Of a DNA stretch of 62,103 bases, positions 1 through 62,103 are shown one piece after another. Source of the DNA: Clostridia bacterium (GTDB lineage Bacteria > Bacillota > Clostridia > Oscillospirales > CAG-272); the NCBI GenBank assembly GCA_017428635.1, contig JAFRQK010000022.1, positions 1-62,103 of the forward strand. The letters run 5' to 3'. The first letter of the stretch is position 1, and the number at the start of each line of letters is the position of its first letter. A model generated the notes under the pieces. The model had not been told where the DNA came from, ran no database searches, and was given only the letters and a program-made list of their open reading frames with translations. The position numbers and the translations under genes were made by a program.

Positions 1-60
1 ACTGGAAAACTGAAAAACTGTTTGAAGCCTTATACATATATAACCATATAAAAGGCCAAT

Positions 61-282
61 TCAGTTACTCTTCAAAGGCAGTTTGACGGTGATATTTGCA
101 CGCAACAGAGCATCATTGAACGAAGCCCACTCTTTTTCGCCGAGCGGATATAACCTTGACAGTTCGTCGTCCGACGGCAGTTTTTCATTCTCACGTGAGC
201 AGTATTCTTCAAACGCTTTTTTCAATACGTTATCAGATATAAAATGACGGCAAAGCGAAATACTTGAAATCAGTTTTTTCAT
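61..282 (-). CDS. small hypothetical protein (73 aa)
   Basis: I do not recognise this protein. The start is well supported: an AAAGGA Shine-Dalgarno lies about 8 bases before the ATG. It is hydrophilic, with no signal peptide or membrane segment. It has a charged centre (an EEYCSRENEK stretch around residue 27) and a basic C-terminus ending KSN. It lies downstream of the sigma factor and DUF4367 pair on the same strand but is separated from them by a terminator hairpin at 477-511, so it is probably an independent gene. Its base composition is more AT-rich than that of the neighbouring genes. The coding call rests mainly on the ribosome binding site and the intact frame. Confidence 0.55.
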   Translation of the reverse strand: MKKLISSISLCRHFISDNVLKKAFEEYCSRENEKLPSDDELSRLYPLGEKEWASFNDALLRANITVKLPLKSN

Positions 283-476
283 ATTAGAAATCCTTTATAT
301 TTTTTTTTGGTTAATTCACACCCCTCATTTATAAAAGCGATAAAAAGAAAGTTCTTGTTTCGTATTAACGTAAAATAATTAACGACAGACAAAATAAACT
401 TGAAAACAGACAAAAACCGGGCTTCAAATAAAACGAAAACAGGTTGTCTGTTCCTTTGAACGATTATTTTCAAGCC

Positions 477-511
477 AAAACAACCGCCGGACTGCTAAAA
501 GAATCCGGCGG
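477..511 (-). terminator. intrinsic terminator after the DUF4367-like gene
   Basis: An 8-bp perfect GC-rich stem (484-491 with 504-511) is followed on the minus strand by a T-rich run (TTGTTTT). It lies about 20 bases beyond the stop codon of the upstream gene. The remaining intergenic sequence, 283-476, is AT-rich and holds nothing I can name. Confidence 0.75.
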
Positions 512-530
512 CCGTTTTGTTATAAATGAA

Positions 531-1238
531 TTACCAGGAAATGTTTTCAGCCACTTTGATCACTTCGTCCATAGTCATTCCGATACCCCAGACGTTTACG
601 GTGATTTTATCGTCGCTGAATTGAATGGTCGTATTTTCTATTCCATCGACCTGATGAATAATAAAAGCTTCCATACCGTTGATCGTTGACTCATAGGTCA
701 TTTCATATGCGTCACGGTCGTAGCCCCAGTCGATCTCTCCGGCGCGGTTGATGTTGATTACAATCTCGGGGCTATAATTATTCAAAAGGTTGTAAGCTGA
801 AAGTCCGACGTCATCTTCATTTACCAGAAGGACCTGACGGATACGGGAATCGTATTCGAGTCCGTCCGGATTCATCTCCTCATCGTCCCAGTCTTCTTCT
901 GTACTCTCTCGCGCGGCGAATCCCTCGGGTATATATCCGATCGTCACGTCGTGGATATCGACGTCAGCGTCCGAGCCCTCAAAGTGAACTCTCTGATAGC
1001 CCGCTTCATCCTGATAGACGAACAGTCCGAGAACCGCGGCCCTGACGTTTGCGTTGAGCATGAGCAAGCCGCCGACCGTGAGGATCACCGCGACGGCGAT
1101 GACCGCAATACGTTTGAATCCTGTAAATTTGCGAGTTTTGCGCGAAGAGACTGCGTCATTTCCGGACGCTTTTTCCGCGCTCTCGACGAGGTTCGGGTCA
1201 ATCCCGCCGATCACGTCGATCCATTTTTCGTTTTTCAT
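531..1238 (-). CDS. DUF4367-like membrane protein, putative anti-sigma partner
   Basis: A 235-residue protein with a basic cytoplasmic N-terminus (about 1-40), a single transmembrane helix (about 42-62) and an extracytoplasmic C-terminal domain of about 170 residues resembling the DUF4367 family. Its ATG overlaps the TGA of the upstream sigma factor gene by four bases (ATGA), so translation is probably coupled. Such membrane proteins paired with ECF-type sigma factors usually act as regulators that hold the sigma factor until an envelope signal arrives. I see no zinc-binding anti-sigma (ZAS) His/Cys motif, so the anti-sigma role is inferred from gene order and topology only. A strong terminator follows at 477-511, ending the two-gene unit. 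Confidence 0.7.
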   Translation of the reverse strand: MKNEKWIDVIGGIDPNLVESAEKASGNDAVSSRKTRKFTGFKRIAVIAVAVILTVGGLLMLNANVRAAVLGLFVYQDEAGYQRVHFEGSDADVDIHDVTIGYIPEGFAARESTEEDWDDEEMNPDGLEYDSRIRQVLLVNEDDVGLSAYNLLNNYSPEIVININRAGEIDWGYDRDAYEMTYESTINGMEAFIIHQVDGIENTTIQFSDDKITVNVWGIGMTMDEVIKVAENISW

Positions 1239-1798
1239 ACAGTGTAACCTTCCTTTCTTAACCGTTCGCGCAGATCGCGTCTGGTGCGCGACAACATCAT
1301 TTTTACTTTGCTTTTTGAGAAACCCGTGAGTTTTGCGATCTCGTCAATAGAGTCAAAATGCCAATACCGCCTTACGAACACTATTTGCTGTTCCTCGGAG
1401 CGCGTTTTCAGAAACGCGGAAATAAGCGCGCTGAGCGCCTCCGCCTCGACGGCGTCCTCCACGCCGGGAGTATCCGCCGGGAGACATTCAGCCATTTCGT
1501 CCGTCAACTCGCAGAAGACCGCGCTGCGTTTGCTGCTGTTTCGCTTTCTGATCATATCGAGCGCGATATGGCGCGTGATCTTGCTGAGGAATGAGAACAA
1601 ATAGGTTCGCGGTTCGTTCGGAGGGATAAGATCCCACGCGGCGAGATACGTATCGTTTTCGCATTCCTCGGCGGCGGCCGGATCGTCGAGGATGCGGTTC
1701 GCGATGGCGCGTAGCTTCGTTCCGTATTTGCCGGCGGTGTGAGAAACGGCCGATTCATCCCGGGACAGGAAGAGTTCTACGATCCTTGAATCGTCCAA
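1235..1798 (-). CDS. ECF-type RNA polymerase sigma factor
   Basis: A 187-residue sigma-70 family protein of ECF size. Region 2 lies at about residues 20-90 and region 4 at about 125-180, with a helix-turn-helix around 150-173 (IDEIAKLTGFSKSKVKM). There are no region 1 or 3 domains. The start is a TTG at 1798 preceded by a near-perfect Shine-Dalgarno (AAGGAGG); no ATG lies at a suitable distance. A promoter with -10 TATAAT lies at 1873-1878. The gene overlaps the membrane protein gene downstream by four bases, the usual ECF sigma/anti-sigma arrangement. The target regulon cannot be seen from the sequence. Confidence 0.85.
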   Translation of the reverse strand: MDDSRIVELFLSRDESAVSHTAGKYGTKLRAIANRILDDPAAAEECENDTYLAAWDLIPPNEPRTYLFSFLSKITRHIALDMIRKRNSSKRSAVFCELTDEMAECLPADTPGVEDAVEAEALSALISAFLKTRSEEQQIVFVRRYWHFDSIDEIAKLTGFSKSKVKMMLSRTRRDLRERLRKEGYTV

Positions 1799-1872
1799 AT
1801 CTTATACCTCCTTTTTAGGCCTTCACCCTATAAAGCGTAAAACGGCGGGGTCGGGTCACACTTTTATTTGAA

Positions 1873-1902
1873 ATTATATACTATTTTTGCGGAAATGAGC
1901 AA
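1873..1902 (-). promoter_or_regulatory. probable promoter of the ECF sigma factor gene
   Basis: On the minus strand, TTGCTC (1897-1902) and TATAAT (1873-1878) are separated by 18 bases, about 75 bases before the TTG start codon. Confidence 0.55.
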
Positions 1903-1910
1903 GTGGCGCG

Positions 1911-1957
1911 AATACAAATAAAAAGGAAGGTCCCGCGTCGTTTCAACGCAGAACCTT
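1911..1957 (-). terminator. terminator of the aryl-CoA operon
   Basis: An imperfect stem (1927-1938 with 1946-1957, two mismatches) is followed on the minus strand by CCTTTTTATTTG. It lies directly after the ACT-domain gene, the last gene of the operon. Confidence 0.65.
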
Positions 1958-1981
1958 TCTGTTTGAATTATTATATTTGTT

Positions 1982-2419
1982 TCATCCTTTATTCCCGCGG
2001 ACGTCTTTTTCAGTGACAGTGCGGAATCCGGCGGACGTCAGCGCCGATTCGGCTGCGACGTTGTCCTCAACTCTGAGAGCGACGTACGCGCCCGTACCGG
2101 ACGCGGAAATAAACGCGTAGAGATATTCGACGTTGATGCCCTCCGCGTCGAGAACGGAGAGAGCACGGGAGAGTTCGCCCGGCTTGTCGGGGATCTCGAT
2201 CCCGACGACCTCGGTGACCTTGACGAGTATACCGTTGGCCGTAAGTGCGTCCTTCGCTTTTTCCGTATCGTTCACGATCAGACGGAGGATGCCGAAATCC
2301 TGAGTGTCGGCGATCGACAGCGCGCTCATATCGATGCCGTGACCCGCGAGCAGGTCGGTGATGGCGACGAGGCCGCCTCTTTTGTTTTCCACAAATACGG
2401 ATAACTGTTTGATTGCCAT
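1982..2419 (-). CDS. tandem ACT-domain protein
   Basis: A 145-residue protein made of two ACT folds (about 1-70 and 71-140) and nothing else. ACT domains bind amino acids or related small ligands and regulate partner enzymes. Stand-alone double-ACT proteins are commonly encoded beside phenylacetate-CoA ligase and indolepyruvate oxidoreductase genes in anaerobes, exactly the context here (34 bases after the paaK-like gene). A sensor of an aromatic amino acid or aryl acid is therefore likely, but the ligand is inference. It is the last gene of the operon and is followed by a terminator at 1911-1957. Confidence 0.85.
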   Translation of the reverse strand: MAIKQLSVFVENKRGGLVAITDLLAGHGIDMSALSIADTQDFGILRLIVNDTEKAKDALTANGILVKVTEVVGIEIPDKPGELSRALSVLDAEGINVEYLYAFISASGTGAYVALRVEDNVAAESALTSAGFRTVTEKDVRGNKG

Positions 2420-2453
2420 ATCGTTTTTCCCTTTCTGCGCTGTGCGCGTCCCG

Positions 2454-3764
2454 TCAATCGTGCAGCTTGCGTCTGTCGACCACTCTTACCGCCTTGCCTT
2501 CGCTTCTCGCGATCGACTTGGGTGGAACGAGATGGACGACGGGGTGGATGCCGAGGATACCGGTGATCGACGCGGAAAGTTTCTTCTCCATCGCGGTGAT
2601 CGCGCCGACGGTATCTGTGAAGTTCTCGGGAGAAAGCTCGACGAAAACCTCGAGGGTGTCGCTGTTGTTTACGCGATCGACCTCGATGCGGTAGTTCGGA
2701 GCGTAGCCCTCGTTGATGAGGACGGTCTCGATCTGCGACGGGAAGACGTTGACGCCGCGGATGATGAGCATATCGTCGGAACGGCCCATCGGCTTGGACA
2801 TACGGACGTGCGTTCTGCCGCAGGAGCACCTCTCGCGCTTCAGGACGCAGATATCGCGCGTTCTGTATCTGAGGAGCGGGAACGCCTCCTTGTCAAGAGA
2901 CGTGAAGACGAGTTCGCCCTTTTCGCCGTCGGGGAGGACCTCGCCGGTGTCGGGATCGATGATCTCGGCGAGGAAATGGTCCTCGTTGATGTGCATACCC
3001 TTTTGCTCGGCGCACTCGAACGCCACGCCGGGGCCGGAGGTCTCGGTGAGGCCGTAAATGTCGTACGCCTTGATACCGAGAGACTTCTCGATATCGCGTC
3101 TCATCTCCTCGGTCCACGGCTCCGCGCCGAAGATACCCGCTTTGAGGGAGTTGTCCTCGGGCTTATATCCCTTTTCTTTAAGAGATTCGCCGATGTACGC
3201 GGCGTAAGACGGCGTGCAGCAGAGGATCGTCGCTTTGAGGTCCATCATGAACTGGATCTGGCGGTCGGTGTTTCCGCTCGACATCGGGAGGGTGAGGGAG
3301 CCGACCTTGTGGCTGCCGCCGTTGAGTCCGGGGCCGCCGGTGAACAGGCCGTAGCCGTAGCAGACCTGAACGACGTCGTCTTTCGAGCCGCCCGCCGCGA
3401 CGATGGCGCGAGCACAGCACTCTTCCCAGAGGTCGATATCATGTTGAGTATAGTATGCGATAACGCGCTTGCCGGTCGTACCGGAGGTGGATTGGATCCT
3501 CACGCAGTCCGAAAGATGAACGGCGAGCATCCCGTAGGGGTAAGTTTCCCTGAGGTCGCTTTTGGAGATAAACGGAAGTTTATGAAGGTCTTCAATACCC
3601 CCGATATCCTCCGGCTTTACTCCTTTTTTGTCCATCAGATCCCTGTAGTAAGGCACGTTGTCGTAGACGTGGCGCACCTGTTTTTTCAGCTTCTCGCTCT
3701 GAAGAGCGGAAAGCTCGTCGCGCGACATCGTTTCGATCTCTTTGTTAAAGTAGCGCTGTCCCAA
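2454..3764 (-). CDS. phenylacetate-CoA ligase family protein
   Basis: A 436-residue adenylate-forming enzyme of the PaaK family, of typical length. Visible motifs are the nucleotide-binding STSGTTGK loop at residues 92-99, YGLTE at 237-241 and RYRTRD at about 299-304, followed by the small C-terminal domain. The reaction is aryl acid + ATP + CoA to aryl-CoA + AMP + pyrophosphate, acting on phenylacetate, indoleacetate or similar acids. The start is a TTG at 3764 with GGAG ten bases upstream. It sits 39 bases after iorB, an association common in archaea and clostridia, where oxidoreductase and ligase interconvert aryl-pyruvate, aryl-acetyl-CoA and aryl acetate. The exact substrate cannot be read from the sequence. 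Confidence 0.9.
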   Translation of the reverse strand: MGQRYFNKEIETMSRDELSALQSEKLKKQVRHVYDNVPYYRDLMDKKGVKPEDIGGIEDLHKLPFISKSDLRETYPYGMLAVHLSDCVRIQSTSGTTGKRVIAYYTQHDIDLWEECCARAIVAAGGSKDDVVQVCYGYGLFTGGPGLNGGSHKVGSLTLPMSSGNTDRQIQFMMDLKATILCCTPSYAAYIGESLKEKGYKPEDNSLKAGIFGAEPWTEEMRRDIEKSLGIKAYDIYGLTETSGPGVAFECAEQKGMHINEDHFLAEIIDPDTGEVLPDGEKGELVFTSLDKEAFPLLRYRTRDICVLKRERCSCGRTHVRMSKPMGRSDDMLIIRGVNVFPSQIETVLINEGYAPNYRIEVDRVNNSDTLEVFVELSPENFTDTVGAITAMEKKLSASITGILGIHPVVHLVPPKSIARSEGKAVRVVDRRKLHD

Positions 3765-3803
3765 GTTTTTTATTCTCCTATTCTCCGCGGCGTGCGGGGT
3801 TTA

Positions 3804-4376
3804 TTACTTATCGTATCCGAGAGCGAACGCTTTTTCGTTCATCTCGACGAATTTCGGGGCGACGGACTTGCCGATAGCTTCTATCCACTTTTCACGGGGG
3901 ATATCGAGACGCTTTGCAAGGCGCGCCATAAGAACGATATTGACGGCTTTCGCGCTTCCCGCCTCAAGAGCGGTCGAGAGCGCGTCGACCTCTTCGACTT
4001 CGACGCCTTTGGCGCGGAGTTCGTCGAGGATATCGGAAGGATACGTCGCTTTGCCGATGATGACCGGCATCGGGTCGATCTGCTGAGTATTGACGATAAC
4101 AGTCCCGCCCGGTTTCAGGCAGGTCGCCCAGCGGGCAGCCTCAAGTTTTTCAAACGAGACGATATAGTCCGCCTCGCCTTCGGTGATGAGCGGGGAGTAA
4201 ACGCGGTCGCCGTATCTGACGTACGTCACGACGGAGCCGCCGCGCTGGCTCATTCCGTGGACTTCGGAGACCTTGACGTCGTAGCCCTCGTCGACGAGGA
4301 GACGCCCGAGGAGCTTCGACGCGAGCAGACTTCCCTGTCCGCCGACTCCGACGATCATGATATTTACGGTTTTCAT
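3804..4376 (-). CDS. iorB: indolepyruvate:ferredoxin oxidoreductase, beta subunit
   Basis: A 190-residue gamma-type subunit of the 2-oxoacid:ferredoxin oxidoreductase family, with the characteristic GVGGQG motif at residues 10-15. The frame stays open far upstream, but the ATG at 4376 gives the family N-terminus (MKTVNIMIVG) and overlaps the iorA stop by four bases (ATGA), so this start is preferred. With IorA it oxidatively decarboxylates aryl-pyruvates to aryl-acetyl-CoA while reducing ferredoxin. The tight coupling with iorA fits a stoichiometric complex. Confidence 0.92.
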   Translation of the reverse strand: MKTVNIMIVGVGGQGSLLASKLLGRLLVDEGYDVKVSEVHGMSQRGGSVVTYVRYGDRVYSPLITEGEADYIVSFEKLEAARWATCLKPGGTVIVNTQQIDPMPVIIGKATYPSDILDELRAKGVEVEEVDALSTALEAGSAKAVNIVLMARLAKRLDIPREKWIEAIGKSVAPKFVEMNEKAFALGYDK

Positions 4377-6115
4377 TTCGTCTCTCCTTTCCCTCCGATG
4401 GCGTCGAACGGGCAAAGCCTGCCGCAGACGCCGCATCCGACGCAGAGGGTCGCGTCGATCGACGCTTTGCCGTCCGTGAAGGAGATCGCGGGACAGCCGA
4501 GTCCCATGCATCTCTTGCACGATCTGCACTTTTCGCGGTCGACCGCGAGAGGCGACGCCGCTTTGACGTATTTGAGAAGGACGCAGGGACGGCGGGAGAT
4601 AACGACGGACGGTTCGTCCGCCTCGAGTTCTTCCGTCAGGACGCGCTCGCACTCGTCGAGATCGTAGGGATCGACGACGCGGACGCGGTTTATGCCGACC
4701 GCGCGGCAGAGCGCCTCGAGATCGACTTTAGACGCGGGATCGCCTTTGATGTTGTATCCCGTCGTCGGGTTCTGCTGATGGCCCGTCATACCGGTGATCG
4801 AGTTGTCGAGGATCACGACCGTGGAGGGCGATCCGTTGTACGCGACGTTGATAAGGCCGGTGACGCCGGAGTGGATGAACGTGGAATCGCCGATGACGGC
4901 GACGGTCCTCTTCGCCGCGTCGGGGGCCGACGCTTTGAGGAAGCCGTGCGTTCCCGACACGGACGCGCCCATGCAGAGTGTCGTATCGACGGCGCAAAGA
5001 GGCGGCTGAGCGCCGAGCGTGTAGCAGCCGATGTCGCCGAGAACCGTTATCTTCTTCTTTGCGAGAACATAGTAAATGCCTCTGTGCGGGCAGCCCGGGC
5101 ACATCATCGGAGGACGCGCGGGCGCTTCGGTGTCCGCCCTGACCGTCGGCGCGTCTTCAATACCGAACGCCGCGGAGATCGTCTTCTGAGAGAACTCGCC
5201 TATCATCGGGAACAGCGATTTGCCGATCGGGTCAAGGCCGATGATGCGGCATCTCTCCTCAATTACCGGCTCGAGTTCCTCTACGACGTAGAGTTTTTTG
5301 ACCTTCGACGCGAAATCGAGGATCATCTTGTCGGGGAGCGGATTCGTCATACCGATCTTGAGAACGGAGACGGAATCTCCGAGTACTTCTTTTACGTAGT
5401 TATACGACGTGCCCGACGTGATGATACCGATATCGGTCCCGCCCATTTCCACTCTGTTGAACGGGCAATTTTCCGAAAACTCAGCGAGCGCTTTGGTCCT
5501 ATCTTCGACGATAGGGTGGCGGCGCTTTGCGTATGCGGGCATCATAACGTATTTTTCGGGGTTCTTTACGTACTTTTTCTTCTCCGGAACTTCCCTCTCT
5601 CCCGGCTCTACGATCGAGCGGCTGTGAGCGACGCGGGTACACATTCTGAGAAGAACGGGGGTGTCGTACTTTTCGGAAAGTTCAAACGCGGCGCGGGAGA
5701 ACTCGTACGCTTCCGCCGAGTCGGACGGCTCGAGCATCGGAACTTTCGACGCGATCGCGTATCTGCGGGAGTCCTGCTCGTTCTGCGAGGAGTGCATCGC
5801 GGGGTCGTCCGCGACGCAGATCACGAGTCCGCCGTTCACTCCCGTATAGGAGAGCGTGAAGAGCGGGTCCGCCGCGACGTTGAGTCCGACGTGCTTCATC
5901 GCGCACGCGGAGCGTACGCCGGCGAGGGACGCGCCGAAAGCGACCTCGAGAGCGACTTTTTCATTGGGAGCCCACTCGCTGTGGAGGCCGTCGTATTCCG
6001 CGAGGAATTCGGTGATCTCCGTCGAGGGGGTGCCGGGATAACTCGATACGAGACCGATGCCGCCGTCGTAAAGTCCGCGGGCGACAGCCTCGTTTCCTAT
6101 CATAAGTGTCTTCAT
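4373..6115 (-). CDS. iorA: indolepyruvate:ferredoxin oxidoreductase, alpha subunit
   Basis: A 580-residue fusion-type alpha subunit of normal length. The N-terminal pyrimidine-binding domain begins with the PGTPS loop (27-31); the C-terminal half holds the thiamine diphosphate domain (GDIGCYTLG region). The last 51 residues form a ferredoxin domain with two cysteine sets: C530, C533, C536, C541 and C558, C561, C564, C568. The first set has an expanded last spacing (CxxCxxCxxxxC). The enzyme converts indolepyruvate, phenylpyruvate or hydroxyphenylpyruvate, the transamination products of aromatic amino acids, to CoA thioesters. It is 11 bases after the upstream ligase gene and overlaps iorB. 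Confidence 0.95.
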   Translation of the reverse strand: MKTLMIGNEAVARGLYDGGIGLVSSYPGTPSTEITEFLAEYDGLHSEWAPNEKVALEVAFGASLAGVRSACAMKHVGLNVAADPLFTLSYTGVNGGLVICVADDPAMHSSQNEQDSRRYAIASKVPMLEPSDSAEAYEFSRAAFELSEKYDTPVLLRMCTRVAHSRSIVEPGEREVPEKKKYVKNPEKYVMMPAYAKRRHPIVEDRTKALAEFSENCPFNRVEMGGTDIGIITSGTSYNYVKEVLGDSVSVLKIGMTNPLPDKMILDFASKVKKLYVVEELEPVIEERCRIIGLDPIGKSLFPMIGEFSQKTISAAFGIEDAPTVRADTEAPARPPMMCPGCPHRGIYYVLAKKKITVLGDIGCYTLGAQPPLCAVDTTLCMGASVSGTHGFLKASAPDAAKRTVAVIGDSTFIHSGVTGLINVAYNGSPSTVVILDNSITGMTGHQQNPTTGYNIKGDPASKVDLEALCRAVGINRVRVVDPYDLDECERVLTEELEADEPSVVISRRPCVLLKYVKAASPLAVDREKCRSCKRCMGLGCPAISFTDGKASIDATLCVGCGVCGRLCPFDAIGGKGETK

Positions 6116-6126
6116 AAGATCCGCCT

Positions 6127-7764
6127 TTACGATCTGTTCTGAGCGGCGACGAGTTCGTCTCCGCCGTAAAGTTTGCGAAGTTTCGGCTTTTCAATCTTGC
6201 CGGTGGGATTGCGCGGGACGTCGGCGAAGATTATCTTTCTCGGCCTCTTGTAGCGCGGCAGAGAGCGGCAGAATTCGTTGATCTCTTCCTCGGAGCACTG
6301 TGCGCCGGGGTTGAGTTCGATGACCGCCGCGGCGATCTCGCCGAGACGCTCGTCGGGAAGGCCGATGACGGCGACGTCCTTGATCTTCGGGTGAGCCGAG
6401 AGGAAGTCCTCGATCTGGACGGGATAGATGTTCTCTCCGCCGGTGATGACGACGTCCTTTTTACGGTCGACGAGGAAGATGAATCCGTCTTCGTCCTCCT
6501 CTGCCATATCTCCGGTGAGGAGCCATCCGTCGCGGATCGTCTTTTCGGTAGCAGCGGGATCGTTGTAGTAGCACTTCATCACACCGGGGCCTTTTACGTA
6601 AAGCTCGCCGACCTGACCCTTTTCGACTTCGTTACCGTCGGGATCGCAGATCTTCGTCTCCCAGCCGTATCCGGCTTTGCCGATCGCGCCGACGTGGTCG
6701 ACGTTCTCGACTCCGAGGTGGACCGCGCCGGGTCCGATCGACTCGGACAGACCGTAGTTGGTGTCGTACTGATGGTTCGGGAAGTACGCGAGCCAGCGTT
6801 TGATAAGGCTCTGCGGGACGGGCTGCGCGCCGATGTGCATCAGACGCCATCCCTTGAGGTCGTAGTCGGAAAGTTTGAGTTCACCGCGGTCAAGCGCGCC
6901 TAAAATGTCCTGAGCCCACGGAACGAGGAGCCAGACGATCGTGCAGTGTTCGTCGGACGCCGCGCGTAGGATAGTCTCGGGCGACGTGCCCTTGAGGATG
7001 ACGGCGCGGGAGCCGGATAGAAGGCTGCCGAACCAGTGCATCTTCGCGCCGGTGTGGTAGAGCGGCGGGATGCAGAGGAAGACGTCGTCTCTCGTCTGAC
7101 CGTGATGCGCCTGTTCGACGCGGCACGAGTGGATCAGCGAGCGGTGAGCGTGCAGGATCGCCTTCGGAAAGCCGGTCGTGCCGGACGAGAAGTAGATCGC
7201 AGCGTCGTCGTCTTCGGTAAGCTCGGGACCGCGGAAAGTGCTCGGACACTCGACGGTCATATCGTAATAATCTTCGGCGAACGACGGGCATCCGTTGCCC
7301 GCGAAGATGAGAAGGCGGTTGTGAGAGATATCGTCGGCGATCTCCTCGACGCGCCCGATGAACTCGGGGCCGAAGACGAGGACGTCGACCTCGGCGAGAT
7401 CCAGACAGTACTTGATCTCGTCAGACGCGTATCTGAAGTTGAGCGGGACCGCCATTGCGCCCGTTTTCAAGATCCCGAAGTAGATCGGGAGCCATTCGAT
7501 GCAGTTCATTAGAAGGATCGCGACCTTGTCGCCCTTCCCTATCCCTCTGCCGCGCAGAGCTCCGGCGAATCTGTTCGCTTTTTCGTTGAATACGCCCCAC
7601 GTGATCTCGCGGCGGTAGTGCGGAGTGTGTCGTGCGGGCTCGACGAGTTCGTAGTCGCGCCACGTGGTGCGGCGCGTCTCTTTCACGTCGGGGTTGATCT
7701 CGACGAGAGCCACCTCGTCGCCGAATTCGCGCGCGTTGCGTTCAAGCAGATCGGTGATTACCAT
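6127..7764 (-). CDS. acyl-CoA synthetase (AMP-forming)
   Basis: A 545-residue class I adenylate-forming enzyme with the P-loop motif YFSSGTTGFPK at residues 191-201, a TGD motif before the hinge and a C-terminal PTGKI lysine motif. Overall it resembles medium/long-chain fatty-acid or aryl-acid CoA ligases. It lies in the same operon as IorAB and a second, PaaK-type ligase, so a carboxylic acid related to aromatic amino acid breakdown is a plausible substrate; specificity is not visible. The ATG follows a GGAGGAAGA Shine-Dalgarno and lies 19 bases after the amidohydrolase stop. Having two CoA ligases of different families in one operon is noteworthy. Confidence 0.88.
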   Translation of the reverse strand: MVITDLLERNAREFGDEVALVEINPDVKETRRTTWRDYELVEPARHTPHYRREITWGVFNEKANRFAGALRGRGIGKGDKVAILLMNCIEWLPIYFGILKTGAMAVPLNFRYASDEIKYCLDLAEVDVLVFGPEFIGRVEEIADDISHNRLLIFAGNGCPSFAEDYYDMTVECPSTFRGPELTEDDDAAIYFSSGTTGFPKAILHAHRSLIHSCRVEQAHHGQTRDDVFLCIPPLYHTGAKMHWFGSLLSGSRAVILKGTSPETILRAASDEHCTIVWLLVPWAQDILGALDRGELKLSDYDLKGWRLMHIGAQPVPQSLIKRWLAYFPNHQYDTNYGLSESIGPGAVHLGVENVDHVGAIGKAGYGWETKICDPDGNEVEKGQVGELYVKGPGVMKCYYNDPAATEKTIRDGWLLTGDMAEEDEDGFIFLVDRKKDVVITGGENIYPVQIEDFLSAHPKIKDVAVIGLPDERLGEIAAAVIELNPGAQCSEEEINEFCRSLPRYKRPRKIIFADVPRNPTGKIEKPKLRKLYGGDELVAAQNRS

Positions 7765-7783
7765 TCAGTCTTCCTCCGGGGAG

Positions 7784-8593
7784 TTATAAGTTGAGAAGCC
7801 TTGCGGCGTTTTTATAAAAGATCTTTTCTTTCGCGGTCTCAGTGAGGTCCATACTCTCGACGATGGCGATCTCCGCTTTGGGATCGCTCCACGGGGTGTC
7901 CGTTCCGAAAAAGATTCGGTCGGGATCGTGGGCGTGAAAGAGCGTTTTCAGTTTGTCCCTCTCGTCTTCTCTGATCGAGATAAGCGAGGTATCAAAGTAT
8001 ACGTTCGTCCCGGCGAGAAGTTCGAGCACCCCGTCGAGCTGAGAGGGACCGCCCATGTGGGCGGCGACGAACGTGAGGCGCGGATGGGAGCGGATCACTT
8101 TCAGCATCCCCTCCGGCTTCGCGTGAAAATAATCGGGAGAAACGGGATCGAAACCCGCGTGCGTCACGACGTACATACCCGCCTCCTCACAGAGCGAGAA
8201 TATCTCGTCGTATCGCGGATCGTCTATATTGACGCGAACGTAATCGGGATGGACTTTTATCCCGCGAATACCCGCGTCGTGAAGAGCCTTTATAACGCGT
8301 TCTTTATCCTCGCAGTCCGGGTGAACGGTACCCGCGGGTATGAAAAACCCGTTTGAGACAGTCGAAAGAGTTGCGGCGAATCTGTTCACGTTCTCCGTCT
8401 GTCTTACGTTAGTAGCTATGTTCAAAACGTGCGCGCCGGTTATCCCCGCGGAGCGCAGACACTTTTCCGTGCCTGCCGCAGTCCCGTCCGTCAGCGGTTT
8501 CAAACTGATGATCCGGGCGTTTTCGGTAAGTGCGGCGACGGCGCGCGGAGCGAGCGCGTCCGGGAAACAGTGAACGTGAAAATCAAAGATCAA
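7784..8593 (-). CDS. amidohydrolase-2 family metal-dependent hydrolase or decarboxylase
   Basis: A 269-residue TIM-barrel protein of the amidohydrolase superfamily. Metal ligands are visible: HVH at residues 6-8, further histidines in GIKVHPD, VTHAGF and AAHMGG contexts, and an Asp in FGTDTPW near the C-terminus. The amidohydrolase-2 group includes hydrolases and non-oxidative decarboxylases of aromatic acids (for example ACMSD), so a role in the aryl acid pathway of this operon is possible but unproven. The start is a TTG at 8593 with GGAGG six bases upstream. It is the first gene of the six-gene operon and follows a consensus promoter at 8638-8667. Confidence 0.8.
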   Translation of the reverse strand: MIFDFHVHCFPDALAPRAVAALTENARIISLKPLTDGTAAGTEKCLRSAGITGAHVLNIATNVRQTENVNRFAATLSTVSNGFFIPAGTVHPDCEDKERVIKALHDAGIRGIKVHPDYVRVNIDDPRYDEIFSLCEEAGMYVVTHAGFDPVSPDYFHAKPEGMLKVIRSHPRLTFVAAHMGGPSQLDGVLELLAGTNVYFDTSLISIREDERDKLKTLFHAHDPDRIFFGTDTPWSDPKAEIAIVESMDLTETAKEKIFYKNAARLLNL

Positions 8594-8637
8594 ACCGTGC
8601 CTCCAAAGGGGCTTTTCTTAAAGATATAACGCGTTTA

Positions 8638-8667
8638 ATTATACATCGGGGCGCCCTTTTTTGTCAA
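8638..8667 (-). promoter_or_regulatory. consensus promoter of the aryl-CoA operon
   Basis: On the minus strand, TTGACA (8662-8667) and TATAAT (8638-8643) are 18 bases apart. Both hexamers match the housekeeping sigma consensus exactly. The spacer contains the palindrome GGGCGCCC. It drives the genes from 8593 leftwards to 1982. Confidence 0.8.
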
Positions 8668-8787
8668 TGGAACGCGCGAAAAAACCAGGATGCATAACGA
8701 AGAATTTACCATATATACAAATTACACACCCGAAAGCGCACCCGAACGAATAAAAATACATATATTGACAAAAATCCGCCAATGCCA

Positions 8788-8816
8788 TTGAAAGGCACGG
8801 CGCGTTGTGGTAAAAT
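8788..8816 (+). promoter_or_regulatory. promoter of the sodium:solute symporter gene
   Basis: TTGAAA (8788-8793) and TAAAAT (8811-8816) with a 17-base spacer, 40 bases before the TTG start codon. It diverges from the aryl-CoA operon promoter. Confidence 0.6.
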
Positions 8817-8855
8817 GTTTTTCGTATTCTGAAACTCGAAAGGCGGACGTTCGCT

Positions 8856-10430
8856 TTGGTTATCAAAATCATTTTACTCGTCGCATTTTTCGGCGTCATG
8901 ATCGGGGTGGGGCTGTACTGCCGCCGCCACGCGACCGACGTCAACGGATTCGTTCTCGGAGGACGGAACGTGGGCCCGTGGCTCACCGCGTTCGCATTCG
9001 GAACGTCGTACTTCTCCGCCGTCATCTTCGTCGGTTACGCCGGTCAGTTCGGTTGGAACTTCGGCGTCGCTTCAACGTGGATCGGCCTCGGCAACGCGTT
9101 TATCGGATCGCTTCTCCCGTGGGCGATACTGGGCCGCCGTACCCGCATCCTCACCCAGCACCTCGGATCGCGCACGATGCCCGACTATTTCGGCCTCCGC
9201 TATAAGTCCGGTCCGATGAAGATCATCGCGTCCGTCATCGTCTTTTTGTTCCTTATACCTTATACCGCCTCCCTTTTCAACGGGCTCTCCCGCCTGTTCA
9301 CCATGGCGTTTCCGGGAGTCGACTACGCAGTATGCGTTATCGTGATGGCGGTCCTCACCGGTATTTACGTTATAGTCGGCGGATATATGGCGACCGCGAT
9401 CAACGACTTTATCCAGGGTATCATAATGCTCGTGGGTATCGTCGCTACTATCGTCGCAGTCCTCAGTTTCAACGGCGGTCTTATGGGCTCGCTTGAAAAA
9501 GTCGTTACTCAAGCGACCGAGACCGGCGCGGAGGGATGGAAGTTCGCCTCGTTCCTCGGCCCGGATCCCGTGTTCCTGTTATTCGTCGTGATACTCACCT
9601 CCCTCGGAACGTGGGGCCTGCCTCAGATGGTCGGCAAGTTCTACTCGATCCGCGACGAGGCCGATATAAAGAAAGGCACGATCATCTCCACGTTCTTCGC
9701 GATCGTCGTCGCGGGAGGATGCTACTTCCTCGGCGGATTCGCGCGCGCGTTTATGACGCCCGGCGCGGGCGGCAAGCCCGAAGGAGGATTTGACAACGTC
9801 ATACCGACCATGCTTCAGAATCTGCCCGAGATACTGATAGCGATCGTCCTCGTGCTCGTTCTTTCCGCGTCGATGTCGACGCTCTCCTCTCTCGTTCTCA
9901 CGTCGTCCTCAACGATCACGCTCGACTTTATCGCGCCGATGAGGAAGAAAGAAATGAGCGAGAAAAAGAAGATGCTCATAATGCGCGTCTTCATCGCGTT
10001 CTTCATTATTCTGTCCGCCATTATCGCGATCGTTCAGGCGAAATCGAACGTCGTGTTCATCGCTCAACTGATGGGCGTTTCCTGGGGCGCGCTGTCAGGC
10101 GCGTTCCTCGCGCCGTTCCTGTTCGGTCTGTACTGGAAGAGGACGACACGCGCGGGGTGCTACGCCTCGTTCATCTTCGGCGTGGGCATGAGCCTCGTTC
10201 AGCTCGTCAAGTCGCTGACGGGATTCTCTTTCGGAGTTCCGTTCTTCGACGATCTCGTATTCAAGACCTCGCTGCACTCCGGCGCGATCGCGATGCTCTG
10301 CGGTCTTATCATCGTTCCGGTCGTCAGTCTGCTGTCTCAGAAGACAAAGCCTGACGGCGTGGACGAGATGTTCTCCTGCTACGACAAGAAGATCGAAGTT
10401 TCGCAGAAAACTTCGCTTACCGATATCTGA
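8856..10430 (+). CDS. sodium:solute symporter family transporter
   Basis: A 524-residue polytopic membrane protein of the SSS family, with about 13 hydrophobic segments and the family's early GGRNVGPWLTAFAFGTSYFS region. It would import an organic solute driven by a sodium gradient. The start is a TTG at 8856 with AAAGGCGG nine bases upstream; no better start is present and the protein begins directly with its first membrane helix. Its gene diverges from the aryl-CoA operon, so it could supply that pathway, but the substrate (amino acid, carboxylate or other) cannot be told from sequence. A bidirectional terminator follows at 10463-10496. The sodium coupling matches the probable sodium-pumping ATPase elsewhere in this window. 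Confidence 0.9.
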   Translation: MVIKIILLVAFFGVMIGVGLYCRRHATDVNGFVLGGRNVGPWLTAFAFGTSYFSAVIFVGYAGQFGWNFGVASTWIGLGNAFIGSLLPWAILGRRTRILTQHLGSRTMPDYFGLRYKSGPMKIIASVIVFLFLIPYTASLFNGLSRLFTMAFPGVDYAVCVIVMAVLTGIYVIVGGYMATAINDFIQGIIMLVGIVATIVAVLSFNGGLMGSLEKVVTQATETGAEGWKFASFLGPDPVFLLFVVILTSLGTWGLPQMVGKFYSIRDEADIKKGTIISTFFAIVVAGGCYFLGGFARAFMTPGAGGKPEGGFDNVIPTMLQNLPEILIAIVLVLVLSASMSTLSSLVLTSSSTITLDFIAPMRKKEMSEKKKMLIMRVFIAFFIILSAIIAIVQAKSNVVFIAQLMGVSWGALSGAFLAPFLFGLYWKRTTRAGCYASFIFGVGMSLVQLVKSLTGFSFGVPFFDDLVFKTSLHSGAIAMLCGLIIVPVVSLLSQKTKPDGVDEMFSCYDKKIEVSQKTSLTDI

Positions 10431-10462
10431 TTAAAGCGTATCGGAACAGAAAAAAAGAAAAC

Positions 10463-10496
10463 GGTCCCCGCGGATTTTCGCGGGGACCGGCCTTTT
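10463..10496. terminator. bidirectional terminator between symporter and HerA-like genes
   Basis: Perfect 10-bp stem (10463-10472 with 10479-10488), preceded by an A-rich run and followed by GGCCTTTTTT, so it can serve both convergent genes. Confidence 0.85.
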
Positions 10497-12017
10497 TTAT
10501 CTCTTGAAGGTTCCGAACAGACCGCGGACGATCTGGCGTCCCATCTCTCTGCCGAACGAATTCGCTGCGGATGAGACCGTCTTGCCGACGGCGGACTGCC
10601 TCTTCCTTCCCGATGAACGGGAAGAGGACGATCGCGAGGAAGACGATTTCTTCGTGAGCTTCGATTCCTTTTCGGCTCTCTTTGCTTCTTCCTCAGCTTC
10701 TTTCGCTTCTTCGGCGGCGATCTTTTCTCGCTCCGCGCTGATCTTTTCATACGCGCTCTCGCGGTCGATTGCCGTCATGTATTTGGCTTTTAGCGGGTCG
10801 GCGTTCATCACGGCTGCGAAGTATTTTTCCTCTGCCGCGTTCATCGAGCTCTTGGGCGGGAGGATATTCGCGCGATACGTGATCGAAGGAGTACCTTTTA
10901 CGTCGAGGACAGAGATGATCGCCTCGCCGACGCCGACCTCCTGGAGAGCGCGCTCGGTGTCGAACGCCGGATTCGGTCTGAACGAACGCGCCGCGTAGCG
11001 GAGCGCTTTCTGTTCGTTGGGAGTGTACGCTCTCAGCGCGTGCTGAACACGGTTGCCTATCTGACCGAGAACGGACTCGGGAATATCGGACGGGCTCTGC
11101 GTAATGAACCATACGGAAACGCCCTTCGAACGGATGAGGCGAACGACCTGCTCGATCTTGTCGAGAAGCGCCTTAGGCGCGTCGCGGAACAACAGGTGAG
11201 CCTCGTCGAAGAAGAACGCGATCTTCGGCTTTTCGAGGTCTCCCGCTTCGGGGAGAAGTTCGTAAAGTTCGGAGAGCATCCAGAGCAGGAAGGTCGAGTA
11301 CAGGAGCGGGTGACCGAACAGTTCCCCGCATTCAAGAATATTCATCGCGCCCCTGCCGTCGGACGAGTATGCGAACCAGTCGGAAAGAGACAGAGCGGGT
11401 TCGCCGAAGAAGATATCTCCGCCCTCGTCCTCAAGCGTCAGAAGCGCGCGTTGGATCGCGCCGAGAGACTGGGAGGTCACGTTGCCGTACTGAAGTTTGA
11501 GATCGGCTGCGTTGTCGCCGACGAATCTGACCATTTCGCGGAGGTCCTTGAGGTCAAGCAGAAGCAGACCGTTGTCGTCCGCGACGCGGAAAACGATGCG
11601 CAGAACGCCCGCCTGTACGTCGGAGAGTTCGAGAAGGCGCGCAAGGAGTTCGGGGCCCATCTCGGAGATCGTCGTGCGGACGGGAATGCCCATTTTGCCG
11701 TATACGTCGAAGAATCTGACGGGATAGCCGGTATAGTTGAAGTTCTGAATGTTCATCGTATCGATGGAACGCCTGATATGCTTGTTCTCGGATCCGGGAA
11801 CGCACATGCCGGAGACGTCACCCTTGACGTCGGCTATAAAAGTCGGAACTCCCATCTCGGAAAAAGACTCTGCGATGACCTTGAGAGTGACCGTTTTACC
11901 CGTACCGGTGGCGCCGGCTATCATTCCGTGACGGTTAGCCATCGAAGGCTCGAGCCATACGCGTTCTCCGTCTCCGCTCGTCGCCAGCCATATCTTTCCT
12001 TCATCTTTGAGATACAT
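10497..12017 (-). CDS. HerA/DUF853-type ATPase
   Basis: A 506-residue P-loop ATPase of the DUF853 group, related to HerA helicase and VirB4-like translocases. Walker A is GATGTGKT at 35-42; Walker B is the hydrophobic stretch ending FFDEAH. The C-terminal 80 residues are a low-complexity Glu/Ala/Lys coiled coil followed by a Ser/Arg-rich tail. The chosen ATG at 12017 has a GGAGG Shine-Dalgarno; the longer open frame to 12107 would extend through the promoter. Function of these stand-alone ATPases is poorly known; DNA translocation is the family inference. A promoter (TTGCAA, 17 bases, TAGAAT) lies at 12049-12077. Confidence 0.85.
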   Translation of the reverse strand: MYLKDEGKIWLATSGDGERVWLEPSMANRHGMIAGATGTGKTVTLKVIAESFSEMGVPTFIADVKGDVSGMCVPGSENKHIRRSIDTMNIQNFNYTGYPVRFFDVYGKMGIPVRTTISEMGPELLARLLELSDVQAGVLRIVFRVADDNGLLLLDLKDLREMVRFVGDNAADLKLQYGNVTSQSLGAIQRALLTLEDEGGDIFFGEPALSLSDWFAYSSDGRGAMNILECGELFGHPLLYSTFLLWMLSELYELLPEAGDLEKPKIAFFFDEAHLLFRDAPKALLDKIEQVVRLIRSKGVSVWFITQSPSDIPESVLGQIGNRVQHALRAYTPNEQKALRYAARSFRPNPAFDTERALQEVGVGEAIISVLDVKGTPSITYRANILPPKSSMNAAEEKYFAAVMNADPLKAKYMTAIDRESAYEKISAEREKIAAEEAKEAEEEAKRAEKESKLTKKSSSSRSSSSRSSGRKRQSAVGKTVSSAANSFGREMGRQIVRGLFGTFKR

Positions 12018-12048
12018 TTTAATACCTCCGCGTTTTTCTTGTAGATTT

Positions 12049-12077
12049 ATTCTATCATTTTTTTGATTTGTTTGCAA
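12049..12077 (-). promoter_or_regulatory. promoter of the HerA-like gene
   Basis: TTGCAA (12072-12077) and TAGAAT (12049-12054) on the minus strand with a 17-base spacer. It diverges from the metal-transport promoter and lies only 11 bases from the first metal operator (12089). Confidence 0.6.
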
Positions 12078-12088
12078 GATTACGGCGA

Positions 12089-12149
12089 ATTTGCTATTGA
12101 CTCGCAAATTGAAACGTGTTATACTGTGATTTGCGATTGAGTCGCAAAT
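12089..12149 (+). promoter_or_regulatory. metal-transport promoter with two tandem 21-bp operators
   Basis: Two copies of a 21-bp inverted repeat lie at 12089-12109 and 12129-12149, exactly 40 bases apart. Each has the form ATTTGCnA-TTGAn-TCGCAAAT; the second is a perfect 8-5-8 palindrome and the first has one arm mismatch. Between and within them is a promoter: TTGACT at 12097-12102 (inside operator 1), 17 bases, TATACT at 12120-12125; operator 2 covers the transcription start region. The layout predicts repression by a metal-responsive regulator, most likely of the Fur/Zur superfamily, when metal is plentiful. Confidence 0.8.
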
Positions 12150-12169
12150 TGCTACTAAGGAACAAAACC

Positions 12170-13162
12170 ATGAAAAGATCCACAGTTATTATTCGCGTTT
12201 TATGTACCGTCCTCGCTATCGCAGCCGTTTGCGCCGTCTTTTGCGCAGCGTTTTCGGGCTGCGCGTCAGAAACAAAAAGCGACGGGAAGCCGAGCGTCGT
12301 AGTGACCGTTTTCCCGATCTATGATTGGGTGAAACAGATCGCAGGGGACCGAGTCGATATAACGCTTCTGCTTGACAGCGGCGTAGACCTGCACAGTTAT
12401 CAGCCTTCAGCCGACGACGTGGTCAAGATCTCGACCGCAGATCTGTTCGTCTTCGTAGGCGGCGAATCCGACGCGTGGGTCGACGATATCGTCGCAGGCG
12501 CGAAAAACGACGACCTTATACCGCTTGATCTGATCGACGAACTCGGAGACCGCGCAAAAGAGGAAGAGATCAAGGAAGGTATGCAGGCGGAAGAGGAAGA
12601 AGGCGAAGAGGAAGAAGAGGGTCCGGAATACGACGAACATATCTGGCTCTCGCTGAAGAATGCCTCCGTCCTCTGCGGCGCGATCGCGGAAAAGCTCTGC
12701 GCGATTGATCCCGACGGGTCGGACGTGTACAACGGCGCCGCGTCGGATTACGTAAGCAAACTCGACGAACTTGATAAAGAGTATGAAAAAGCAGTCGGGG
12801 AAGCAAAAATAAAGACGGTCCTTTTCGGAGACCGTTTCCCTTTCAGGTATCTGGTCGACGATTACGGTCTTGACTATTACGCGGCATACGTAGGTTGCTC
12901 CGCGGAGAGCGAGGCGAGTTTCGAGACGGTGGCTTTCCTCGCGGCGAAAGTCGACGAGCTTAACCTTCCCGCGATTTTTCAGATCGAGACCGCAAACGGG
13001 CAGCTCGCCGAAACGGTAAGAGCTGCGACCGAAAAGAAGGATCAGAAGATCCTGACTCTCGATTCGCTCCAGTCGTCCGTGAAAGAGGACGTCGAGAGTG
13101 GCAAATCTTATCTTGAAACCATGAGGAAAAATCTCGAGGTTTTGAAAGAAGCGCTCGGATAA
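12170..13162 (+). CDS. metal ABC transporter substrate-binding lipoprotein (ZnuA-like)
   Basis: A 330-residue cluster A-I binding protein. It is a lipoprotein: hydrophobic signal and lipobox AFSGC with Cys31. Likely metal ligands His75 (DLHSYQP) and His158 (DEHIW) are visible. Between them, where zinc binders usually have a His-rich loop, is a Glu-rich acidic loop (about 130-156). The position of the usual third His in the second lobe reads GDRFPF (D221, R222), so that ligand is replaced. Zinc or manganese is likely; zinc is favoured by the context. Start ATG at 12170 follows CTAAGGA; an upstream start would lie inside the operator. Confidence 0.88.
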   Translation: MKRSTVIIRVLCTVLAIAAVCAVFCAAFSGCASETKSDGKPSVVVTVFPIYDWVKQIAGDRVDITLLLDSGVDLHSYQPSADDVVKISTADLFVFVGGESDAWVDDIVAGAKNDDLIPLDLIDELGDRAKEEEIKEGMQAEEEEGEEEEEGPEYDEHIWLSLKNASVLCGAIAEKLCAIDPDGSDVYNGAASDYVSKLDELDKEYEKAVGEAKIKTVLFGDRFPFRYLVDDYGLDYYAAYVGCSAESEASFETVAFLAAKVDELNLPAIFQIETANGQLAETVRAATEKKDQKILTLDSLQSSVKEDVESGKSYLETMRKNLEVLKEALG

Positions 13163-13176
13163 AAAAGAGGGTAAAT

Positions 13177-13881
13177 ATGGCGTATTTAACGGCGCGCGAC
13201 GTCTCGCTCGGTTACGAGGGAGAAAAGATCGTGACCGGTCTCAGCTTCGAAGTCGATCCCGGCGATTACCTTTGCATCGTCGGCGAAAACGGTTCGGGCA
13301 AGAGCACCCTGATGAAGACCGTGCTGGGGCTCATCCCCCCTCTCGGCGGAACGATCGAGAGAGGCAACGGACTTCAGAAAAACGAGATCGGTTATCTCCC
13401 GCAGCAGTCGCCGATACAGCGCGACTTTCCCGCATCCGTGTCGGAGATCGTTCTGTCCGGATGCAAGGGCGATCACGGTTTCCGTCCGTTCCACTCGAGA
13501 TCGGACAAAGAGACCGCCCGCGCGAATATGGAGCGGATGGGGATATCACATCTCGCGAAAAAGTGTTACCGCGAACTCTCCGGCGGTCAGCAGCAGAGGG
13601 TCCTTCTGGCGCGCGCTCTTTGCGCAACGAAGAAGGTCCTTCTTCTCGACGAACCGGTAGCGGGACTCGACCCGAAGGTGACCGCTGAAATGTATTCGCT
13701 GATCGATGAGTTGAATCGAGACGACGGGATCACGATCATTATGATCTCTCACGACATCGCAGCGGCGATCAAATATGCGAACCGTATACTGCACGTAGGC
13801 CGTTCCGTGTTTTTCGGTACGAAAGACGAATACCTGAAAAGCGATAATTATCTCAGGTTGACGAAAGCGGGTGAGCAGTGA
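13177..13881 (+). CDS. metal ABC transporter ATP-binding protein (ZnuC-like)
   Basis: A 234-residue ABC ATPase with Walker A GENGSGKST (36-44), a Q-loop in LPQQ (about 74-77), signature LSGGQQQR (134-141), Walker B LLLDEP (155-160) and the switch His in MISHD. It supplies energy to the ZnuB-like permease for metal uptake. It begins 14 bases after the binding protein gene and its stop shares one base with the permease start. Confidence 0.92.
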   Translation: MAYLTARDVSLGYEGEKIVTGLSFEVDPGDYLCIVGENGSGKSTLMKTVLGLIPPLGGTIERGNGLQKNEIGYLPQQSPIQRDFPASVSEIVLSGCKGDHGFRPFHSRSDKETARANMERMGISHLAKKCYRELSGGQQQRVLLARALCATKKVLLLDEPVAGLDPKVTAEMYSLIDELNRDDGITIIMISHDIAAAIKYANRILHVGRSVFFGTKDEYLKSDNYLRLTKAGEQ

Positions 13882-14729
13882 TGGCATTATTCGAAAAACT
13901 CGCTTTTTACATGAGCTTTCAGTTCGTCCGGTACGCCCTGATCGCAGGGATACTGATATCTCTCTGCTCCTCCCTTTTCGGCGTTACGCTCGTTCTGAAG
14001 CGATTCTCCTTTATCGGGGACGGACTTTCGCACGTGGCTTTCGGCGCCATGGCGATCGCGGCGATCATGAAACTCACGAATAATATGCCGCTCATTCTGG
14101 CAATTACCGTGATCAGCGCAATACTCCTCTTGAGGACCGGTCAGCGCGCCAAGATCAAAGGAGACGCCGCGGTCGCGATGATCTCCGTCGGAGCGCTCGC
14201 TATCGGGTATCTTCTGATGAACGTTTTTTCGACGTCGAGTAATCTGTCCGGAGACGTTTGCACGACCCTTTTCGGCTCGACGTCCATTCTGACGCTGAAG
14301 CAGTCCGACGTGATCGCTTGCGGAGTGCTCTCCGTCGTCGTGCTCGCAGTGTTCATCATCTTTTACAATAAGATCTTTTCGGTGACATTCGACGAGGATT
14401 TCGCCCGCGCAACGGGAACGAAGGCGTCGCTTTACAACCTTCTTATCGCTGTCGTCGTCGCGGTGATCATCGTGCTGGCGATGAATCTCGTCGGTTCTCT
14501 TCTGATCTCTGCTCTCGTCATCTTCCCCGCTCTGTCGGCGATGAGAGTTTTCAAGAGTTTCAAATCAGTGACCGTCTGCTCGGCGATCTTTTCGGTCACG
14601 TGCGCGACGCTCGGCCTTCTGATCTCCATTCTGGGCGGCACTCCGGTCGGTTCGACGATCGTCGCCGTCGATATCGTCGCGTTCGGGGTGTTCTATCTGA
14701 TAGGTTTACTGCGCCGCTCTAAAGCGTGA
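13881..14729 (+). CDS. metal ABC transporter permease (ZnuB-like)
   Basis: A 282-residue integral membrane protein of the ABC-3 family with about eight membrane helices and the early GDGLSHVAFG motif typical of zinc/manganese permeases. I use the ATG at 13881, whose A is shared with the TGA of the ATPase gene (TGATG), rather than a GTG three bases earlier. It forms the membrane channel for the ZnuA- and ZnuC-like partners. The next gene, a lipoprotein, follows after 10 bases and is likely cotranscribed. Confidence 0.92.
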   Translation: MALFEKLAFYMSFQFVRYALIAGILISLCSSLFGVTLVLKRFSFIGDGLSHVAFGAMAIAAIMKLTNNMPLILAITVISAILLLRTGQRAKIKGDAAVAMISVGALAIGYLLMNVFSTSSNLSGDVCTTLFGSTSILTLKQSDVIACGVLSVVVLAVFIIFYNKIFSVTFDEDFARATGTKASLYNLLIAVVVAVIIVLAMNLVGSLLISALVIFPALSAMRVFKSFKSVTVCSAIFSVTCATLGLLISILGGTPVGSTIVAVDIVAFGVFYLIGLLRRSKA

Positions 14730-14739
14730 GGCTTATAAT

Positions 14740-15306
14740 ATGAAAAAGGCAATTTGTATTCTGATCTTTTTTCTGTTTATTTCTGCCCTGACGTCGTGTG
14801 CAGAAAAGGCAGACACGCGTTCTAAGTCGGGTGGAAAGACGGTTGAAGACGTGTTGAATGAGAAGGCGACGGAAGAAACGGAAATAGAAACGGAATCCGT
14901 CACAAAGCAGAATTCGACCACCGATACGCTGCCTCCGGAAACGGATTATCTGTCAGAGGCGAAGAACGGAGATATTGACGTCGATCTTACGCAGCTGAAC
15001 GCAACGATGGTCTATGCGCAGGTCAACGATATGCTTACGTACCCGGACAAATACGTCGGAATGAAAGTCCGCATGAGAGGCCCGTTCGCCGTATACGAGA
15101 CGGAAGAGCGAAACTACTTTGCAGTGATTATTACGGACGCTACGGCGTGCTGTTCCCAGGGGATCGAATTCCTGCTGACTGACGATCCGCCGTACCCGTC
15201 GGGATATCCCGAATCAGGAACAGAGATCACGGTGACGGGTATCTTTCACACTTATTTTGAAGGGCCGATGAGTTATCCGGAACTGTACGACGCGACAATG
15301 GAATAG
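14740..15306 (+). CDS. lipoprotein encoded with the metal transporter
   Basis: A 188-residue predicted lipoprotein: signal peptide and lipobox ALTSC place the lipidated Cys at residue 20. After an acidic, Thr/Glu-rich linker (about 25-80) comes a compact beta-rich domain of about 100 residues that looks like an OB fold, with a Cys-Cys pair in a TACCSQGIEF segment. The CC pair recalls the C-terminal region of the YcgQ/DUF1980 (TIGR03943) proteins, which are linked to zinc homeostasis, but I cannot confirm the relationship. As the fourth gene of the metal-regulated operon it may bind or hand over metal at the outer membrane face. A bidirectional terminator follows. Confidence 0.75.
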   Translation: MKKAICILIFFLFISALTSCAEKADTRSKSGGKTVEDVLNEKATEETEIETESVTKQNSTTDTLPPETDYLSEAKNGDIDVDLTQLNATMVYAQVNDMLTYPDKYVGMKVRMRGPFAVYETEERNYFAVIITDATACCSQGIEFLLTDDPPYPSGYPESGTEITVTGIFHTYFEGPMSYPELYDATME

Positions 15307-15339
15307 AAAACGGAAGGTCATAAGGCCTTCCGTTTTTTT
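15307..15339. terminator. bidirectional terminator between the metal operon and the sirtuin gene
   Basis: Perfect 11-bp stem (15307-15317 with 15326-15336) beginning with AAAA and ending in a run of Ts. It separates two convergent genes whose stop codons abut it. Confidence 0.85.
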
Positions 15340-16085
15340 CATTCAGCCGCGTCCAAAGCGGAAAAGACCGCTCCGATCGATCCCTGAACGAACAGATCGC
15401 GTTCGGGGCGAAGCGGGTAATCAAGCCGGTCGCGGTTTATTATGACCAGATGCGATCCCCTGAAATACCGAACGTAAGACGCAGCGGGGTAAACGGTGAG
15501 AGACGTACCGCCGATGATCAGGACGTCGGCGGCGCTTATCGCCCTGACGGCGCCCTCTACCGCGTCCTCCGGAAGCGATTCGCCGTACAGCGTGACGTCG
15601 CACCGAACGACCCCTCCGCAGGAACACCGCGGGATCGGGTCTTTGCTGTTGAATATATAATCCGAGGGATATGATTTGCGGCATCGGGAACAGTAATTGC
15701 GTTCGGTCGTGCCGTGGATCTCGTAAACGGTTTTGCTTCCCGCGCGGCCGTGAAGCCCGTCGATGTTCTGTGTGACGACGGCGCGGAGCTTGCCCTCCTC
15801 TTCAAGGCGAGCAAGATATTTATGCGCGTAATTAGGCTCGACGGCGCGCGCGTCGAGTTTCTGTCTGTAGTACTCGAAAAATACCGCGGGTTCCCTCTCG
15901 AGACAGTCGCGGCTCAGAAGATATTCCGGGCGGTAACCGTCGAAACGCACGTCGGGCGTGTTGTAAAGGCCGTCCGCGCTTCTGAAATCGGGGACGCCGC
16001 TCTCGGTCGAAACGCCCGCTCCTCCGAAAAATACAATATCGTCGCTGCCGTCGATGATCTCTTTCAGTCTTTTGATCTCGTCCAT
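15339..16085 (-). CDS. NAD-dependent protein deacylase, Sir2 family
   Basis: A 248-residue sirtuin. Signature motifs are GAGVSTESGVPDFR (22-35), QNIDGLH (106-112) and the catalytic His at 124 (EIHGT). Four zinc cysteines are at about 132, 135, 154 and 156. It removes acyl groups from lysines using NAD+. The ATG at 16085 has GGAGG eight bases upstream. Its promoter (TTGTCC, 17 bases, TAAAAT; 16107-16135) is back to back with the uvrB promoter. The gene itself appears complete and ordinary. Confidence 0.93.
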   Translation of the reverse strand: MDEIKRLKEIIDGSDDIVFFGGAGVSTESGVPDFRSADGLYNTPDVRFDGYRPEYLLSRDCLEREPAVFFEYYRQKLDARAVEPNYAHKYLARLEEEGKLRAVVTQNIDGLHGRAGSKTVYEIHGTTERNYCSRCRKSYPSDYIFNSKDPIPRCSCGGVVRCDVTLYGESLPEDAVEGAVRAISAADVLIIGGTSLTVYPAASYVRYFRGSHLVIINRDRLDYPLRPERDLFVQGSIGAVFSALDAAE

Positions 16086-16106
16086 GGCGCATGCCTCCTT
16101 TTTTAT

Positions 16107-16135
16107 ATTTTAACAAATATTCAGTGTGAGGACAA
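16107..16135 (-). promoter_or_regulatory. promoter of the sirtuin gene
   Basis: Minus strand TTGTCC (16130-16135) and TAAAAT (16107-16112), 17-base spacer; its -35 box is only seven bases from the divergent uvrB -35 box. Confidence 0.6.
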
Positions 16136-16142
16136 TAGTTGA

Positions 16143-16171
16143 TTGAAAACCGCCTCTGCGTTTGGTATAAT
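16143..16171 (+). promoter_or_regulatory. promoter of uvrB
   Basis: TTGAAA (16143-16148) and TATAAT (16166-16171) with a 17-base spacer. Transcription would start near 16178, downstream of the only TTG in the uvrB frame, which is itself the -35 box. I see no LexA-type GAAC-N4-GTTC operator here. Confidence 0.75.
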
Positions 16172-16205
16172 ATACGGTAGATATATTCAAAAAGGGGGCG
16201 AGAGT

Positions 16206-18194
16206 ACGGACAGATTCGAACTGCACGCGCCGTTTGCGCCGACGGGAGATCAGCCCGAGGCGATCGAGGCGCTGACACGCGGCCTTCAGGCCGGACTCAA
16301 GGAACAGGTCCTTCTCGGAGTTACCGGTTCGGGCAAGACGTTCACGATGGCGAACGTGATCGCAAACGTCAACCGTCCTACGCTCGTTCTCGCGCATAAC
16401 AAGACGCTCGCTGCCCAGCTCTGCTCCGAATTCAGAGAATTTTTCCCGAACAACGCCGTCGAATATTTCGTTTCTTATTACGATTACTACCAGCCCGAAG
16501 CATATATCCCCGGGAAGGATATGTATATCGAAAAGGACGCTCTGATAAACGACGAGATCGACAAACTGCGCCACAGCGCGACGTCGGCTCTGTTCGAGAG
16601 GCGGGACGTAATAATCGTCTCTAGCGTTTCATGTATCTACTCGCTCGGTTCTCCGCTCGAGTACAAACGTCAGGTCATCGGGCTGCGCGTCGGGATGAAT
16701 ATCAGCCGCGACGAAGTCGCCGCGAAACTCGTCGACGTAAAGTACGAGCGCAACGATATGAATTTCGTCAGAAACAATTTCAGGATGAGAGGCGACGTTC
16801 TCGAGGTCTATCCGTCCGGATATTCCGAAAAAGCGCTCCGCATTGAGTTCTTCGGCGACGAGATCGACAGGATCTCGGAGATCAATCCGCTCACGGGGGC
16901 GGTCAATGCGGATCTCAACTACGTCCCGATATACCCCGCGACCCACTACGTTATCGACCAAGACAGAAAAGAGGAAGTTATAAGGCAGATCCTTCTCGAA
17001 ATGGACGAGCGGGTCGATTATTTCCGCTCGCAGAACAAGCTTCTCGAGGCGCAGCGGATCGAAGAGCGAACGAGATACGACGTCGAGATGATAAGAGAGA
17101 TCGGGTACTGTTCCGGGATCGAAAATTACTCGCGGGTATTCGCAGGCAGAGAACCGGGGTCGACGCCCTATACTTTGCTCGATTATTTCCCGGACGATTT
17201 CGTTCTCTTCGTCGACGAGAGCCACGCGACGCTCCCCCAAGTCAGAGGAATGAGCGGCGGCGACGTTGCGAGAAAGAGAAACCTCGTGGAATTCGGTTTC
17301 CGCCTGCCGTCCGCATACGACAACAGACCGCTGTACTTTGAGGAGTTCGAGGAAAAGCTCGGTCAGGTGATATGCGTTTCGGCGACTCCGGCGGAATTCG
17401 AACTGTCGAGAGCCGATCAGGTCGTCGAACAGATAATCCGCCCTACGGGTCTTCTTGACCCCGAAGTCGAAGTTCGCCCGGTCGAGACGCAGATCGACGA
17501 TCTCATAGGCGAGATAAACGAAAGAGTGTCGAGAGGCGAAAGAGTGATCGTCACGACGCTTACGACAAAGATGGCGGAGGACCTGACTGATTATCTTGAA
17601 GGACACGATATCAGCGTCAAATACATCCACCACGAAGTCGAGACGATGGAGAGAATGGAGATCCTGCGGGATCTGCGCCTCGGCGCGTTCGACGTTATCG
17701 TCGGGATCAACCTGCTCCGCGAAGGGATCGACCTGCCCGAGGTAACGCTCGTCGCGATCCTCGACGCGGACAAAGAGGGTTTTCTCAGAAGCGAGACCTC
17801 TCTGATACAGATGATCGGACGCGCCGCGAGAAACGTCGGCGGAAAGGTCATCATGTACGCCGACCGCGTGACCGATTCAATGAAACGCGCCATCGACGAG
17901 ACGGCGAGAAGAAGAAAGATACAGTCGGAGTACAACGAAAAGCACGGGGTCACCCCTCAGACGGTCAGAAAAGACGTGAGAGAACTGATCTCGATCGGAA
18001 CTGCGGAAGACGGCAAGCGAGGAAAAGGACGGGGGAAGCGCTCGGAGCGAACTCCGGCTCCCGTCACGGCAAAAGAAAAAGACCGCCTGATCGCGCAGCT
18101 TGAAGGCGAGATGAAAGAGGCGGCTAAACTGCTGAGATTCGAAGAAGCGGCATATCTCCGCGACAGGATAAAAGAATTAAGGGGAACAAAATAA
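16206..18194 (+). CDS. uvrB: excinuclease ABC subunit B, apparent ACG start
   Basis: UvrB is the DNA damage recognition helicase of nucleotide excision repair. From 16206 the product is 662 residues, the normal family length. The P-loop GVTGSGKT lies at 38-45, the beta-hairpin [10 protein letters not shown] follows near residue 92, the helicase motifs are complete, and a C-terminal UVR domain ([12 protein letters not shown]) binds UvrC. No ATG, GTG or TTG lies at the expected start: the conserved N-terminus ([16 protein letters not shown]) is preceded by ACG at 16206, seven bases after an AAGGGGG Shine-Dalgarno (16192-16198). The only in-frame TTG upstream (16143) is in the promoter. The gene is convergent with the MATE gene, 17 bases apart. 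Confidence 0.93.
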
Positions 18195-18222
18195 AGGTCA
18201 CAAACGTGACCTTATTTTGTTC
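18184..18222. terminator. bidirectional terminator spanning both stop codons
   Basis: A long hairpin (18184-18201 with 18206-18222, one bulged base) contains the stop codons of both uvrB (TAA 18192-18194) and the convergent MATE gene (18212-18214). Each arm ends in an A/T-rich tail. Confidence 0.8.
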
Positions 18223-19585
18223 TCTCTTTTTCGAATCCGTGTACCCAGTCGGAGGCGTGGTAATAGATGAAATAGATCACCGAACTGATCGCCCACGTTA
18301 TGGGGTACGCCATGTAGACGTATCCGACGTCGTGAAATACGTTCATCACGACGAAAATATACGCTATCCGGAAAACGCACCAGACCGCGAGCATGACGAA
18401 CATCGGGACGAACGCCTTTCCCGCGCCGCGGCAGACCGCGGCGATCGAGTGCGAGAACGCGAGAAGAAAGTAAAACAGCGCGACGGTGTGCGCCTGTCTG
18501 ACGCCGAACGCGATAACTTCCGGCGTTCTGTCAAAGAGCGCGAACAAATGCGGCGCAAGGAAGAAATACGCCACTCCGACGAGTTCTGCGAGTACAACGG
18601 CGGAGAGGATCCCGAAACGCGCTCCCCGTTTCGCCCTTTCATGCTTTTTCGCGCCGAGATTCTGTCCGATATACGTCGATATCGCCATATTGAAACTGGT
18701 GATAGGAAGGAACGCGAAGCCCTCGATCTTTGCGTGCGTCCCGTACGCCGCCATCGCAAATTTACCGAAAATATTGATCTGCGACTGGACCATGATATTG
18801 GCGAGCCCGATCACGGAATTCTGTACCCCGGACGGCAGACCGTAGCGGATTATCTTGCCCAGCATATCGCGGTGGAAGCGGATCTTTCCGATACTGAGCG
18901 ACACGACGCCTCCTTTCCTCAAAAGGCGTGTGAGGCACAGGACCGCGCTGACGACCTGAGAGATCACCGTGGCGAGAGCCGCCGCCCAGACGCCCCATCC
19001 GAAACCCTTTATAAACAGAAGGTCGAGCGCAATGTTAAGCAGAGACGAAACTATGAGATATATAAGCGGCCGCCTGCTGTCGCCGACCGCCATCATCACC
19101 CCGCGGCTTACGCTGTAAAGCACAAAAGCCATCGAACCGGTAAAGTAGACTCGAAAATACGAAACGGCGAGCGGCATGACGTCGGTGTCCGTATTGATCC
19201 ACCTCAAAAGCGTCGGAGTAAACGCGATCCCCAAAGAAGTGAGCACGACCCCGCTCGCGAGAGCAACGGCAAAAGCCGTGTGGACCGCTCGTGAGACTGC
19301 ATTCTCGTTCTTTTCACCGAAGTAACGAGAAATGAGTACCCCGGCGCCCATGAAAAGACCTTCGAAGAAAGAGATAAGAAGAAAGATCATCGGTCCCGAG
19401 GAGGAAACGGCTGCGAGTTCTTCGGTCCCGAGGCAGTTGCCTACGATAAGGCTGTCAGCCGTGTTGTAAAGCTGCTGGAATACCTGCGAGAACATAAGAG
19501 GAAGGGCGAATCTGATTATGAGACGGTACGGAGAACCCACCGTCATGTCGAGCGTACCCGACGCAAGACGCGCGGTCTTTTCCAA
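18212..19585 (-). CDS. MATE family efflux transporter
   Basis: A 457-residue protein with 12 hydrophobic segments and the MATE family N-terminus (PLMFSQVFQQLYNTADSLIVG). It exports drugs or cationic metabolites in exchange for sodium or protons. The start is a TTG at 19585, with GGGAGGGG upstream; the sequence before it lacks an ATG at suitable distance. The gene ends inside a shared hairpin with uvrB. The substrate is unknown. Confidence 0.92.
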   Translation of the reverse strand: MEKTARLASGTLDMTVGSPYRLIIRFALPLMFSQVFQQLYNTADSLIVGNCLGTEELAAVSSSGPMIFLLISFFEGLFMGAGVLISRYFGEKNENAVSRAVHTAFAVALASGVVLTSLGIAFTPTLLRWINTDTDVMPLAVSYFRVYFTGSMAFVLYSVSRGVMMAVGDSRRPLIYLIVSSLLNIALDLLFIKGFGWGVWAAALATVISQVVSAVLCLTRLLRKGGVVSLSIGKIRFHRDMLGKIIRYGLPSGVQNSVIGLANIMVQSQINIFGKFAMAAYGTHAKIEGFAFLPITSFNMAISTYIGQNLGAKKHERAKRGARFGILSAVVLAELVGVAYFFLAPHLFALFDRTPEVIAFGVRQAHTVALFYFLLAFSHSIAAVCRGAGKAFVPMFVMLAVWCVFRIAYIFVVMNVFHDVGYVYMAYPITWAISSVIYFIYYHASDWVHGFEKERTK

Positions 19586-19650
19586 ATATACCCCTCCCTT
19601 CTTTTTTATCCCGCAGTATTGTACTACAAACGCGAACCGGGGTCAAGGCA

Positions 19651-19690
19651 AAAAAAGAAAAGGATCGGAAATCCGATCCTTTTTCTTTAT
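19651..19690 (-). terminator. terminator after the glycosidase-like gene
   Basis: Perfect 9-bp stem (19661-19669 with 19672-19680) with a two-base loop, flanked by A and T runs on either side. The stop codon of the glycosidase-like gene lies at its edge. Confidence 0.8.
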
Positions 19691-20916
19691 TTTCTTTCAA
19701 GCTTGAACATATCGAATCCTGCGGGATGAAGAACGAGTTCGAGTTCTTCGTCTCCCGGCTTGTTCTCGTCTCCGTCGGCGAGATCGCTGTATTCTCTTCC
19801 GTTCCATCTGACGGCGCGGAGCGCGACCTTACCGGGGTCTATGGTGAAACGCACGACCCCGTAGTGATGATACTCGCTGTTGCAGACGCACATATATTCG
19901 TCCCCGTCGTCGCCGTCAAAGAAGCTGACGATCGTCTCGTCGTCGGCTTTGATCCCTTTGATCAGTTCGTGGTCACCCTCTCCAAACATCGGGAACACTC
20001 CTCTGTCGAGCGTTACGGAATACGTCATTTTATGGTTCAGATGCATGATCTTCTCACCGAAATGGTTTGAAAACCGCCTCTGCGTACGGAGCATCCCGTA
20101 GTACGCCTCGGTCTTGTTTCCGAACTCGTCGATCGGAGAACCGTACGAACCGATGGCGAAATCTCTGTCGTAGAAACGGAACCAGAGAACTCCGCGCAGA
20201 CCGAGCGTCGCCGCCATGTGGATCTGCCAGCGGATCTCCGCTTCGTTCGGCGCTTTGTAAACGTGACCGCCCGACGAGAGAAGACAACCCCATGTATCGA
20301 CGCCCGCGCCTTTGCCCGCCTCGACCATATCCCTGACACCGCGGAAGAACATCGTCATCCCGCCGTGGTCGTTGATCATCTGGTCATACTGGTCGAAACA
20401 TACGACCTCGACGCCTGTTGTGTCGGTCACGTATTTTATCCAACCCGAAAGGTCTCTTCCGCCGAAATGTTCGCGCGAATGATCCACCATGCCCCCCATA
20501 TAATTGAGGAAAGGAGTGAGGTGCGGTGCAAGCGTCTTGTGGATCTTTATGATCGCCTGGCACGCCCTGTAACTCGCGGGGTCGGACGGCTCGTCACCGA
20601 TATAGAATCCGAAAAGCGCGGGGTGGGAACCGAGCGCTTCGTAAAGCGGTCTCACGCGGGCGATATACTCATCTTCGCCGAGACGGATATAGTCGCCGTA
20701 CGAGATCCCTTCATAGTTTGCTATCAGTTTGATCCCGAGTTCTTCGGCGCGGTCGAGCCACGGGATGAGAACGGTGGGATCGTCTCTCCCTATATACGTT
20801 TTGGGAGCGAGCGGGATATTCATCCCGCATTCCACCCACACGTTCATCTCGTCGGGAGTGAATTCGCGTATATCGTTGTATACCCATGTGGAAAAAACGA
20901 ACTTATCGGTTTTCAT
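19687..20916 (-). CDS. TIM-barrel glycoside hydrolase-like protein
   Basis: A 409-residue cytoplasmic protein (no signal peptide) that looks like a (beta/alpha)8 glycosidase. It starts with a strand leading to a Trp-Tyr pair (FSTWVYND), has a FYIGDEPSD segment at about residue 105 whose Glu is placed like the acid/base of clan A glycosidases, and continues with strands ending in CFDQYDQM and LWFRFYDRD. After about residue 310 comes a small beta-sandwich domain ending in FDMFKLERK. I cannot assign a CAZy family. The gene stands alone between terminators, with a good Shine-Dalgarno and ATG. Intracellular location suggests action on imported oligosaccharides, or a non-catalytic relative. Confidence 0.65.
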   Translation of the reverse strand: MKTDKFVFSTWVYNDIREFTPDEMNVWVECGMNIPLAPKTYIGRDDPTVLIPWLDRAEELGIKLIANYEGISYGDYIRLGEDEYIARVRPLYEALGSHPALFGFYIGDEPSDPASYRACQAIIKIHKTLAPHLTPFLNYMGGMVDHSREHFGGRDLSGWIKYVTDTTGVEVVCFDQYDQMINDHGGMTMFFRGVRDMVEAGKGAGVDTWGCLLSSGGHVYKAPNEAEIRWQIHMAATLGLRGVLWFRFYDRDFAIGSYGSPIDEFGNKTEAYYGMLRTQRRFSNHFGEKIMHLNHKMTYSVTLDRGVFPMFGEGDHELIKGIKADDETIVSFFDGDDGDEYMCVCNSEYHHYGVVRFTIDPGKVALRAVRWNGREYSDLADGDENKPGDEELELVLHPAGFDMFKLERK

Positions 20917-20979
20917 TTGATTTTCCTTTCTCTTCCGGTTTACGGTTATATTCTACCAAACGGCGGTAACTGTTGTCAA

Positions 20980-21018
20980 CCGAAAAGAATTGCGGCGCTC
21001 CCGGAAAGGAGCGCCGCA
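20980..21018 (-). terminator. terminator after the large secreted protein gene
   Basis: Perfect 11-bp stem (20991-21001 with 21008-21018) followed on the minus strand by AATTCTTTT. Confidence 0.75.
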
Positions 21019-21048
21019 GTTAATACTGATTTCGGTTAATTGATCGAA

Positions 21049-23781
21049 TCACGAGGCGGGAAAGAATGTCTGAGCTGCCTCTGCGTACTTAAACAATGCT
21101 TTGCAGACGGCTGCGTCGGCAGTCCCGTTCTTTATCGCGCTCTTCGCATACGCCATGGGCGAATAGGTTGCGGAAGCCGCGTCGCAGACGAGTTTAATTT
21201 TTGATGCAAGATTGAGAACGTTGAGGCCTTTGACTGTCACGCAAGCTTTCTGATTACCCTTTGACGTCGTAATGGTTTTAACCTCAAAATTATCCCACGG
21301 TGTTTCTGTTTCGCCAATTTTGACCGAAACGTCGCTGACAGAGGTAACGCCTTTGATATAGAAACTAAGTTCGGTCTTCGATCTGAGGGCGAGCGATGCG
21401 GATACGGCCTTTGAGGGATTTACGGACACGCTGTAACTGCCCATTTGTTCGATAGTGACGGCTTCTGCCGCTGAAGCGGCAGTCTCGTAATCATTACGAA
21501 CGATCGCAACGTTGTTCTCGTCGGGGAACCGCTGCTGCGCAAAATATCCGTACGCCATCAAGGCGCTGCAAAGCGTCTTGAGGTTCGGGTCGGAACCGTT
21601 GCTGCCGATAACGGCGTCACAGTAAGCTTTGACGCTGTACGCGAAGGATTCCTGCTCTTCTCCCGCTCCGTTGAGAACCTTGAAGTAGACCGGATTTGCA
21701 AGCTGGTTAGCGTTGAAGGTCACGGGGGTGAATACGTACTTATCTTCATCCCCTTCAACAGGTCTGCCGGAACTGAAAGGTATGGCGGTATAATTCACGT
21801 TGTCGGTTGAATACTTAAAGGTGTAACTGCTCGCCATTTCGGCGGTAACGCCGTCAACGTAGAAGTTGACGTCGATGCTGTCGTTAAGGGAGAGCGAAGC
21901 GGTGAGAGTCAGTTCCGCACCGGTAGGATCGACGGGTCTTGTTTCCGTCTTGCCGCAGAATGAACAGGTCCTTGTCTCTTCACCGGCAACGGTCGCAGTA
22001 GGAGGAGTCGTCTGCTCCCATTCACCCCATGAGTGGTCGCACGGAACTTCTACCGCGAAATAATAGTACGTCGCCCCGCTGCCGCTTGCGGCATTTGTTT
22101 TAGAATTGAAGATCATCGGGATTATACCGTCACGGATTGATCCGTCGCGCGAGTTACCGATAATGGGATACCCGCCTGCTACTTTATTACCATTCGAAAG
22201 CGTAAGATATTGGAACTCTGAAACACATTCAAAATTCTTTCCATCCGTTGCAGGAGAAGTCCAGATCTCCATCTGAACTTTGGAAGATCTTTCTTTGAAA
22301 TGGAAAATGTAGAATTTTCCATCAGGTCCCTGCGTCATAGTGAATCCCATTTTGGGATCGTATCCGGTCGCATTCCCGTTTTTCGGAAGAAGTGTCTGGG
22401 AAATCTTAGCACGGTATGTCTCCGTATCTGTCGAGGGATCCATTATCACGTGGTACGTTGTTGATGATTTATTCGGATGATCGGTCGGATATGACTCTGT
22501 ATATATGATATGAATATATCCGTTCGTATCACGATACGTGCATCCGTCATTTCCATAATGGCCTGCGGAAATCGGGTACGCCTGACCGTTCGTGGGGTAA
22601 TATACCGGTTCGGAAGAAATCAGGTGCTCAACGTAATTATACTGCGCCCTATCATGCTGTCGATCGGAAAAAATATTTCCCGTGTTTGTGAACGAAACTT
22701 CCTCCATATTCTTGATATGGTAGTAATAAACCGCATCCCAAGCGAAGCCCGCGCTGACTATCTGGAACCCGAGTATTCCGGGAGAAGCCTCTGCTACGAT
22801 GCAGCGCTGGATAACGAACACGGCGCCGCCTTGTCCGTCCGGGTAGAGGTTGTAATAGTCTTTCCTGTGCTCAATATTCATGGTGTGACACGTCGGTTCC
22901 CATTCGTTCGTCGCGATATCGTAAATGAACCATGCAAAATAAGCGGGGTATGAGTTTCCTCCGTAACCGCCGTCGTAAATGCAGTATATCTTGCCCGCTT
23001 CGAGATCGACGAGCGCGGACGGTTTGCCGTACCCGTGGTCGTCAAAAGCGCATGTATCGAACGAAATGACAGCGTGTTTTCTGCGGACAAGGGTATCCGT
23101 TGCCGTGTCGATCTCATGAAGAGTAAGAAAACCCGCGTTCTTGAAATTCGAAGAATCTCCGGTCAAATAAGCTTCTCTCCATCTCAGATAGTACGTATCG
23201 GGATCCTCGCCCGGGTAAATCACGTAGATGTGACCGTTTGCGCCTGCGTAGATCTCAGGCACGTGAGAAGAATCGTTCTCGGGGCAGATGTCTTCTGCGA
23301 TAACGTGAACTCCCTGAGGAGTCAGTTTGAGAATGGAGTAATAGTTATAACCGTTTATCCAGTAGGGATGGTCATCGCCGTAAAGAGCCACTTGATCTAT
23401 CACATTACCATTATCGTCAATCAACTTGTTGGGACGGCTGACAGAACGTGTGATAACAACGGCGTACGTACCGTTTTCCGTTCTGAGGATACGCGTGTGG
23501 TGACCTCCGTGGCAGGCGTTCGTAGAAGACCCGACGGGCATTTTGTCCCCGGCATGGTAACCGACACCGTCTTCCGCGTATTTGAACTGCTGAAGGTATG
23601 AAACTCTGATTCCGTTTTCCTCATACGACACACCGAGATTATCAGGCGTCATATCGTACTCCTCGGAGTAATTCACCCCCATTCCTTCGCCGGTTGCAGA
23701 GGCAACAAACGTCATTGTCCCCGTCAGCATAATGACAGCGAGCAAAAGGGAGAGCAGTTTTCCAATTGTACCGTACTTCAT
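21049..23781 (-). CDS. large secreted protein with C-terminal tandem surface module
   Basis: A 910-residue exported protein. Residues 1-29 form a signal peptide (hydrophobic LLSLLLAVIMLTGT, cleavage near ASA). Residues about 50-575 are rich in short beta strands with Gly/Tyr/Trp and look like a beta-propeller of the BNR/sialidase-like type. About 580-612 is a CxxC segment (CDHSWGEWEQ ... CSFCG). The C-terminal 286 residues (625-910) consist of two related halves, each a beta domain starting LxL...FYxxGV and ending in a helical ALxxYxxxAQxxF segment. The same module ends the protein at 56116-57423. I find no catalytic motif. A promoter and an AT-rich leader precede it. Confidence 0.75.
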   Translation of the reverse strand: MKYGTIGKLLSLLLAVIMLTGTMTFVASATGEGMGVNYSEEYDMTPDNLGVSYEENGIRVSYLQQFKYAEDGVGYHAGDKMPVGSSTNACHGGHHTRILRTENGTYAVVITRSVSRPNKLIDDNGNVIDQVALYGDDHPYWINGYNYYSILKLTPQGVHVIAEDICPENDSSHVPEIYAGANGHIYVIYPGEDPDTYYLRWREAYLTGDSSNFKNAGFLTLHEIDTATDTLVRRKHAVISFDTCAFDDHGYGKPSALVDLEAGKIYCIYDGGYGGNSYPAYFAWFIYDIATNEWEPTCHTMNIEHRKDYYNLYPDGQGGAVFVIQRCIVAEASPGILGFQIVSAGFAWDAVYYYHIKNMEEVSFTNTGNIFSDRQHDRAQYNYVEHLISSEPVYYPTNGQAYPISAGHYGNDGCTYRDTNGYIHIIYTESYPTDHPNKSSTTYHVIMDPSTDTETYRAKISQTLLPKNGNATGYDPKMGFTMTQGPDGKFYIFHFKERSSKVQMEIWTSPATDGKNFECVSEFQYLTLSNGNKVAGGYPIIGNSRDGSIRDGIIPMIFNSKTNAASGSGATYYYFAVEVPCDHSWGEWEQTTPPTATVAGEETRTCSFCGKTETRPVDPTGAELTLTASLSLNDSIDVNFYVDGVTAEMASSYTFKYSTDNVNYTAIPFSSGRPVEGDEDKYVFTPVTFNANQLANPVYFKVLNGAGEEQESFAYSVKAYCDAVIGSNGSDPNLKTLCSALMAYGYFAQQRFPDENNVAIVRNDYETAASAAEAVTIEQMGSYSVSVNPSKAVSASLALRSKTELSFYIKGVTSVSDVSVKIGETETPWDNFEVKTITTSKGNQKACVTVKGLNVLNLASKIKLVCDAASATYSPMAYAKSAIKNGTADAAVCKALFKYAEAAQTFFPAS

Positions 23782-23833
23782 TTATTAACCTTTCCGCGCA
23801 GCATTCGTTGCGCAATGTGTTTTTAACAGATAT

Positions 23834-23863
23834 ATTATACAATAAAAAAAAAAGCAATGTAAA
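23834..23863 (-). promoter_or_regulatory. promoter of the large secreted protein gene
   Basis: Minus strand TTTACA (23858-23863) and TATAAT (23834-23839) with an 18-base spacer that contains a ten-base T run on the transcribed-sense strand. Confidence 0.55.
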
Positions 23864-23920
23864 GAGGACGTAAACACGTAACGTAAAACGGCATACCAAA
23901 TAAGCCAACGGGATAAACAG

Positions 23921-23950
23921 AAAAAGCGCCTGCAATGCAAGCGCTTTTTC
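23921..23950. terminator. terminator of the tRNA-Thr gene
   Basis: Perfect 9-bp stem (23921-23929 with 23941-23949), AAAAAGCGC paired with GCGCTTTTT, directly abutting the 3' end of the tRNA. Confidence 0.8.
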
Positions 23951-24023
23951 AGCTACTGGCCGGACTCGAACCGGCGACCTGCTGATTACGAATCAGCTGC
24001 TCTACCAACTGAGCCACAGTAGC
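23951..24023 (-). tRNA. tRNA-Thr (anticodon CGU)
   Basis: A 73-nt sequence folds as a complete tRNA on the minus strand. The 7-bp acceptor pairs GCTACTG with CAGTAGC, the D stem is GCTC/GAGC with a GG-containing loop, and the anticodon stem GCTGA/TCAGC has loop TTCGTAA. The T stem is GCCGG/CCGGC with loop TTCGAGT, and the discriminator is U. The anticodon CGU (23988-23990 on the plus strand) reads ACG threonine codons. CCA is not encoded. It has its own consensus promoter and an abutting terminator. Confidence 0.95.
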
Positions 24024-24055
24024 GACCCTCGGCGCGCTTTTCGCGCGCTTTGGAT

Positions 24056-24084
24056 ATTATACACGAATCGGGGAACGTTGTCAA
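24056..24084 (-). promoter_or_regulatory. consensus promoter of tRNA-Thr
   Basis: Minus strand TTGACA (24079-24084) and TATAAT (24056-24061) with the ideal 17-base spacer; both hexamers are exact consensus. It lies directly after the clpC stop codon. Confidence 0.85.
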
Positions 24085-24093
24085 TAGCGAATT

Positions 24094-26541
<2,448 letters not shown>

Positions 26542-26578
26542 TGTGTTCACCTTCTTTCAGCGAACCCGGACGTGAGTT

Positions 26579-27601
26579 TTATTTCCCGTCCGAGCCCGAC
26601 AGTATCTTTCTTATTCCCTCCGCGCGGGCGCGGTCGCGCTCCGCCGGAGTCATCTTTCCGCCGTGCTGGTTCATGATCATCGCCGGCATCGACCGGATAA
26701 GTATCTCGTCGAGTTTTTCAACGTTCAGGCAGTCGATGATTCCGAGGCACACGCCGAGACGTACGTCGGAATACAGTTTCAGGAGCTCATTGGTGTCTAT
26801 CCTGACGGCGTACAGCATCGTTCCGTACGCTCTCATCACGCGATCCGAGACTCCGTCCCGGTCGGCGTCGAACAGTTTCTTTCTGAGCGTTCTCTCCTGT
26901 TCGGCGATCTTCCCGGTCACGTCGGCGAGTTTGGAGATCGTCTCCTTTTCCGTCACTCCGAGCGTGACCTGATTGGAGATCTGGAACAGACAGCCGTCTG
27001 CCGCCGAACCTTCTCCCGACATTCCCCGCACCGTAAGTCCGATCTTGGCGAGTTGATTGGCGAGCGATCTGACGCCGCCCGCAGCGACCGTTCCGGGCAG
27101 GAACATCATGACGGACGCTCTCATACCCGTTCCGAGGTTGGTTGGACAGTGCGTGAGGTATCCGAGCTTATCGTCGTACGCGATATTGAGTTTCGCGTCG
27201 AGCGCGGAATCGACCGAATCAGCCCTTTCGTACGCTTCTTCGAGAGCCAAACCGGGCAGGATCGACTGGATCCTGACGTGGTCTTCCTCAAGGATCATGA
27301 CGGAGACCGTTCCGTCCTTCGATTCGACGAGTCCCCTGTTTTTCGAAGAGCGCGCAAACTCGGGCGAGACTTTGTGTTCTTCAGAAGCGGCGGCTCTTTC
27401 GTTTTCGGAAAGACCGGAAAAATCGGTAAAACCGTACTCCGGATCGCCTTCAAACACGCCGCGAACCTTTCCTATGATCTCTTTTCGCGACGTCTCGTCA
27501 AGTCTGTCTCCGAACGGATAATCTTTGAGATTTCTCGCAAGGCGTATACGTGACGATACGAAAACGTCCGAATCTCTCCCTTTCGTTTCATACCATTTCA
27601 T
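26579..27601 (-). CDS. mcsB: protein-arginine kinase McsB
   Basis: A 340-residue ATP:guanido phosphotransferase family protein, the bacterial arginine kinase that marks proteins for ClpCP. The phosphagen-kinase start (VFVSSRIRLARN) and the active-site segment CPTNLGTGMRASV are both present. Its ATG overlaps the mcsA stop by four bases, consistent with McsA being its activator. It is a little shorter than the Bacillus protein but has no obvious missing motif. Confidence 0.95.
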   Translation of the reverse strand: MKWYETKGRDSDVFVSSRIRLARNLKDYPFGDRLDETSRKEIIGKVRGVFEGDPEYGFTDFSGLSENERAAASEEHKVSPEFARSSKNRGLVESKDGTVSVMILEEDHVRIQSILPGLALEEAYERADSVDSALDAKLNIAYDDKLGYLTHCPTNLGTGMRASVMMFLPGTVAAGGVRSLANQLAKIGLTVRGMSGEGSAADGCLFQISNQVTLGVTEKETISKLADVTGKIAEQERTLRKKLFDADRDGVSDRVMRAYGTMLYAVRIDTNELLKLYSDVRLGVCLGIIDCLNVEKLDEILIRSMPAMIMNQHGGKMTPAERDRARAEGIRKILSGSDGK

Positions 27602-28155
27602 TTTACGTCACTCCCTTCCGCCCGGGCGGCGCGAAGCTCGTCTCTGAGTTTCGCCGCCTTCTCGTATTCCTCATCCTTTACGGCGGCTTTCAGTTCCGCC
27701 TCAAGCGTTCTGATCTTCTCTTTTTTCTCTCTGTCCTTTTTGTACGCCGCCGGGGCGCCGCCCACGTGGGACGTCGTACCGTGGATCCGGCTGATAGTCG
27801 GAGAGAGTTCCTCCGAAAACGTTCTGTAGCACTCGGGACACCCGGCTTTGCCGGTGTTAACGAGATCCGAGAACACGGAACCGCAGAGCGGACACTTTTT
27901 GACTTTTTCCTTAGTCCTCCCCGGAAGTTCTCTAACTCCGAACAGGCTGCCGAACAGTTTGTCGGCGCCGGAGAAGGCGTCGTCGAAAAATCCCGTGCCG
28001 AATAAATTCTCATGCTCGAACACGTCCTCGAGTTCGCCTTTCTTTTCAGCCTCTTTCGCACACTCCGAGCAAAGGGAAAGCGATCTTTCCTTACCGTTTA
28101 CGGATTCCCTGTAGAATACCGTGGCTTCATTCTTTTTACATCTTTCGCAAAGCAT
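27598..28155 (-). CDS. mcsA: McsA, zinc-finger activator of McsB
   Basis: A 185-residue protein with two CxxC pairs near the N-terminus (C3/C6, C29/C32), a second zinc-ribbon set (CPLCG and CPECY), and a C-terminal UVR motif (DEEYEKAAKLRDEL). It activates McsB and modulates CtsR under stress. It starts 25 bases after ctsR and overlaps mcsB by four bases. Confidence 0.94.
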   Translation of the reverse strand: MLCERCKKNEATVFYRESVNGKERSLSLCSECAKEAEKKGELEDVFEHENLFGTGFFDDAFSGADKLFGSLFGVRELPGRTKEKVKKCPLCGSVFSDLVNTGKAGCPECYRTFSEELSPTISRIHGTTSHVGGAPAAYKKDREKKEKIRTLEAELKAAVKDEEYEKAAKLRDELRAARAEGSDVK

Positions 28156-28180
28156 GACTGATTCCTCCTTTTGATCTATT

Positions 28181-28633
28181 TTATCGCATGAGCGTCATAA
28201 GAATATGGCGCATTATGTCGGCCCTTACGGCGCCTCGTTTTTCCGGTTCGACACGATCGAGCGATCCGTCGGTCAGAGCGGAGACGATCAGGTCGTGTTC
28301 ACGCGCGCTGACGATGCCGTGATCGAGAAGATTCGAGGCATATGCGCGCGCTTCGCGTACGTCGATCTCTTCGCCTATCGCGTGAAAGAAATGCATCAGA
28401 TATTCGTTCGCTGTCATCCGGACGCGAACGATCCTGATAAATCCCCCGCCGCCTCGTCTGCTCTCGGTAATGTACCCGCGTTCGGGCGTGAATCGTGAAG
28501 TGATCACGTAGTTGATCTGACTCGGAACGCAACCGATCTGCGACGCGAGATCGTTACGCCGCACCTCGGCGGTACCGCCCGATCTGTCGAGCATTTCCTC
28601 GATTATTTTCGCTATTTGATCCGATATTATCAT
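28181..28633 (-). CDS. ctsR: transcriptional repressor CtsR
   Basis: A 150-residue repressor of class III heat-shock genes. It has an N-terminal winged helix (about 1-65, with the DLASQIGCVPSQINYVI recognition region), a Gly-rich wing segment (RRGGGGFIRI) and a C-terminal dimerisation domain. It is the first gene of the ctsR-mcsA-mcsB-clpC operon and is itself preceded by CtsR boxes, so it is autoregulated. It starts at ATG 28633, followed by IISDQIAK. Confidence 0.95.
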   Translation of the reverse strand: MIISDQIAKIIEEMLDRSGGTAEVRRNDLASQIGCVPSQINYVITSRFTPERGYITESRRGGGGFIRIVRVRMTANEYLMHFFHAIGEEIDVREARAYASNLLDHGIVSAREHDLIVSALTDGSLDRVEPEKRGAVRADIMRHILMTLMR

Positions 28634-28664
28634 CTCAGGTCACCCCTTTTTCGTTTTCGACAGT

Positions 28665-28716
28665 ATTATATCCCAAAGGTCAAAGAAAGTCAAAGTCAAA
28701 GAAAGTCAAAGTCAAA
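28665..28716 (-). promoter_or_regulatory. ctsR operon promoter with overlapping CtsR boxes
   Basis: At 28678-28716 the plus strand reads GGTCAAA-GAA-AGTCAAA followed by a second AGTCAAA-GAA-AGTCAAA and one more AGTCAAA: five heptamers, two in the standard direct-repeat CtsR operator spacing. On the minus strand the same stretch supplies -35 TTGACT (28688-28693), with a 17-base spacer to TATAAT at 28665-28670. Bound CtsR would block the -35 box and spacer. Confidence 0.9.
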
Positions 28717-28930
28717 TCGGTTTGGCCTGTTTTCTCAAGCAAACACGCCGTTATCTGGCATATCCTCTGTTTTTCTCTTTTTTTCTTGGTTTTTCGCGAA
28801 GCAGGAAATCCTCGTATCAGCGGTTGTCATATCTTTTCTCCATTGAAATATAAATATATCGGGCGCGTAACGGTCTTGCCGGACCCGCCCGAAATAATAA
28901 ACCGAGCAAAACGGTGGGAGGTGCCCTTCT

Positions 28931-29509
28931 ATGTTCGTATACAGCGTCAAGGCAAATACGCTCAAACTCGTCGGGATCATCGGCGCGGCGCTTTTGATCC
29001 TTATCGTGATGATCTTTTTGATCCCTGATTACGCGCCTAAAACGACCGCGGCGATCGCAAAGCAAAATGAGGATATAAAATACGATAAAATCAAAGATAA
29101 CGACGACCGCATCGCGTTTCTCGGACAGTTCGGGTGGGAAGTCGACCCCGATCCGACCGAGGAAGTTACGATCCGCATCCCTTCAGAGTTTGACCGGGTC
29201 CTGACTTCTTACAACGAACTGCAAAAGCAGCAGGGACTCGATCTGTCGAGGTACCGCGGCAAGGAAGTTACGCGGTACTCCTATAAAGTAAAAAACTACC
29301 CCGAATATAACGGAGACGTAACGGCGAACGTGATCGTTTTCAAGAACCGTGTCATAGGTGGCGACATTTGCTCGTCCGACGTCAGCGGCTTTATCGGCAC
29401 GTTTGAATTCCCCGATAAATCGTTCCCCGAAGAGAGCGATGCGCCAATACCCGCGAAGACTGAAGCGACGGCGCCCGAGACGGGTGACCAAATCTCTCCG
29501 ACCCCGTAA
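28931..29509 (+). CDS. membrane-anchored DUF4830-like protein
   Basis: A 192-residue protein with one N-terminal membrane helix (about 12-32) and an extracytoplasmic domain resembling DUF4830, found in clostridial proteins of unknown function. Conserved-looking features are the GWEV segment after an aspartate-rich stretch, a LDLSRYRGKEVTRYSY segment and a FKNRVIGGD strand. The C-terminal 35 residues are Pro/Thr/Glu-rich and probably disordered. The ATG has GGGAGGTG upstream. The gene stands alone between the ctsR promoter and the methyltransferase. I see nothing else in the 28717-28930 leader. Confidence 0.7.
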   Translation: MFVYSVKANTLKLVGIIGAALLILIVMIFLIPDYAPKTTAAIAKQNEDIKYDKIKDNDDRIAFLGQFGWEVDPDPTEEVTIRIPSEFDRVLTSYNELQKQQGLDLSRYRGKEVTRYSYKVKNYPEYNGDVTANVIVFKNRVIGGDICSSDVSGFIGTFEFPDKSFPEESDAPIPAKTEATAPETGDQISPTP

Positions 29510-29536
29510 ATATTTAATGTACCGCTCTGTCCGCAC

Positions 29537-29565
29537 TTGATTCTTCTCCGCCATTAATGTATAAT
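29537..29565 (+). promoter_or_regulatory. promoter of the DNA methyltransferase gene
   Basis: TTGATT (29537-29542), 17 bases, TATAAT (29560-29565), 53 bases before the ATG. Confidence 0.7.
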
Positions 29566-29618
29566 TAAGACAGAATCGTTCGTTTCCGTTCGGGAACGGA
29601 CCGGCGGAGGAATTAAAA

Positions 29619-31775
29619 ATGGATTCAACGAAAGCCGCGGCGAAATTCGGTATATCGAGAAGACGCGTCGAGGCGCTTTGCGCCGAAGGCAGGATCTCGG
29701 GCGCAAAAAAAGTACGGGGAAAATGGCAGATCCCGTCTTCGGCTGTCAAGCCCATAGACGAAAGGTCCGTCATCGTTGTTCCCGACGACCAGCTATCCAT
29801 TTTCGATACGATAAAAAAAGACAAAAAAACAACGCTCGGCCGGGCTGAAGTCTGCCGTATTCTTTCCGTCTCACCAACAACGCTAAAAAACTGGATCAGG
29901 CTCGGGAAGATAAGATCGGATCCGGACGGGCTGACTTTTGACAAAAAATATATATCGTCGCTTGCGCGCTCGATGAAAAGCGGAAACGACGGCCGTCTCA
30001 CGTCGCGCAGAAACAAAAAGAAAAAATCCGGGAAATCCGTCGCGTCGGAGTACATAGACAGTAAAGTGAATAAAGAAGCGATAAAAGAACTCGGAACGCT
30101 CTTTTATTCCCTTTCGCGCGATGAACTCAAAGCGATCCTCGCGGGATGCGCGACCCGTCTGTATCTGTTGAGCCGCGGCATGAAGGCCGATCCTCCGTCA
30201 GGTTTGTCCGTCCTTGAAAACGACGCGGAATTCCGCTCGCTCGTTTTTGACCTTCTCGGAAAGAATGAACTGTCGGATAAACAGCGCGTTCCGTTTGAGG
30301 CCGCCCTGTCATCCGGCCTCGCGTTCGTTCCGTGGGAAGACACCCTCGGTTTCGTCTACCTGTCGCTTTCCGACGTCTCGGACAGAAAACATACCGGTAT
30401 CTATTTTACGCCGGGGCCGGTAGTCGATCGCATACTTGATCTTTTATCTTCGACCGGAGAGTTCGGATCGGGGGACGCCGTAGATCCCTGCTGCGGAACG
30501 GGGAATTTTCTTCTGGCGCTTGCAAAACGCGGCTACCCGTCGGGGTCACTTCACGGGGTCGACCTCGACGAGATAAGCGTTTCCGTCGCCAGAATCAACC
30601 TTTTCCTGAACGATCCGATGCTGAAAGCAGGTTTTCTCCGCAAAACGGTCGTTTGTGCCGATACGCTTGCAAACAGAAAAAACGATAATTATTCGCTCGT
30701 CGTCGGTAATCCGCCGTGGGGGTTCGAATTCGGAGAAAAACAACTCCTCTCGCTTTCAAAAAAATACGCTTCAGCGGACAAAAAAGGGGCTGAATCGTAT
30801 GATCTGTTCGTAGAGCGGGGCCTCGATCTTCTGGCGGACGGCGGAAGACTCGCTTACGTCATACCGGAGGCGTTTCTCAACGTATCGTCTCACCGCGAGG
30901 CAAGGAGCGCCGTAGCTGAGCGCGCCTCGTTCTCGTTCGTATCTTTCGCGGGAAACGTTTTTTCGGACGTTCAATGTCCCGCCGTCCTTCTCGGTCTTGA
31001 AAAAAAGGCCGGGGGCAACGTTTCCGGATGCCTTGTAGAGCGCTGCGGAACGCGATTCACCGTCGGTGAAGGACGTCCGCGTTTCTCCGACGGATCGATT
31101 TTCAACGCGAACGACGCGGAATGGTCAGCTCTCGAGAAGATAACTGCGGTCTCCGGCGCGAAGTATCTGAAAGATCACGCGATATTTGCCCTCGGTATCG
31201 TCACCGGAAACAACAAAGAATTCGTCGCCGAAAGCGGTTCTGACGGGTACGAGCCAGTCCTGCGTGGCACGGACGTATTCAGATTCCGGACGGCGGACCC
31301 CGGGGCGTTCATAAAATTCGAGCCGGATAAGTTCCAGCAGTGCGCGCCGGAAGAGATATTCCGTGCGAAGGAGAAACTTGTATACCGTTTTATCTGCGAT
31401 ACGCCGGTCTTTGCATACGACGACGGCGGAACGCTGTCTCTTAACAGCTGTAACGTCGTCATCCCGCAGATCAGGGGGATCGGGATCAAATACATTCTTT
31501 CGGTCCTGAACTCCAGCGCCGCGGCTTTCTTCCTGAACAAAAAGTACGGTTCGGTCAAACTTCTCAGGTCGCATATAGAATCGGTACCGATACCCCGCGC
31601 GGACGATTCGCAGGCGAAGCGCGTCGAGGAACTCGCCGACAAACTCATCTCAGGCGGCAGCGCGGACGTTTACGAAAAACTCGACGGGATCGTCTCGAAT
31701 CTTTACGGTCTGACCGAAGAAGAGATAAAAACGGTCAGAGGATCGGTCGCGGGAAAGAATTCTTTCATCATTTAA
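29619..31775 (+). CDS. orphan N6-adenine DNA methyltransferase with N-terminal HTH segments
   Basis: A 718-residue protein. Residues 2-40 and about 73-98 are two HTH segments of the excisionase/MerR-like type (AAAKFGISRRRVEALCAEGR; AEVCRILSVSPTTLKNWIRLGK), followed by a Lys-rich linker. The methyltransferase core has motif X (GIYFTPGPVVDRI, 259-271), SAM-binding motif I DPCCGTGNF (289-297) and catalytic NPPW (364-367). About 510-665 resembles a TaqI-type target recognition domain. No nuclease motif and no restriction gene lie nearby, so it is probably a solitary, regulatory adenine methyltransferase. CamA of C. difficile, which affects sporulation, is a precedent for such an orphan, but common ancestry is not shown. 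Confidence 0.87.
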   Translation: MDSTKAAAKFGISRRRVEALCAEGRISGAKKVRGKWQIPSSAVKPIDERSVIVVPDDQLSIFDTIKKDKKTTLGRAEVCRILSVSPTTLKNWIRLGKIRSDPDGLTFDKKYISSLARSMKSGNDGRLTSRRNKKKKSGKSVASEYIDSKVNKEAIKELGTLFYSLSRDELKAILAGCATRLYLLSRGMKADPPSGLSVLENDAEFRSLVFDLLGKNELSDKQRVPFEAALSSGLAFVPWEDTLGFVYLSLSDVSDRKHTGIYFTPGPVVDRILDLLSSTGEFGSGDAVDPCCGTGNFLLALAKRGYPSGSLHGVDLDEISVSVARINLFLNDPMLKAGFLRKTVVCADTLANRKNDNYSLVVGNPPWGFEFGEKQLLSLSKKYASADKKGAESYDLFVERGLDLLADGGRLAYVIPEAFLNVSSHREARSAVAERASFSFVSFAGNVFSDVQCPAVLLGLEKKAGGNVSGCLVERCGTRFTVGEGRPRFSDGSIFNANDAEWSALEKITAVSGAKYLKDHAIFALGIVTGNNKEFVAESGSDGYEPVLRGTDVFRFRTADPGAFIKFEPDKFQQCAPEEIFRAKEKLVYRFICDTPVFAYDDGGTLSLNSCNVVIPQIRGIGIKYILSVLNSSAAAFFLNKKYGSVKLLRSHIESVPIPRADDSQAKRVEELADKLISGGSADVYEKLDGIVSNLYGLTEEEIKTVRGSVAGKNSFII

Positions 31776-31780
31776 CATAA

Positions 31781-31815
31781 AAAATGCCGTCGGCATGACC
31801 GACGGCATTTTTTAT
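31781..31815. terminator. bidirectional terminator between methyltransferase and MFS genes
   Basis: Perfect 10-bp stem (31784-31793 with 31799-31808) flanked by an A run and a T run. Confidence 0.85.
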
Positions 31816-31825
31816 ATGTAATAGA

Positions 31826-33004
31826 TTAGCTTCCTGATTCCTTATTCCGGCCCGCTCTCCGGAAAGCGATCTCAGTCATAACGATCATCAGAGTGAAGAA
31901 AGCAAGCAGATATATCGGCATGATCCAAAGACCGGTCGATGAAGATATGAAGCCGAGGATCGCGGGAGCGAACATCGAGCCGACGTAAGCAAACGCCATC
32001 TGCATCCCGATGATAGCCTGAGAGGCGGTCTTCCCGAAATTGTGAGGAGTCGAATGGATTATCGACGGATAGATCGGCGCGCATCCGAAACCGATTATAA
32101 CGAAACCGGCAAGGGAAAAGAATTCCGGGACCGCGGGGATCGCGATCAGAACGAGGCCGACCGCGACGATCGCAGTACCCGTTCGGATCATGTTTCTGTC
32201 CCCCACCTTCTCGGAAACGAATCCGGCGAGAAATCTGCCGACAGTGAGACCTATGAAGACGAGAGACGCGAACGCGGCGGCGCGTTCTTCCGTCACGTGC
32301 CGCGTTTCGATGAGATAAGACGCCGCCCAGAGCATACACGTCCACTCAGCGGCGCAATAACCGAGGAACCCGAAAAGGATCGCCGGAACGCCGGGGATCC
32401 TGAATGCGGCTTTGATACCGAGCGTTTTCCCGCCCTCTCCGGACGGTCCCGACGGATCTTTGTTCACACGCCAGAGAGGAAGCGCCGCAGCGAGAACGAC
32501 CGCAATTCCGATCTGGATGATCGAAACCGTGGAATATCCGTCCCGCCAGGTCGAATGAGCGATCGATATGCTCATGATGTACGGCGAGACGATCGCGCCT
32601 ACGCCCCAGAAACAGTGAAGCCAGCTCATGTGACGGGAGTTGTAGTGCAAAGCAACATAGTTGTTCAGCGCAGCGTCGATCGAACCCGCGGCAAGTCCGA
32701 ACGGAACGGCAAGGATACACAGAAGAACGAAACTCTTCGACATTGAAAAACCGAAGAGCGAGGCGGATGAGACGACCACGCTGATAAGCGTGACGTATTT
32801 CGCGCCGAGTTTGCGCGTCAGTCTTTCCGACAGAAGGCTGGACACTATCGTCGATCCGGAAATTATCAAAGATACGATCCCCGCAGACGACAGCGAAACT
32901 CCGAACTCCGCGTGCATGGAAGGCCAGCCCGCGCCTAGAAGAGAATCGGGCAGGCCGAGACTGATGAACGCAAGATAGATAACCGCGAGAAGAAGTGAAT
33001 ACAT
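31826..33004 (-). CDS. MFS transporter
   Basis: A 392-residue major facilitator with 12 hydrophobic segments, beginning MYSLLLAVIYLAFISLGLPD. The pattern LPDSLLGAGWPSMHAEFG resembles sugar/fucose-permease-like or unassigned clostridial MFS proteins; substrate unknown. I start at ATG 33004; the longer open frame (to 33118) would read through the 33024-33050 hairpin and into the end of ilvE. The Shine-Dalgarno is weak (GGGAAACGG). The gene may be cotranscribed with ilvE, which ends 68 bases upstream. Confidence 0.85.
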   Translation of the reverse strand: MYSLLLAVIYLAFISLGLPDSLLGAGWPSMHAEFGVSLSSAGIVSLIISGSTIVSSLLSERLTRKLGAKYVTLISVVVSSASLFGFSMSKSFVLLCILAVPFGLAAGSIDAALNNYVALHYNSRHMSWLHCFWGVGAIVSPYIMSISIAHSTWRDGYSTVSIIQIGIAVVLAAALPLWRVNKDPSGPSGEGGKTLGIKAAFRIPGVPAILFGFLGYCAAEWTCMLWAASYLIETRHVTEERAAAFASLVFIGLTVGRFLAGFVSEKVGDRNMIRTGTAIVAVGLVLIAIPAVPEFFSLAGFVIIGFGCAPIYPSIIHSTPHNFGKTASQAIIGMQMAFAYVGSMFAPAILGFISSSTGLWIMPIYLLAFFTLMIVMTEIAFRRAGRNKESGS

Positions 33005-33023
33005 ACCGTTTCCCGTTAAACGA

Positions 33024-33060
33024 TACTCCGCGGAAGTTACCCGCGGAGTACTTTTTTGTT
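33024..33060 (+). terminator. plus-strand terminator-like hairpin in the ilvE-MFS gap
   Basis: Perfect 10-bp stem (33024-33033 with 33041-33050) followed on the plus strand by CTTTTTTGTTTT. There is no plus-strand gene to end here. Read on the minus strand it has only TCGTTT after the stem, so it would be a poor terminator for ilvE and may instead attenuate transcription entering the MFS gene or stop antisense transcription. Confidence 0.55.
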
Positions 33061-33072
33061 TTAATTCTAAAT

Positions 33073-34140
33073 TCAGATCCTGACCGTCCAGTTCATTTCG
33101 TCGGGTTTCTTGCCCCACTGGATACCGGTGAGTTCGTCGTAAAGCCGATGCGAGATCGGACCGATCTGCATATCGTTGATTATCATCTTTTCGCCGTTGT
33201 CGAAAAGCTCGCCGACGGGAGAGATGACCGCTGCCGTACCGGTACCGAACGCCTCGTTGAGTTTGCCGTTCTTGTGCGCCTCGATGACCTCGTCGATCGA
33301 AAGGTGACGCTCTTCAACGGGTATTCCCCATTTCTTGAGCAGGCAGATGCACGAGTCGCGGGTGACGCCGGGGAGAATATTTCCGTCCTCGAGAGAAGGA
33401 GTGACTACGACGCCGTCGATAACGAAGAACACGTTCATCGCGCCGACCTCGTCGATATACTTTCTGTGTATGCCGTCGAGCCAGAGGACCTGTGCGTAAC
33501 CGAGTTCCTCAGCCTTCTGCTGACCGATCAGCGACGCGGCGTAGTTGCCGCCTGCTTTGGCTCTTCCGGTACCGCCTTTGACGCAGCGGACGTATTCCCT
33601 CTCAACGCAGATCTTGACCGGGTTGATACCCGCGGCGTAGTACGAACCGACCGGGCAGAGGATAATGATGAATTTATAAGTATGCGAAGGATGGACGCCC
33701 AGCGATTCGTCCGTAGCGATGATGAACGGACGGATGTACAGGGACGTGCCCTCGGCATGGGGGACCCAGTCTTTATCGACGGCGACGACCGCTTTGATCG
33801 CCTGAAGCGTGTCTTCCGACGGAATCTGAGGAACGCAGAGACGGTCGCAGGTCGCGTTCATCCTCTCAATGTTCTTCATCGGGCGGAAAAGTTGAATTTC
33901 TCCGTTTGCCGTACGGTACGCCTTCATGCCCTCGAAAAGTTCCTGCGCGTAATGAAACACCATCGCGGAAGGCTCGAGCGCAACGGGACCGTAGGGAACG
34001 ATCCTGGCGTCATGCCACCCTTTTTCGGTGGAATAATCCATAATGAACATGTGGTCGGTGAAATGTTTGCCGAACCCGAGTTTGTCTTCCGCCGGTTTTT
34101 CTTTCGGAGCCGACGTCTTTTCTATTCTGATATCGAGCAT
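33073..34140 (-). CDS. ilvE: branched-chain amino acid aminotransferase
   Basis: A 355-residue fold-type IV PLP enzyme of the eukaryotic-like BCAT group, with the PLP lysine at residue 195 in the TGRAKAGGNYAAS segment. It interconverts Leu, Ile and Val with their 2-oxo acids using glutamate/2-oxoglutarate. Start ATG at 34140 follows AAAGGA. A consensus-like promoter (34189-34217) and a 17-bp palindrome (34219-34235) lie upstream. Confidence 0.95.
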   Translation of the reverse strand: MLDIRIEKTSAPKEKPAEDKLGFGKHFTDHMFIMDYSTEKGWHDARIVPYGPVALEPSAMVFHYAQELFEGMKAYRTANGEIQLFRPMKNIERMNATCDRLCVPQIPSEDTLQAIKAVVAVDKDWVPHAEGTSLYIRPFIIATDESLGVHPSHTYKFIIILCPVGSYYAAGINPVKICVEREYVRCVKGGTGRAKAGGNYAASLIGQQKAEELGYAQVLWLDGIHRKYIDEVGAMNVFFVIDGVVVTPSLEDGNILPGVTRDSCICLLKKWGIPVEERHLSIDEVIEAHKNGKLNEAFGTGTAAVISPVGELFDNGEKMIINDMQIGPISHRLYDELTGIQWGKKPDEMNWTVRI

Positions 34141-34188
34141 CTTTTTTTGATTCCTTTCGGTTGCGGCGCTCTGCGTCGATTTTTCTTT

Positions 34189-34217
34189 ATTTTACCACTA
34201 CAAGGACGCCGTTTCAA
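34189..34217 (-). promoter_or_regulatory. promoter of ilvE
   Basis: Minus strand TTGAAA (34212-34217) and TAAAAT (34189-34194) with a 17-base spacer. Confidence 0.65.
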
Positions 34218-34218
34218 T

Positions 34219-34235
34219 ATTTTTGAGTCAAAAAT
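34219..34235. promoter_or_regulatory. 17-bp palindrome abutting the ilvE promoter
   Basis: ATTTTTGA-G-TCAAAAAT is a perfect 8-1-8 inverted repeat that ends one base from the ilvE -35 box. It is positioned like an operator. It resembles the CodY box only loosely (AT-rich arms around a short centre), so the regulator is unknown. Confidence 0.45.
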
Positions 34236-34352
34236 AAGGATAAAAACCCCCGCTTTGACCGAGATTTTTTGTGAAAAAAAGAATAAAACGGGCGCGACGG
34301 ACAAATACTCCCAGTGAAGGACCGGGATCTCAAGAAAGGACTGCTTACGAAA

Positions 34353-35633
34353 ATGAAAAGAAAACACGTTCTCTTCACGTTGACTTCCGCCGTTCTGGCG
34401 CTTGCCGCGACAGTTACGGCATTCGGGTACGGTGCGAAGCTCTCGCCCGCGCTCGATATAATAAGTGAGACGAAAAGCATGACGAAAACGGGGCTGCTGT
34501 TCTCAGACGTGAAATTCAAGGAGGAGGATTTCACGGCCGCGCTCGGTATCGAACCGTCGTCCGTGACGTTCACTTCCCTTCCGTCCGCCGCAGACGGTAC
34601 CCTATACCTCTCGAAAAGGCCGGTAAGCGTGAACCAGACGGTCTCGCGGGCGAACCTCGATCTTTTGCGGTTCACACCGTCCGGCGACGTTCGGGAAACG
34701 TCTTTCAGATTCACGACGGACAGATCTTATTCGGTCGCATGTTATATAAAGTTGACGGGCGGCGTAAACAGAGCGCCGACGACGGCGGCGGGCGACGCTT
34801 TCTCTACGGTATCGCTCATCACTACCGAGAGAGACGTCACGTGTTACGGTACGCTGACCGGATCCGATCCGGACGGAGACAGTATAACTTTCGAGATCAC
34901 GAAATACCCTGAGCGAGGATTATTGACTCTTACCGATCTGAACGCAGGCGAATTTTGCTATACCCCCTATGAAGGCGAAGTCGGAGCCGACTCGCTCTCA
35001 TACCGCGTTTTCGACGAGTACGGGAACTATTCGGATGAAGCCGTCGTGACGATAAGGACGTCAAAAAGATCGACGGGGATCGAGTTGTCCGATATGACGG
35101 GGCATTGGGGACAAAACGCCGCGCTCGCAGCGGTAGGCATCCGCGCGATGACGGTCACGGAACGGGACGGGAACTACCTTTTCGAGCCGGACGAAACGAT
35201 GAGCCGCGAGGATTATCTCGTTACCGTTATGAAGGCGCTCGGCGCGGGAGAACTTTCCCCCGTTAAAACGGCCTTTGCCGACGACGCAGACATTTCGGAC
35301 GGCGCGAGCGGTTACGTTGCAGCGGCGTTCCGTATCGGGATCATCTCGGGCGACGGCGAGGTCGGAGCGTCCGTATTCAGACCCGGCGACGCGGTCACAC
35401 GGGCCGAGGCGGCCGTCATCCTGAACAGGATCATCGGAGACCGGAGAGCGGCGTCGCTGCCCGACGCCCCGGATGCCGATGAAGTGCCGGAATGGGCGAA
35501 AGATGACGTCGCCGTAATGCTCGCCGCCGGAGTAATGAACAGATCGGACGGCCGGATCGACCCCTCGGGCGGAGTAACGCGGGCGGAAGCGGCGCAGATG
35601 GTTTACAACGTGAGGAATTTGTATCTGTCATGA
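34353..35633 (+). CDS. S-layer homology (SLH) domain protein
   Basis: A 426-residue exported protein with signal peptide (about 1-25). Residues 60-130 are beta-rich. Residues about 140-245 are a cadherin/Big-like domain (GSDPDGDSITFEITKYPERG, ending YRVFDEYGNYSD). Three SLH repeats follow, at about 250-305, 308-365 and 370-420, each with the family's W/F and (S/T)R(E/A)E motifs. SLH domains anchor proteins to pyruvylated cell wall polymers. I use ATG 34353, 12 bases after AGAAAGGA, which starts a proper signal peptide; the longer frame from 34314 adds a charged 13-residue extension. A small charged protein gene follows. Confidence 0.88.
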   Translation: MKRKHVLFTLTSAVLALAATVTAFGYGAKLSPALDIISETKSMTKTGLLFSDVKFKEEDFTAALGIEPSSVTFTSLPSAADGTLYLSKRPVSVNQTVSRANLDLLRFTPSGDVRETSFRFTTDRSYSVACYIKLTGGVNRAPTTAAGDAFSTVSLITTERDVTCYGTLTGSDPDGDSITFEITKYPERGLLTLTDLNAGEFCYTPYEGEVGADSLSYRVFDEYGNYSDEAVVTIRTSKRSTGIELSDMTGHWGQNAALAAVGIRAMTVTERDGNYLFEPDETMSREDYLVTVMKALGAGELSPVKTAFADDADISDGASGYVAAAFRIGIISGDGEVGASVFRPGDAVTRAEAAVILNRIIGDRRAASLPDAPDADEVPEWAKDDVAVMLAAGVMNRSDGRIDPSGGVTRAEAAQMVYNVRNLYLS

Positions 35634-35705
35634 ATACCGTTCCCTTCTGTCGGGCAAAATAAAAACGAACCCGTGAGAACGTCGCGGGAAGAAAGGAATC
35701 TGAAA

Positions 35706-35831
35706 ATGAGCAAAGACGAACAGAACAGGAAAGAAAACAAGAAAGAAAACAAAAACCGCAAGGACAAAAACAACGAAGAGTTCAAAAAGAACGAAAGCAA
35801 GAACAGATCCGAAAACAAGAACGACGACTGA
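35706..35831 (+). CDS. 41-residue Lys/Asn/Glu-rich small protein
   Basis: A short frame with a good Shine-Dalgarno (AGAAAGGA) before ATG 35706, ending in TGA at 35829-35831 at the edge of a strong terminator. The product is almost entirely Lys, Asn, Glu, Asp, Arg and Ser, with one aromatic residue (Phe) and no hydrophobic core, so it should be disordered. I do not recognise the family. Its composition and its position between an SLH gene and spoIVA suggest a small spore or envelope protein; this is inference. It is real in the sense of having its own ribosome binding site and terminator. Confidence 0.6.
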   Translation: MSKDEQNRKENKKENKNRKDKNNEEFKKNESKNRSENKNDD

Positions 35832-35860
35832 AAAACGCGCCCCTGTCGGGGCGCGTTTTT
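35831..35860. terminator. bidirectional terminator between the small protein and spoIVA
   Basis: Perfect 13-bp stem (35831-35843 with 35848-35860), AAAAACGCGCCCC paired with GGGGCGCGTTTTT. Confidence 0.9.
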
Positions 35861-37377
35861 CACAGAATAATACATATAAGACCCGAACTGCCCTCGTTTA
35901 TCACACGCGAGAGCGTTTGTCCGAATTTTTCTCTCGCGTCGTCGGGAAGATTTTCGAGTTTGGCGTGAAGGCCTTCGTTTACCAGTTCGTAGATCGATTT
36001 GCCGAATAGATTCGTATCCCAGATACCTCTCGGGTCGTCCTCGAACTCGTCGAGAAGATACCGAACGAGTTCCTCGGATTGCTGTTCCGTTCCGACGATC
36101 GGATTCAGTTCGGTCTCGATGCCTGCGCGGATCAGATGGATCGAAGGCGCGGCAGCCCTCAAACGAAGTCCGTATCCTCCCGCCTGCTTGACTATTTCCG
36201 GCTCGTCAAGCGTCAGATCGTCCTGTTCAGGCATCACGATACCGTAACCCTTCTCGGCTACTTCGTCGATCGCGGCGGCAAATTTGTCGTACTCCCTTTT
36301 TATCCGTGACAGTGAACAGAGAGCGGCGAGGAGGTCCTCTTCTCCTTCCACCTCTATTCCGGTGAGTTCACCGATAACGGCGTAAAAGAGTTCGTCCGGC
36401 AGTTCGATCGAGATCTCACAGATCCCGGAACCCGCATCAAGCTTTTTTACGGTTGAAGACGTCCGGACGGGTTCTCCGGTGTGTTTTTCCGCCGCTTCCG
36501 CGATCCCGGATGCGACGGAGGCGGCAAACGGAGCCGCCTGGCAGGCTCTCACACCTTCGCCTACCGAGTTCGAAATGCTCCCGGTGATTATCTTTCTGAG
36601 CCAGTGTCCGTCGTCGAGCGCACCCGTCCAATCGGGAAACGTGACGGCGATCTCGGAAAGAGGAAACTCGGATAAAACGAGTTTCAGTATTTCGGAAACG
36701 TCCTCCTCGTCAAGGTCAAGGCAATTGACGAGCGCTACGGGCGCCGAGTATTTTTCTTCAAGTTCGAGAGCGAGCGCCTCCGCTCTTTTCGAGCCCGGCT
36801 CCGCCGAATTCAGAACGACGACGAACGGCTTGCCGGACGCCGAAAGCTCCTCTGCCGCTTTACTTTCCGCGGCAACGAAAGCCTCTCGCGGCAGTTCTCC
36901 GAACGACCCGTCAGACGTGACGAGGACCCCCACCGTTGAATGATCCCGGATAACGCGCCTTGTCCCCTCCTCGGCCGCTTTTTCAAACGGGACGGGTTCG
37001 TCGCTCCATGGGGTCCTCACCATTCTCGCCTCACCGCCTTCGGTATCGCCGAGAACGCCGGGAACGAGGAATCCGACGCAATCGACCGCCTTAACGCGTA
37101 ACGTAGTATTGTCCGGCAGAGTGATCTTTACCGCTTCGTCGGGAACGAATTTCGGTTCCGTCGTCATGACCGTCTTGCCCGCCGCGCTCTGGGGCGTCTC
37201 GTCTTCCGCGCGTCTTCTTTCGTTTTCGTCTTCTATCCTCGGGATCACCGCCGTCTCCATAAATCGTTTGATAAACGTCGACTTCCCCGATCTGACGGGA
37301 CCGACTACTCCCACGTATACGTCGCCGCCCGTTCTTTCCGCAATATCCCTGTATATCTCAACTCCCACTCCCGCCAT
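35860..37377 (-). CDS. spoIVA: stage IV sporulation protein A
   Basis: A 505-residue morphogenetic ATPase that polymerises on the forespore surface as the base of the spore coat. The P-loop GPVRSGKST lies at residues 26-34, with the TRAFAC-like N-terminal domain, a middle domain and a conserved C-terminal region ending near GLICIIL. Length and N-terminus match the family. The 37378-37588 gap holds a possible sporulation sigma-E promoter (37431-37460) and a plus-strand hairpin. The gene ends at a strong bidirectional terminator. It diverges from a Cys-rich clostridial gene. Confidence 0.96.
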   Translation of the reverse strand: MAGVGVEIYRDIAERTGGDVYVGVVGPVRSGKSTFIKRFMETAVIPRIEDENERRRAEDETPQSAAGKTVMTTEPKFVPDEAVKITLPDNTTLRVKAVDCVGFLVPGVLGDTEGGEARMVRTPWSDEPVPFEKAAEEGTRRVIRDHSTVGVLVTSDGSFGELPREAFVAAESKAAEELSASGKPFVVVLNSAEPGSKRAEALALELEEKYSAPVALVNCLDLDEEDVSEILKLVLSEFPLSEIAVTFPDWTGALDDGHWLRKIITGSISNSVGEGVRACQAAPFAASVASGIAEAAEKHTGEPVRTSSTVKKLDAGSGICEISIELPDELFYAVIGELTGIEVEGEEDLLAALCSLSRIKREYDKFAAAIDEVAEKGYGIVMPEQDDLTLDEPEIVKQAGGYGLRLRAAAPSIHLIRAGIETELNPIVGTEQQSEELVRYLLDEFEDDPRGIWDTNLFGKSIYELVNEGLHAKLENLPDDAREKFGQTLSRVINEGSSGLICIIL

Positions 37378-37395
37378 AACGAAACTCCCTTCGCC

Positions 37396-37424
37396 GCTCC
37401 GCCGCAGCGGAGCCGTTTTTTCTT
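37396..37424 (+). terminator. plus-strand terminator-like hairpin in the spoIVA leader
   Basis: Perfect 7-bp GC stem (37396-37402 with 37407-37413) followed by CGTTTTTTCTTT on the plus strand. It lies upstream of the minus-strand spoIVA start, so on the plus strand it would stop antisense transcripts leaving spoIVA. Confidence 0.5.
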
Positions 37425-37430
37425 TGTATT

Positions 37431-37460
37431 ATTGATATGAAAGTGAAAACCGCGTTATGA
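37431..37460 (-). promoter_or_regulatory. possible sigma-E promoter of spoIVA
   Basis: On the minus strand, TCATAAC (37454-37460) and CATATCAAT (37431-37439) are 14 bases apart, close to the Bacillus sigma-E pattern (KMATATT, 14 bases, CATACAAT). spoIVA belongs to the sigma-E regulon in known spore formers. The -10 match is imperfect. Confidence 0.4.
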
Positions 37461-37588
37461 CAATACCCGTTGGCAGAGAATTGGCGTCTGCATATTATGT
37501 TAAAGAGGATCGGGCGGACACGCCGATCCCCATTTCACCCAAAATAGCGGCGCGCACGCGCGCCGAATCGATACGGAGGAAAAACAGA

Positions 37589-38431
37589 ATGCCAAATTCC
37601 CCCTGCGATCGCGGCAGGGATACGGTTTGTATCGACACCTACCGTGTCCTTGACAGCTGCCGCGACAAGGACTGTTTCGAGGACGTAAGAGTCTACCTGA
37701 CATGCTACGGCCAGGAGATAATTGACAGAACGACCGCGCACCGGACCAAGGACGCGCACGTTTTATGGTCATACATCGATATCGACGACGTCCCCTTCAA
37801 CAGAGGTTTCTATCAGCTGACGATAAGGATCTATATCAAGATCCTTTGCGAGGCGTGCCTCGGTCCCGGAAACGTACGGGACTTCGACGGCATCGCGGTC
37901 GTTGAAAAAAAGGTCGTTCTCTTCGGAAGCGAAGGGAACGTCAGCGTGTTCAAAAGCGAATACCAGAACGACGGTTTCTGCTGTTCCGGTGAAAACTGCG
38001 GGGCGGTGAAATCGAACAATCTCCCCGTCGCGGTACTCGAAACGGTCGATCCGATAATCCTGAACTCCAAGATAGTCGAACCCGATCGCCACTGCCCGTG
38101 CTGCTGTACCGTCGACGAGGTGCCCGACCGCGTCTGCTCCGCAGTCAGCGGAGATCTCGCGGACGGCAGGGACAGTAACAAACTCCTCGTCTCACTCGGA
38201 CTGTTTTCGGTAGTCAGGATAGAGCGTCCGGCGCAATACCTGATAAACGCGTCGGAATACTCCGTTCCCGCGAAGGAGTGCGTGAGCCCGATCGACGACG
38301 ACCCGTGCAGCCTTTTCAAGAAGATGGAATTTCCGATCGGAGAGTTCTCGATCCCATCGAAACTTCCCGCGTTTTCATCTTCGGACTATGATAACGCGAA
38401 AAAATGCGGATGTGACAGAAAAGACGGATAA
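37589..38431 (+). CDS. Cys-rich conserved clostridial protein (putative spore protein)
   Basis: A 280-residue soluble protein with 19 cysteines, including a HCPCCC cluster and a C-terminal CGC. From memory it belongs to a clostridial family with a characteristic N-terminus (CIDTYRVLDSCRDKDCFEDV), a central SYIDIDDVPFNRGFYQL segment and a LFGSEGN strand; these proteins are usually annotated only as hypothetical. The gene diverges from spoIVA and is followed by the sigF operon, so a role in the spore (coat component, disulfide or metal binding) is likely but inferred. ATG 37589 has a GGAGG Shine-Dalgarno; the longer frame from 37457 has none. Confidence 0.75.
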   Translation: MPNSPCDRGRDTVCIDTYRVLDSCRDKDCFEDVRVYLTCYGQEIIDRTTAHRTKDAHVLWSYIDIDDVPFNRGFYQLTIRIYIKILCEACLGPGNVRDFDGIAVVEKKVVLFGSEGNVSVFKSEYQNDGFCCSGENCGAVKSNNLPVAVLETVDPIILNSKIVEPDRHCPCCCTVDEVPDRVCSAVSGDLADGRDSNKLLVSLGLFSVVRIERPAQYLINASEYSVPAKECVSPIDDDPCSLFKKMEFPIGEFSIPSKLPAFSSSDYDNAKKCGCDRKDG

Positions 38432-38439
38432 AAAGAACC

Positions 38440-38467
38440 GGGCGGCGCGGATGCGCCGCCCTTTTTT
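38440..38467. terminator. bidirectional terminator between the Cys-rich gene and sigF
   Basis: Perfect 9-bp stem (38440-38448 with 38453-38461) followed by a T run on the plus strand and by an A-rich flank on the other side. Confidence 0.8.
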
Positions 38468-39200
38468 ACCCGCTTAATTCTTCCCTGATCTTTGCAAAGA
38501 TCTTTTTTTCTTCCCGCGATATCTTGACTTGCGACAATCCGAGCGCGTCCGCAGTCTGCTGTTGGGAGAGATCGCGAAAATACCGCAGATAAACGATCTT
38601 TCGCCACAGAGCGGGCAAATCGCCGATAGCCTCGCGGAGCGCGATTCGGTCGACCGCGCGTTCTATTCCCTCGTCCCGTCCGGGTATCATGCTCTCAAGC
38701 GTTGCGTCGTCGTCGTTCACGGGTTCGGAGAGCGACCGGACGGGAGAAGACGCTTCGAGCGCGACCGCCGCGTCCTCAGCCGTCATACCGCACAGAGAGG
38801 CGAGTTCTTCGATTCGCGGTTCTCTCATGTTCTCCGAGATGAAACGTTCCCTTTCACGAAGCAAACGCGCCCCGTCGCGTTTTTTCAGGCGCGATACTTT
38901 TATAAGGCCGTCGTCCCTCAGATACTTTCTTATCTCGCCGATAATCAGCGGTACGGCGTAAGTGGAAAAAGCGGTCCCGCGTGACAGATCGAACGAACGG
39001 ATCGCCTTGAGCATTCCTATGGAACCGATCTGAATGAGGTCCTCCGTCTCTACTCCTCGTCCGGAGAATGACGACGCCGCGCCCGTGACGAGACCGGAGT
39101 TCAGCTTCATAAGCTTTTCCGCCGCGCTGTCGTCGCCGTTTTTATACTTTTCCAAGAGCCTCATGTTCTCGGCGTGACGCTCCGCGCTTTTCACGTCCAT
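38466..39200 (-). CDS. sigF: sporulation RNA polymerase sigma-F factor
   Basis: A 244-residue sigma-70 family protein of the SigF/SigB group, with region 2 (DLIQIGSIGMLKAIRSFD), region 3 and region 4 helix-turn-helix (QQTADALGLSQVKISREEK). It is the first forespore-specific sigma factor and is held by SpoIIAB until SpoIIAA releases it. It lies 30 bases downstream of spoIIAB in the classical spoIIA order. Start ATG at 39200 with GGGAGGCGGGAA upstream. Confidence 0.95.
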   Translation of the reverse strand: MDVKSAERHAENMRLLEKYKNGDDSAAEKLMKLNSGLVTGAASSFSGRGVETEDLIQIGSIGMLKAIRSFDLSRGTAFSTYAVPLIIGEIRKYLRDDGLIKVSRLKKRDGARLLRERERFISENMREPRIEELASLCGMTAEDAAVALEASSPVRSLSEPVNDDDATLESMIPGRDEGIERAVDRIALREAIGDLPALWRKIVYLRYFRDLSQQQTADALGLSQVKISREEKKIFAKIREELSG

Positions 39201-39230
39201 TTCCCGCCTCCCGATATTGTATGTACCGTT

Positions 39231-39683
39231 TTATCTGCTTACCGGAAGCGCGGACAGTTTTCTTTTCATCACGACCTTGGTCCCTTTGCCCGGCGAGGAC
39301 CTGACGCTGAGAGTATCCATAAAGTTTTCGATGAGCGTAAAGCCCATTCCGCTCCTCTCTCCGTCCGGATCGGTAGTGAAAAGCGGCTGAAGCGCGACTT
39401 CGACGTCCTCGATCCCTCTGCCTCTGTCCTTGACCTCGATCCGGACGGAACGGTCGTCGTACAGTTTCACCCCTATGGAGACGGGACCGATCATATCGCG
39501 GTACCCGTGAACGATACTGTTTGTGACCGCTTCGGATACCGCGCATTTGATATCGGATAACTCGTCGAACGTCGGATTGAGCTGCGCTACGAAAGCCGAT
39601 ACGACTGCTCTTGCAGCCGATTCGTTGACCGAGAATGACGGCAGCGTCACTTTCAGTTCGTTTATCCGGTTTTTCTTTTTCAT
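39231..39683 (-). CDS. spoIIAB: anti-sigma-F factor SpoIIAB
   Basis: A 150-residue GHKL-fold protein that binds and inhibits sigma-F and phosphorylates SpoIIAA. The N-box (EAVTNSIVHGY) holds Asn55, the G1 box is DRGRGI (86-91) and the G2 box is GMGF (112-115). Its ATG overlaps the spoIIAA stop by four bases. Confidence 0.95.
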   Translation of the reverse strand: MKKKNRINELKVTLPSFSVNESAARAVVSAFVAQLNPTFDELSDIKCAVSEAVTNSIVHGYRDMIGPVSIGVKLYDDRSVRIEVKDRGRGIEDVEVALQPLFTTDPDGERSGMGFTLIENFMDTLSVRSSPGKGTKVVMKRKLSALPVSR

Positions 39684-40039
39684 ACCGCCTTTTCCTCTCT
39701 TTTATCGCAGACCTTGTCGCGGGTTATCCTTATAATCCTTTCCATTCCCGCGAGGTCGAGAATTTTCTGCGTCGGACCCGTCGGATTGCTGACCGAAAAG
39801 GCGATCCCCAGATCGGACGCTTTTGAATATCTGCCGAGGATAAGTCCGAGCCCGGAGGAATCCATAAATGTGACTTCCGACAGATCGAGAACAAGCGCCG
39901 CCGGCCTTGATTTCATAATTTCGGCGTCTATCTCGGCGCGGATCTTCTTTGCGTTGTGATGATCGATCTCTCCCTTTATAAGCGCCGTCAATCGGCCCCC
40001 GTTCACCCCGAACGTTACTTTACACGTTTCCCTTTTCAT
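39680..40039 (-). CDS. spoIIAA: anti-anti-sigma factor SpoIIAA
   Basis: A 119-residue STAS-domain protein. The segment FMDSSGLGLILGRY (58-71) contains the phosphorylatable serine, Ser61 by alignment with Bacillus Ser58. Dephosphorylated SpoIIAA frees sigma-F from SpoIIAB in the forespore. It is the first gene of the operon; I could not identify a convincing sigma-H promoter in the 40040-40218 region. Confidence 0.95.
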   Translation of the reverse strand: MKRETCKVTFGVNGGRLTALIKGEIDHHNAKKIRAEIDAEIMKSRPAALVLDLSEVTFMDSSGLGLILGRYSKASDLGIAFSVSNPTGPTQKILDLAGMERIIRITRDKVCDKREEKAV

Positions 40040-40218
40040 TTGCGTTCCTCTTCGTCCTTCCGGTTTTCGCCTCCCATTTTAGTCAGTCCCGGATGAATTA
40101 TCCGTCGAAAAAAAGCGACGAAGTATCTTTTCCCGTTCGGTTTCCCGACAAACGGAGCGGATCGTTCCGCACACTCGGTCGGAAAAAGACGAAAGACGGA
40201 CGATATCGTATTTTTTTC

Positions 40219-40247
40219 TTGACTTTTGTTTGCTGAAGGTATAGAAT
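40219..40247 (+). promoter_or_regulatory. promoter of a candidate small RNA
   Basis: TTGACT (40219-40224), 17 bases, TAGAAT (40242-40247). Predicted transcription start is near 40254. It diverges from spoIIAA. Confidence 0.6.
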
Positions 40248-40253
40248 TGAGTA

Positions 40254-40322
40254 ACGTTAAAAATGACTCGCCGGCATTTATGCCCATAGCCGAAACATCG
40301 GGGCGGGTCGTTTTATTTTTTC
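40254..40322 (+). ncRNA. candidate small RNA with three-way junction and terminator
   Basis: Downstream of the promoter at 40219-40247, the sequence folds into a compact three-way junction. P1 pairs 40262-40272 with 40302-40312 (11 bp, two G-U pairs), P2 pairs 40273-40277 with 40280-40284, and P3 pairs 40290-40293 with 40298-40301. P1 is followed by TTTTATTTTTT, so it doubles as the terminator. The transcript would be about 70 nt. The gene downstream (40429) has its own promoter-like sequence after the terminator (TTGACC near 40334), so this looks like a free-standing RNA or a leader that ends prematurely. It matches no riboswitch class I know. The remaining gene-free sequence, 40040-40218 and 40323-40428, shows nothing further. 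Confidence 0.5.
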
Positions 40323-40428
40323 CTTTTCGTATTGACCCGAAGCGCCGTTTGTGCTTTAATATAGTGAGCGGATCATAATAACGTCTCTCTTCGAATATGA
40401 TCGAACAGTTTGATTCGGGAGGATCGTT

Positions 40429-40977
40429 ATGAGTCGTGGAAAATGCGCCGTCCTTATCTCTGCTTTCCTGTTTGCAGCCTCCGCGATCGCGTTCTGGTTC
40501 GTCTTCGGTATCGTCCGGTCTCCGGTGAAATACGTATCCGTCGCGGCTGCAACGGACGTTGCCGCTCCTTTCGACTTAGTGCGTTACGCTTCGAGACGCG
40601 CGTTCGGCTGTACGGTCGAGGCGCTCACGGTTTTTCTCTCGGGACTGTCGTTTTTTCCGGCGGCCGGCAGCTGCGCGGTACTTGCGTTTCGCGGCGCGTG
40701 CTTCGGCGCAACTCTGAGGGGTATACGCGACGGCTTCATCCTGATCCAGGGAAACGCCGCGATCCCGGGGCTCGCCTCGGAATTCGCGGTCCCTGCTCTG
40801 TATGCGATCTCATCTTTGCTCTTTATCTCGTTTGCGTTTTTCGCCGCATATTTTTCGGAAAGATTCAGGTCAGGCGCGAAACGCGTTAAAAACGTTTTCA
40901 TTTACGCCGCCGTTTTCGCCGTTTTTCTCGGCGCAGTAACGGCGCTCGAACTTCTGCGCTGCGCGTCGGTAAGATAA
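40429..40977 (+). CDS. membrane protein, possibly SpoIIM-related
   Basis: A 182-residue protein with four or five membrane helices. The arrangement and a central FRGACFGATLRG segment recall SpoIIM (a forespore engulfment protein of the SpoIIM/DUF95 family), and it lies beside the spoIIA operon, but the match is weak and it is shorter than Bacillus SpoIIM. ATG 40429 follows GGGAGGATCGTT. A DUF624-like membrane protein gene follows after 25 bases, so the two are likely cotranscribed. Confidence 0.5.
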   Translation: MSRGKCAVLISAFLFAASAIAFWFVFGIVRSPVKYVSVAAATDVAAPFDLVRYASRRAFGCTVEALTVFLSGLSFFPAAGSCAVLAFRGACFGATLRGIRDGFILIQGNAAIPGLASEFAVPALYAISSLLFISFAFFAAYFSERFRSGAKRVKNVFIYAAVFAVFLGAVTALELLRCASVR

Positions 40978-41002
40978 TAAGACCGGGGGGGGAATAAAAA
41001 AG

Positions 41003-41965
41003 ATGCCGAAAGACAGGGACACGGGAGAAAAAAAGAAATTCAATCTCTTCAATTTTTTCGCAAAAAAAGACGACCCGGTCGGAGTAGACCCGAACGAGCC
41101 TCTTATTACGGACAATCCGAACTTTGTCAACTTTTTCAAACTTTTCGTAAGAAAATTCAGCAACATCACGCTCATAAACATAATGACCGTGCTGTGCAAT
41201 TTCCCGTTCTTCTTTTTCCTTATCGGCATCAGCGGATACTTCTCGGGTCACACGGCCGCGCCCGCGTACAACCTTTATCCCCATCTGTCCGGGATCGTCG
41301 GCGAAAAACTTTCGCCCGCGTCCGCGGCTCTTTACGGCACTTACTCTTTACAAACGAAAGTCACGGTCCTTTCAACGACCGATTACGTTTTCTTTTATCT
41401 GTCCCTGCTGCTCGTTTTCACGATCGGGATCTCTTCCGTCGGAGCGATATATCTTCACAGAAATATGGTCAGAGGCGAACACGTTTCACTTCTTTCGGAC
41501 TATTTTGACACGATAAAGAGAAATATCAAGCAGGCGCTGATCTTCGGCGTAATCGACTCGATCATAATCGGTCTTCTCGTATACGACGCGGCATTTCTCC
41601 GGGTCAACCGGATGTCCGGGACGACTTCGGGGATCATGTTCGTTGCGGTCGCTTTCCTGATAATCCTGTACTACCTTGTGAGAACGTATATCTACACCAT
41701 GATCGTCACGTTCGATATGCCCATCAGAAAGATGTTCAAAAACGGGCTGATCCTTTCGATCGTCGGTTTCAAGAGAAATATTTGCTACGTTCTCGGCTCC
41801 GCCGCTGTCATCGCTCTGAACTATCTGCTTCTGGTCGTATACTTCCCGATCGGAATAATCCTTCCGTTCATGATCGTACCGTCCGCGCTAACGTTCCTCG
41901 GGGAATACTGCATATTCCCGAATATAATGAAGTACATGGTCGAAGACGAAGGTAAAAGCGAATAA
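41003..41965 (+). CDS. DUF624/YesL-like membrane protein
   Basis: A 320-residue protein with a hydrophilic Lys-rich N-terminus (about 1-45) followed by five or six membrane helices. The first helix region (LINIMTVLCNFPFFF) and the later VGAIYLHRNMVRGE segment resemble the DUF624/YesL family, often found beside carbohydrate transporters, though none is nearby. Function unknown. ATG 41003 lies after a GGGGGGGAAT stretch. A bidirectional terminator follows. Confidence 0.65.
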   Translation: MPKDRDTGEKKKFNLFNFFAKKDDPVGVDPNEPLITDNPNFVNFFKLFVRKFSNITLINIMTVLCNFPFFFFLIGISGYFSGHTAAPAYNLYPHLSGIVGEKLSPASAALYGTYSLQTKVTVLSTTDYVFFYLSLLLVFTIGISSVGAIYLHRNMVRGEHVSLLSDYFDTIKRNIKQALIFGVIDSIIIGLLVYDAAFLRVNRMSGTTSGIMFVAVAFLIILYYLVRTYIYTMIVTFDMPIRKMFKNGLILSIVGFKRNICYVLGSAAVIALNYLLLVVYFPIGIILPFMIVPSALTFLGEYCIFPNIMKYMVEDEGKSE

Positions 41966-41970
41966 AACGA

Positions 41971-42010
41971 AAAAAGCCGCCGTGATCGCTACGATCACGG
42001 CGCTTTTTTT
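41971..42010. terminator. bidirectional terminator between the YesL-like and deacetylase genes
   Basis: Perfect 11-bp stem (41978-41988 with 41992-42002), flanked by AAAAA and TTTTTTT. Confidence 0.85.
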
Positions 42011-42687
42011 GATATGAGTTCCGAAACGGTGACGAATTCGTATCCTTCCTCAAGAAGTTTCGGGATAAAGATACGCAGCGCTTCCGCCGTATGCGATTCG
42101 CCTGATATGAAATCGTGACAGAGGATGACGTCTCCGTCGTTCACGTTGTCCTCGACCGTTTCGGCTATCGCGCGCGCCGTGCGGTGCGTCCAGTCGCGAG
42201 TATCGACCGACCACAGAACGACGGTATATCCGAGTTCTTCCGCGGCGCTCTCTCCCTCCTTCCCTATTTTGCCCTCCGGAGGACGAAAAAGCGTCGGTTT
42301 TACTCCCGCGGCTTCCGTTATCGCGTCCTCGGTATCAATAAGTTGTTCCTTGAGTTTTTCCGCGGAAAGAGATTTAACATTAATATGCGTGAAAGTGTGG
42401 TTCCCGACCTCGTGTCCCTCGGCGACCTCCCGCGCGGTCAGTTCAGGCCTCTTAACGGCGTTTTCTCCGACGTTGAAAAACGTTGCGCGGACCCCGTAAT
42501 CTTTCAGCACGTCAAGTATTTCCGCCGTCGTCCTCGGATGCGGTCCGTCGTCGAAAGTGAGAGCGACGACCTTCTCTCCCGTTTCGATCTTTGAAACGAT
42601 TTTTCCCTGCGCGCCCTCGGATGAAACGACGGTCGCCAGAACCGCAGCCAAAGACAGAACCGCCGCCGTTATCCTACGCTTTTTCAT
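41995..42687 (-). CDS. polysaccharide deacetylase (peptidoglycan/chitin type)
   Basis: A 230-residue exported NodB-homology protein. A signal peptide or anchor (about 1-23) is followed by the catalytic domain. Motif 1 is TFDDGPH, motif 2 is HTFTH, motif 3 is FRPPEGK, and LWSVDTRDW and ILCHD (motif 5) follow. It removes N-acetyl groups from cell wall or related polysaccharide outside the cell. Its ATG overlaps the end of the pdaA-type gene by 14 bases, so the two are translated together. Confidence 0.9.
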   Translation of the reverse strand: MKKRRITAAVLSLAAVLATVVSSEGAQGKIVSKIETGEKVVALTFDDGPHPRTTAEILDVLKDYGVRATFFNVGENAVKRPELTAREVAEGHEVGNHTFTHINVKSLSAEKLKEQLIDTEDAITEAAGVKPTLFRPPEGKIGKEGESAAEELGYTVVLWSVDTRDWTHRTARAIAETVEDNVNDGDVILCHDFISGESHTAEALRIFIPKLLEEGYEFVTVSELISKKAP

Positions 42688-43456
42688 CGCCGAACAACTC
42701 GTCTAGGGTACCGAACCGGTATCCTTCCCGTTTCAGGGTCCGAATGACGTCTCCGAGAATTTCCGCGTTCGTTTCAGACATCGGATGAAGGAGGAGGACA
42801 GCGCCGGGGCAGACCGAACTCACGATCTTTTCGCGGGACGTCTTAGGGTCGGGCTGACGGTCGTTGTCCCAGTCGGCGTAAGCGAAGCTCCACAGGACGG
42901 TCTTATATCCGAGCTGATCGGCAAAGCAGAGGTTTTCCTCACTGAATCTGCCCTCCGGCGGACGGTAATATTTTGAGAGCGTTTTGCCCGTCGCCCTCTC
43001 ATATTCGTTCTCCATTTTTTCGAGTTCCGCGCGGAATTCCGGGAAGTCGCCGCACGTCGTCATGTCCCGGTGCTTCGCAGTGTGGTTGCATACCGTGTGT
43101 CCCTCGTCAGTCATCCTTTTGAGGAGATCGGGTTCCCTTTTCGCCAGGTTTTCAAGGATGAAAAAAGCGCCGGGAACGTTCTCTTCCTTCAAAGTATCAA
43201 GTACCTTCGCTACGTTTCCGTTTTCATATCCCGCGTCGAACGTCAGATAAACGACGCGGTCGCCCGAAGACGCAGCCACCGTGTCGATAAACCGGCAGTC
43301 GTGATCTTCGATAAAGCTCATCTCGGGGGGGCAGACCGGCTCTCCGTTCTCTCTTTTGACGTACCAGTTGTGCGCCGTCCCGCCCGCGGCGTACGAAACG
43401 GAAGTCATCGCCGATGCGACGGCAAGCGCCGAGGCTAAATATTTCAATCGTTTCAA
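42674..43456 (-). CDS. PdaA-type delta-lactam-biosynthetic de-N-acetylase
   Basis: A 260-residue exported NodB-homology protein with signal peptide (1-23). The motif LTFDAGYENGN (71-81), with Ala/Gly-Tyr where other deacetylases have DGP, is the mark of PdaA, which acts on muramic acid to make the delta-lactam of spore cortex. The TAKHRD segment and YRPPEGRFSEENL follow. The position beside the spoIIA operon fits. Start is TTG at 43456 with AAAGGAG eight bases upstream; the longer frame to 43540 lacks a ribosome binding site and would bury the signal peptide. Confidence 0.85.
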   Translation of the reverse strand: MKRLKYLASALAVASAMTSVSYAAGGTAHNWYVKRENGEPVCPPEMSFIEDHDCRFIDTVAASSGDRVVYLTFDAGYENGNVAKVLDTLKEENVPGAFFILENLAKREPDLLKRMTDEGHTVCNHTAKHRDMTTCGDFPEFRAELEKMENEYERATGKTLSKYYRPPEGRFSEENLCFADQLGYKTVLWSFAYADWDNDRQPDPKTSREKIVSSVCPGAVLLLHPMSETNAEILGDVIRTLKREGYRFGTLDELFGDEKA

Positions 43457-43575
43457 AACGTCATCTCCTTTCGTTTCTTCGGATATTATTCTGCGCGGCG
43501 AACGGCTGCGCAAACGATGAAAAAAGTGGTCGGATTTCAAATCGGGGCTGAAATCGCGCCTTCGCGCGAAAAATA

Positions 43576-43604
43576 TTGAAATCGGGCGTCGGGTGGTATA
43601 TAAT
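43576..43604 (+). promoter_or_regulatory. promoter of the malic enzyme gene
   Basis: TTGAAA (43576-43581), 17 bases, TATAAT (43599-43604). Confidence 0.7.
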
Positions 43605-43635
43605 TACTGCGAAGAAAAAATAAGGACGGAAAAAC

Positions 43636-44811
43636 ATGGAAGATATTAAAAAGCGCGCGCTCGAAGCACACTACAGATGGCGCGGAAAAATCGGTACCGA
43701 GGCGATCGCACGTGCGACTACTCCCGAGGAACTCGCCGTAGCGTACACGCCGGGGGTGGCCGAGCCTTGTCTGGCGATAAAAGACGATCCTTCCCTCTCG
43801 TTCGAGTTGACGAGACGATGGAATACCGTCGCCGTCATTACCGACGGGACCGCTATCCTCGGACTCGGAGACATCGGCGGCGTAGCGGGAATGCCCGTGA
43901 TGGAGGGAAAGTGCCTTCTTTTCAAGGAATTCGCCGGGATCGACGCGATCCCGCTCTGCGTCGGAACGAAGGACGTTGACGGTTTCGTTGAAACGGTCGC
44001 CAATATCGCGGACAGTTTCGGCGGGATAAATCTTGAAGATATCGCCGCTCCGAGATGCTTCGAGATCGAGAAAAAACTCAAAGAACGGTGTTCCGTTCCC
44101 GTCTTTCACGACGATCAGCACGGAACGGCGATCATCGTAGGCGCGGCGGTGATAAACGCTTTCCGCCTCACCGGAAGAACGCTCAAAGACGCGAAGATCG
44201 TGATCAACGGAGCGGGTTCGGCGGGATGCGCGATAGGAAGGCATCTATTATCTCTCGGCGCGAAAAACGTGATATTCGTCGACAGAACGGGCGCGATCGC
44301 CCGTGGCGGAGAATTTCTGAACGCTGAACACGAGGCGCTTTCTCTCATATCAAATCCGAATGCCGAAAGGGGGACGTTATCGGACGTAACGAAGGGCGCC
44401 GACGCCGTTATCGGCGTGTCGAGGCCCGGGCTCTTTACCGCCGAAATGATAAGATCGATGGCAAAAGATCCCGTCGTTTTCGCGCTTGCGAACCCGACGC
44501 CTGAGATCATGCCCGACGAAGCGAAAGCGGCGGGGGCCGCGGTCGTCGGCACGGGGAGAAGCGACTTCCCCAACCAGATAAACAACGTTCTGGCGTTCCC
44601 CGGCATCTTCCGCGGGGCGCTCGACGCCGGGGCGACCGATATAAACGAGCAGATGAAGAGAGCCGCAACGGACGCGCTCGTGTCGCTCATCGGCGAGGAC
44701 GAACTGTCCCCCGGATACATAATCCCGTCTCCGTTTGACAAACGCGTCGTAAAAGCGGTCGCCGAAGCGGTCGCGGCCGCCGCGAAGGAAAGCGGAGCGG
44801 TGAGAAAGTAG
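43636..44811 (+). CDS. NAD(P)-dependent malic enzyme
   Basis: A 391-residue short-type bacterial malic enzyme that decarboxylates malate to pyruvate with NAD(P)H formation. Visible signatures are AYTPGVAEPC near residue 38, the metal-binding HDDQHGTA segment (about 157-164) and the GAGSAGCAIG Rossmann loop (about 194-203). There is no C-terminal phosphotransacetylase-like domain, so it is of the SfcA/YtsJ-short class. It has its own promoter and terminator and is probably monocistronic. Confidence 0.93.
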   Translation: MEDIKKRALEAHYRWRGKIGTEAIARATTPEELAVAYTPGVAEPCLAIKDDPSLSFELTRRWNTVAVITDGTAILGLGDIGGVAGMPVMEGKCLLFKEFAGIDAIPLCVGTKDVDGFVETVANIADSFGGINLEDIAAPRCFEIEKKLKERCSVPVFHDDQHGTAIIVGAAVINAFRLTGRTLKDAKIVINGAGSAGCAIGRHLLSLGAKNVIFVDRTGAIARGGEFLNAEHEALSLISNPNAERGTLSDVTKGADAVIGVSRPGLFTAEMIRSMAKDPVVFALANPTPEIMPDEAKAAGAAVVGTGRSDFPNQINNVLAFPGIFRGALDAGATDINEQMKRAATDALVSLIGEDELSPGYIIPSPFDKRVVKAVAEAVAAAAKESGAVRK

Positions 44812-44848
44812 AGTTTATCTTTGGCGTCAGTTCAATTTGACATAAAAT

Positions 44849-44886
44849 AATTCGCTTAAAACTTGCTTTTAAGCGAATTTTTATAT
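44849..44886 (+). terminator. terminator of the malic enzyme gene
   Basis: Perfect 13-bp stem (44849-44861 with 44867-44879) followed by TTTATATT. Confidence 0.8.
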
Positions 44887-44914
44887 TGTCAACCTTTCGG
44901 GTTTGTGATAAAAT
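44886..44914 (+). promoter_or_regulatory. promoter of the V-ATPase operon
   Basis: TTGTCA (44886-44891), 17 bases, TAAAAT (44909-44914), directly after the malic enzyme terminator. Confidence 0.7.
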
Positions 44915-44992
44915 ATATTATTATTTATGGATATTTACACGCTCACGCGCGCGGGATCGCGTGCGGGGGATGATCTCACGGAGGTGAAAAGC

Positions 44993-45303
44993 TTGTCAGA
45001 AGATATTATCGGAACGATAAAAGAAGCGGAAAGACAGGCGGCGGAAAATGAAAAAGGCGCTCGCGAAGCCGCGGACGCCGCAGTACGAGACGCCGCCCTT
45101 TCAGCCGACAAGAGAATAAAAGAGGCCGAAGCGAACGCGGACGCCGCGATCCGCGCCGCGAAAGAAAAAGGCACGGCGCGCGCCGCGGAGATCAAAAAGA
45201 AACACGAGGAAGCCGCCTACGGAACGGCGGAGGAACTCGTCAGATCCGCAATGGAAAGGAAAAACGACGCCGTAGAGACGGTCGTTCAGGAGTTGATCGG
45301 TAA

Positions 45304-45313
<10 letters not shown>
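44993..45313 (+). CDS. V-type ATPase subunit H (peripheral stalk)
   Basis: A 106-residue, almost wholly coiled-coil Ala/Glu/Lys-rich protein, of the size and position of archaeal AhaH, a peripheral stalk partner of subunit E. I start at TTG 44993, eight bases after GGAGG; a start at 44927 would add 22 residues that lack a ribosome binding site. It is the first gene of the operon and overlaps subunit I by 10 bases. Identity rests on operon position and composition, since the sequence is low in complexity. Confidence 0.8.
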
Positions 45314-47780
<2,467 letters not shown>

Positions 47781-47804
47781 TAAATCAATACAAAAGGTGT
47801 CCTT

Positions 47805-48473
47805 ATGAACAACCTTAATCTCATTCTCGAAAAAATCGCGGCGGAAAGTCAGGAAAAGATCGACGCGGCGAATGAAGAGAGAGACAAAAGGATCTCCGAG
47901 ATCGACAGGGCTGCCGAAGACAAGATAAGCGTCATCCTTTCGCGCGCCGAAAGCGCCGCGCTGAAAGAATACGAAACAGAGGTCGCCCGCGCCGAGTCGG
48001 CCGGTAAACTTGCCGAAAGAGAGATCATCCTCTCGGCTAAATCCGCGCTCGTAGATCAGGTCTTCTCAGCCGCCGCGGACCGCATACGTTCTCTTCCCGA
48101 CGAAGAATACGTCGCAACCCTTGCGCGCCTTCTCGCCGGAGCGGTGATCGAAAGGCAATCAGCCGTCGAAGCCCTCATTGAGAAATACGGTGAGGAAGAA
48201 TACGGCGCCGACGCGGGACTTCCGTACGACGCTGCGTTTTCTCCCGAAGACACGGAAAAGTTCGGCCGCGAAGTCATCTCCAAAGCGGAACAGCTGATCG
48301 CGAAACGCGATCTTCTCGTCCCGAGGATCCGTCTTGCCAAAACGCCCGCCGATATCGACGGCGGAGTCATCGTTAAGTACGGCGAATCCGAGACGAACTG
48401 CTCCGTAGAGGCTATGATCGCCTCCGCAAAGGAAAAAGCGGACGCGGAAGTTGCGGCGATCCTCTTTCCGTGA
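47805..48473 (+). CDS. V-type ATPase subunit E
   Basis: A 222-residue peripheral stalk subunit. The N-terminal 80 residues are a long charged coiled coil; the C-terminal globular half ends in a GGVIVKYGE-type strand typical of subunit E. With subunit H it forms the stalk linking the A/B hexamer to subunit I. It lies 24 bases after subunit K and 15 before subunit C. Confidence 0.88.
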   Translation: MNNLNLILEKIAAESQEKIDAANEERDKRISEIDRAAEDKISVILSRAESAALKEYETEVARAESAGKLAEREIILSAKSALVDQVFSAAADRIRSLPDEEYVATLARLLAGAVIERQSAVEALIEKYGEEEYGADAGLPYDAAFSPEDTEKFGREVISKAEQLIAKRDLLVPRIRLAKTPADIDGGVIVKYGESETNCSVEAMIASAKEKADAEVAAILFP

Positions 48474-48488
48474 TAAGAGGGCGTCCGT

Positions 48489-49496
48489 ATGAAAAAAGCG
48501 AAAAAGATAAACGAACTTGATTACGTATACGCCTCGACGCGAGTGAAAACGGCGGAGGGGCGCGGGACTCTTCGCGACAGACTGACCTCGTTTGCGGAAG
48601 CCTCGAACGGAGAGGCGCTCGTCACGGCAGTCCTCGAATCGGGCCTTATCTCGGACGTTGCGGTCAAAACGCCCGCCGACGCCGCGGACGCGGCTCTCGT
48701 CGGAGCCGCGGATCTTCTGAGATCATCCGTTCCGGATCCCGACTTATACGGTTTTCTGTTCTACAAATACGACTGCAACAATATAAAAGTCGCGCTCAAA
48801 GAGAGTATTCTCGGCGTCGAAGATACGTCCCGGTATTTCACGTGCGGGACCGTCGAGCCGTCCGCAGTGCGCGAAGCGGTCTTCTCCCGCAATTACTCCG
48901 CCCTTCCCGAAAACATGGGAAAGAGGGCGAAAGAGGCGCAGGACGCATACGAGACGACGAAAGAAGCGCGTACGATCGATCTGTCCCTTGACCGCGGATG
49001 TTTCGAGGATATCGAAGAGTCCGTCGCGTCGTCCGGCGTTCCGTTTTTCAAAGAATACGCCTCCGCGCTCGTTGACTCGACGAATTATCTTTCGTTTTTG
49101 CGGATCTCGTCTTCCGGAATGGCGCCCGGAGCGTGTTCCTCTCTCATGAGCCGCGCCGCTCTTCCCGGCGGAACGGTCGACGTTTCCGTGTTTGAGGAGG
49201 CGTCAGCCGCCGATACGCACGAAGAGCGCATCGCAGCGCTCGTTTTGAAGACCGACAGCGTCGACTACCGCGAAGCGCTGAGCCGGGACGGGGATCCCGA
49301 CGCCGTTGCCGCCGCTCTTGAAAAAGCGGTTGACAAAGTAGTCGAAAAAGCAGACGCAAAAGCGTTCGGCCCCGAAGTACCCGCCGTCTTCTTTATCAGA
49401 AGAGAGGCGGAGGTAAGAGCCGTGAGGATCGCGGCGTCCATGATCGCATCCGGGAAAACCGCCGAAGCGATCAAAGCCCGTATAGGGATCAAATGA
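48489..49496 (+). CDS. V-type ATPase subunit C (rotor socket)
   Basis: A 335-residue helical subunit of the V-type C/AC39 family. It has the early YVYASTRVKTAEG segment, a DLYGFLFYKYDCNNIKVALK segment and a helical C-terminus ending in IRRE...VRAVRIA and a final GIK. It couples the central stalk (D and F) to the K ring. Sequence identity in this family is low, so the call also uses operon order. Confidence 0.88.
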   Translation: MKKAKKINELDYVYASTRVKTAEGRGTLRDRLTSFAEASNGEALVTAVLESGLISDVAVKTPADAADAALVGAADLLRSSVPDPDLYGFLFYKYDCNNIKVALKESILGVEDTSRYFTCGTVEPSAVREAVFSRNYSALPENMGKRAKEAQDAYETTKEARTIDLSLDRGCFEDIEESVASSGVPFFKEYASALVDSTNYLSFLRISSSGMAPGACSSLMSRAALPGGTVDVSVFEEASAADTHEERIAALVLKTDSVDYREALSRDGDPDAVAAALEKAVDKVVEKADAKAFGPEVPAVFFIRREAEVRAVRIAASMIASGKTAEAIKARIGIK

Positions 49497-49529
49497 TCTG
49501 TCGCCGCGCTGCGGCGGAAGGAGGCCAAT

Positions 49530-49838
49530 ATGGCTAAGGTAGCCGTCGTCGGACGGGAAGATAATATCCTTTGCTTTCTCGCGTCCGGGTTCCGCGCCTT
49601 TCCGGTGAACGGGACCGACGAAGCGAAAGAAGCCGTCAGACGCGCAAAAAAAGAAGGCTGCGACGTGATCTTCGTCTCCCCCGAACTTGATGAAGTCATC
49701 GGCTGGGCGGACGAAAAATACGGCGAGTCCGTCACTCCCGCGGTCGTCCCGCTCCCGCTCGGATCGGGCGACAAAGCGAAGGAAAGGCTGACTTCGTTCG
49801 TGGAACGCGCCGTCGGCGCAAACATTTTAGGCGACTGA
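49530..49838 (+). CDS. V-type ATPase subunit F
   Basis: A 102-residue Rossmann-like small subunit of the central stalk that sits on subunit D. It has the VVGREDNILCFLASGFRAF start, close to the family pattern, and a VIFVSPEL strand. It lies between subunits C and A. Confidence 0.9.
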   Translation: MAKVAVVGREDNILCFLASGFRAFPVNGTDEAKEAVRRAKKEGCDVIFVSPELDEVIGWADEKYGESVTPAVVPLPLGSGDKAKERLTSFVERAVGANILGD

Positions 49839-49872
49839 TGATCAGTTGAAATAACGAAAGGATCTGTCCTCT

Positions 49873-51639
49873 ATGACTGAAGGAAAAATCGTTAAGATCT
49901 CCGGACCGCTCGTCGTTGCAGAGGGTATGCGCGAGGCGAATATGTTCGACGTCGTCCGCGTCGGAGAAAAGAAACTTATAGGCGAGATCATCGAGATGCA
50001 TTCGGACCGCGCCTCGATCCAGGTTTACGAGGAGACCGCGGGTCTCGGCAGAGGCGACTCCGTCGTCTCCGCGGGCGAGCCGCTCTCCGTCGAACTCGGT
50101 CCCGGCCTTATCGGGAACATCTACGACGGTATCCAGCGTCCTCTCGAAGAAATGAGACTCGTAGCGGGGCCGAATATCATCAAAGGTATCGATCTGCCGC
50201 CTTTGAACAGAGAAAAGAAATGGGAATTCGTCGCGACCGCCAAGATCGGCGACGAAGTGACCGGCGGCGATATCGTCGGTTACGTCGACGAATCCCTCGT
50301 CATACGCCACAAGATCCTCGTCCCCCCGGGAGTTTCGGGAAAGATCGAGTATCTTCTCTCCGGAAACTACACCGTGACGGACAAGATCGGAGAGATCGTC
50401 GACGAAAACGGCGAAAAACGCGATCTGACGCTCATGCAGAAATGGCCCGTCAGACGCGCGAGACCGTACGTTGAAAAGATCGCACCCTCCGTCCCCATGA
50501 TAACGGGTCAAAGAGTCATCGACACGCTGTTCCCCATCGCGATGGGCGGTACGGCTTGCGTTCCCGGTCCTTTCGGATCGGGCAAGACCGTCGTTCAGCA
50601 TCAGCTCGCCAAGTGGAGCAACGTCGACCTCGTCGTATACATCGGATGCGGCGAGCGCGGAAACGAAATGACGGACGTTCTGCGCGAATTCCCGGAGATA
50701 ATCGACCCGCGTACCGGAAAATCTCTTATGGAGAGGACCGTTCTCATAGCCAACACGTCCGATATGCCCGTCGCGGCGCGCGAAGCGTCCGTCTACACGG
50801 GTATCACGATAGCGGAGTATTTCCGCGATATGGGACTGTCCGTCGCAGTTATCGCGGACTCGACGTCGCGCTGGGCAGAGGCGCTCCGCGAGATGAGCGG
50901 ACGACTTGAAGAGATGCCCGGCGACGAGGGCTATCCCGCATACCTCACCTCCCGTCTCGCGGGCTTCTACGAGAGAGCGGGTCAGGTCAAGTGCATCGGG
51001 TCGGACGGAAGATTCGGATCGCTCTCCGCGATCGGCGCGGTTTCTCCGCAGGGCGGCGATATCTCGGAGCCCGTCTCTCAGGCGACGCTCCGAATCGTTA
51101 AGGTCTTCTGGGGACTTGATTCCGCGCTCGCATACGCGCGCCACTTCCCCGCCATCAACTGGCTCAACTCCTATTCCCTCTACAAAGACAGACTTGAGGG
51201 ATGGTACAACGAGAACATCTCGAAAAAATGGTCAAAGTACTCCGCGGAGATACTCCGAATCCTGCAAAAGGAATCCGAACTCGACGAGATCGTCAAGCTC
51301 GTCGGCGTCGACGCGCTGTCGGGCGACGACCGTCTGACTCTCGAGATATCCCGTTCGATCAGAGAGGACTTCTTGCAGCAAGACGCTTTCAACATCGAAG
51401 ACTCGTTCACTTCCCTGCCCAAACAGTTCGCGCTGATAGCCCTGATCCTCTTCTTCCGCGACCGCGCTAAAGAGGCGATGGACTCCGGTGCCGACGTACA
51501 GAGGATCTCCGAACTTCCCGTAAGGGAGGATATCGGACGCGCGAAGACAGTGAGCGACGCTGAGTACCGCGAAGTCTTCGACAGCATCAAGGAAAAGATA
51601 GAACAATCGCTTGCGGAAATAACTCCCGGCAAAGCGTAA
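49873..51639 (+). CDS. V-type ATPase catalytic subunit A
   Basis: A 588-residue catalytic subunit. The P-loop GPFGSGKT lies at 232-239; the non-homologous insertion typical of A subunits (about 110-190) and the GERGNEM catalytic glutamate segment are present. Three copies alternate with subunit B and hydrolyse or make ATP. It follows subunit F by 34 bases and precedes subunit B by 18. Confidence 0.97.
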
Positions 51640-51657
51640 GAAAGGGGTACGGTTCAG

Positions 51658-53040
51658 ATGATCAGAGAATACAGAACGATAGAAGAGATCGCCGGCCCTC
51701 TTATGCTCGTGCGCAAGGTCGACGACGTCAAATACGACGAACTCGGCGAGATCGAGCTTGAAAACGGCGAAGTCAGGAGATGCCGCGTTCTCGAAGTGAA
51801 CGGCTCGAACGTGCTTGTCCAGCTCTTCGAGGCGTCCGCGGGACTGAATCTCGCGCGCTCCAAGGTGCGTTTCTCCGGCCACGGCGTCGAACTCCCCGTT
51901 TCGGACGATATGCTGGGCCGCGTTTTCTCCGGCATGGGCAAGCCGATCGACGGCGGGCCGAAACTCATTCCCACCGCGTCGCTCGATATCAACGGCACAC
52001 CGATCAACCCGGCTGCCCGCGACTACCCCAACGAATTCATTCAGACCGGCGTTTCGACGATCGACGGGCTGAACACTCTCGTCCGCGGTCAGAAGCTCCC
52101 GATCTTCTCGGGATCGGGCCTTCCGCACGCGAATCTCGCCGCACAGATCGCCCGTCAGGCGACCGTCCGCAGCGAGGGCAGCGAAAAGACCGAATTCGCG
52201 GTCGTTTTCGCAGCCGTCGGTATCACGTTCGAAGAAGCGGACTTCTTTATAAGCGATTTCAAACGGACCGGAGCGATCGACAGAACGGTCCTGTTCATCA
52301 ACCTCGCCTCCGACCCCGCTATCGAGAGGATCTCGACGCCGAGAATGGCGCTGACAGCCGCCGAATATCTCGCGTTCGAGAAGAATATGCACGTGCTCGT
52401 AATAATCACCGATATCACGAACTACGCGGAAGCGCTCCGCGAAGTCTCCGCGGCGAGAAAAGAAGTCCCCGGACGGCGCGGATATCCCGGATATCTTTAC
52501 ACCGACCTTGCGACGATGTACGAGCGCGCCGGCCGTAAGATGGGCTCGACCGGTTCGATCACAATGATCCCGATCCTCACGATGCCCGAAGACGACAAGA
52601 CGCACCCGATCCCCGACCTCACGGGGTACATCACCGAGGGTCAGATAATCCTGTCCCGCGAGATGCACAGAAAAGGCTATATGCCCCCCGTCGACGTTCT
52701 TCCCTCTCTTTCGAGGCTCAAGGACAAGGGTATCGGCAAAGGAAGAACGCGCGAGGACCACGCCGGAACGATGAACCAGATAATCGCGTGCTACGCCAGA
52801 GGACGCGACGCGAAAGAACTCATGGTAGTCCTCGGCGAAGCGGCGCTGACACCGCTCGACAGACTTTACGCAGCGTTTGCGGACGAATTCGAAAAGAGAT
52901 ACATCAATCAGGGCTTTTACGAGAACAGATCGGTCGAGGAAACGCTCGACCTCGGATGGGAACTTCTTAAACTTCTTCCCCGCAGCGAGATGAAGAGGAT
53001 CAACAGAGATATTCTCGACAAGTACTGGCCGGAGGACTGA
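51658..53040 (+). CDS. V-type ATPase subunit B
   Basis: A 460-residue non-catalytic nucleotide-binding subunit. In place of a canonical P-loop it has [12 protein letters not shown], as expected for B subunits. It alternates with subunit A in the hexamer. Length and start are typical. Confidence 0.97.
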
Positions 53041-53064
53041 ATTTCCCGAAAGGCGTGACTTTTT

Positions 53065-53721
53065 ATGGCTGAAATAAGAGTCAATCCCACGAGGATGGAG
53101 CTGAAAAAGCTCAAAAACAAACTGAATACGGCAAGGCGCGGGCACAAACTTCTGAAGAACAAGTGCGACGAGCTGATGAAGCAGTTCCTCGAGGTCGTCA
53201 GAGAGAGCAAAACTCTCAGGGGTCGGCTTGAGGGAACTCTTGCCGGCGTCGTTGAGGAATTCGGTTACGCCGCGGCGGAGACCGATCCCCGCGTTATGAC
53301 CGAAGCGCTTCTGCTGCCCGGATTCGAGGGTGAGGTCACGACGGAGACTAAAAACGTGATGAGCGTCATCGTCCCCGTGTTCCGCCACAAGGAATCCGAT
53401 CCTTCGGCGCGCGGCGGCGTCAGTTACGGTTTTGCCTTCACGAGGCGTTCCATCGACGCGGCAGTGAGGGAGATCTGCGCCTCGACGGAGGATCTCGTCC
53501 GTCTCGCATCGCTCGAAAAGCAGGCTCAGCTTCTCTGCTCCGAGATCGAAAAGACGAGAAGAAGAGTCAACGCGCTCGAGTACATCCTTATCCCGCAGTA
53601 TACCGCGACGATAAAGTCGATCTCGATGAAACTCGACGAAAACGAGCGCTCGAATCTCACCAGACTTATGAAAGTCAAGGATATGATGCTCGAAGGCAGA
53701 AATTCGGCAACAGACAAATAA
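53065..53721 (+). CDS. V-type ATPase subunit D (central shaft)
   Basis: A 218-residue protein with long N- and C-terminal helices, beginning VNPTRMELKKLKNKL and containing LLKNKCDEL, both family signatures. It forms the rotating shaft inside the A/B hexamer. It is the last gene of the nine-gene operon and is followed by a terminator. Confidence 0.95.
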   Translation: MAEIRVNPTRMELKKLKNKLNTARRGHKLLKNKCDELMKQFLEVVRESKTLRGRLEGTLAGVVEEFGYAAAETDPRVMTEALLLPGFEGEVTTETKNVMSVIVPVFRHKESDPSARGGVSYGFAFTRRSIDAAVREICASTEDLVRLASLEKQAQLLCSEIEKTRRRVNALEYILIPQYTATIKSISMKLDENERSNLTRLMKVKDMMLEGRNSATDK

Positions 53722-53726
53722 TCAGC

Positions 53727-53762
53727 CGGGGGATCGTTTCCGCGTTCCCCCGATCTTTTTCC
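53727..53762 (+). terminator. terminator of the V-ATPase operon
   Basis: Perfect 7-bp GC stem (53727-53733 with 53746-53752) followed by ATCTTTTTCC. The glycosyltransferase start codon lies only 19 bases further on, so some read-through may feed that gene. Confidence 0.7.
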
Positions 53763-53780
53763 CGGAAGCGGGGTGATAAT

Positions 53781-54959
53781 ACGAAAATACTGATAACGTC
53801 CACCTGGTACGCTCCCGTCATAAACGGAGTCGTGACCTCTGTCCTCAACCTTAAAAAGGGACTTGAAGAACTGGGTCACGAAGTGCGAGTGCTCACTCTT
53901 TCCAAGAACATCCACTCTCACCGGGAAGGCGACGTCACGTTCGTCGGGTCGGTGAGCGCGAGCAAGCTCTACCCCAACGCAAGAATGAAAATGACGAGGG
54001 CGAGACAACTCGTGAAAGATCTGATCGACTGGCATCCCGATATCGTTCACAGCCAGTGCGAGTTCAACGGATTCCACGCGGCGAGGAAGATCGCCGAGGC
54101 GTGCGGAGCGCCGCTCGTCCACACTTATCACACCGTTTATGAGGACTACACGCATTATTTCTCGCCGAGCGAAAGGCTCGGAAAAAGTTTCGTAAAAACT
54201 CTTTCGCGTTCGATCCTCAACAAGACCGATATCGTTATCGCTCCGACGCGTAAAGTAGAGGAGCTCCTTCACAGGTACAGAGTAGCCGTACCGATCGTCA
54301 CCGTCCCGTCGGGCCTCGATCTGTCGCGTTTCGACGATCCGGAGATCGGCGAAAAAAGCAGAAACATCAGGCGCGGTCTCGGGATCGGGGACGAAAAGCG
54401 CGTTCTCGTTTATCTCGGGCGGCTCGCGAAAGAAAAGAACACGGAAGAACTTATTTATCTGCTCAAAGAAGAAAACGACCCCGATATGATCCTCGTCATA
54501 GTCGGGGGCGGTCCCTACGGAGAAAAACTCGAGGAATTCGCCGAAGCGATGGGCGTTTCGGACAGAGTTCATTTCGTCGGTATGGTCCCGCCGGAAGACG
54601 TCGCGTACTACTACAGGCTCGGCGACGTGTTCGTCAGCGCGTCTCAGAGCGAGACGCAGGGGCTGACGTACGTCGAGGCGATGGCGAGCGGGCAGGCGGT
54701 CCTCTGCAAAAAGGATCCGTGCCTTTCGGACCTGATCACCGACGGCGTCGACGGATTCCAGTACACGACCGGAAACGAGTTCGGCGAACTGCTCGCAAAA
54801 CTGTTTGAAAGTGAAGAATACCGCAGGAGGATCGGAGACGCCGCGGCGGAGAGCGTGCGGGAGAGATACTCGATCGGGTGTTTCGCGCGTTCCGTTCTGG
54901 ACGTCTACGAAACCGCGCTCAAAGAAAGAAAAAACCGAGGAGGTAAAAATAATGCTTGA
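53781..54959 (+). CDS. GT4 family glycosyltransferase, apparent ACG start
   Basis: A 392-residue GT-B fold glycosyltransferase resembling diglucosyl-diacylglycerol or 1,2-diacylglycerol 3-glucosyltransferases. The N-terminus KILITSTWYAPVINGVVTS is the family's conserved first strand, and the C-terminal half has the SASQSETQGLTYVEAMASG nucleotide-sugar motif. No ATG, GTG or TTG precedes this strand in frame; the codon in the initiator position is ACG at 53781, seven bases after GGGG of an extended Shine-Dalgarno (GGGGTGAT, 53770-53777). A start at the first GTG (53832) would remove the first strand of the fold. Its last eight bases overlap the SGNH hydrolase gene. A role in glycolipid or wall polymer synthesis is likely. 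Confidence 0.9.
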   Translation, partial: TKILITSTWYAPVINGVVTSVLNLKKGLEELGHEVRVLTLSKNIHSHREGDVTFVGSVSASKLYPNARMKMTRARQLVKDLIDWHPDIVHSQCEFNGFHAARKIAEACGAPLVHTYHTVYEDYTHYFSPSERLGKSFVKTLSRSILNKTDIVIAPTRKVEELLHRYRVAVPIVTVPSGLDLSRFDDPEIGEKSRNIRRGLGIGDEKRVLVYLGRLAKEKNTEELIYLLKEENDPDMILVIVGGGPYGEKLEEFAEAMGVSDRVHFVGMVPPEDVAYYYRLGDVFVSASQSETQGLTYVEAMASGQAVLCKKDPCLSDLITDGVDGFQYTTGNEFGELLAKLFESEEYRRRIGDAAAESVRERYSIGCFARSVLDVYETALKERKNRGGKNNA

Positions 54960-56040
54960 AAACACACTTTATAAGCTTACCGTTGAGAAGAAACTGACCG
55001 TAGGCTATTACGGCGGGTCGATAACGGACGGAACGGGCGCTTCAGACATGGAAAAGACCTCGTACCGCGCGCTCGTTACCGAGTGGTTCCGCAAAACGTA
55101 TCCGGACGCGGAGATCACCGGTTTCAACGCCTCGATCGGCGGCACCGGCACGGGATACGGGACGTTCAGATGTGAAAAAGATCTGCTCTGCCGCGACCCC
55201 GACCTCGTTTTCATCGAATACTGCGTCAACGATTTCGGCGACTCCTACGACAACGTACTGCCGCAGGCGGAGGCAATCATCCGGAAGATCAGAAAAATGC
55301 GTCCGCTCGTCGACGTGATAGCGGTCGTATCGACCGACGAGGACGTCGCCGCGGCGCTCGAATCGGGCAGAGAGTTTGAGTCCAGAGACGCGATGCTCAC
55401 GGTCGCCCACCGGTACGGAGTACCGTCCGCGGACCCGGGGTCCGCCCTTCTCTTCCGCGTATTGCGCGGAGGGGACGACTGGGCATCCTACGCTCCCGAC
55501 GGAAGTCATCCCTCCGATCTCGGCCACTCGGTCATGGCGGACGTCATCACCTCGATCGTCTCCGAACTGTTTGAAAAATCCGAAAAAGTCGGCGCGCCTG
55601 TGCCGCACGAACTTCCCGAGCCGTTATGCCCCGGCGCGCTCGACGGCGGTAAAATGGTCGAGTGCAGGGATATCAGGAACCTTGAAACGAACGGTTTCCG
55701 CATCGTGCCCTCAAGCGGCGGGAGATTTGACGAGATCCTTGAATCCGAGAAGGTAGGCGATTCGCTCTCGTTCGATTTTGAGGGACCCGTCCTCGGCCTG
55801 ATCTGGGACGGAGGGTGCGTAAACGGCGACGTGAAGGTATCTGTCGACGGCGGCGAGCCCGTGAACGTCCGCAGCTGGGATCACGTCGTGAGGTCGTTTC
55901 ACAAGATGCAGACGGCTTTATGCATCAAGGGGCTCGACCCCACGGTTCCGCATCACGCGGAAATCACCGTCAGCCATCAGTACACGGATAAGGAAAACCC
56001 GATCGGTTACGTTCGCATCGGCGCGATCCTTACGGCGTGA
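54952..56040 (+). CDS. SGNH/GDSL-family hydrolase
   Basis: A 362-residue cytoplasmic protein. Residues 1-205 are an SGNH hydrolase domain with block I GGSIT (Ser23), block II Gly in SIGGTG (63-66), block III Asn in CVND (Asn93) and block V DGSH (Asp183, His186). Residues about 215-362 form a beta-sandwich extension resembling a carbohydrate-binding domain. Such enzymes deacetylate or deacylate sugars and polysaccharides. The ATG at 54952 has GGAGG seven bases upstream and overlaps the end of the glycosyltransferase gene, so the two may act on the same glycan. A longer frame from 54805 is only an overlap artefact. Confidence 0.88.
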   Translation: MLENTLYKLTVEKKLTVGYYGGSITDGTGASDMEKTSYRALVTEWFRKTYPDAEITGFNASIGGTGTGYGTFRCEKDLLCRDPDLVFIEYCVNDFGDSYDNVLPQAEAIIRKIRKMRPLVDVIAVVSTDEDVAAALESGREFESRDAMLTVAHRYGVPSADPGSALLFRVLRGGDDWASYAPDGSHPSDLGHSVMADVITSIVSELFEKSEKVGAPVPHELPEPLCPGALDGGKMVECRDIRNLETNGFRIVPSSGGRFDEILESEKVGDSLSFDFEGPVLGLIWDGGCVNGDVKVSVDGGEPVNVRSWDHVVRSFHKMQTALCIKGLDPTVPHHAEITVSHQYTDKENPIGYVRIGAILTA

Positions 56041-56070
56041 TAGAATTATATCAATAACCGGACTGAACAG

Positions 56071-56106
56071 AAAAAGACCGCGGAACGCGTCCGCGGTCTT
56101 TTTATT
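56071..56106. terminator. bidirectional terminator between the SGNH gene and the surface protein cluster
   Basis: Perfect 13-bp stem (56071-56083 with 56091-56103), AAAAAGACCGCGG paired with CCGCGGTCTTTTT. Confidence 0.9.
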
Positions 56107-56115
56107 ATGATTAAA

Positions 56116-57423
56116 TTAAGAATTGAAATAATCCTGCGCGGCTTTGACGTAGAGGAACAAAGCTTTACATACGTTTATTTCATAAGTATTGTTCTTTATC
56201 GCATAATCCATATATGCTACCGGCGAATAATTGACGACCGTCCCGCGGTATATCAGCATAACCGATTTCGTCAGATCGACGGTGTTGAGCCCGTTGATCC
56301 GGATACAGCACTTTGAATCGCCGTTCGGGGTCTCAATCGAACTGATCTTATAATCGCTCCACGGCAGACCTCCGACAAGAAGTGTGATACCGTCAATGCT
56401 GTCTACGCCTTTCAGATAAAAGTTCAGTTTTGTCTCTGACTCCAGAGAAAGCGACGCTGACGCACCCGTAACTGGAGCAGAACAGTATGCGCTGGCGGTA
56501 TATGCGGGTAAATCACGGGACGATACAGCGGCAACGTTGGATATCGCTATGGCATAATCGCTCACACCTATCAATTCGCTTGCAGTGCCGGGGAATCTGA
56601 GTTGAGCGAAGAAACCGTATGCCATCAGCGCACCGCACAGCGTCTTCAATCTTTCATCGGATGAATTCTCCCGTTGGTAATCGCAGTATTCTTTTACACT
56701 GGAGCTCAAGTTCTTTACTTCTTTTTTGTCCCCGTCACATATTCTGAAAAGCACTTCCTTAGTGAACTGGTTAGCGGAAAAGGAAGCGACCATGAATACG
56801 TACTTCCCGGATTCGTCAAGGTGCTCTTCATCAAAAGCCGCTTCGGAATAGTTCTCCCATCCGTCAGTTGAATACTCAACGTAGTACCCGCCGCTTGTCA
56901 TCTCAGACGTTACGCCGTCAACGTATATTTTGATATCAACGTTTTCATTCAAACTGAGCGACGCAGTGCACGTAGGACCTTCGTTCGGTTTATCTTCGTT
57001 GAGCGTTACCTCAACAGTCTGTTCGGCACCCGAAGGATTGAGTTTGACGGTCACGGTCATTATCTGAGGGGCGTCTTCAAGCACCCTGACCGTGATACTT
57101 GCAAACTCGCCGTCGAACGAAGATGCGGTGAATGAGCCGCCGACGACTCCCATAAGCGTCCTGATGTCGAAACTCTTCATCGGATGAGTACCGAGCATCT
57201 CTCCGGACACTACTTCAAGTCCGTCGCTGATCCCCAATTCGATAGCGCCCGACGTCGATTCTTCCGTATCAGAAAGGCTGACCGTCACGGTGATCGTTTC
57301 TCCGACTTCAACTTTCCCTTTATCCGGAGTTGCCGTCACAGTGAACGAAGTCGAGGCAAACGCGGCGGGGATCAGTCCTATGAGGAAGATAACACTCAAT
57401 ACGCCGGCAATAATTCTTTTCAT
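56116..57423 (-). CDS. secreted protein: cohesin-like domain plus tandem surface module
   Basis: A 435-residue exported protein. Residues 1-23 form a signal peptide. About 24-150 is a beta-sandwich resembling a cohesin (VEVGETITVTVSLSD, with later strands FASITVRVLED). The C-terminal 283 residues (153-435) are the same two-repeat module that ends the 910-residue protein at 21049-23781: each half starts LSL...(F/I)Y(V/L)xGV and ends in ALxxYxxxAQ. The gene lies 21 bases after the leucine-rich repeat gene and is probably the last of a three-gene unit. The ATG follows AAGGAG. Function is unknown; surface display is likely. Confidence 0.75.
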   Translation of the reverse strand: MKRIIAGVLSVIFLIGLIPAAFASTSFTVTATPDKGKVEVGETITVTVSLSDTEESTSGAIELGISDGLEVVSGEMLGTHPMKSFDIRTLMGVVGGSFTASSFDGEFASITVRVLEDAPQIMTVTVKLNPSGAEQTVEVTLNEDKPNEGPTCTASLSLNENVDIKIYVDGVTSEMTSGGYYVEYSTDGWENYSEAAFDEEHLDESGKYVFMVASFSANQFTKEVLFRICDGDKKEVKNLSSSVKEYCDYQRENSSDERLKTLCGALMAYGFFAQLRFPGTASELIGVSDYAIAISNVAAVSSRDLPAYTASAYCSAPVTGASASLSLESETKLNFYLKGVDSIDGITLLVGGLPWSDYKISSIETPNGDSKCCIRINGLNTVDLTKSVMLIYRGTVVNYSPVAYMDYAIKNNTYEINVCKALFLYVKAAQDYFNS

Positions 57424-57444
57424 AATGCTGTTTCTCCTTAATAT

Positions 57445-59547
57445 TTAATTCAACGGATAAGTCTCCGGGAAGAACGTGTAATACAAAAGATATACCGCAT
57501 CGGCGTCGGTAACCGTACCGTCGCCGTTGACGTCTCCGTCCTGATTCAGCGGATAGGTCTCCGGGAAGAACGTATGGAACAACAGATAAACGGCGTCGGC
57601 GTCAGTCACGATATCGTCGCCGTTGAAATCGCCTCTGATCACCGACCAGACGGTGACAGTTCCGGGTTCCGTCACGAAGGCGACGTCAGCATTGTTCGCG
57701 CCTTTTCCTCTGACCGAAAGCGTCAGAGAATAATCGCCGTCTTCGGCGTCGTCGCTGACTTTGATCGTCAGAGTGACGATAGTACCGTTTATATCGCGCG
57801 TTTCCGAAAGCGCCGCGACTCCCATACCCGTATTCTCATCCCAACTTGAGATAACGAGATTTTCGACGTCCCATTCGACTCCGAGAAGAGTGAGGACGGG
57901 TGAATCAAGCGTTATATCCGAGATCGCGAGCGAGCTGAGCGCAGGCGCGTTTTCGATACTCACGTCAACGGTGATCTCGTCGCCCGCTTTCGCTCTGACG
58001 TCTTCGACCGTCACGGCGGCGCAGTTCGGGTCCGGTTCACCGCAAACGGTGCAGACGCCGCCGACGAAATCATGACCGAGCGCGTCGACGTAGTCACCGA
58101 CGTAGAAATCGCCGCAGATCGAACAGGTGTGAGTCGTGAAGCCCTGTTCAGTACAAGTCGGGGCGGTCACGACTGCGACATAGTCGTGACCGAGCGGGTC
58201 GGAATAGCAATCGACGTAGCTTTCACCGCAACCGGAACAGGTATGTATGGTATAGCCCTGTTCGGTACATGTCGGTTCCGTCACCGTACTGACGTAATCG
58301 TGGGTATGATTGAAATAGAACTGAGCATTGAGCAGATTACTGTTGCCATATGATGCGACGGATACTCTGTTCCAGTCTTCTTCCGTTCCTTGATAATAAA
58401 CGCTCGTGAGCGAGGTACATCCTGCAAAAGCGTCACTGCCGATACTCGTAACTGAATCCGGAATATCGACTCCGGTTTTTCCGCCCGGACAACAAATGAG
58501 TTTCGTAACGTTTTTGTCGTACAGGACTCCTTCGATCGATTTAAAGTATGAGTTATCGTCATCTACATTTATCGAGACAAGTGAGTCGCAGTAGGCGAAA
58601 GCAACACTTTCTATGCTCGTCACGGAATCGGGGATCGTCACGCTCGTGAGCGTAGTGCAATTGAAAAAAGCGTGATGGCATATGCTCGTAACTGAGTCGG
58701 GGATCGTCACGCTCGTGAGTGAGTAACAGTACTCAAAAGCGTAGCTGTCGATACTCGTAACTGAGTCCGGAATATCGACTCCGGTTTTTCCGCCCGGACA
58801 ACAAATGAGTTTCGTAACGTTTTTGTCGTACAGGACTCCGTCGATCGATTTAAAGTATGAGTTGTCGTCATCTACGTTTATCGAGACAAGTGAGTCGCAA
58901 CAGGTGAAAACTTCAGATCCTATGCTCGTCACAGAATCGGGGATCGTCACGCTCGTGAGCGTGGTGCAATTGTAAAAAGCGTAATTGCCTATGCTCGTCA
59001 CGGAGTCGGGAATCGTCACGCTCGTGAGTGAGGTGCATCTTTCGAAAGCGGATTGACCTATGCTCGTCACGGAATTCCCGATCGTCACGCTCGTGAGTGA
59101 GTAGCAGTACATGAAAGCTTGATAACCTATGCTCGTCACGGAATTACCGATTGTCACGCTCAAAAGTCCGGTACAACTGTTGAAGGCGGATTTACCTATG
59201 CTCGTCACGGAGTCGGGGATCGTCACGCTCAAAAGTCCGGTACAACTGTTGAAGGCGGATTTACCTATGCTCGTCACGGAGTCGGGGATCGTCACGCTCG
59301 TAAGTGAAGTGCGACCCCAGAAAACGGAATCACCTATGCTCGTCACGGGGTATCCGCCTAATACGGACGGGATCGAAACTACGCTCCCGTAACCGGAGTA
59401 TCCGGTAATCGTTGCTTCTCCATCTTCAACTTCATATTGCCAGTCCCCGCTCCTTTGAGCCGTCGCGGCGGGGGAGAACACGATCATCCCGAAAACGGTC
59501 GAGACGGCAAGGATCAGAGAAAGGACGTTTTTATATATCCTTTTCAT
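57445..59547 (-). CDS. leucine-rich repeat surface protein with cohesin-like and dockerin-like domains
   Basis: A 700-residue exported protein. Residues 1-30 form a signal peptide. About 55-412 are BspA-type (LRR_5) leucine-rich repeats of 23 residues, many of the form SIGxxAFxxCxSLTSVTI. About 413-508 contain three CxxC segments within HxYV...PTCTEQG repeats. About 509-635 resembles a cohesin. 636-700 is a dockerin-like pair of calcium loops (DFNGDDIVTDAD and DVNGDGTVTDAD). LRR_5 proteins bind host or other surface ligands; dockerins bind cohesins. It lies between two other surface genes on the same strand with short gaps and no terminator. The repeats include an exact 69-bp duplication. Confidence 0.85.
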   Translation of the reverse strand: MKRIYKNVLSLILAVSTVFGMIVFSPAATAQRSGDWQYEVEDGEATITGYSGYGSVVSIPSVLGGYPVTSIGDSVFWGRTSLTSVTIPDSVTSIGKSAFNSCTGLLSVTIPDSVTSIGKSAFNSCTGLLSVTIGNSVTSIGYQAFMYCYSLTSVTIGNSVTSIGQSAFERCTSLTSVTIPDSVTSIGNYAFYNCTTLTSVTIPDSVTSIGSEVFTCCDSLVSINVDDDNSYFKSIDGVLYDKNVTKLICCPGGKTGVDIPDSVTSIDSYAFEYCYSLTSVTIPDSVTSICHHAFFNCTTLTSVTIPDSVTSIESVAFAYCDSLVSINVDDDNSYFKSIEGVLYDKNVTKLICCPGGKTGVDIPDSVTSIGSDAFAGCTSLTSVYYQGTEEDWNRVSVASYGNSNLLNAQFYFNHTHDYVSTVTEPTCTEQGYTIHTCSGCGESYVDCYSDPLGHDYVAVVTAPTCTEQGFTTHTCSICGDFYVGDYVDALGHDFVGGVCTVCGEPDPNCAAVTVEDVRAKAGDEITVDVSIENAPALSSLAISDITLDSPVLTLLGVEWDVENLVISSWDENTGMGVAALSETRDINGTIVTLTIKVSDDAEDGDYSLTLSVRGKGANNADVAFVTEPGTVTVWSVIRGDFNGDDIVTDADAVYLLFHTFFPETYPLNQDGDVNGDGTVTDADAVYLLYYTFFPETYPLN
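59161..59298. repeat. exact 69-bp tandem duplication inside the LRR gene
   Basis: The 69 bases at 59161-59229 are repeated without change at 59230-59298. They encode one 23-residue leucine-rich repeat each. Flanking repeats share the period but have diverged, so this pair is a recent duplication. A longer near-repeat is visible between about 58440-58600 and 58740-58900. Confidence 0.9.
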
Positions 59548-59582
59548 TCTTTTTTCTTCTCCTCAAAAAATTGAAACTCCAT

Positions 59583-62103
59583 TTAATTCAACGGATAAGT
59601 CTCCGGGAAGAAGGTGTAGTACAAAAGATATACCGCGTCGGCGTCGTTAACCGTGCCGTCACCGTTGACGTCTCCGTCCTGATTCAGCGGATAGGTCTCC
59701 GGGAAGAACGTATGGAACAGCAGATAAACGGCGTCGGCGTCGTTGATCCTTTCGTCACCGTTGAAATCGCCTCTCAGTACCGACCAGACGGTGACCGTCC
59801 CGGGTTCCGTCACGAAGGAGACGTCTTCGCCGTCTTCATCCTTAGCCATGACCGTGAGCGTCAGAGAATAATCTCCGTCTTCGGCATCGTCGCTGACTTT
59901 GATCGTCAGAGTGACGATCTTTCCATTTATATCACGGGCTTCCGTCAGCGCCGCGACTCCCATTCCGGTATTTTCATCCCAACTCGAGATGACAAGGTCT
60001 TCAATATCCCACTCAACGCCGAGAAGAGCGAGGACCGGAGAATCAAGCGTTATATCCGAGATCGCTATAGAGCGAACGGGCAGAGAGTTTTCAAGGTAAA
60101 CGCCGACGGTGATCTCGTCACCCGCTTTCGCTCTGACGTCTTCAATTATCACTGCAGCGCAATTCGGATCCACCTCTCCGCAAACAGTGCAGACCCCGCC
60201 GGAGAAACTGTGTCCGTTCGCCGGAACGTAATCACCGAAGTAACTGTCTCCACAACCCGAGCAGGTATAGACGGTGTAACCCTGCTCCGTACACGTCGGT
60301 TCGATGACGTCGCCCGCGACGTAATTGTGACCTGCAGCCGGAACGAAATCACCAAAGTAGCTGTCCCCGCACCCCGGACAGGTATATACGGTGTAGCCCT
60401 GTTCCGTGCACGTCGGCTCAACAACTTCGCCCGCGACGTAATTGTGGCCTGAAGCCGGAACGTAATCACCGTCGTAGTTGTCCCCGCACCTTGAGCAGGT
60501 ATAGACGGTGTAGCCCTGTTCCGTGCACGTCGGCTCAACAACTTCGCCCGAAACGTAATCGTGACCGAGAGCGGGTGCTATCAAGTCATCATCAGTCAAT
60601 TTGGGCGAGTGATGATCCGCAGCAGAGAGAAGATCAGAACAAGCGGAACACGACCAGTGCTCGATAATACCCGTATCCACGCACCCCGGCGCGACGCCGG
60701 TATTATGAACGAGAGTATGTATTGTCGAAGAATCAAGAGGCTCGTTATAAGAACCCTTCGTTATAGCGTTCCATTGTTCCGAAGAACCGTTAAAATAGAC
60801 GTTGGCAAGAGAATCACATTCATCAAACGCAAATCCTTCGATTGCAGTCACAGAATCAGGAATCGTAACAGTTTCAAGAGACGTGCAGCCGCAGAAGAGC
60901 ATTTCGTCTATGCACGTTAGTGAAGCAGGAAGCTTGACACTCGTCAGCGACGTGCAACCCATGAAACAATCTTCGCCAATGCTCGTTATTCCGTCAGGCA
61001 ACGTCACGTCTGTCAGCGATGAACAGCCGCGAAAAGCATCCTTGTCAATAAACGTGACGGAATCCGGTAACGTAACACTCGTAAGTGATTTGCAACCGTA
61101 AAATGCGTAAAGTTCGATGCTTTCCACTGTATCAGGAATATCGATCTCCGTTTTTGCGCCCGGGCAACAAACGAGTATCTTCACATCTTTATCGTAAACG
61201 ACGCCGTCGATCGATTTATAGGTCGGATTATCTGCATCAACCGTTATCTCTTCGAGCGAGGTACAACCAATGAAAACTGCCTCTAATTCCGTCCATGAGG
61301 CGGGAATATACACACTCTGAAGAGAAGTGCATCCACTGAAAGCATATCCACCGAACAATCCGCTGGAGTCAGGGAGCGTTAAGTTCGTAAGCGAAGTACA
61401 ACCACTGAACGCCCACCCACCTATATACCAAACAGAGTCGGGAAACGTAACCGTCGTAAGTGACTCACAACCAAAGAAAGCGTATTCGTTAATAGTCTCC
61501 AAATTACCGTTTATCGTTACTCCTGTAAGCGTGGTGCAACCCCAAAAAGCATGATCGGCTATGGATTTTACGGGGAGGCCTTCGATCTCCATCGGAATGG
61601 TGACGTCGCCTCCCGAACCGACGTAACCTGTAATAGTTACTTTCCCGTCCGAAACGATGTATTCGAAATCGGAAGAGTTGTCAATTTCAACGTAGCTGTC
61701 TCCGCACCGCGAGCAGGTGTAAGTCGTATAGCCCTGCTCAGTACCGGTCGGAGCGGTATAGACGCCCGCGTAATCGTGGCCGAGAGCGGAAACGTAATCG
61801 CCTACGTAACTGTCACCGCATGTGCAGGTGTAGGTCGTATATCCCTGTTCCGTGCACGTGGGTCCGGTAACGGAGGCGGAATAACTATGAACGTGATTCC
61901 CATCGCCCTCCGAAGTAACCGGACCGATGTACGTACCGTCATCGACAAACGTTGCAACCATAGGAAGGTTGCCGCCTCCACTGGAATTATACAGGCAGCC
62001 GCTGACGGGCTCATACATTTTCTTCGTTCTGCTTGGTGCAGCATTCTGATGCTGGAACGCAGCGGTTGTTCCGAGAAGGACGGCGGCTACGTTTGAGTAA
62101 TCC
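59583..62103 (-). CDS. leucine-rich repeat surface protein with cohesin-like and dockerin-like domains (5' end outside window)
   Basis: The frame stays open to the right edge, so the N-terminus and any signal peptide are missing; an internal ATG at 62018 is unlikely to be the true start. The visible 839 or so residues hold CxxC repeats (near the left end of the protein), about nine LRR_5 repeats, an HWSCSACSD segment and three nearly identical 40-residue CxxC repeats. A cohesin-like domain and a dockerin-like pair of calcium loops ending in PETYPLN follow. Domain order and the last 65 residues match the 700-residue protein, so these are paralogues. It lies 35 bases upstream of that gene with no terminator between. 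Confidence 0.85.
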   Translation of the reverse strand, partial: DYSNVAAVLLGTTAAFQHQNAAPSRTKKMYEPVSGCLYNSSGGGNLPMVATFVDDGTYIGPVTSEGDGNHVHSYSASVTGPTCTEQGYTTYTCTCGDSYVGDYVSALGHDYAGVYTAPTGTEQGYTTYTCSRCGDSYVEIDNSSDFEYIVSDGKVTITGYVGSGGDVTIPMEIEGLPVKSIADHAFWGCTTLTGVTINGNLETINEYAFFGCESLTTVTFPDSVWYIGGWAFSGCTSLTNLTLPDSSGLFGGYAFSGCTSLQSVYIPASWTELEAVFIGCTSLEEITVDADNPTYKSIDGVVYDKDVKILVCCPGAKTEIDIPDTVESIELYAFYGCKSLTSVTLPDSVTFIDKDAFRGCSSLTDVTLPDGITSIGEDCFMGCTSLTSVKLPASLTCIDEMLFCGCTSLETVTIPDSVTAIEGFAFDECDSLANVYFNGSSEQWNAITKGSYNEPLDSSTIHTLVHNTGVAPGCVDTGIIEHWSCSACSDLLSAADHHSPKLTDDDLIAPALGHDYVSGEVVEPTCTEQGYTVYTCSRCGDNYDGDYVPASGHNYVAGEVVEPTCTEQGYTVYTCPGCGDSYFGDFVPAAGHNYVAGDVIEPTCTEQGYTVYTCSGCGDSYFGDYVPANGHSFSGGVCTVCGEVDPNCAAVIIEDVRAKAGDEITVGVYLENSLPVRSIAISDITLDSPVLALLGVEWDIEDLVISSWDENTGMGVAALTEARDINGKIVTLTIKVSDDAEDGDYSLTLTVMAKDEDGEDVSFVTEPGTVTVWSVLRGDFNGDERINDADAVYLLFHTFFPETYPLNQDGDVNGDGTVNDADAVYLLYYTFFPETYPLN
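60230..60590. repeat. three 120-bp repeats encoding CxxC modules
   Basis: Three tandem near-identical units of 120 bases encode 40-residue repeats with the pattern HxYV.GEVVEPTCTEQGYTVYTC..CG. Their DNA differs by only a few bases, so they arose by recent duplication. The Cys and His pattern could bind zinc. Confidence 0.8.

What the first reader, a model, noticed from the sequence alone, without database searches (positions are those of the whole stretch)
53765..53835. A second ACG start, in the GT4 glycosyltransferase gene
The first beta strand of the glycosyltransferase (KILITSTWYAPVINGV) is preceded by ACG at 53781 with GGGGTGAT spaced seven bases away. The first standard start codon (GTG 53832) would delete that strand. 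Together with uvrB this makes two independent genes in 62 kb with ACG exactly where homologues have ATG, both with the same spacing. That argues against chance and suggests this lineage tolerates ACG initiation (it also uses TTG often: 1798, 3764, 8593, 8856, 19585, 43456, 44993).
Basis: partly seen in the sequence, partly recalled or inferred. Interest (0 to 1): 0.75.

Follow-up and report, generated by a model that had tools for sequence, protein, structure and literature searches.

The report
Bacterial genes starting at ACG codons
In this uncultured bacterium and its closest relatives a small set of ordinary genes seems to begin at the codon ACG, a triplet that gene-finding programs do not accept as a start, so such genes are probably annotated too short.

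Summary
ACG 53781 stands 7 bases after a strong Shine-Dalgarno (SD) sequence at the exact N-terminus of a GT4 glycosyltransferase, with no ATG/GTG/TTG anywhere upstream in the frame and the next one 17 codons inside. A second species (91% identical protein) keeps both SD and ACG while the surrounding DNA has diverged, so it is no sequencing error.

uvrB also has SD plus ACG in three species; but in two of them an in-frame ATG lies 8 codons upstream, so only this genome's copy is clear-cut.

A codon-blind scan of 27% of this genome (515 coding ORFs) found four more: a DeoR-type regulator, a GNAT acetyltransferase, FtsQ and a DNA-deoxyinosine glycosylase, whose nearest relatives have ATG, GTG or TTG at or near the same place. 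Controls (606 genes of E. coli K-12 and GTDB relatives) gave none. Initiator tRNA looks ordinary; IF3 shows no obvious lesion.

Best explanation: ordinary fMet-tRNA(CAU) initiates at ACG despite a second-position mismatch, helped by strong SDs and often U at -1. Recurrent ACG initiation looks like an undescribed variant of known non-canonical bacterial starts (infC AUU, sigR GTC). There is no protein-level proof.

The parts
53781..53783 (+). ACG, proposed start codon of the GT4 gene
53770..53777 (+). GGGGTGAT, extended Shine-Dalgarno sequence, conserved in G001
   Evidence: duplex with a generic anti-SD tail -14.9 kcal/mol
53781..54959 (+). GT4 glycosyltransferase gene, read from ACG to TGA
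   Evidence: Pfam Glyco_transf_4 116.4 and Glycos_transf_1 120.9 bits; best NCBIfam model MGlcDAGSynMgs 202 bits, below its cut-off 400
16206..16208 (+). ACG, proposed start codon of uvrB
16190..16198 (+). AAAAGGGGG, Shine-Dalgarno sequence of uvrB (AAAAGGAGG in G001 and G002)
16206..18194 (+). uvrB, read from ACG
   Evidence: TIGR00631 1049 bits, profile 1-658 on residues 2-658 after the ACG
16143..16171 (+). sigma-70-like promoter TTGAAA-17-TATAAT; its first hexamer contains the only in-frame upstream TTG

Best explanation
ACG is a genuine translation start codon in a small recurrent set of genes of this clade, about 1% of the genes in the sampled part of this genome. SHOWN by sequence: the position is homologous to standard starts; ACG is kept in sister species; SDs are strong with spacing 7-9; in five of the six genes of this genome there is no in-frame ATG/GTG/TTG upstream at all, and in uvrB only the one in the -35 hexamer; T at -1 in 5 of 6; the initiator tRNA has a CAU anticodon and GGG:CCC stem. 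INFERRED: the 30S subunit is held by the strong SD duplex; fMet-tRNA(CAU) pairs with A1 and G3 of ACG with C.A at the second position, in most cases helped by U(-1):A37; the protein begins with Met, at lower yield than from AUG. Because ACG is weak and presumably IF3-sensitive, these genes would be held at low expression or be tunable by IF3.
For: Sister-species conservation: GT4 2 species, DeoR 3, GNAT 3, FtsQ 3 (shifted 4 codons in G002), uvrB 3. Of these the instances without any competing in-frame standard start nearby are, outside G000, GT4 and GNAT in G001 and DeoR, GNAT, FtsQ in G002. Homologues have standard starts in the same column: uvrB 19 of 24 other relatives, the other 5 one or two codons upstream; DeoR TTG in 9 of 9 other genus members with a match. 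Codon-blind scan of G000: 6 of 10 genes with strong SD and no standard start have ACG, 6 of 14 candidate codons against 2.85% background, P 1.3e-6. Controls 0 of 232 (E. coli K-12) and 0 of 374 (80 GTDB loci); E. coli infC ATT recovered at a lower threshold. SD scores above those of ATG genes (P 0.0008) and T at -1 in 5 of 6 against 49 of 169 (P 0.011). Ordinary initiator tRNA.
Against: No protein or ribosome data. uvrB of G001 and G002 has an in-frame ATG 8 codons upstream (SD 2.5) about 9 bases after the TATAAT, which could be a leaderless start; DeoR of G001 has ATG 5 codons upstream; FtsQ of G001 has GTG as next codon with SD 8.3; GNAT of G007 and G004 have in-frame upstream ATG. The glycosylase ACG is seen in one genome (GTG in G001, G002). 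The G001 scan gave 1 of 503. Scan thresholds were mine and set after the finding; outside the window 4 of 463 against 0 of 606 gives only P 0.035. An E. coli reporter gave ACG 0.1-1.5% of ATG (PMC6925171, passages); IF3 was reported to tolerate only Watson-Crick pairs at codon positions 1 and 2 (PMC10158994, abstract).
Confidence: 0.8

Rival explanations
1. A standard codon elsewhere is used: an internal ATG/GTG, or in some species an upstream ATG (for uvrB of G001/G002 perhaps as a leaderless start), and the SD-spaced ACG is incidental.
For: Upstream in-frame ATG in uvrB of G001 and G002 (-8), DeoR of G001 (-5), GNAT of G007 (-10) and G004 (-6); GTG directly after ACG in FtsQ of G001.
Against: In G000 five of six genes have no upstream standard codon; internal ones lie 17 to 47 codons in, with SD scores 2.5-5.8. 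For GT4 and uvrB they would remove conserved N-termini. The SD lies at spacing 7-9 from the ACG, not from the upstream ATGs (scores 2.5-3.0).
Confidence: 0.1
2. Amino-terminal drop-off and re-initiation: fMet-tRNA pairs badly with ACG, falls off, and translation begins at the second codon, giving proteins without Met.
For: Described in a reconstituted E. coli system for poor codon-anticodon pairs (PMC10158994: abstract and one section).
Against: Nothing in the sequence separates it from ordinary initiation; ACG itself was not among the pairs in the section I read.
Confidence: 0.05
3. A different tRNA starts at ACG, for example Thr-tRNA(CGU) or a changed initiator.
For: A tRNA-Thr(CGU) gene lies in the window at 23951-24023.
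Against: It reads as an ordinary elongator; the one initiator-type tRNA seen has anticodon CAU (which read 30 of 40 tRNA matches; the other 10 are long class II-sized genes).
Confidence: 0.02
4. Sequencing or assembly error, or C-to-U editing of the mRNA to AUG as in plant organelles.
For: ACG to ATG is one transition; organelle editing of ACG starts exists (PMC9845219, passages).
Against: The same ACG recurs in independent species assemblies; C-to-U mRNA editing of this kind is not known to me in bacteria (recalled).
Confidence: 0.02

Closest known systems
Streptomyces sigR, GTC start codon under IF3 control (PMC5472188; outline and Discussion read)
   Same: A conserved non-canonical start behind an extensive RBS (AGGAGGTG), mis-annotated in databases, in an ordinary gene.
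   Different: One gene; GTC. Here ACG, mismatched to the CAU anticodon at the second position, in at least six genes. IF3 control was tested there, not here.
infC AUU/AUC/AUA start codons (E. coli and others)
   Same: Weak start codon behind an SD; the scan recovered E. coli infC ATT, and infC of this genus appears to start at ATC or ATA.
   Different: AUH codons mismatch at the third position and serve IF3 autoregulation.
Staphylococcus aureus AUU/AUA starts with extended SD (PMC13009471; passages)
   Same: Conserved non-canonical starts, all with extended SD, lower initiation efficiency.
   Different: Codons named in the passages are AUA (infC) and AUU (cvfC1); shown there by Ribo-Ret. No ACG in the passages seen.
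ACG starts in plant organelles and in eukaryotic viruses and cells
   Same: The same triplet at the start position.
   Different: Organelle ACG is edited to AUG (PMC9845219, passages); eukaryotic use (titles in its reference list) has no SD.

Membership tests
Natural non-canonical start codons of bacteria (infC, sigR type) | Codon other than AUG/GUG/UUG at the position homologous to standard starts | tested here: met
Natural non-canonical start codons of bacteria (infC, sigR type) | Conserved across species | tested here: met
   five of six genes in at least one sister species; the glycosylase ACG in one genome only; some sister instances have a competing standard codon
Natural non-canonical start codons of bacteria (infC, sigR type) | Strong SD at optimal spacing | tested here: met
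   scores 8.6-10.5, spacing 7-9 in G000
Natural non-canonical start codons of bacteria (infC, sigR type) | Translation shown to begin there | not testable with these tools
   needs proteomics or ribosome profiling
Natural non-canonical start codons of bacteria (infC, sigR type) | Repressed by IF3 | not testable with these tools
   no expression data
Altered initiator tRNA (anticodon CGU) | Initiator-type tRNA with an anticodon matching ACG | tested here: not met
   initiator at C50 has CAU (30 of 40 tRNA matches read)
GT4 glycosyltransferase | Glyco_transf_4 and Glycos_transf_1 domains above Pfam cut-offs, with the N-terminal strand | tested here: met

The most novel reading that the evidence does not exclude
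ACG is a standing additional start codon of a bacterial clade, not a one-gene oddity: exchanged with ATG, GTG and TTG in evolution, rescued by strong SDs and by U(-1):A37 pairing, and used in roughly 1% of genes (of order 20 per genome by extrapolation from 6 in 27%), so the bacterial start-codon table and current gene finders are incomplete for such lineages.
Probability: 0.6. Interest if true: 0.78.

Novelty: new variant of a known kind. Interest (0 to 1): 0.7.

Why it matters
The bacterial code table and the common gene finders (as I recall them) do not allow ACG, so these genes are truncated or mis-started in databases; UvrB here would lose its N-terminus. A second-position mismatch is the kind that IF3 was reported to reject, so recurrent natural use would make the limits of start-codon selection testable with evolved examples, in which weak codons are offset by SD strength and base -1. 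It also gives a simple comparative search that can be run over all prokaryote genomes.

Tried and rejected
Considered and rejected or left weak: consensus error; internal starts; the upstream TTG of uvrB (it lies in the -35 hexamer); an altered initiator tRNA; an obvious IF3 lesion. IF3 of G000-G002 differs from most genus mates at several residues of unknown meaning, so a subtle change is not excluded. A pattern search for SD plus TACG at spacing 6 over the own genome gave 26 matches against 7 for the reversed control; 2 of the 26 loci passed an open-frame and coding filter: one (L412) is internal to a gene, in the other (L431) GTG follows the ACG, so it adds nothing firm. That pattern does not cover spacing 7-9. 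Lowering the SD threshold to 7 or 6 added no further ACG case in G000. An ortholog comparison of G000 and G001 (158 gene pairs scored) returned ACG at the best-SD position only for uvrB and GT4. Candidate C11:1079 was set aside as internal (standard codon 12 bases on). A looser scan listed one ACG in the GTDB loci (L131, near a contig edge); the stricter filter removed it. Conservation of the third base of ACG is only weak support, since fourfold sites of the six genes are 66% (G001) and 59% (G002) identical. The claim that natural ACG starts in bacteria are not in print rests on listings of nine searches of an open-licence library. Hecht 2017 is not held; Esposito 2003 was seen only as a reference.

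Full report
WHAT IS THERE. At 53781 the GT4 gene reads GGGGTGATAAT-ACG-AAA-ATA-CTG, the protein continuing KILITSTWYAPVINGV. It has both GT4 domains; the nearest NCBIfam model is alpha-monoglucosyldiacylglycerol synthase, 202 bits, below its cut-off of 400. No ATG, GTG or TTG lies in frame between the upstream stop and the ACG; the next is GTG 53832, SD score 2.5.

NOT AN ERROR. Of 59 relatives searched, 54 had some GT4 match. I examined the start of the ten best loci including the window's own: ACG in G000 and G001, ATG in six, TTG in one, and one (G045) inside a longer frame. G001 is another species of the genus, 91% identical; it carries AAGGGGTGATCCT-ACG-AAA-ATA while the intergenic DNA differs and has indels. 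In 80 GTDB loci whose match begins at residue 1: ATG 66, TTG 8, GTG 2, CTG 2, CTC 2, ACG 0 (80 is the cap of the call, more were found).

UVRB. AAAAGGGGGCGAGAGT-ACG-GAC at 16190-16211. Of 30 uvrB loci, 27 had the anchoring motif and 3 were dropped. ACG stands in G000, G001 and G002. The other 24 have ATG (14), GTG (3) or TTG (2) in the same column, or a standard start one or two codons upstream (5); one of those five, G017, has ACG in the column behind its ATG. In G000 the only in-frame upstream standard codon is TTG 16143, part of a TTGAAA-17-TATAAT promoter match. Against my reading: G001 and G002 have an in-frame ATG 8 codons upstream of the ACG, with SD score 2.5 and about 9 bases after the TATAAT, which might serve as a leaderless start. 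The SD at spacing 7 from the ACG in all three, and the column of the homologues, favour the ACG.

GENOME SAMPLE. I held 629,954 bases of G000 (607,751 not N, 27% of 2,269,191), window included, and 596,815 of G001 (572,279 not N). A scan treating all codons alike asked for a coding boundary, an SD score of 8 or more at spacing 6-9 and no usable ATG/GTG/TTG. In 515 coding ORFs of G000, 10 genes qualified and 6 had ACG; of 14 candidate codons 6 were ACG against 2.85% background, P 1.3e-6 (thresholds set). The six: uvrB, GT4, FtsQ-like (C14:8164), DeoR-type regulator (C41:44151), GNAT acetyltransferase (C41:22912), DNA-deoxyinosine glycosylase (C46:81636); names. With a coding model trained on the sample alone: 5 of 513. 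The window holds 52 of the 515 ORFs and two of the six cases. The G001 sample gave 1 of 503 (GT4); its uvrB failed the upstream-coding filter.

RELATIVES OF THE FOUR NEW GENES. DeoR, 16 of 16 rows: ACG in G000, G001, G002; TTG in the nine other genus members; ATG in G046 and G045; ATG one codon upstream in G014; GTG one codon downstream in G037. In G001 an ATG lies 5 codons upstream, inside the SD. GNAT, 13 of 27 rows (more distant ones not shown): ACG in G000, G001, G002, G004, G007; ATG in 7; TTG in 1. G004 and G007 also have in-frame upstream ATGs and are ambiguous. Glycosylase, 7 of 8 rows: ACG in G000, GTG in G001 and G002, TTG in G044, displaced starts in three. FtsQ, 5 of 23 rows: ACG in G000; ACG followed by GTG (SD 8.3) in G001; ACG four codons further upstream at SD spacing 8 in G002; GTG in G007; ATG in G011. 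Instances with no competing in-frame standard start nearby: in G000 all but uvrB's -35 TTG; in G001 GT4 and GNAT; in G002 DeoR, GNAT and FtsQ.

CONTROLS. The same scan found 0 ACG starts in 232 genes of E. coli K-12 (five 50-kb stretches; a sixth was fetched and left out) and 0 in 374 genes of the 80 GTDB loci; at SD 6 it recovered the ATT start of E. coli infC. 6 of 515 against 0 of 606: P 0.009; 5 of 513: 0.020; outside the window, 4 of 463: 0.035. These are modest. An earlier, looser scan listed one ACG in the GTDB loci.

MACHINERY. One initiator-type tRNA was seen, anticodon CAU, GGG:CCC stem (30 of 40 tRNA matches read). In 23 of 24 relatives' loci searched with the anticodon-loop pattern it is found, in most with the same anticodon arm. 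infC is found in 12 of 12 genus genomes; 11 loci were aligned and appear to start at ATC or ATA, so IF3 autoregulation is probably intact (inference). IF2 and 16S rRNA were not inspected.

HOW IT PROBABLY WORKS. The ACG genes have strong SDs: median score 9.9, against 6.8 for ATG genes; against ATG genes at 7 or more P 0.0008 (the ACG set was selected at 8 or more, but a threshold of 7 or 6 added none). Five of six have T at -1, against 49 of 169 ATG starts, P 0.011. TTG starts show the same T bias in G000, 12 of 18, P 0.002; in G001 it is weaker, 6 of 14. Pairing of U(-1) with A37 of the initiator tRNA is a known proposal (Esposito 2003, seen only as a reference; content recalled). I infer that SD pairing and this fourth pair offset the second-position C.A mismatch. 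Against it: IF3 was reported to tolerate only Watson-Crick pairs at positions 1 and 2 (PMC10158994, abstract), and an E. coli reporter gave ACG 0.1-1.5% of ATG (PMC6925171, passages). So yields are probably low, or the clade is more permissive in a way not visible here.

NOVELTY. Known natural cases: infC, sigR GTC (PMC5472188), S. aureus AUU/AUA (PMC13009471), with strong SDs in the two papers read. In the listings of nine searches I saw no title or abstract on a bacterial gene with a natural ACG start; full texts were not gone through. I file it as a new variant of non-canonical initiation: a different codon, a different mismatch position, several genes in one clade.

Noticed in passing
window 53727-53760; L010 1443-1466: A GC-rich hairpin followed by a T-run (AUCUUUUU in G000) lies between the upstream gene and the GT4 SD; G001 has a hairpin of different sequence at the same place. 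It looks like a terminator or attenuator, though the terminator scan did not list it.
   Followed up: partly
window 45304-53721: The genes before GT4 are a V/A-type ATPase operon (subunit I, c, E, C, F, A, B, D by Pfam), and a GDSL-lipase-like gene overlaps the GT4 stop at 54952.
   Followed up: partly
infC loci L286-L296: infC of this genus appears to start at ATC (G000-G002, G006, G007) or ATA (others), a shifting non-AUG start within one genus.
   Followed up: partly
G000 sample: TTG starts with strong SD have T at -1 in 12 of 18, against 49 of 169 for ATG: a general sign that weak starts favour U at -1.
   Followed up: partly
G000 C46 stretch L169, positions 582-587: A membrane-protein-like ORF with a strong SD and TCT/ATC but no standard start at spacing 6-9: a possible ATC start.
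   Followed up: no
L431 (G000 C73 near 21741): AAGGGGGTATCCT-ACG-GTG-AAC: an ACG followed by GTG at a likely lipoprotein-like gene start, as in FtsQ of G001; the start cannot be told.
   Followed up: no
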